Source: a virus
Length of the DNA: 22,030 bases
Direction: 5' to 3' (one strand)
IMG/VR virus record: IMGVR_UViG_3300027704_000189
Location: 1-22,030 of that record
How positions within the stretch are numbered: the first letter of the stretch is position 1; each line of letters starts with the position of its first letter. Shown piece by piece: positions 1-22,030 of the stretch. The position numbers were made by a program, and so were the translations under genes. The notes beneath the pieces are model-generated. The model was not told the origin of the DNA, did no database searches, and saw nothing but the letters and a program-made list of their open reading frames with translations.

Positions 1-47
1 GAACCAAATCGAATAAAAAACAATCATAACTAGAACAAGGAGATATC

Positions 48-497
48 ATGGCAGGCGTAGCTGGAAAGTCCGGGGGAGGTAACCGGTTAATGAGCGTTAT
101 TAAACCACCACCGACCAAAGTGAAAGGGAAGCTTGTTTCCCCGGACTGGTACATACTCGGGGAAACCAAGACCCTCGAAGAGATTCATAGTCACATTGCC
201 AAAAAGCTTAAAAACGCAGGGGTCACCGAATCCATTGACTCAACCCTTGTCGCCTCTCTGGCCCAGCAGTACCAATTTCTACAGGATTGCTCCCTTGCTT
301 ATGCCACCGATGGCCCTAGTGCCCTGATCGGTAGAGCGCTGGCTTCCCGGTTGATTGGTGAAGCTCACGCCGAGATTTATAAAATCTTAAAAGAATTCCA
401 AGTAACACCCAGCACAAGAAACAAGGCCGAAGATTTGGCCGCCCCCGAGTCAACCGGTGATACCGCACTCGACAACTTATTTAACTTTACTCACTAA
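48..497 (+). CDS. Probable phage terminase small subunit (P27-like)
   Basis: This 149-residue protein probably recognises the packaging site on phage DNA and hands it to the large terminase encoded downstream. The N-terminus (MAGVAGKSGGGNR) is glycine- and basic-rich, like the start of P27-family small terminases. The middle (about 40-115) is predicted to be helical, followed by a polar tail rich in Ala, Glu and Thr. The length suits the family (about 130-170). The start is supported by AAGGAG at 37-42, 5 nt upstream of the ATG. It is the first gene of a rightward packaging-head-tail series, which is the main argument for the assignment because no catalytic motif can be checked. A generic unknown protein remains possible, since three small genes separate it from terL instead of the usual direct adjacency. 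Confidence 0.7.
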   Translation: MAGVAGKSGGGNRLMSVIKPPPTKVKGKLVSPDWYILGETKTLEEIHSHIAKKLKNAGVTESIDSTLVASLAQQYQFLQDCSLAYATDGPSALIGRALASRLIGEAHAEIYKILKEFQVTPSTRNKAEDLAAPESTGDTALDNLFNFTH

Positions 498-512
498 CAA
501 CAGGCAGCCGAA

Positions 513-683
513 ATGGAATTCCAAAAAGTCATAGCTATAGTAGCTTTTACCTCAGCATTAACCGCGGCATCCTATGCGGTATCACTGGCAACAGTGGCAC
601 CGGTGGAACGCGATATGATCCACGTAACAAAGCAACTCGACCGAATAGAAAGAAAGCTAGACTACCTGATTCCAAGACCATAA
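513..683 (+). CDS. Small single-pass membrane protein, unknown function
   Basis: This 56-residue reading frame fills the gap between the small terminase and the next gene. I do not recognise it. It begins MEFQKVIAIVAF and has one hydrophobic segment at about residues 5-30. A charged, probably amphipathic helix follows, with heptad-like spacing of Ile/Leu among Arg, Lys, Glu and Asp (about 35-53), ending PRP. This layout fits a small inner-membrane protein with a short coiled-coil tail, such as a holin- or antiholin-like protein, but nothing proves that role and no other lysis gene is visible. The ribosome binding site is weak (AGGC near 502-505). Support comes from its fit between flanking genes, its clean length and its coherent protein character. 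Confidence 0.55.
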   Translation: MEFQKVIAIVAFTSALTAASYAVSLATVAPVERDMIHVTKQLDRIERKLDYLIPRP

Positions 684-719
684 ACCAAACAAATCAAAAT
701 CAAAAGAGGAATACATAAT

Positions 720-977
720 ATGTCAAAGTTAATCGAATTTTTAAAGATGCTGCTTCCGCCTAGCCTTTTCTACCCGCCCTCCCCTACGCCTTACGTGGTA
801 ACCGTTGATTCTTACACTGATGAAGAGCTTTCAATGGCTTCCGAAATGCTGGAGCCGGTGCTAACCGTTGAGCAAGTAGCCGAGGCGAATAAGCAGGCGA
901 AGAAGAAAGCTGCCAACGCAAAGCGAGCAGCAACCCGCAAAGCCAACAAGCTGGCCAAACAAAAGGCGCAAGCGTAA
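720..977 (+). CDS. Hypothetical protein with Lys/Ala-rich C-terminus
   Basis: This 85-residue protein is not recognised. Residues 1-30 are hydrophobic and proline-rich (LLPPSLFYPPSPTPY). Residues 31-50 are acidic. Residues 55-85 form a strongly basic Lys/Ala/Arg/Gln stretch likely to be a long helix, similar in composition to histone-H1-like or ribosomal-protein tails. The basic tail could bind DNA or RNA, which would suit a position between the two terminase genes, but this is inference. The start has AGAGGA at 705-710 with 9 nt spacing. Its stop overlaps the next start (TAATG at 975-979), so the two are probably translationally coupled. Confidence 0.75.
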   Translation: MSKLIEFLKMLLPPSLFYPPSPTPYVVTVDSYTDEELSMASEMLEPVLTVEQVAEANKQAKKKAANAKRAATRKANKLAKQKAQA

Positions 978-1285
978 TGGCTGCTGGCGCTACTCACGGT
1001 GGCAAAGGCTCAGCGCCACGCCCCACAGACAAGGTAAAGTTTGAGAGTAACTGGGATGCTATTTTTAACAAGAAAGACAAAGAGGCACCCAAGGCCAAAG
1101 AGTTGCCAAAGGCCCGTTCGATTATTCACAAGCAATCCGCCGTTAACCTTGGCAGTGATGGGCTGGCATTGGTGCCTAGTGAATCCCAAATGAAGGGGAG
1201 CACCAAAGGCACCCACCGGCGCCAAAGTGAGGACACGGAAAAATTCAATTCTAACTTTGACGCGATTTTTCGAAAAGGGGTTTGA
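977..1285 (+). CDS. Small phage protein with duplicated SNxDAIF motif
   Basis: This 102-residue protein belongs to a type of small phage protein often seen near packaging genes. Such proteins begin with a GGKGSAPRP-like segment and carry an aromatic-rich xNWDAIF motif. Its function is unknown. The motif occurs twice here: KFESNWDAIFNK at about 21-32 and KFNSNFDAIFRK at about 89-100. A low-complexity Lys/Pro/Ala/Ser linker separates the copies, and each is preceded by a TH...R/G segment, so an internal duplication is likely. The second copy sits at the extreme C-terminus. Translation overlaps the preceding stop (TAATG), with AAAAGG at 961-966 upstream. Its stop TGA at 1283-1285 lies 2 nt before the large terminase start. 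Confidence 0.8.
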   Translation: MAAGATHGGKGSAPRPTDKVKFESNWDAIFNKKDKEAPKAKELPKARSIIHKQSAVNLGSDGLALVPSESQMKGSTKGTHRRQSEDTEKFNSNFDAIFRKGV

Positions 1286-1287
1286 TC

Positions 1288-2952
1288 ATGGAACAACTTG
1301 ATAAAGCCTGGCAGTATGCGGAGGACGTTGTGGCGGGCAGAGTGGTTGCAGGAGTTCTTGCAGCCCAAGCTTGCCAAAGGGCGTTGGATGACCTAAAGCA
1401 ATCCGAGGAAAACCCTGAATCCACTTGGGTCTTTAGTGCCCCCGCGGCACTCCACTTTTTGCAGTTCTGCACGTATATTAAGCACGTGAAGGGAGAGCTA
1501 GCCGGGAAGTCTTTTGACTTGGAGCCGTGGCAGCTCTTTCTATTTTCTCAGGTCTTCGGGTGGCGCAGGCGATCCAATAAAAAGGAACGGCGATTCCGCG
1601 AGGTGCTAATTGAGGTTGCACGAAAGAACGGGAAGAGTTTTATTTGTTCTGCGATTTCTTTATATGAATTGCTGTTTGGTGATGCTGGTGCAGAAGTCTA
1701 CTCTGTCGCCACAAAAACCGATCAGGCTAAGATTGTATGGGACTCCGCTGGCGAGATGGCAAAGAAGATGGATGATCGTTTATCTGGGAAGCTGTCACAA
1801 ACCGTTTCAGCGATTAAGTGCGACGAGCGATTTAGCAGCTTCAAACCGTTGGCCCGAGATTCTAAAAGCCTCGATGGTTTAAACCCTTCTCTAGTAATAA
1901 TAGACGAGGCCGGAGCTATTGAAGATCGAAACATTATTGGCGTTATGACAAGTGCGGTGGGTGCCCGATTGAGTCCTTTGATCATCTATATCACTACGGC
2001 CTACTTCAGCAAAGTCACTTCCTACTATGAGAAACGCAGTTACGCGGAAAGCATTTTAAAAGGTCGCCTGACTGATGATCGCATTTTTGCTATGATCTAT
2101 ACCCTAGACGAGCAGGACGATTGGAGAGACCCAACGGTTTGGATTAAAGCGAACCCTAATCTAAATGTGAGCATTAATACTGACTACCTCCAGTCGCAAG
2201 TTAACCAAGCGGATGCAGTGATTGCCCAGCGCCCCGGGGTTCTTGTGAAACACTTCAACCTCTGGCAGAGCAGTAGCTCGGCTTGGGTCGATGTGAAACA
2301 CTGGGAAAATTCAGTTGGCCCCGTGGTTAGAGAAGGCCCGTGTTACATCGGTATGGATTTGGCACAGACTCGCGACCTTTGTGCGGTTACTCGGGTATGG
2401 GATAATGGGCACGGCCAGTATTCCGTTGACTTCATGACGTGGCTGCCACAGTCCGCCGTAGATAATGCGCCGCCACATATTCGCCCGATGTATCTCCAGG
2501 CTATCGAGTCGGGGGTGTTGAAGATTACAGAGGGGCTGACAACGGACTATCGCCAGATCCAGAGTTTCATTGAACAGAGTTGCAAACAGCACAGTGTACA
2601 CTCTATATGTGCCGATCCGTACAATGCTACGCAATTGGTCAATGAGCTTGAAGATAAAGGCTTACCGGTGCTAATGGTGAGACAAGGGATAAGCCACCTC
2701 TCAGCACCCTCAAAGGAAACCGAGGTTTGGATTACAGAAGAACGCTTGAAACATGATGGCAACCCTTTCTTTTTATGGCAGCTCAGTAACTGCGCTGTTT
2801 ACACGGATCTCAATGCCAATATCAAAGTTCGAAAAGGGGATGATCAAAACCTAAAGATTGATAGTATTGTTGCTTTGATCATGGCTGTATCAGCCGCGGC
2901 AGGTAATGCAAACAAACCCGAGACCTTTAATTTTGGTTTCATAGACTTATAA
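1288..2952 (+). CDS. terL: Terminase large subunit (HK97/Terminase_1 type)
   Basis: This is the motor ATPase and nuclease that pumps DNA into the prohead and cuts it. Counting from the ATG at 1288 (554 residues), the Walker A variant ARKNGKS is at about 111-117 and the Walker B IIDEAG at about 204-209 (Asp206, Glu207). The coupling motif TTA is near 236-238. The RNase H-like nuclease acidic residues are Asp357 (GMDLA), Asp443 (ADPYN) and Asp525 (KIDS). All expected catalytic residues are present and the length is normal. A TTG two codons upstream would extend the frame. The ATG is preferred because AAAAGGGG (1273-1280) lies 7 nt before it and only 1 nt before the TTG. It is followed closely by the portal gene. 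Confidence 0.97.
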   Translation: MEQLDKAWQYAEDVVAGRVVAGVLAAQACQRALDDLKQSEENPESTWVFSAPAALHFLQFCTYIKHVKGELAGKSFDLEPWQLFLFSQVFGWRRRSNKKERRFREVLIEVARKNGKSFICSAISLYELLFGDAGAEVYSVATKTDQAKIVWDSAGEMAKKMDDRLSGKLSQTVSAIKCDERFSSFKPLARDSKSLDGLNPSLVIIDEAGAIEDRNIIGVMTSAVGARLSPLIIYITTAYFSKVTSYYEKRSYAESILKGRLTDDRIFAMIYTLDEQDDWRDPTVWIKANPNLNVSINTDYLQSQVNQADAVIAQRPGVLVKHFNLWQSSSSAWVDVKHWENSVGPVVREGPCYIGMDLAQTRDLCAVTRVWDNGHGQYSVDFMTWLPQSAVDNAPPHIRPMYLQAIESGVLKITEGLTTDYRQIQSFIEQSCKQHSVHSICADPYNATQLVNELEDKGLPVLMVRQGISHLSAPSKETEVWITEERLKHDGNPFFLWQLSNCAVYTDLNANIKVRKGDDQNLKIDSIVALIMAVSAAAGNANKPETFNFGFIDL

Positions 2953-2964
2953 CAAGGAGGCCGC

Positions 2965-4206
2965 ATGGCTGACAATCGCAGTTTAATAGATATGATTTTA
3001 GGCCGCAACAAGCCGGAAGGCCAAGGAAGCCCCCACGCTGGGGTTTTCTTTAATGCCGCAAGCTCAACAACCAAGAGCGGTCAAAGTGTAACCACGGAGA
3101 ACGCTTTAAAAAATGCCACAGTCTTATCTTGCGTAAACGTAATCGCTCAAGGGATAGCACAGCTTCCGTTACAGGTCTGGTCAGGAGAAAACAAGGCCGA
3201 TGGGAATCAGCTTAACATAATACTCAAGCGCCCCAACAGTTTCCAGACAGGCTACGAATTTAAAGCAGCCCTCGTCAAAGACTTACTGGTTTACGGCAAC
3301 TCCTTTACGCGAGTAGTCCGAGCGCCCAACGGTAGGGTTATCGAGATGATCCCAGTAGACCCCGATGACATGAGCGTTTCCGCAAACAAGTTTGGCATAC
3401 CGGTCTACAGGCACTCTTCTTTTGGTATAATGCTCAATAAGGAAATTATTCATATTCGCGATGTTGCGGGCCATGATGTTACAGGGCTATCCCGTGTACT
3501 CTGCGCCGCTGAGCGGATAGGTGCATTAAATGCGGCAGATCAGCTAATGTCTGAAACTTTTGCAAATGGTGTATCAGTCAACTACTCCGTAGAGATGGCA
3601 GCAGCTCTTGACGACACAAGCCGGGAGACGTTGTACAAGCAACTGAAGGCCAGCTTTGGCCAAGGTGGCAGCAGGCGTGGCGGCATAGCAGTCCTAGAGG
3701 GTGGCAAGATGACAGCCATGAAGGGCAGCACCCCCGCAGATGCAGACCTAAGAGCACTCCGTACACACCTTATAAACGAGATTGCAGCCCTATTCAGGGT
3801 GCCCGCGAGTCTTGTGGGTGGCATGGCAGATGAAAAGTATTCGAATCAAAGCGCCCGTTTGGCATCTATGTACCGAGATACATTCGCCCCTATTCTGTAC
3901 AATATCGAGCAGGCCTTTAGTCATAACCTAACCACAGGCACTACGGATATTCGGTTTGATGCTGGCGCTATGATCAAGGGAGATCTTGCATCTCAAGTCA
4001 CCATTGCCTCTACAGCAGTCGCAGGGGCTGCTATTATGACCCCGAACGAAGCCCGGGCCTTTATAGGGTTAACACGGATTGAGGGCGAAGGGGTAGACGA
4101 GCTAGGCCACACCTCAGCACCCCCAGCACCCCCAGCACAACCGGGAGACCGAGCGGGCGAAGAGGCAACCGATGACGGAAATTTAGGAGATATGCCAGAT
4201 GAATAG
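2965..4206 (+). CDS. Portal protein (HK97 family)
   Basis: This 413-residue protein forms the dodecameric ring at one capsid vertex, through which DNA passes and on which the terminase docks. Family signatures include the early segment ATVLSCVNVIAQGIAQLPLQVW (split here as ATVLSCVNVI and AQGIAQLPLQVW, about 51-72). Others are LVYGNSFTRVVR with a following I-x-PVDPDD (about 107-134), the central I.HIRDVAGHDVTGLSR, and ALFRVPASLVGG (about 275-286). The C-terminus is a Pro/Ala-rich then acidic tail, common in this family and probably disordered. The start has a strong AAGGAGG (2954-2960), only 4 nt from the ATG. The gene end overlaps a 54-codon gene, and then come the protease and capsid genes in HK97 order. 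Confidence 0.96.
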   Translation: MADNRSLIDMILGRNKPEGQGSPHAGVFFNAASSTTKSGQSVTTENALKNATVLSCVNVIAQGIAQLPLQVWSGENKADGNQLNIILKRPNSFQTGYEFKAALVKDLLVYGNSFTRVVRAPNGRVIEMIPVDPDDMSVSANKFGIPVYRHSSFGIMLNKEIIHIRDVAGHDVTGLSRVLCAAERIGALNAADQLMSETFANGVSVNYSVEMAAALDDTSRETLYKQLKASFGQGGSRRGGIAVLEGGKMTAMKGSTPADADLRALRTHLINEIAALFRVPASLVGGMADEKYSNQSARLASMYRDTFAPILYNIEQAFSHNLTTGTTDIRFDAGAMIKGDLASQVTIASTAVAGAAIMTPNEARAFIGLTRIEGEGVDELGHTSAPPAPPAQPGDRAGEEATDDGNLGDMPDE

Positions 4207-4363
4207 CTATGAGACAAAGAGCATCCCGCACGAAATCGCAAGCGGCAACTATGTAGAGCTACGCAACTCAAAGACCGGTGAAACTAAACTTGTCTTGAAA
4301 GCGTACTTTGAGAAAACTAAGAAAATAACCGGAGCTGATGAAACATGGCTAGTTCAGAAATGA
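4199..4363 (+). CDS. Small hypothetical protein bridging portal and protease
   Basis: This 54-residue frame overlaps the portal stop by 8 nt and the protease start by 19 nt, so it fills exactly what would otherwise be a 138-nt gap. It begins MNSYETKSIPHEIASGNYVELR and looks like a small beta-rich protein (YVELRNSKTGE, TKLVLKAYFEK) ending TWLVQK. I do not recognise a family. AGGAGA at 4185-4190 lies 8 nt before the ATG, a better ribosome binding site than those of many accepted genes here. The tight overlaps imply translational coupling from portal through this gene to protease. A small head protein or protease cofactor is conceivable but unproven. Confidence 0.65.
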   Translation: MNSYETKSIPHEIASGNYVELRNSKTGETKLVLKAYFEKTKKITGADETWLVQK

Positions 4364-5007
4364 TTGTTAAGTCAGTGGATTCTCCGCTGTTAATTAAGAA
4401 GTTTGATATTGAAGCTGGCGAGCTCAAAGCATACGTCACCACATTCGGCAACGCCGATCTAGTTGGTGATGTGATGGACAAGGGCGCAGCAGATAACTTT
4501 GTAAAGCAGTTTAACGACCAAGAAAACTCCGCAATTCCTATGCTATGGGAACATAAACGAGATGAGATTATTGGAAGCTGGACAAAATTCGAGGTGGACG
4601 AGAAAGGCGTCATTGGAACAGGAGAGCTTTACAAAGGCGTCTCCAAAGCCGAAGACGTAAAAGTTTATCTTGAGAAGGGTGCTGTAGGCTCTGTTTCTAT
4701 TGGCTTCAGATCTTCGGATTATGAAGACATTGAAAACGGAGGCAGGTTATTTAAGGAGATCGAATTATTTGAAACCTCCATTGTAATTCAACCAGCCAAC
4801 CCCCAGGCGCAGATAGTATCCGCCAAAAATGATGAGGGTCAAATTGACCTAAGAAGCCTTGAGAAAGTCTTGCGTGATGCTGGTCTTTCCCGAAAAGAAG
4901 CTATGACGTTTATCTCCGCTGGCAAATCAACCCTACGCGATGTAGTGGAACAAGAGCTAAAAAGTGAAGACGTAATGGCCCAATTAATTAATTTATATAA
5001 GGAATAA
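4345..5007 (+). CDS. Prohead maturation protease (peptidase S78, HK97 gp4-like)
   Basis: This 220-residue serine protease is expected to sit inside the prohead, remove the delta domain from the capsid protein and digest itself. Three family signatures are visible: the His region PMLWEHKRDEIIGSW (His70), the nucleophile region GAVGSVSIGF (Ser118) and the strand ELFETSIVIQPANPQA (Glu143 in the position of the third catalytic residue). The N-terminal half has the typical V.G.A..FGN.D..GDVMDKGAF-like start. After about residue 155 a helical, charged tail follows (AGLSRKEAMTFI), probably the part that anchors it in the prohead. It directly precedes the major capsid gene with 5 nt between them, as in HK97. 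Confidence 0.95.
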   Translation: MASSEMIVKSVDSPLLIKKFDIEAGELKAYVTTFGNADLVGDVMDKGAADNFVKQFNDQENSAIPMLWEHKRDEIIGSWTKFEVDEKGVIGTGELYKGVSKAEDVKVYLEKGAVGSVSIGFRSSDYEDIENGGRLFKEIELFETSIVIQPANPQAQIVSAKNDEGQIDLRSLEKVLRDAGLSRKEAMTFISAGKSTLRDVVEQELKSEDVMAQLINLYKE

Positions 5008-5012
5008 TTTTT

Positions 5013-6275
5013 ATGAGTGAAGTTGAAATGAGTGTTGCCGAGCAACTTAAAGGAATGATGGATGCCCAAGTTTCAGAGAAGGCCGATAAAGCCGATCTTG
5101 AAGGCATGGTAAAGACTGAAGCACTAGAGGCCAAAGCCGACAGAGCCGACCTTGAAGGTATGGTAAAAGCCGCAGACTTGGACGAAGTAAAGAGCGCCCA
5201 AGTTGAAGCAATCGAAGCAGCAAAGGCGGAAATCCGCGAAGAAATGGAAGCCAAAATGGCAGCCACATCCCCCGTAATTTACAAAGGAGCAGCACCAATG
5301 GAGTTCAAAGATTTCAATCACGAAAATGGAGCGGTAGTTAAGCGCTTAAACCTTGACCTGACTAAGGCAGTACCCGGCAATAACGCAGCAGTCGGTGCAA
5401 CTGACCCCCGCAGCGTAGGTTCTAACGCCACTTACCACACACTAGAGCAGTTTAACCCGTTCCGTGCTCAAGCTACTGTATTGAATGTATCTGGCGGCTC
5501 TATCCGCTTGCCTAACGTAACTGGCGTCGAGTTCACTTCGGACTCTACCGTACAGACTCAAGCACAGTTGTTGGCCCGTGATACTTCCGCTGTTGTAGCT
5601 AAGAACGTAATCATTGAGAACTGGGTTTCTCAAATGCAGTTTAGCCGACCTTCCTTGGAAGACATTGACGGTATCCGTAACACTATCGCTGGTTTGATTG
5701 TACAGAAGTACTCTGTTGCTCAGGCAAAAGACGCCGCAGCCGTACTTAAGACCCAGACCCAAGCAGCTACTGCTGGCGCTGGTAAAGTCGTTTGGGACGT
5801 TGAGCCTACTACTGGTACTCAGTTGCCTATTGATGGATCTAACATTGTTGGCATTCTTTCTGATTTGCTTGCAACTTGTGACGTAGCCTACCGCACCAAC
5901 GGTGTATTCATGGTTTCTTCCAACGTGTTCGCCAAGCTAACTGAATCTAGTATTGCTACTGGTGGCGGTATGGTCTTCGACCCTACTACTGGAATTAGCC
6001 GTGTATTCGGTTATCCCGTAATGATTAACGGCTATCTTGACGATGGCATTCTTCCAAATGGTACCGCTGTTGCAGATGGCGCAGGTAAAGTAGCGGCATA
6101 CTTCGGCGACTTTAGCCGCGGTCTAGCTATTTGTGAGCGTAAAGGCTTGGCTATCGATGAGTACGATCAAACTGCACCAGGCTTTAACACTTACTACGCA
6201 GATGGTCGATTCAAGAACAGCGGCTGGGATGATGCAGCTCTGGTAGGTCTTGAAGTAATCCACACTGTAGCCTAG
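5013..6275 (+). CDS. Major capsid protein (HK97 fold) with N-terminal delta domain
   Basis: This 420-residue protein forms the icosahedral shell. Residues 1 to about 90 are highly charged and helical (Glu, Lys, Ala, Asp) and match the scaffolding delta domain that the upstream protease removes. Within it an 18-residue unit is repeated at about 21-38 and 39-56 (both contain ADLEGMVK). The shell domain starts near residue 95 and contains the usual order: N-arm, a long spine-helix region (IENWVSQMQFSRPSLEDI, about 203-220), a P-domain region (VFMVSSNVFAKL, with GYPVMIN near 330-340) and a final VGLEVIH strand. AAGGAA at 4999-5004 is 8 nt upstream. Codon choice is more uniform than in its neighbours, as expected for the most abundant protein. 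The gene ends with tandem stops (TAG TAA). A possible internal start at 5298 is described separately. Confidence 0.95.
   Translation: MSEVEMSVAEQLKGMMDAQVSEKADKADLEGMVKTEALEAKADRADLEGMVKAADLDEVKSAQVEAIEAAKAEIREEMEAKMAATSPVIYKGAAPMEFKDFNHENGAVVKRLNLDLTKAVPGNNAAVGATDPRSVGSNATYHTLEQFNPFRAQATVLNVSGGSIRLPNVTGVEFTSDSTVQTQAQLLARDTSAVVAKNVIIENWVSQMQFSRPSLEDIDGIRNTIAGLIVQKYSVAQAKDAAAVLKTQTQAATAGAGKVVWDVEPTTGTQLPIDGSNIVGILSDLLATCDVAYRTNGVFMVSSNVFAKLTESSIATGGGMVFDPTTGISRVFGYPVMINGYLDDGILPNGTAVADGAGKVAAYFGDFSRGLAICERKGLAIDEYDQTAPGFNTYYADGRFKNSGWDDAALVGLEVIHTVA
5073..5180 (+). repeat. Tandem 54-bp repeat in the capsid delta-domain coding region
   Basis: Two diverged 54-bp copies lie in frame at 5073-5126 and 5127-5180. 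They encode an 18-residue unit with the shared core ADLEGMVK. Eighteen residues equal five alpha-helical turns, so duplication would lengthen a helical or coiled-coil scaffold without changing the face of the helix. Confidence 0.75.
5283..5300 (+). promoter_or_regulatory. Possible internal ribosome binding site and in-frame ATG in the capsid gene
   Basis: AAAGGAG at 5283-5289 lies 8 nt before an in-frame ATG at 5298 (codon 96, sequence PMEFKDF). Initiation here would make a capsid protein of 325 residues lacking the delta domain. The match is better than that of several annotated starts in this window. It may be coincidence, because AAA GGA GCA also simply encodes Lys-Gly-Ala. Confidence 0.35.
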
Positions 6276-6293
6276 TAATTAAAGAAGTAAAAC

Positions 6294-6332
6294 GTGGTAA
6301 CCCTTCGGGGTTGCCACACCCTTTAAATTTTT
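6294..6332 (+). terminator. UUCG hairpin after major capsid gene (terminator or mRNA stabiliser)
   Basis: A 10-bp stem (6294-6303 with 6308-6317, one U-G pair) closes a TTCG loop flanked by C and G, the very stable C(UUCG)G form. It starts 18 nt after the capsid stop. A T-rich stretch (6322-6332) follows after a short ACCC spacer, so termination may be partial. It may instead protect the 3' end of the abundant capsid message while allowing some read-through to the connector genes. Confidence 0.65.
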
Positions 6333-6342
6333 GGAGTTCACA

Positions 6343-6924
6343 ATGAAAAAACCGATTAAGTCGGAAGTAAAATACAGTCTTTCCGCTGGTGTAGTGAGTC
6401 TTCAAGAGGTATCAGACCATTTGTCACTTTTTGGCGACACAACATATAATACTTACTTAACTCGCTTGATTGTTGCGGCCTCGACCTTTGCCAGCAACTA
6501 TATCGGCGAGTCCTTAGAGTCTTCGACCATAGTAGATTACTACGATGCATGGGACGCCAGGCTTGAACTGTCAAAGCGTTTTGCAGACAGCAGACCCGCA
6601 CCCTCAGTAACTTATTATGATACGGCAAACGCCGTTAAGACCTTAACAACTAGTTTGATAATCGACAACTCAGGTGAGTCAGCGGCGTTAATTTACGCCC
6701 TTTCGCCTTCCGCGGCATTATCAACCCAAATAACGAACCCGATCACAGTCACCTATAGCACATCAAACTTAAACACCGCAGAAAGCGAAGCGATTAAGCA
6801 AGCTGTCCTAATGGTAATCTCTGATCTTTTCCACGACCGAGCCGACAATTTAGAAGGCTCCCGTTCAAAGGCCCACGTAACCGCAGAAAGGCTTTTGGCA
6901 CCGTATCGGAGAAACTGGGTATGA
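6343..6924 (+). CDS. Head-tail connector (HK97 gp6 / phiE125 gp8-like)
   Basis: This 193-residue protein probably forms the adaptor ring under the portal. The family pattern is visible at both ends. The N-terminal part is LQEVSDHLSLFGDT..NTYLTRLIVAASTFASNYIG, a helical start with a two-helix body. The C-terminal part is EAIKQAVLMVISDLFHDRADN, then AERLLAPYR, the classic ending of this family. A beta-rich middle (about 75-150) matches the longer gp8-type members. The frame could extend to a TTG at 6331. The ATG at 6343 is preferred because GGAG (6333-6336) is 6 nt upstream. It overlaps the next gene by 4 nt (ATGA) and lies directly after the capsid gene, where this adaptor is expected. Confidence 0.85.
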   Translation: MKKPIKSEVKYSLSAGVVSLQEVSDHLSLFGDTTYNTYLTRLIVAASTFASNYIGESLESSTIVDYYDAWDARLELSKRFADSRPAPSVTYYDTANAVKTLTTSLIIDNSGESAALIYALSPSAALSTQITNPITVTYSTSNLNTAESEAIKQAVLMVISDLFHDRADNLEGSRSKAHVTAERLLAPYRRNWV

Positions 6925-7238
6925 TTAGACGGCCTGTAAAATTTGTTTCAAAGACAACAACCGGCAGCAGCTTTTCGGCTACGTCCACCACAGCTAACGT
7001 GCTAATAGTTAACACTGGCGCCGACATTCTAAGCATTAGCCTTGACGAGCGAATGATCAGAGGACTACAGCCCACAGAAGAGGCGTACCACGTTCGGTGT
7101 TATTATACGCCCACCATTGCAACAGTCCGAACGGTCGATTTTGTAATTATAGACTCTATCGAGTACAGCGTTACAGGAATTGTCAAAGACGGTTACAAAA
7201 ACCGAACGATCACCTTTGAAGTGAGGCGTGTATTATGA
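6921..7238 (+). CDS. Head closure / head-tail joining protein (SPP1 gp16-like)
   Basis: This 105-residue all-beta protein fits the head-closure family that plugs the connector and binds the tail (Phage_H_T_join type). It starts MIRRPVKFVSK, has alternating hydrophobic strands, and ends with the common pattern of a short hairpin: FVIIDSIEYSVTGIVKDGYKN, then RTITFEVRRVL. The length suits the family (about 100-115). The start overlaps the connector stop (ATGA 6921-6924) with GGAG about 9 nt upstream, and its own stop overlaps the next gene in the same way. The assignment rests on size, fold character and position more than on a sharp motif. Confidence 0.7.
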   Translation: MIRRPVKFVSKTTTGSSFSATSTTANVLIVNTGADILSISLDERMIRGLQPTEEAYHVRCYYTPTIATVRTVDFVIIDSIEYSVTGIVKDGYKNRTITFEVRRVL

Positions 7239-7606
7239 GTTTAGAAGCGTTCGCAATTGACCTAGCAACAAAATCTGAATTTTCAGGTGTACCTATTGAA
7301 CCTGTACAGGCAGACCCAGCGTTAAAAGAGGCGGTTACGATTACCCAGCTAGGCGGGTATAAAACCGGCGGTATCGGGGGGAGCATGGAGCTAACCCGAG
7401 CCACTTATGATATTAATATTTATGCCGACAGTTATAGTCGAGCAATATCAATGCAAAATCAGATTTACGCGGAGTACAACAATTCTAGCGGAGTCATACA
7501 AGGGGTTTTATTTAAAAGCCTCAAAATAATCAACGCTTTTCAAACGGCAACAAGCACTTCACCTATACTTTTTCAGGTGACTTTACAACTTGACGTAATA
7601 ACCTAG
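7235..7606 (+). CDS. Probable tail terminator / tail completion protein
   Basis: This 123-residue protein sits where the tail terminator belongs, between head closure and the major tail protein. It has an N-terminal helix (LEAFAIDLATKSEF), a strand pair (AVTITQLGGYKTGG), and a segment RATYDINIYADSYSRAISMQNQIYAEYNN (written as RATYDINIYAD and SYSRAISMQNQIYAEYNN). That segment matches the strand-then-helix of DUF3168/gpU-like terminators. It ends with a strand LFQVTLQLDVI, again typical. It would cap the tail tube and join it to the head. ATGA overlap with the previous gene and GAGG 8 nt upstream support the start. Confidence 0.68.
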   Translation: MSLEAFAIDLATKSEFSGVPIEPVQADPALKEAVTITQLGGYKTGGIGGSMELTRATYDINIYADSYSRAISMQNQIYAEYNNSSGVIQGVLFKSLKIINAFQTATSTSPILFQVTLQLDVIT

Positions 7607-7616
7607 GAGTCATAAC

Positions 7617-8105
7617 ATGACAGCACCATCCGGTTTTCTTTCTGGCCATAATTCTGGCCTCTACACCAACGCGACAGCCATCACAACTTTTGACTCAGCA
7701 GCAGCCGAAGCCTTTGCCATTGCTGGCAATTTTGTTGATGGGGTCACTGAATTTTCAGCGCTATCTAACGAAGATTCAATTCAAGATTTATCAATCATTG
7801 GCCGCCCTGTAGTTTCACACGTACTTGGTCAAGGCACGGCGCAAGAGTTTACTTTCTCTCTGGCGATGAACATGGCCGATGCTACTTCAGTCGCCCTTCG
7901 CGATGACGCACGAACCACTGACCGTGGCTTTGTAGTTGCCTTCGACACAACTACCGGCAACACTCCAGGAGCTACTGCAACATTCTGTATGTTCAACGGT
8001 ATGGTAGTAAACACTAGCATTACCGGCGGCTCTGCCGATGGTATCGCCACTTTAGAAGTAACAGTTCGCCGTTCAGGTGATTTGGTTTGGGTTGATCTAG
8101 CCTAG
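7617..8105 (+). CDS. Major tail protein (tail tube subunit)
   Basis: This 162-residue protein is probably the subunit stacked as rings to form the tail tube. It is rich in Ala, Thr, Gly and Ser with few Lys, has alternating beta strands, and ends in a strand pattern IATLEVTVRRSGDLVWVDL, common in tube proteins. The position, directly after the tail terminator and before the assembly chaperones, is the standard one. AGGAG at 7605-7609 is 7 nt from the ATG. Codon choice becomes more uniform, as in the capsid gene. Like that gene it ends GCC TAG TAA and is followed by a stable hairpin. The sequence is short for a tube protein carrying extra Ig domains, so it is probably the bare tube fold. Confidence 0.8.
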   Translation: MTAPSGFLSGHNSGLYTNATAITTFDSAAAEAFAIAGNFVDGVTEFSALSNEDSIQDLSIIGRPVVSHVLGQGTAQEFTFSLAMNMADATSVALRDDARTTDRGFVVAFDTTTGNTPGATATFCMFNGMVVNTSITGGSADGIATLEVTVRRSGDLVWVDLA

Positions 8106-8118
8106 TAACCAAAAACTC

Positions 8119-8151
8119 AGCGGGTGCCTTTCGGGGTACTCGCTCTTTTTT
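8119..8151 (+). terminator. Rho-independent terminator after major tail protein
   Basis: A 10-bp stem (8119-8128 with 8135-8144, two G-U pairs) has a 6-nt loop and is followed by C and six T residues (8146-8151). It starts 13 nt after the tail protein stop and is the clearest intrinsic terminator in the window. Since essential tail genes follow without an obvious promoter, it probably reduces transcription and does not block it fully. Confidence 0.85.
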
Positions 8152-8182
8152 CGAAATTCAATTAATAAAAGGAAAATTAAAA

Positions 8183-8374
8183 ATGGAAGACCAAGAACAA
8201 AACACAGGTTGGTGGTTTGACAGAGCACACCAAAGAAAATACATTTTAGAAATGGCACGGGATAGCATGATTGAAAACCCCGAAATGTCCGCGGGCGAAG
8301 CCCTAAGCAGATCAGAGATTTTAATGGATTTGTATTTTGCAAAGCACGTTAACCCAGTCACACGAATTAATTAA
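8183..8374 (+). CDS. Small hypothetical protein between tail tube and chaperone genes
   Basis: This 63-residue protein is unrecognised. It is mostly helical and charged (WWFDRAHQRKYILEMARDSM, then an E-x-L-x-R-rich helix SAGEALSRSEILMDLYFAKHV). No membrane segment or catalytic motif is present. AAAGGA about 8-13 nt upstream supports the ATG. Its place between the major tail protein and the tail assembly chaperone suggests a tail-related accessory role, but nothing in the sequence says what it does. Confidence 0.7.
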   Translation: MEDQEQNTGWWFDRAHQRKYILEMARDSMIENPEMSAGEALSRSEILMDLYFAKHVNPVTRIN

Positions 8375-8398
8375 ACCCAAAAACAGGAGACAAATAAA

Positions 8399-8707
8399 AT
8401 GGCTAAACTTTCACAGCTAAAAAGAACAAACGTAATTTCAACAAGTGTTGAAGGTGTATTTATTAAAGACCTTCCATTTAAGAAGACCCAAGCGGTACTC
8501 AAGGCCGCAGGGGAAACCGGAGAGCATGAGTTAAGCGGCGTCCTCGTAATGTTCAAAGATTTAATTTGCGATGCTAAGGGTCAGCCCTTCGATGACGCGG
8601 CGAGCATTGAAGATCTAGAAGAAAATATGCCTTCACGGTTGTTAAATGATATTATGCAGGCAGTCCCCGAAGCGCTTAACCCGAGCGTTGACCGTCTGGG
8701 AAAATAG
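8399..8707 (+). CDS. Tail assembly chaperone, short form (lambda gpG-like)
   Basis: This 102-residue protein is the 0-frame product of a two-frame chaperone gene. It should bind the tape measure protein during tail assembly and is absent from the virion. It is a small alpha/beta protein (GVFIKDLPFKKTQAVLKAAGE, then helical ELSGVLVMFKDLI and LLNDIMQAVPEAL). It ends ...DRLGK followed by TAG. Its last sense codons CTG GGA AAA contain the slippery heptamer GGGAAAA in the correct phase, so some ribosomes should shift -1 into the downstream frame. AGGAG at 8385-8389 is 9 nt from the ATG. The location just upstream of the tape measure region agrees with this role. Confidence 0.82.
   Translation: MAKLSQLKRTNVISTSVEGVFIKDLPFKKTQAVLKAAGETGEHELSGVLVMFKDLICDAKGQPFDDAASIEDLEENMPSRLLNDIMQAVPEALNPSVDRLGK
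8698..8704 (+). promoter_or_regulatory. Slippery heptamer GGGAAAA for -1 programmed frameshift
   Basis: The heptamer reads G GGA AAA in the frame of the upstream gene, the required X XXY YYZ form, and resembles the lambda G/T site GGGAAAG. It ends directly before the TAG at 8705-8707. After a -1 shift the next codons are ATA GGG AAG GAC AAG GAG CGG ATG TTT, open into the downstream gene without a stop. Confidence 0.85.
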
Positions 8708-8724
8708 GGAAGGACAAGGAGCGG

Positions 8725-9096
8725 ATGTTTCGCTTGCAAATGATGGACAACGGAATGCCTTGGTCTCAGATTGAGGCTATCCCAACTTCATACGTAAATG
8801 ATTATTATATGCTAATGCAGCACGGAATAGTGGGCTATGCAAAAGACGCCCAGCAGATCAATTACGACTATATCAGCAGCCACAATACTCAGCAAGCAAT
8901 CTACGCGGCAAACGTGCCCAAGTTCAAACCTAAAGACGCCCAACCACTAGAGCAAGTTTTGCCTAGTTTTAATCTGCTATTGCACGGCCACAAAGAAAAG
9001 AAAAAGGCCGATCCTTTTAAAATGGCGTTTCATATGTTCGCCAATTCCACCACAAACCCCGAATTAAAAAGGCGCTTCGAGGATGACAAAGATTAA
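8725..9096 (+). CDS. Tail assembly chaperone C-terminal part (lambda gpT-like), made by -1 frameshift
   Basis: The first ATG of this frame is at 8725 (123 residues), but the frame is open back through the slippery site at 8698-8704. The main product is therefore probably a 232-residue fusion: 102 residues of the upstream protein plus 130 from nt 8704 onward. The frame lies exactly -1 to the upstream gene. The sequence is mostly helical (PWSQIEAIPTSYVNDYYMLMQHG) and ends with charged residues (KKADPFKMAFHMF, ELKRRFEDDKD). It should tether the chaperone to the tape measure. AAGGAG at 8716-8721 is only 3 nt before the ATG, too close for efficient independent initiation. The last 14 nt overlap the next gene. 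Confidence 0.8.
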   Translation: MFRLQMMDNGMPWSQIEAIPTSYVNDYYMLMQHGIVGYAKDAQQINYDYISSHNTQQAIYAANVPKFKPKDAQPLEQVLPSFNLLLHGHKEKKKADPFKMAFHMFANSTTNPELKRRFEDDKD

Positions 9097-9565
9097 TTCA
9101 GAATTGCAAGGGATCTTATCAGCTCAAAAAGCTATTAGAGACCTTGCCAAAGACCTTGGCGCCAAGAAGGCGGGAAGCCTCTACAGGAAGCCCATGAAAG
9201 ATGCCTTGGTGCCGTTTCACCAGAGAATCGAGGCAACGACCCCAGTAGATTCAGGAGTGCTGAAAGACGCTGTTAAGTCCCTTGTCCGCAAGCCAAACAA
9301 GAAAGACTTAAAAAATGAAGATGTCACACAAGATACCGTGATGCTCGGCAAGGTTGGCTGGCAACGAAAGACGGGCGACGATGCCACCTACAAGCAATTT
9401 CTTGCCGTAGAGTATGGCAACAGAGACCGGAACTCTACCCCAGTAATCCGCCCAGCATTTACAGCACTACATGAGCAAGCCCGCAGCATCTTTGCAAAAG
9501 GACTTGGCGAAAACGTAAACAAAGCGGCTAAAAGATTAGCCCGCAAACAAAAGAAAGGAAAGTAA
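9083..9565 (+). CDS. HK97 gp10-like minor tail / neck protein
   Basis: This 160-residue protein resembles the HK97 gp10 family, small basic proteins that in other phages lie between head closure and tail terminator. Visible signatures are an N-terminal helix with paired Ala/Lys, IEATTPVDSGVLKDAVKSLVRK (written as IEATTPVDSG and VLKDAVKSLVRK, about 50-71), and VEYGNRDRNSTPVIRPAFTAL near 109-129. This last is the family's F-G-T..P..P-F-x-R-PAF element. The C-terminus is very basic (KAAKRLARKQKKGK). Here the gene is displaced to just before the tape measure gene, which is unusual. It starts inside the chaperone gene (14-nt overlap), with AAAAAGG 10 nt upstream. Confidence 0.8.
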   Translation: MTKINSELQGILSAQKAIRDLAKDLGAKKAGSLYRKPMKDALVPFHQRIEATTPVDSGVLKDAVKSLVRKPNKKDLKNEDVTQDTVMLGKVGWQRKTGDDATYKQFLAVEYGNRDRNSTPVIRPAFTALHEQARSIFAKGLGENVNKAAKRLARKQKKGK

Positions 9566-9568
9566 ACC

Positions 9569-11764
9569 ATGGCTACTATTGCATCCCTTGTCCTACAGTT
9601 AAGCGCAGACGATGCGAAGCTGCAAAGAGACTTACGCAAAGCTAACAAGACAATCGCTAATTATGCAAAGAACACCAAGAAAGCTTTTGCAAACATTGCC
9701 AAAATAACAGCAGGCGCAAGCGTTGCCTTTGCAGGCCTAGCCAACCAGAGCATCAAGGCCGCCGATGAAATCGCAAAGTCCGCACGTAATGCAGGGCTGA
9801 ATACGTCCGCTTACCAAGAACTAGCGGTGGCCTTTGAGTTGGGCGGGTCATCCGCTGAAGCCCTTGTAAAGACTACACAGGCGCTTTCAAGACAGGTTCG
9901 CGACCTAGGCCGTGGATTATCTACACAGCGAGACGCTTTTGATGCTTTAGGCTTATCTTTTGAGGGGCTTGTTAAGCTATCCCCAGAAGAACAGCTACTT
10001 AAAGTTATTGCCGCTTTGCAAGGCATGGAAAATGTTTCTGAGCGCTCCGCTATTGCACAGCAGATTTTAGGCCGAGCCGGTAAAGAGCTTGGCACTATTA
10101 TGAGCGAGACCGCGGGGTCATTATCTCTTGCTAGGGACCGTGCCCGGGATCTAGGGTTGTCTATTGGCTCTGAATTGCTAGGAAACGCCGAAAAGGCTAA
10201 TGATTCAATGTTTCTTCTCGGGGAAAGTATTAAAGCAAACTTTACCAAAGCAATATTGGAAGCTTTGCCCGTCTCTGGAGATTATGATGATAAAATTAAG
10301 GCAATAGGTGAAGCGGTAAAAGCGTTAACACTGGCTTTTATTAACTTTGGTTCGTGGGTTGCTCAGAACTCCGGTCTTATTGCGGGGTTCTTTATAGCGT
10401 ACAGCGGGGTAAAAATTCTTAAAGGCGTTATTGCAATGGGTGTGGCGTTTAAAGCCCTCACAGCGGCCCTACTTACTTATCGGACGGCCATCACAGGCGC
10501 AGCTATAGCCCAGGCACTCCTAAACCCAGTTGCAGCAGCAGCGGGCCTAGCAGCCGCAGCAGTGGTAGCCTCTAGCGCTTATCTTATCTTTAAAGACGAC
10601 GCAGATGACGCTAAAGTCTCCAATGATGCTTTGGCGGACTCTTTGCAAAGGGTTGCCGATTTGGCTAATGGACTGCCAGTCAGCTCGATTAGCTCAATGC
10701 TTGACGGGGCTATTAATCAGACAGTTGAAGACGGCCCACAAGTAAAGCCAGCCGAAAGCCCTGGCAGCGCTTTAAACGAAGCTGAAGTACAACAGCTCAA
10801 AGACCATGCCGCGGCAATGCAAGTTATACATGATGCCTCTGTTATCCGTAACGAAGACATGTTAAAGGAACTTGAGCTTACTAATCAGCAGACAGCCGCA
10901 AATCAAGCGGGTGCAAGTGTTCTTGAGAAAACCGCGGCCTTCGAAGCGGGACTCATGGCCGAAAAAGAAAAGCTGGAAGCCAGTTTTATGGAGGGTATGC
11001 TTGAAGGCTCAAACCTGACAGCAGAGCAAGACGCCGCTTTACAAGAAACAACGCGGTTAATTGGAGTGCAGACAGACGCCTTTAGGGCATCAGCACAGGC
11101 AGCCGCAGACGTGACAGCAGCGCAACAAACCAGCTTTGAGGTTCAACAGCGTATTACCAAAATGAGCGCTTATGCGTCACTGGCAAGCGCAGCATCGGAG
11201 TTCTTTAATACTGTCGCCGAAGGCTCAAAAGCGGGGTTCTTGCTGTCGCAGGCGGCAGCCGTGGCCAATGCAAGTATGTCGTATGCACAAGGTACAATGG
11301 CGGCAACTGTAGCAGGAGCCAACACCACAGCAAGTCTTGCTGCTAACCCACTCACCGCACCGATTGCCCTTACAAGCGGCCAGGCAACCACTGCTTCCCT
11401 TAATACAATGAACACAATCGCCTATGGCCTATCTTTAGGTACAATTGCAGCGCAAACCGTGCAGGGGCTTGAAACGGGCGGATTTGTAAACCAAGGCGGT
11501 CAATTTCTAGTTGGTGAACGTGGCCCAGAAATGGTCAACCTCCCCAAAGGCTCGGCGGTAGTAGACAACGCAAGAACAGACCGCATGCTTTCGGGCGGCG
11601 GTGGATCTCGAATTGATCACGTTGTAAATAATATTAATGTTGGCTTTGGCCGAAACAGTCAATCAACGGCGGACGCTATTGCCCCGCGTGTATTAACTTC
11701 ACTAAGACAGGGCGAGATTGACCGGTCAGGTTTTTCTCGCATTCCTAAGAATCGGAGACTTTAA
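9569..11764 (+). CDS. Tail tape measure protein
   Basis: This 731-residue protein sets tail length and is ejected with the DNA. It starts with a basic coiled-coil region (SADDAKLQRDLRKANKTIANYAK). A helical stretch of the type A.EIAK.A...G.....Y follows (about 65-90). Hydrophobic Ala/Leu/Ile-rich segments lie at about 254-342, able to insert in the host membrane. Next is a long Gln/Glu/Ala coiled-coil region (about 385-530). The C-terminus carries GGFVNQGGQFLVGERGPE, then NLPKGSAVV (about 636-665), a hallmark of lambda-like tape measures. At roughly 0.15 nm per residue the length implies a tail near 110 nm. No lysozyme or peptidase motif is visible. AAAGGAA 8 nt upstream supports the start. 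Confidence 0.95.
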   Translation: MATIASLVLQLSADDAKLQRDLRKANKTIANYAKNTKKAFANIAKITAGASVAFAGLANQSIKAADEIAKSARNAGLNTSAYQELAVAFELGGSSAEALVKTTQALSRQVRDLGRGLSTQRDAFDALGLSFEGLVKLSPEEQLLKVIAALQGMENVSERSAIAQQILGRAGKELGTIMSETAGSLSLARDRARDLGLSIGSELLGNAEKANDSMFLLGESIKANFTKAILEALPVSGDYDDKIKAIGEAVKALTLAFINFGSWVAQNSGLIAGFFIAYSGVKILKGVIAMGVAFKALTAALLTYRTAITGAAIAQALLNPVAAAAGLAAAAVVASSAYLIFKDDADDAKVSNDALADSLQRVADLANGLPVSSISSMLDGAINQTVEDGPQVKPAESPGSALNEAEVQQLKDHAAAMQVIHDASVIRNEDMLKELELTNQQTAANQAGASVLEKTAAFEAGLMAEKEKLEASFMEGMLEGSNLTAEQDAALQETTRLIGVQTDAFRASAQAAADVTAAQQTSFEVQQRITKMSAYASLASAASEFFNTVAEGSKAGFLLSQAAAVANASMSYAQGTMAATVAGANTTASLAANPLTAPIALTSGQATTASLNTMNTIAYGLSLGTIAAQTVQGLETGGFVNQGGQFLVGERGPEMVNLPKGSAVVDNARTDRMLSGGGGSRIDHVVNNINVGFGRNSQSTADAIAPRVLTSLRQGEIDRSGFSRIPKNRRL

Positions 11765-11766
11765 AA

Positions 11767-12384
11767 ATGGCAAATATAAATATAGATATGAGTTTAGTTG
11801 ATTTTACTGATTTCTCCGCAGAATGGGAGACACAATTTTATCGCAACCGTACAGCGACTTTAATCAATACGGCGGTCTCCAATGGGGCCGCTAGGTTAAA
11901 CGCTGAAATGACAATTGAAACGGAGTCGGCGGCAAAACGGCGTTACGTCGAGGGCGTCATGTTGGCCGCGGCCTATTCCTTTGATACCGTGACAATGGTG
12001 CTACCTGAGATTTTTTACAAGTATCAAGGTGCCGGATCGTCCACTCCAGTTATTCCAGCGGTAAACTCAGCAGCGGGAAGTAGCAGTATACCCCTTAGAA
12101 ATGGAATAAATGGGGTTGACTTTCCCACAGGGCAAACTATTTACCAAGGGATGCTGATAAATTTCTCCGGGGATACCACGCTATACCGAGTAAACTCGTA
12201 TAACGAAAACAGCTCTTTTTGTTTAATTTTTCCGATTTTAAGAAAAGCTGTTACAAACTCAACAACTGTTGAAATATTACAACCCAAATTTACGGGTCAC
12301 ATAACTAACACACCGAACGCCAAATATTTTAACGGGGCTTTAGATTACGTATCATACGACTTTGAAATTGAGGAGGCTTTATGA
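11767..12384 (+). CDS. Minor tail protein, distal-tail-like
   Basis: This 205-residue protein lies directly after the tape measure gene (GGAG 9 nt before the ATG) and overlaps the tail tip gene by 4 nt (ATGA). This is where distal tail or baseplate ring proteins are encoded. The first part (about 10-75) alternates charged and hydrophobic residues, with a paired-arginine segment AAKRRYVEG. Residues 90-175 are beta-rich (VIPAVNSAAGSSSIPLRNGI, then TTLYRVNSYNENSSFCLIFP), resembling an Ig- or OB-like insert. No exact family motif is recognised, so the role is taken mainly from position. Confidence 0.6.
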   Translation: MANINIDMSLVDFTDFSAEWETQFYRNRTATLINTAVSNGAARLNAEMTIETESAAKRRYVEGVMLAAAYSFDTVTMVLPEIFYKYQGAGSSTPVIPAVNSAAGSSSIPLRNGINGVDFPTGQTIYQGMLINFSGDTTLYRVNSYNENSSFCLIFPILRKAVTNSTTVEILQPKFTGHITNTPNAKYFNGALDYVSYDFEIEEAL

Positions 12385-15300
12385 GTATTTTTGTATCATG
12401 GGTAGAACTTGAGCTTTCGGCAACAATTACCCGAAGATCCGCTTTAGCGTCATTCGATTTAGTACACGATGGTAAAACTTATTTTGCTGATGGTTTACTG
12501 GCTGACGTTTTATCAACAAAAAGGGTTTTAAGCCTTGAAAATGTGCCGCAAGAAGTAGTTCTAAACCTTGTCGATAAAAACGGCAACACAGATATGAGGG
12601 ATGCTGTAAGAGACGGCACGTATCGGCGTAGAAAAGCTACAGTTTACAAAGGTGAATGGAATACGACCACAGCTACCCTAAGCAATGTGGAGACCCTTAA
12701 ACAAGGGCCGATGGAAACGGTCAACGACGTAGAAGATGATGGCACTGTTACCTTAATTGTATCCTCTCAATTAGTTGATGCGCAAAAGAGCACGGAAAAC
12801 ATTGCTTTAGACTTATTGCATCAAAAGAGAATACAAGATGGGGTTTATGGATCCAGCGTAGCCGACAAAGCACGGGTTGATAATATTTTTGTAAATGCTA
12901 CTCGAGATTTTGACGATGTTAAATTTGGCAAATTCGCACTTATCGAAACTAAGTATAAAAGTCGTAATATTCTTCAAAAAGCGTTTGGTGTGCCGGCGGC
13001 AATTAAGTCTAATCAAAAACCAAAAAGAACGGGTTCGACTGTTGAAAGTGCTGGCACTGATTTCCAACCTGCTAAGGTTTACGGGTCGGCGCAAGTAGAT
13101 GCTAGGGTGATTAATGCTTGGAACCCGACACCCGCTGAGGTTTTTGCAGCGTATGGGGGTAGCTCAAGTTCCCCGGTATCTGGTTATAATTTCGTTTTTA
13201 ACCCAATAGGTGCCGGCTCCGTCTCGACCTACGTGGGATCCATTGTAGGCACCGGTCAGTGGTATGGAGAGAGATACCCTAATGAAGTGGATGGCGTCGA
13301 AGAAAACTCTCGATTTGTTTCTGTACAGTACGCAGTAGCGTCAGATAAAATTGATAAGCTCGAAATCTTTTTTGATGGCTTAAACTATAGCGGGCCAGTT
13401 TCGGAGCAGGTTATAAGGCTGGTAGCTCCCGCGACAATATTGCCGGATTCAACTAGTGTCGGCTCGATTACTGGAACTGTTAACGGTCAAACTGTCATCT
13501 CAGGTATAATCCAAGTACAATGGGCGAGCCATGATCAAATTGCGCTATCGCAAGCTGTAGACACATCGAACGGGCTTATTACTGCTAATAGCCGAGGCCT
13601 TGGCTATGTAATCGTAACAGCAGTTTATGAGGCGACACGAGCCGGGGGTATCCTTTCTAATGGTTTTCCAAACCCGAAGTTTATGGTTACTCAGCGGGAC
13701 ACTAGAGAGTTTGGGAGTGTTACACTAACGGCCCCGCTTGATCCTATCTTTGGAACTTCAAACTACACCCCCGCAGATTTTTACGATAGGTCAACAGCTC
13801 AAACGTGTTCTATCGGATATGGTACAACAAGGCCTTCCTTCCCTTCCTCTTACAATATGCCCTGTTTATGGACACAGGCGGGGGATGTGTTAGATGTTAC
13901 TTTTAGTTCAACTATTCAGCAAGATATCTTGGACGCTTGGGATTTACCAACGGCTAGCGGGGAGTATATTCGAAGAGTAAATTGGTCTGATCCAGCAATT
14001 GGAGAAGATCGGCCCGACTATCTTTATCTTGAACAGGGCGCAAATTATTCTTACGCTAAAATCTCAACTGTAATGTTTCCAGATATAGTAAACCAGCCGA
14101 ATACTGTAAGGTTTCTATTTTCGTACCTGACGACAGAAGGCACAGTAGGTGAGCTTCCAGCAGTAGGCCAATTTGATTTGGCACTACCCCTAAAAATTCA
14201 AGCAGCAAAAAGGAACGATCACACAGTAAACGGGTTGTCATCCGTAAAATCAGATAATAATAGGTTTAACCGGGTACTAGTTGACTTTCTAACTGACCCT
14301 ATCTGTGGGCCAGGGTTTTTAGCAAACGATCTTGACGCGGAAAGCTTTTTTAATGCTGACCGGGCGTTAAGGGTGCCGAAGCAAGCCCACGGGGTAATGC
14401 AGGGAAGAAGTAGTTACACCGATTATATTGAAGACATCCAGGATTCAAGCGGGCTAATCGTTTATGAAGAGCTAGGAAAAATTAGATGTTTTTTTAGGGA
14501 GCCTTTGGAATCTTCCGATATTCAGCACCAGTTTACAGACGCAAACTCAGAATATTTTAAATTTGTGGGCGAGCGTAATGCAGACAGGTACAACCGGTTT
14601 ACATTAGACTACACGCAGTACATTGATGAGGGTTTGAGGGTTCCGCAGCAAAACGGTGAAGCCATTGTTGTGTTTAATAATACTTACATTACAGAAGACC
14701 TTCTTCAAGATAGCGAAGGGGATATTGATTGCCCATACCTGTCGGCCTTTGCAGTAGAAGATACGCCGGGGGTTCTAATGCCTTCAAGAATATATGCGGG
14801 GTCACCTTTAATTGAAACCTTTACAGAGTACGCCCTTTATTTAATGGACAAATCACGGCTATCTGACGAAATCGAAGCACGAGTAAGATACAGTGATGCG
14901 TATGGGCTACTGTTGGGCAAACCATTCTCGATTAACACCGAAAAATATGGATGGACGGGGTTAAATGAGCGGATTTTTCTTTGCAGTGAGATCGAAGATA
15001 CTCACGATGGTTTTGTGACTATTACCGGCCAGCCACATAGCAACAGCCTTTTTGGGTGGGCGGATTCGTACCCCGGAATCATAGCAAGAGAGGAATGGGT
15101 AAGGTATTCAGAATACACCGGAATAACACAACCCCTTCAACCCCAAATACCTACTAGCCTGCAAGCGTCTTATAATACCGCAGATCAAGTGGTAGAGCTT
15201 TCTTGGGTTGCTCCGACAAGTGGGCCGACTGATCAATACCTTCTTGAATACAAGCTATCAACTGAAACTGTATTTAAAACTGTAAGTGTTGGCCCCTCGG

Positions 15301-16244
15301 TTTCATCTACACATAACACCGGAGCAAATGCGGCGACCTACCAGTATAGAGTCAGAACGCAAGAAGTAGGCGGCACATTTTCAGATTATACAGCTATTGC
15401 CTCGGCCACAGTTACCGCAACACAGCAAGCCGAAGCACTTCAACCGAGGTTTGATACAACGCTTATAACCTTCGACAGTACAACTCTAGTCTCAGCAGAT
15501 GCCGACGCTGATTTAACAGTACTCTCCGGGGAATCACTAGCAACACTATCAACCGCAGTTACCGACCCCACTATGCTTAACAATACTTGGCGGTTAAAGT
15601 CTGCAACTATCTCAAACGGTTTTAGCGTATCTACATTAAATCAAGTCGCTGCAAAATCAGTAAAAATTACAGCCTCTGGTTTTATCGCAGACACGAGTAG
15701 CGTTATCACTTGCACCATTGCATACAAAGGAAGCACGGGAGTAGTGGTAGATTTAATTTTAAAACTTGACGTCGTAGCGAGCACAAGAAATCCGCCGGTT
15801 ATCACAACAACCTTAACTTCAACGACTGGCACTGTTTTCCGCTCTGACACTTCCGCTACAGTTTTACAGATAAACGTATTTTTAGACGGCGTTTTGAGTA
15901 CAAACCACGATGATTATACCTACAGTTGGCAGGTACTAAATTCATCAAATGCGAAAAAGGTAGTGATCGTGTCAAATGCCTTAGACTCAAATGGAAACCC
16001 ACAATTGTTAAATGACACAGTAGCAGGCGGGCCACTCTTAGCAATTGGTGACCCTAGTACAATCGCGGGCCGCCAAGGCTTAACCGTACCCTCGGGTTAT
16101 AGCGGATTACCCGCTGATTCTCTTTGTACTTTAACCGTCGCGGTTCCCGCGGTAGCTGATGAGCTTAGGAGGCTTGCAGTGGGTGCAGAGGACGTTGACA
16201 ACTTCCAGCAATTTACTTGCAACGTTGGGAATATTCCAGACTAA
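12381..16244 (+). CDS. Tail tip / central fibre protein (lambda J-like) with Fn3 domain
   Basis: This 1287-residue protein probably forms the tail-tip hub and carries receptor-contacting domains. Residues 1 to about 235 look like a hub domain (ATVYKGEWN, GPMETVNDVEDDGTVTLIVSS, DLLHQKRIQDGVYG). About 245-610 is a beta-rich insertion with Ig-like stretches. About 625-770 matches the J-type core (LVDFLTDPICGPGFL, AESFFNADRALRVP, LIVYEELGKIRCFF). About 915-1015 is a fibronectin type III domain, from IPTSLQASYN through VELSWVAP and YLLEYKLS to YQYRVRTQEVGG. The last 270 residues are Thr/Ser/Val-rich with Ig-like strands. GAGGAGG lies 4 nt before the ATG. No Pro/Gly-rich signal or protease site is seen, and the exact receptor domain cannot be fixed. 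Confidence 0.88.
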   Translation: MSIFVSWVELELSATITRRSALASFDLVHDGKTYFADGLLADVLSTKRVLSLENVPQEVVLNLVDKNGNTDMRDAVRDGTYRRRKATVYKGEWNTTTATLSNVETLKQGPMETVNDVEDDGTVTLIVSSQLVDAQKSTENIALDLLHQKRIQDGVYGSSVADKARVDNIFVNATRDFDDVKFGKFALIETKYKSRNILQKAFGVPAAIKSNQKPKRTGSTVESAGTDFQPAKVYGSAQVDARVINAWNPTPAEVFAAYGGSSSSPVSGYNFVFNPIGAGSVSTYVGSIVGTGQWYGERYPNEVDGVEENSRFVSVQYAVASDKIDKLEIFFDGLNYSGPVSEQVIRLVAPATILPDSTSVGSITGTVNGQTVISGIIQVQWASHDQIALSQAVDTSNGLITANSRGLGYVIVTAVYEATRAGGILSNGFPNPKFMVTQRDTREFGSVTLTAPLDPIFGTSNYTPADFYDRSTAQTCSIGYGTTRPSFPSSYNMPCLWTQAGDVLDVTFSSTIQQDILDAWDLPTASGEYIRRVNWSDPAIGEDRPDYLYLEQGANYSYAKISTVMFPDIVNQPNTVRFLFSYLTTEGTVGELPAVGQFDLALPLKIQAAKRNDHTVNGLSSVKSDNNRFNRVLVDFLTDPICGPGFLANDLDAESFFNADRALRVPKQAHGVMQGRSSYTDYIEDIQDSSGLIVYEELGKIRCFFREPLESSDIQHQFTDANSEYFKFVGERNADRYNRFTLDYTQYIDEGLRVPQQNGEAIVVFNNTYITEDLLQDSEGDIDCPYLSAFAVEDTPGVLMPSRIYAGSPLIETFTEYALYLMDKSRLSDEIEARVRYSDAYGLLLGKPFSINTEKYGWTGLNERIFLCSEIEDTHDGFVTITGQPHSNSLFGWADSYPGIIAREEWVRYSEYTGITQPLQPQIPTSLQASYNTADQVVELSWVAPTSGPTDQYLLEYKLSTETVFKTVSVGPSVSSTHNTGANAATYQYRVRTQEVGGTFSDYTAIASATVTATQQAEALQPRFDTTLITFDSTTLVSADADADLTVLSGESLATLSTAVTDPTMLNNTWRLKSATISNGFSVSTLNQVAAKSVKITASGFIADTSSVITCTIAYKGSTGVVVDLILKLDVVASTRNPPVITTTLTSTTGTVFRSDTSATVLQINVFLDGVLSTNHDDYTYSWQVLNSSNAKKVVIVSNALDSNGNPQLLNDTVAGGPLLAIGDPSTIAGRQGLTVPSGYSGLPADSLCTLTVAVPAVADELRRLAVGAEDVDNFQQFTCNVGNIPD

Positions 16245-16252
16245 CAAGGCAA

Positions 16253-16302
16253 AACTGTAGCCCTCAAAGTTTAAATTTTTGGGGGCTATAGTTAAGCTTT
16301 TT
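16253..16302 (+). terminator. Terminator-like hairpin between tail tip and fibre genes
   Basis: A stem of up to 16 bp (16253-16268 with 16278-16293, two G-U pairs) encloses a 9-nt AT-rich loop and is followed by AAGC and five T residues (16298-16302). It starts 9 nt after the tail tip stop. It marks the boundary between the tail module and the adsorption cassette. The remaining 46 nt to the next start are AT-rich and I see no convincing promoter there. Confidence 0.7.
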
Positions 16303-16348
16303 AATTTTCATCTTTTGCAAATCAAAGATAAACGAAAAGGTACACAAA

Positions 16349-18646
16349 ATGGCAAGATCAGCAGCAGCCTCCGTTACTATTACCGATGTTCGGGATGGGG
16401 TAGCGTTTAAAGAGGTAGAACTTTACAAAATTGATTCACCGTCAACGCCCCCCACAGGGCTGGGCTTTAATGTAAACACGGGAGCCGCCGCAGACGCCGC
16501 AACGGGTTGGACAGCAGTGGCCCCAACAGTTACCGTAAACCAGTTATTATACAGAGCAGTTCGCGGAGTTCAGTTAGACGCGGGCGCTACTCTATGGACA
16601 GCAAACCCATCAGAGGACTGGGTGATTTCTCTAGCTTCCGGCATACGGGGCCAGATTGGATCAGCGGGGGCGGCTATCGCCTTCGATGTAGATGCGAACC
16701 TTGACAGCGATGCAGATAAATATGAACTTATCCAAAGCTATCGAGGCGACAACGCCGTAAATAATGCAGACATATATTGGCAAGTCACTACCGGCCAAGT
16801 CTTTCAGTGGCAAAATCCCAGCACTACCGACCCAACTATACCAGCGGGCCAAAGTTTTACAGACTTAACCACGTTACAGGGTGGCTTTCTCGATATTAAC
16901 GGAATAACGGAAGTAGCATTTAGTCCTGGTGAAGATGGTAACATTGGTATAGGTGAAGGTGCGGTTGATAGTATTCAAGCAAGCTCCACACTTGCCATTC
17001 ACAATATCGGCATTGGTTATAATACTTTAACCTCTGCTGCCCTTAATGGTGAAAACAATGTGGCACTAGGGTATCAATCCTTGCTCCAATTAACGACTGG
17101 TGATGACAACATCGGACTGGGGTCTTATGCGGGATGGCGAATTACATCCGGTAGCGACAATATTGCCATTGGGTCATTCTCAGTAGGCGGCTTCGGCACC
17201 TCCTCCGGTGCGGAGTCTTCCGTAGGCATTGGAAGAGGAGCATTGGGATATAATGTAAACGGGACAGGAAATGTATCAGCAGGTAACTCAGCCCTAGGGA
17301 CTCTTTACGGAGGCAAATACAATGCAGGCTTCGGTCAAAGTTCAGGGGGTAATAGTTATGGGTCTTTTAATACCTTTATTCACAATAATATTTCAGGAAC
17401 AAGCATTCCTAGTCGTAAATCCAATACAATACAAATAGGAAACAGCGAGGCGCTAGACGTAAGACTCGGTAATACAGTAAGAACCGACAACCTTGCAAGT
17501 AATATAGTGCTAGGTGAGGGCGCAGGGGTGGGAGGTTTGCCCACGTGGGCTGACCGCGATTCCACCGCAACTAGCATAGTTTCCAATGGTGACTTTTCTA
17601 ACGGAACTACTGGTTGGACAAAATCGCAAGCTACCTCCTCACTTGCAACTGCTGAAATTACTAGGGAAGCCGCTTTTGGTTCTTTGTCTCTGGTTGATGA
17701 CTTCTTACAAATGACCCAAGGGACTTCACAAGGTTACGTTTATCAAACCTTGACAACGGTTGTCGGCAGAACTTACACGGTTACCGCAGAAGTGCAAACA
17801 GCCGTAGGCAGGGCGTTTAAGTTTGTTGCTGGAACTTCAGTAGGCGGGGAACAACTTGCAACGACTGGTTTAAAGTATAACTACGATGTTTACGCGGAGA
17901 CCTCTATAAGTTTTGTTGCAACAAGTACAAGCTCAACAATCTCTTATTATGGCTTCGGAACAACAGGCGAGGTCTTTCAGCTTGCACGGGTGGAAGCGGT
18001 CTGGGTTGCAGCTAGAAATACAATTATAGGTAAGGGAGTTGGAACTAACCTGAGCACGGGTTCAAATAATATATGTATTGGTACAGAGGCCGGTAAAAAC
18101 ATTACTAGCGGTGAAGATAACATTTGCATAGGCAGCAACGCCAATGGGCCTAGCTCTGGTAGTAATAATATCACTATTGGTAAATCTACTTTTGTGCCGT
18201 TAAATACCGCTATTAGTAATACTACTTCTATCGGAAATTCAACCGCAGACCGCCTAATTCTCAATGGAAGGGATGCGCTAACAGTTCAGTACAGTTCAAC
18301 GGTAACCCCAACATCTATAACGCAGTATGGTGATCAACAGATTATGGCTGCAACAGGGTTTGTGCCGAAAGGTCGAAAGTACTTAATCAGCTTTTCACTA
18401 GTTAGCACTTCTACTACAGTTATAAATTGTAAGTTAAAACGGCGAGTAGGAACAGGAGCACAGGAAACCATTGCTCAAATTGAAACCAGCAGTGCGGGCA
18501 CTAATTCCGCGTATTCTTATGAAGTGCAAGACGTTGTAAGTGAGTTTACAGATGACGTTGTGTACGCAGTAACGGGTAGAGCTGATAGCACAATTGGTAA
18601 CCCAACTAACTCAACTTTCCAACTAACAATTAAAAAGGTGGGATAA
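16349..18646 (+). CDS. Tail fibre with IG-rich head repeats and an embedded carbohydrate-binding-like domain
   Basis: This 765-residue protein is a likely trimeric fibre. Residues 1 to about 190 form the N-terminal attachment part, with a short GxxGxxG segment (GIRGQIGSAG) near 98. About 194-390 holds repeats of the form G.xNI.IG..A (NIGIGYNTL, NNVALGYQSL, DNIGLGSYAG, DNIAIGSFS), like the heads of trimeric adhesins. They close with SNTIQIGNSEA...RLG. About 409-553 is a beta-sandwich resembling a carbohydrate-binding module (SNGDFSNGTTGW through YVYQTLTTVVGRTYTVTAEV). About 556-644 repeats the IG pattern (NNICIGTEAGKNITSG, DNICIGSNA) and closes with IGNSTADRLILNG. The last 120 residues form another beta domain. 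AAAAGG 8 nt upstream supports the start. No chaperone-type self-cleavage motif is visible. Confidence 0.88.
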   Translation: MARSAAASVTITDVRDGVAFKEVELYKIDSPSTPPTGLGFNVNTGAAADAATGWTAVAPTVTVNQLLYRAVRGVQLDAGATLWTANPSEDWVISLASGIRGQIGSAGAAIAFDVDANLDSDADKYELIQSYRGDNAVNNADIYWQVTTGQVFQWQNPSTTDPTIPAGQSFTDLTTLQGGFLDINGITEVAFSPGEDGNIGIGEGAVDSIQASSTLAIHNIGIGYNTLTSAALNGENNVALGYQSLLQLTTGDDNIGLGSYAGWRITSGSDNIAIGSFSVGGFGTSSGAESSVGIGRGALGYNVNGTGNVSAGNSALGTLYGGKYNAGFGQSSGGNSYGSFNTFIHNNISGTSIPSRKSNTIQIGNSEALDVRLGNTVRTDNLASNIVLGEGAGVGGLPTWADRDSTATSIVSNGDFSNGTTGWTKSQATSSLATAEITREAAFGSLSLVDDFLQMTQGTSQGYVYQTLTTVVGRTYTVTAEVQTAVGRAFKFVAGTSVGGEQLATTGLKYNYDVYAETSISFVATSTSSTISYYGFGTTGEVFQLARVEAVWVAARNTIIGKGVGTNLSTGSNNICIGTEAGKNITSGEDNICIGSNANGPSSGSNNITIGKSTFVPLNTAISNTTSIGNSTADRLILNGRDALTVQYSSTVTPTSITQYGDQQIMAATGFVPKGRKYLISFSLVSTSTTVINCKLKRRVGTGAQETIAQIETSSAGTNSAYSYEVQDVVSEFTDDVVYAVTGRADSTIGNPTNSTFQLTIKKVG

Positions 18647-18648
18647 AA

Positions 18649-19305
18649 ATGAATTTTATAATATACAATGAAACCACCGGACGAATTGACCAAACGGGCT
18701 ATACTTTGTGGGAGGCTCCAGCGGCTTCCCCTGAGTATACCGCAGCTGAAAAATGCGTTAGTAATCTTAGGGAGGCACTTCAAAAAGCAGAAACCGAAAT
18801 TGAGTCTTTAACAAGATCTATTGAAAGCTTAATACCCGGCGGTGAGCCTTCCTCAGAAGAGACAAAAAGAGACCTTTATCAACAAGAAGTTGAAAGGGTT
18901 TCAGGGGAGTTAGTTACAGATCAACTTAATTTAGACGAGTTGACAAGAATCGAAGCCGAAAGATATAACGAAGCTAAAGAGGTCTTTCTTGCGTCATTAT
19001 GCACAGAAGGCCAAACAGCCATTGAAGGCATAGCTGACGCTTCAGTTCAAAAGGTTCAAATCTCAGATAAAACATTAATCAGCAGAAAGCCCGACCCGAT
19101 CCCGTTTGGCAATATCAACAGGAACCGCAGGGATTCTTTGTTAAACCTTTCAGATTGGACGCAAGTACCTGATAGCCCTTTATCCAGTTTAGCAAGAGAA
19201 AGCTGGAGGTTCTATCGTGTGGCATTGCGTGACCTCTCGGACACCGTGGAAACTTTTGAAACCGCGGAACTGAGTTATTCAGATTTACCAGAGAGGCCAG
19301 AATAG
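18649..19305 (+). CDS. Tail fibre assembly chaperone-like protein
   Basis: This 218-residue protein lies 2 nt after the fibre gene and probably helps the fibre fold or trimerise. Its C-terminus carries the hallmark RNRRDSLLNLSDWTQVPDS (about 161-179), then PLSSL and WRFYRVALRDL (about 192-202). This is the pattern of phage tail assembly chaperones (PF16778-like; the WTQ.PDSPL motif). The N-terminus (MNFIIYNETTGRIDQTGY) resembles the typical start reading fibre-adjacent proteins. Between them lie two charged helical, coiled-coil-like segments (about 33-60 and 74-115), longer than in simple members. AAGGTGG 7 nt before the ATG supports the start. Confidence 0.82.
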   Translation: MNFIIYNETTGRIDQTGYTLWEAPAASPEYTAAEKCVSNLREALQKAETEIESLTRSIESLIPGGEPSSEETKRDLYQQEVERVSGELVTDQLNLDELTRIEAERYNEAKEVFLASLCTEGQTAIEGIADASVQKVQISDKTLISRKPDPIPFGNINRNRRDSLLNLSDWTQVPDSPLSSLARESWRFYRVALRDLSDTVETFETAELSYSDLPERPE

Positions 19306-19387
19306 GGCTTTATAAAAATAAATTATCCTAGGTAAGATGTAAAAATGCCTACACTCAAACAACCAAAATAAAAAAGGAAAATTAATT

Positions 19388-19981
19388 ATGCGACAAACCT
19401 TATATATCATTGATGATTTTTATGAAAACCCAGACGAGGTACGCGAGCAAGCTTTAAAAATGCACTACTTTAAAGCAGGGCACGGAAACTATCCGGGTGT
19501 AAGAACTGACCCTGTAAGTGAGTACGATTCTGAAATTATAAAGAAATACATTCAAGACAAGATTTTAAAAGAAGAAATTACCTATTGGCCCCGAGAGGCT
19601 AACACGGCTTTTCAGTTTACCACAGAAACAGATAGGTCATGGATTCACCACGATGCGACAACATGGGCCGCGGTTTGCTATCTAACCCCAGACGCTGAGA
19701 AAGAAACAGGGACGGCTATTTTTAGAAACAAAGAGACGGGAATACATTGGTGGAATCCAGACGATGAGGCAACAGAGTTTAATTATTCTAAAGGTCTGGG
19801 GAACCCCATGAAAAACGAATTGTGGGAGACTATCACCGAGGTTAGCAACGTTTACAACCGAATGGTTATCTACAGGGGTAATATGTACCACAGCTCAATG
19901 AAAGCGGGTTTTGGGACTTGCGTAAAAACAGGCCGGTTGTTTCAGACGTTTTTCTTTAATACGGCAGGGGGTCTAAAATGA
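19388..19981 (+). CDS. 2OG/Fe(II) dioxygenase-like protein, DUF6445-like (first of a tandem pair)
   Basis: This 197-residue protein looks like a non-haem iron, 2-oxoglutarate-dependent oxygenase, the class that hydroxylates amino-acid side chains or small molecules. The expected ligands are present: the HxD pair in SWIHHDA (His87, Asp89), the distal His168 in NMYHSS, and Arg183 in TGRLFQTFFF for the 2-oxoglutarate carboxylate. The start (IIDDFYENPDEVREQAL, then GNYPGVRTDP) and CYLTPDAEKETGT are typical of the DUF6445 group found in bacteria and marine phages. The substrate is unknown. It overlaps its paralogue by 4 nt (ATGA 19978-19981). AAAGGAAA lies 10 nt upstream. It is encoded between fibre genes and a collagen-like gene. 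Confidence 0.82.
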   Translation: MRQTLYIIDDFYENPDEVREQALKMHYFKAGHGNYPGVRTDPVSEYDSEIIKKYIQDKILKEEITYWPREANTAFQFTTETDRSWIHHDATTWAAVCYLTPDAEKETGTAIFRNKETGIHWWNPDDEATEFNYSKGLGNPMKNELWETITEVSNVYNRMVIYRGNMYHSSMKAGFGTCVKTGRLFQTFFFNTAGGLK

Positions 19982-20544
19982 GACAAGAACCCGAGGTTAT
20001 GGTTTTTGACAATTTCTTTCACGACCCCGACTCAATAAGGGCGGAGGTATTAGGAAGAGACTTCGGCACGGGCGGCAGTAACTTCCCTTCTCAGAAAGCA
20101 GAACCCGAAACCCCAGAGTATCAGGAAGTAATCAAAAAACACATTGAGAATAGAATTCTTGGGCGACCAATCAGCTATTGGGAAAAAAGTTATAACACTT
20201 GCTGGCAGTACTCGATAAAAGGCCAAAAACAGCCCGTACACCACGATCATGGAAAGTATGTGGCGATTGTATACCTTACGCCCGACGCTCCCGTAGCGGC
20301 AGGCACCGGACTATATCGGCACATCGAAAGCGGCATCTCAGTTTGGGATCAGGAAGACCCCGCCACGTATCCCGCAGCGTTGAACACTGGGGCCGATGAG
20401 GATACATGGGAACAAGTGGCATTTTTTGGAAACGTTTACAACAGGCTAATAATATTCAACGCCCAACACTACCATAAGGGCGCCGGGACTTTCGGCACTA
20501 ACAAAGAAGACGGGCGACTTTATTGCACATACTTCTTTTCGTAA
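19978..20544 (+). CDS. 2OG/Fe(II) dioxygenase-like protein, DUF6445-like (second of a tandem pair)
   Basis: This 188-residue protein is a diverged paralogue of the preceding gene, and both begin MRQ. It conserves the likely metal ligands HHD (His88, Asp90) in PVHHDHG, the distal His166 in QHYHKG, and Arg180 in GRLYCTYFF. It also shares VYLTPDAPVAAGTGLYR (compare CYLTPDAEKETGTAIFR) and NVYNRLIIF (compare NVYNRMVIY). The YPGVRT element of the first copy is lost (SNFPSQKAEP), so the active-site entrance and substrate probably differ. Both copies seem catalytically intact, so two substrates or a heterodimer are possible. Translation is coupled to the first copy through the ATGA overlap. Confidence 0.82.
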   Translation: MRQEPEVMVFDNFFHDPDSIRAEVLGRDFGTGGSNFPSQKAEPETPEYQEVIKKHIENRILGRPISYWEKSYNTCWQYSIKGQKQPVHHDHGKYVAIVYLTPDAPVAAGTGLYRHIESGISVWDQEDPATYPAALNTGADEDTWEQVAFFGNVYNRLIIFNAQHYHKGAGTFGTNKEDGRLYCTYFFS

Positions 20545-20564
20545 AACAAGTATCACAAAACCAC

Positions 20565-20582
20565 GGCTGCCCATAGGCGGCT
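20565..20582 (+). other. Small hairpin upstream of the baseplate-like gene
   Basis: GCTGCC (20566-20571) can pair with GGCGGC (20576-20581) around a CATA loop, with an extra G-U pair outside. No T tract follows, so it is not a typical terminator. CCCATAGG in the hairpin is repeated at the next gene's ribosome binding site (20591-20598), so the two may compete for structure. This is weak evidence. Confidence 0.35.
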
Positions 20583-20609
20583 TCAAAACACCCATAGGAG
20601 TTTTAACAA

Positions 20610-21089
20610 ATGAGAATTTCAGGAATTGAGAATTACATCGGCGGGGCAGATAATGTAAAATCTCTTTCACTAATCCAAGGAGAGCAAAGAGTACTTGGCG
20701 GCCAAATTTTAAATCCAGACGGAACACCGGTAGATATTACAAGCTTTGCAATCACAGCGAAGGTTGATTTTTACTTGGCGGATGTTACGGTAACATCCCG
20801 TTCAATGGCAATTACAAACCTAGTGCAAAACGCAGCCGCAAAAACCCACACCCTCGCAGGTATCAAAACAATCGCAGCGGAAGGTAAATTTACAATCACG
20901 GTGCCAAAAGATTTTTACGTAACCACGGCAAACGATCAAATTGAAATTGATACAGACTTAACAGTCAACGTGCCATTGGCTGTAATGTATATTGATTATG
21001 ATACGGATTCAGGTTCAACAGATTCCACAATCAGGGCAAGCCGAATGGTTTTAGTTATTCGTCGCGGTTCGCCATCGGTAGGACTATAA
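20610..21089 (+). CDS. Beta-rich baseplate/fibre accessory protein (BppU N-terminal-like)
   Basis: This 159-residue protein has the pattern of Ig-like domains at the start of baseplate upper proteins and related fibre adaptors: LIQGEQRVLGGQILNPDG, then TPVDITSFAITAKVDFY (about 22-57), followed by alternating strands and a final TIRASRMVLVIRRG. Such domains describe a quantity added to the tail, often just before fibre genes. It precedes the collagen-like gene by 10 nt, so it could anchor that fibre to the tail. AGGAG at 20596-20600 lies 9 nt before the ATG. No transmembrane or catalytic feature is seen, and the name is tentative. Confidence 0.55.
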   Translation: MRISGIENYIGGADNVKSLSLIQGEQRVLGGQILNPDGTPVDITSFAITAKVDFYLADVTVTSRSMAITNLVQNAAAKTHTLAGIKTIAAEGKFTITVPKDFYVTTANDQIEIDTDLTVNVPLAVMYIDYDTDSGSTDSTIRASRMVLVIRRGSPSVGL

Positions 21090-21099
21090 GGGGTTTAAT

Positions 21100-22030
21100 A
21101 TGTCGGATGATAATTTTTTAGTTAACCTTTCAGAAGACAGCTTTGAAGTAACTTTTGGAGAAGATACTTTTGGAGTTGAGCTTTCAGAAGACAGCTTTGA
21201 GGTAAATTTTTCAGAAGCTGGAATACAAGGCCCAATAGGCCTGCAAGGTGACATTGGTCTTCAAGGCGACGTTGGCCTTCAAGGTGACATTGGCCTTCAA
21301 GGCCTCCAAGGTGACATTGGCCTTCAAGGCTTAATTGGTCTTCAAGGTGACATTGGCCTTCAAGGTGCTATTGGTCTTCAAGGTGACATTGGACTTCAAG
21401 GACTCCAAGGCGACATAGGTCTTCAAGGCTTAATTGGTCTTCAAGGCGACGTTGGTCTTCAAGGTGACATTGGCCTTCAAGGTCTCCAAGGCGACATAGG
21501 TCTTCAAGGCTTAATTGGTCTTCAAGGCGACGTTGGCCTTCAAGGTGACATTGGCCTTCAAGGTCTCCAAGGCGACATAGGTCTTCAAGGCTTAATTGGT
21601 CTTCAAGGCGACGTTGGCCTTCAAGGTGACATTGGCCTTCAAGGTGACATTGGCCTTCAAGGACTCCAAGGTGACATTGGCCTTCAAGGTGCTATTGGCC
21701 TCCAAGGTGACATTGGCCTTCAAGGTGACATTGGCCTTCAAGGTCTCCAAGGCGACATTGGCCTTCAAGGTGCTATTGGTCTTCAAGGTGACATTGGCCT
21801 TCAAGGTGCTATTGGTCTTCAAGGTGACATTGGCCTTCAAGGCCTCCAAGGCGACATAGGTCTTCAAGGCTTAATTGGTCTTCAAGGTGACATTGGCCTT
21901 CAAGGCCTCCAAGGCGACATAGGTCTTCAAGGCTTAATTGGTCTTCAAGGCGACGTTGGCCTTCAAGGTGACATTGGCCTTCAAGGTCTCCAAGGCGACA
22001 TAGGTCTTCAAGGCTTAATTGGTCTTCAAG
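21100..22030 (+). CDS. Collagen-like fibre protein, 3' end beyond the window
   Basis: This frame starts at ATG 21100 (AAGGGG at 21088-21093, 6 nt upstream) and stays open to the last base, giving at least 310 residues. Residues 1-40 form an acidic N-terminal segment in which LSEDSFEV occurs twice, 18 residues apart. From residue 41 the protein is pure Gly-X-Y: 90 consecutive triplets to the window end without one break. Almost all are GLQ alternating with GDI, GDV, GLI or GAI, and only one Pro (GPI) and no Lys are visible. Gly at every third residue indicates a trimeric collagen-like rod, as in many phage fibres, though triple helices usually need more Pro. Two oxygenase-like genes lie upstream. 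The receptor-binding end should lie beyond the window. Confidence 0.9.
   Translation, partial: MSDDNFLVNLSEDSFEVTFGEDTFGVELSEDSFEVNFSEAGIQGPIGLQGDIGLQGDVGLQGDIGLQGLQGDIGLQGLIGLQGDIGLQGAIGLQGDIGLQGLQGDIGLQGLIGLQGDVGLQGDIGLQGLQGDIGLQGLIGLQGDVGLQGDIGLQGLQGDIGLQGLIGLQGDVGLQGDIGLQGDIGLQGLQGDIGLQGAIGLQGDIGLQGDIGLQGLQGDIGLQGAIGLQGDIGLQGAIGLQGDIGLQGLQGDIGLQGLIGLQGDIGLQGLQGDIGLQGLIGLQGDVGLQGDIGLQGLQGDIGLQGLIGLQ
21127..21200 (+). repeat. Direct repeat in the N-terminal coding region of the collagen-like gene
   Basis: The 20-mer CTTTCAGAAGACAGCTTTGA occurs at 21127-21146 and again at 21181-21200, a spacing of 54 bp (18 codons), in frame. It encodes the duplicated LSEDSFE segment. Confidence 0.9.
21220..22030 (+). 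repeat. Tandem 9/18-bp coding repeats with blocks of 63, 81 and 99 bp
   Basis: The 9-bp triplet unit (Gly-X-Y) is repeated 90 times in exact register to the window edge. A double GLQ-GLQ marks block borders at 21400, 21481, 21562, 21661, 21742, 21841, 21904 and 21985, so block lengths are 81, 81, 99, 81, 99, 63 and 81 bp. All are odd multiples of 9 bp. Three neighbouring blocks (21400-21642) are nearly identical, pointing to recent unequal recombination or slippage. Assembly across this region should be treated with care. Confidence 0.95.

Follow-up and report, generated by a model that had tools for sequence, protein, structure and literature searches.

Paramecium bursaria chlorella virus 1 (PBCV-1), a virus of a eukaryote, codes for the collagen prolyl hydroxylase vCPH, a 2OG oxygenase; to our knowledge, the substrates of cyanophage 2OG oxygenases are mostly unknown. 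Several such oxygenases occur per cyanophage genome, and roles in DNA repair and in 2OG/NtcA control have been proposed for them (PMC3037559, in extract). Collagen itself is acted on by mimivirus L230 and R699 and by human LH/PLOD, for which hydroxylase and glycosyltransferase activities are described (PMC9546862, in extract). Among prokaryotic hydroxylases, the P4H of Bacillus anthracis has been studied, and BclA is a glycosylated collagen-like surface protein (PMC8968730, in extract). In pelagimyophages, glycosyltransferases have been interpreted as modifiers of O-chains (PMC7029224, in extract). Among the titles and abstract openings listed from open-licence PMC text, no paper on hydroxylated phage fibres was found, nor is DUF6445, the family considered here, named in the open-licence PMC text searched.

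The window, i.e., the whole stretch of 22,030 nucleotides analyzed here, corresponds to positions 1-22,030 of IMG/VR record IMGVR_UViG_3300027704_000189, from an uncultivated bacterial virus. Toward its end, the gene pair OX1/OX2 has a tail-fibre assembly gene on its upstream side and a collagen-like gene on its downstream side; the features of this region are as follows:

16349..18646, + strand: 765-aa fibre/spike-like protein (phrog_4636 tail spike, E 1.8e-13, and further structural PHROGs)
18649..19305, + strand: 218-aa tail fibre assembly chaperone (PF16778 Phage_tail_APC, 46.7 bits, cut-off 26.6; phrog_4912 tail fiber assembly)
19388..19981, + strand: OX1, predicted DUF6445 2OG/Fe(II) oxygenase, 197 aa (PF20043, 76.5 bits; structure model)
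19978..20544, + strand: OX2, predicted DUF6445 2OG/Fe(II) oxygenase, 188 aa (PF20043, 41.0 bits; ligand residues)
19978..19981, + strand: ATGA shared by the OX1 stop and the OX2 start (ORF overlap)
20610..21089, + strand: 159-aa protein between OX2 and the fibre gene (weak match to phrog_1084, E 0.0067)
21100..22030, + strand: collagen-like tail fibre gene, open at the window end (Pfam Collagen PF01391, 151 bits; phrog_6320 tail fiber, E 3.9e-62)

The open reading frames bear out the first-pass annotation, which had described two intact tandem paralogues coupled by the ATGA overlap. Its label of an adsorption cassette is also fair, given the tail-spike-like protein and the assembly chaperone upstream of the pair. 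The 159-aa protein is perhaps a tail or baseplate attachment protein; it is 69-100% identical across six close-relative records. Four of its distant relatives, which lack DUF6445, were counted for the fibre link: the next fibre gene is complete in two of them, and both are without a run of six triplets. A promoter and terminator scan gave 7 and 5 candidates, respectively, against 4.9 and 2.7 in shuffled sequences, and was set aside.

OX1 and OX2, which share 35% identity, both match DUF6445 (PF20043), a family of unknown function, above its curated cut-off of 24 bits. The HxD...H triad and the Arg that had been reported for both proteins are present, as H87-x-D89, H168, and R183 in OX1 and as H88-x-D90, H166, and R180 in OX2. 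The OX1 residues H87, D89, and H168 show no variation among 59 aligned DUF6445 proteins, in which R183 reaches at least 90% conservation; R183 and R180, which follow the distal His, are presumably the basic residue for the 2OG carboxylate. Structure prediction, carried out on OX1 alone (pLDDT 93.5, pTM 0.90), returned a 2OG/Fe(II) oxygenase with the double-stranded beta-helix fold. When this model was compared by VIA, 679 of 999 chains reached a Z of at least 8, and the rows listed were mostly 2OG oxygenases, led by protein hydroxylases, although many PHD2 entries swell the list. The model has the 2OG/Fe(II) prolyl-hydroxylase fold, with Pseudomonas putida P4H as best match (Z 14.7); the second match, according to its entry title, was P. 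putida P4H complexed with EF-Tu; the first Foldseek match was HygX, an enzyme crystallized with hygromycin B. Sequence searches of the PDB gave no match for OX1, 2OG dioxygenases at E 0.5 for OX2, and, with the profile, a putative hydroxylase (E 0.35) and an unrelated sterol-binding protein (E 0.26). The assignment of OX1 and OX2 to the 2OG/Fe(II) oxygenase superfamily is supported as a prediction, and both would be expected to be catalytic. A recent local duplication was considered as the origin of the pair and is unsupported: OX1 groups with L009/L048 and OX2 lies on a long branch, with weak forks.

Six close-relative records, representing three distinct types, were found, and all of them keep the pair together with the collagen gene, which lies two genes downstream of OX2 in each. 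Three carry an OX1 that is 97-100% identical to that of the window, and two agree with one another at 9995 of 10000 bases. Compared with relatives of 80-84% protein identity, OX1 and OX2 gave pS values of 0.82-0.96, near saturation, and pN values of 0.09-0.13; both genes are under purifying selection. In L006 and L007, a 293-aa gene is located at the OX1/OX2 junction, overlapping each of the two genes by 4 bases. Its product, probably a glycosyltransferase, scored 21.3 and 22.1 bits against PF00535, under the cut-off of 23.3 (E 2.8e-4 at 21.3), and the L006 protein matched PDB 6p61 at E 0.0046. L008, with an OX1 that shares 95% identity with the L006 protein, lacks this gene. The structure model of the L006 candidate was unusable (pLDDT 43), its relatives in viral contigs amounted to itself and one partial match, with one phage record, and BLAST against nine other DUF6445-linked glycosyltransferase proteins returned nothing below E 0.3. 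A GT2 match is absent from the window record and from four close-relative records, all of which are fragments.

In the collagen-like gene, the 90 unbroken Gly-X-Y triplets of the first-pass annotation were recovered, in a run that starts at about 21220. Each window-type record examined breaks off within this gene. The X position of these visible triplets holds L56 D28 A4 I1 P1 and the Y position Q50 I35 V5, in agreement with the single Pro (at X) and the absence of Lys noted previously; Ser, Thr, and Y-position Pro are likewise absent. From this composition, we agree that classic Pro or Lys hydroxylation is unlikely. The collagen prolyl 4-hydroxylase class was rejected on the absence of Y-position Pro from the visible repeats of this incomplete gene, and the collagen lysyl hydroxylase class (LH/PLOD, L230) on the 0 Lys in 90 visible triplets. 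A fused glycosyltransferase domain of the LH/PLOD type was set aside as well, as the window proteins match DUF6445 alone. In the relatives, the repeats contain 1 Thr in 152 triplets (L003), 4 Thr in 55 triplets (L008), and 13 Ser/Thr in 140 triplets (L007, of the glycosyltransferase-bearing type), with one Y-position Pro each in L007 and L008, whose collagen genes are incomplete. The fibres beside other DUF6445 genes (L020, L052, L115) are richer in acceptors.

More generally, 101 DUF6445 records, part of which are the best 80 of 458 confirmed relatives, formed 55 clusters at 80% identity, and distance tests covered 50 of these 55 (L023, L026, L031, L077, and L118 were left out). The controls were random positions in these records and genes five places away; PhoH loci were dropped as a control set because the matches kept were all close relatives of one cyanophage gene. 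With several tests chosen after the data had been seen and records related to one another, 16 of 50 records had a GT2 domain fused to DUF6445 or no more than 1.5 kb away, compared with an expectation of 4.4 (0 of 20,000 draws as high), and 13 had one, compared with 3.9, when matches above the Pfam cut-off alone were counted; the nearest GT2 match is below that cut-off in L007, L058, L082, and L104. With collagen blocks merged by hand from the places among the matches listed, nine of the 50 records had a collagen match within 5 kb (3.9 expected, p 0.0013) and four had one within 2 kb (1.9 expected, p 0.09), the latter excess being non-significant. Seven of the nine collagen-near records are also GT2-near (Fisher p 0.003). 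Neighbour scans, from which long proteins were left out, covered 108 of the 109 adjacent genes and 82 of the 84 distal ones. GT2 was found in 10 of the 108 adjacent genes, GT11 in 3, and GT25 in 3, compared with at most one GT2 among the 82 genes five away, where it falls outside the 25 families listed (Fisher p 0.025 for 1/82). GT2-DUF6445 fusions lie beside collagen fibres in L113 and L122; in the tree, the fusion-bearing clade (25 rows) is separate from that of the window. In the collagen fibre blocks of L120 and of Synechococcus phage DSL-LC02, radical SAM/SPASM proteins adjoin DUF6445, and a peptide-maturase-like radical SAM protein is located next to DUF6445 in Pandoraea L124; DSL-LC02 combines DUF6445 with a mannosyltransferase and collagen-like fibres. 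Radical SAM is not enriched, with 2 of 82 distal genes and no place among the 25 families listed for adjacent genes. The DUF6445 family shows a tendency towards glycosyltransferase neighbours and a weaker one towards collagen genes, and this glycosyltransferase company, missed by the first-pass annotation, is what is new here.

It had been proposed that the pair may form a fibre-modifying system, with co-occurrence of such pairs and collagen-like genes in related phages as a check. The oxygenase assignment stood, as did the collagen linkage in the close relatives found and, as an excess over expectation, in the family; the collagen-specific part did not, since 41 of 50 DUF6445 records, many of them fragments and tandem pairs among them, have no collagen match within 5 kb. 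Pairs lacking a nearby collagen gene, named beforehand as the refuting case, were indeed found in the family at large: L050, L051, L075, L076, and L078 have two or three tandem copies without a collagen run (flanks of 1.7-8 kb searched for collagen runs). In Prochlorococcus phage P-SSM2, phoH adjoins the pair and 12 kb of sequence contain no collagen run; an annotated tail fiber gene is about 5.5 kb from the pair.

We give roughly even chances to the hypothesis that OX1 and OX2 are active 2OG/Fe(II) oxygenases hydroxylating side chains of phage virion proteins, with the collagen-like fibre as the leading candidate; virus proteins are probably what the pair decorates, and the fibre is possibly the exact target. 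The two enzymes would be made in catalytically active form with the late tail genes and would hydroxylate a protein, namely the neighbouring fibre, before its trimers form. In some relatives, a glycosyltransferase would then add a sugar, perhaps onto the new hydroxyl. As the visible window repeats are devoid of Ser, Thr, Lys, and Y-position Pro, any O-glycosylation of these repeats would most naturally use a hydroxylated Leu, Asp, Gln, or Ile as acceptor. An extended version, in which DUF6445 enzymes place hydroxyls on these four residues of fibre repeats almost devoid of Ser, Thr, Pro, and Lys and separate, inserted, or fused glycosyltransferases coat them with sugar, would constitute a phage collagen-maturation pathway, the counterpart of LH3/L230 from a different oxygenase family. 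We regard this version as unlikely, and the Ser/Thr content of the glycosyltransferase-bearing relative L007 makes it more so.

Alternatively, the pair may act on host-surface or phage-polysaccharide glycans or on small molecules, with the glycosyltransferases as pathway partners and the fibre adjacency arising from the clustering of host-interaction genes. In S-SSM7 and Sf-FS3, DUF6445 is indeed embedded in extended clusters of sugar-nucleotide and glycosyltransferase genes, L014/L022/L089 have NDP-sugar epimerase-like and WbqC neighbours, and HygX as first Foldseek match and the O-chain reading of the pelagimyophage enzymes (PMC7029224, in extract) point the same way. However, the window has no GT2 gene, no sugar-nucleotide gene was recognized beside the pair, the VIA list, though swollen by PHD2 entries, is led by protein hydroxylases, and some neighbours are peptide-modifying radical SAM types, albeit without enrichment; we find this explanation rather unlikely. 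That the target is a different protein, whether from the virion (the 765-aa spike-like protein or some other component) or from the host (e.g., a translation factor), is suggested by the presence of the 765-aa gene in the same block and by the P. putida P4H match with EF-Tu, but seems quite unlikely in view of the constant place of the collagen gene past OX2 in the close relatives and of the collagen proximity across the family.

The occurrence of DUF6445 genes beside thyX, phoH, DNA polymerase A, or thymidylate synthase genes, like the published proposals for cyanophages (PMC3037559, in extract), would agree with DNA or nucleotide modification or repair, or with 2OG control during infection. 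Such a role is very unlikely for the window pair, which lies within a tail block and whose VIA list is headed by protein hydroxylases. Finally, the label 'minor coat protein' of phrog_1644, together with record names, would make OX1 and OX2 non-enzymatic virion components; the full ligand set in both copies and across the 59 sequences and the oxygenase fold of the OX1 model render this highly improbable.

The recurrence of a hydroxylase and glycosyltransferase module, sometimes in fibre gene blocks, offers a testable protein target. If fibre modification by the pair is true, phage fibres would bear unseen modifications, possibly affecting their stability and host binding.

Among the known systems, PBCV-1 vCPH (PDB 5c5t) is, like OX1, a virus-coded 2OG oxygenase (VIA Z 13.5, rmsd 2.8, 144 aligned), but the two share 12% identity, and Pro does not occur at Y in the visible repeats of the window. 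P. putida prolyl-4-hydroxylase (PDB 4j25, 4iw3) and HIF prolyl hydroxylase PHD2 match the OX1 model at Z 14.7, 14.5, and 14.4, with 12-13% identity. The B. anthracis P4H has been shown to act on Pro peptides (PMC8968730, in extract), whereas in the window repeats X is mostly Leu/Asp and Y mostly Gln/Ile/Val. L230/R699 and LH/PLOD act on Lys, which the visible window repeats lack, and, unlike L230/LH, the window proteins carry no fused glycosyltransferase and the record shows no GT2 match. The GT2-DUF6445 fusions beside collagen fibres, by comparison, mirror the two-activity plan of L230/R699 and LH/PLOD. Viral modification of collagen is already known from giant viruses, and the evidence partly supports the view that the present phage case is a variation on that theme.

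The window is a complete IMG/VR record of 22,030 bases from a tailed phage. It carries terminase, portal, capsid and tail genes (profile matches), and its terminase shares 39% identity with its best match among the phage records listed. Two oxygenase-like genes, coupled via an ATGA overlap, come after genes for a 765-aa spike-like protein and for a tail-fibre assembly chaperone; downstream are a gene encoding 159 aa and then the collagen-like fibre gene (21100-22030), left open by the window end. Both oxygenase-like products match DUF6445 (PF20043):

19388-19981, OX1, DUF6445 at 76.5 bits against a cut-off of 24
19978-20544, OX2, DUF6445 at 41.0 bits against a cut-off of 24

The PHROG labels on 19388-20544, phrog_1644 ('minor coat protein') and the weaker phrog_274 ('DNA endonuclease V'), both look like misannotations. 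The HxD motif, distal His and Arg are present in both proteins and conserved across 59 aligned DUF6445 sequences. The AlphaFold2 model of OX1 (pLDDT 93.5, pTM 0.90) had the P. putida prolyl-4-hydroxylase as its top VIA match (Z 14.7, rmsd 2.9, 151 aligned), with many PHD2 entries at Z 14.4; Foldseek placed HygX first and also listed OGFOD1 and HalB. The first-pass annotation had described a 2OG/Fe(II) oxygenase-like pair with intact ligands, and both these residues and the oxygenase fold of the OX1 model, closest to prolyl-4-hydroxylases in VIA, bear this out. The common fold predicted for OX1 does not give its substrate.

Both oxygenase genes were found in six close-relative records that fall into three types (the first, L003-L005, near-identical to the window, the second L006/L007 and the third L008), and the proposed linkage to a collagen-like fibre gene held in all six, where this gene lies two genes after OX2. 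Between the window and L006 or L008, synonymous change is near saturation and amino acids are kept, more strongly in OX1 and OX2 than in the 159-aa protein. What is established is a pair of oxygenase-fold genes, intact and conserved, with linkage to a collagen-like fibre. Contigs L003-L008 all end within the repeat gene, which is an assembly limit. The collagen fibre tip is missing from every window-type contig (window 21100-22030, L003-L008), each ending inside the gene. For the 159-aa protein, four distant relatives were found, matching it at 25% over about 150 residues or at 50% over 28. None had DUF6445, in a small sample and with a search that gave no match in any control genome; in the two cases with a complete fibre gene next in order, that gene had no run of six Gly-X-Y triplets. 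This contrast is supporting evidence in line with a DUF6445-collagen link.

In L006/L007, a 293-aa gene lies between OX1 and OX2 with a four-base overlap with each. Because its product matches the family 2 glycosyltransferase (GT2) profile PF00535 (E 2.8e-4 in L006, score below cut-off) and, weakly, a glycosyltransferase in the PDB, it is probably a glycosyltransferase (GT). The gene is not in L008, and a GT2 search of the window, L003, L004, L005 and L008 records gave no match. Only the repeats visible in the window fit the idea that hydroxylation is needed to create a sugar acceptor. Those of L008 contain 4 Thr (55 triplets) and those of L007, which bears the GT, 13 Ser/Thr (140 triplets); repeats next to other DUF6445 genes contain more.

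Across the family, 101 DUF6445 records (including the best 80 of 458 confirmed relatives) formed 55 clusters, with distance tests on 50. GT2 domains were present in 24/50, and in 16/50 they were fused to DUF6445 or no more than 1.5 kb away from it (4.4 expected from random positions in the same records; 13 versus 3.9 with matches above cut-off only). Genes adjacent to DUF6445 (n=108) included GT2 (10), 2OG-FeII_Oxy_3 (8), DUF6445 (4), epimerase (4), and collagen, WbqC, GT11 and GT25 (3 each); those five away (n=82) included 2OG-FeII_Oxy_3 (4), radical SAM (2), GT11 (1) and collagen (1), with GT2 not among the 25 families listed. The expected co-occurrence with collagen, matched in 14/50 records, was upheld in part: there was an excess within 5 kb (9/50 versus 3.9 expected, p 0.0013) and 3 kb (7/50 versus 2.6, p 0.003), but it concerns only those nine records and is not significant at 2 kb (4/50 versus 1.9, p 0.09). 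Seven of the nine were also GT2-near (Fisher p 0.003), and a collagen run was nearby in 6/13 clusters with a DUF6445 ORF of at least 300 aa versus 3/42 with a shorter one (p 0.003); both p values are rough, since these two tests were picked post hoc and the records are related.

L113 and L122 encode GT2-DUF6445 fusions downstream of collagen fibres, with a GT-like gene and another 2OG oxygenase gene next to each fusion and, in L113, a head-tail adaptor gene after them. The DUF6445 part in L122, found via tblastn, scores just below cut-off (22.3 versus 24). L092 and L094 carry the same fusion with no collagen run in view. The best viral-library match of OX1, BFVD A0A3G5AE29 of Satyrvirus (42% identity over 192 columns), looks like such a fusion in a giant virus, given its 585-aa length and its name, glycosyltransferase 2-like. 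Collagen genes also accompany DUF6445 with a GT17 (L104) or GT2 (L115) neighbour; in L110/L020 they lie near a GH130-like gene (scores under cut-offs) and a DUF6445 protein that is long and, in L020, TPR-like. In L058:8001-10983, two DUF6445 genes flank a hexapeptide-transferase-like gene, and a GT2-like gene follows. In the tree, collagen-near genes are scattered over several separate places, and the well-supported fusion-bearing clade (25 rows) does not include the window's DUF6445.

In Synechococcus phage DSL-LC02, two fibre genes (triplet runs of 55 and 38) have as neighbours the genes for DUF6445, for a TPR-FkbM-radical SAM-SPASM protein and for a mannosyltransferase. Radical SAM-SPASM proteins adjoin DUF6445 in phage fibre blocks, and one of them additionally carries TPR and FkbM methyltransferase domains:

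L120:2021-3460, radical SAM-SPASM protein
L040:5806-7959, radical SAM-SPASM protein

In Pandoraea sp. ASV26 (L124:7992-10151), a 126-aa gene separates DUF6445 from a radical SAM gene. The latter resembles peptide maturases that form cyclophanes, with a score under the cut-off of that model; the locus may be a RiPP cluster in which DUF6445 serves as tailoring oxygenase. Such neighbours hint at polypeptide substrates of DUF6445; radical SAM was not enriched among adjacent genes (n=108) relative to those five away (n=82).

The wider comparison did not support a collagen-specific role: no collagen run turned up in the examined flanks of tandem pairs such as those of L050 and L051, the P-SSM2 pair adjoins phoH, and S-SSM7 and Sf-FS3 carry DUF6445 within glycan clusters, where the stretch examined likewise lacks a collagen run. 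In Syn9 and HTVC008M it lies among other oxygenase genes. The DUF6445 of a contig titled Rhodobacteraceae (L126:8001-8522) groups with the cyanophage Sf-FS3 copy, and the order of genes is similar in both; the contig may therefore be of phage origin. Hydroxylation of a virion protein is the likeliest role of OX1 and OX2, at about even odds.

Searches of open-licence PMC text yielded no paper describing this phage arrangement around DUF6445. The known functional relatives of the proposed system are the collagen-modifying enzymes of chlorella virus and mimivirus. The chlorella virus collagen prolyl hydroxylase resembles the OX1 model in fold (VIA Z 13.5), below the P. putida enzyme and PHD2, and in giant viruses, mimivirus in particular, the virus's own collagen is hydroxylated and glycosylated, according to a review (PMC8968730).
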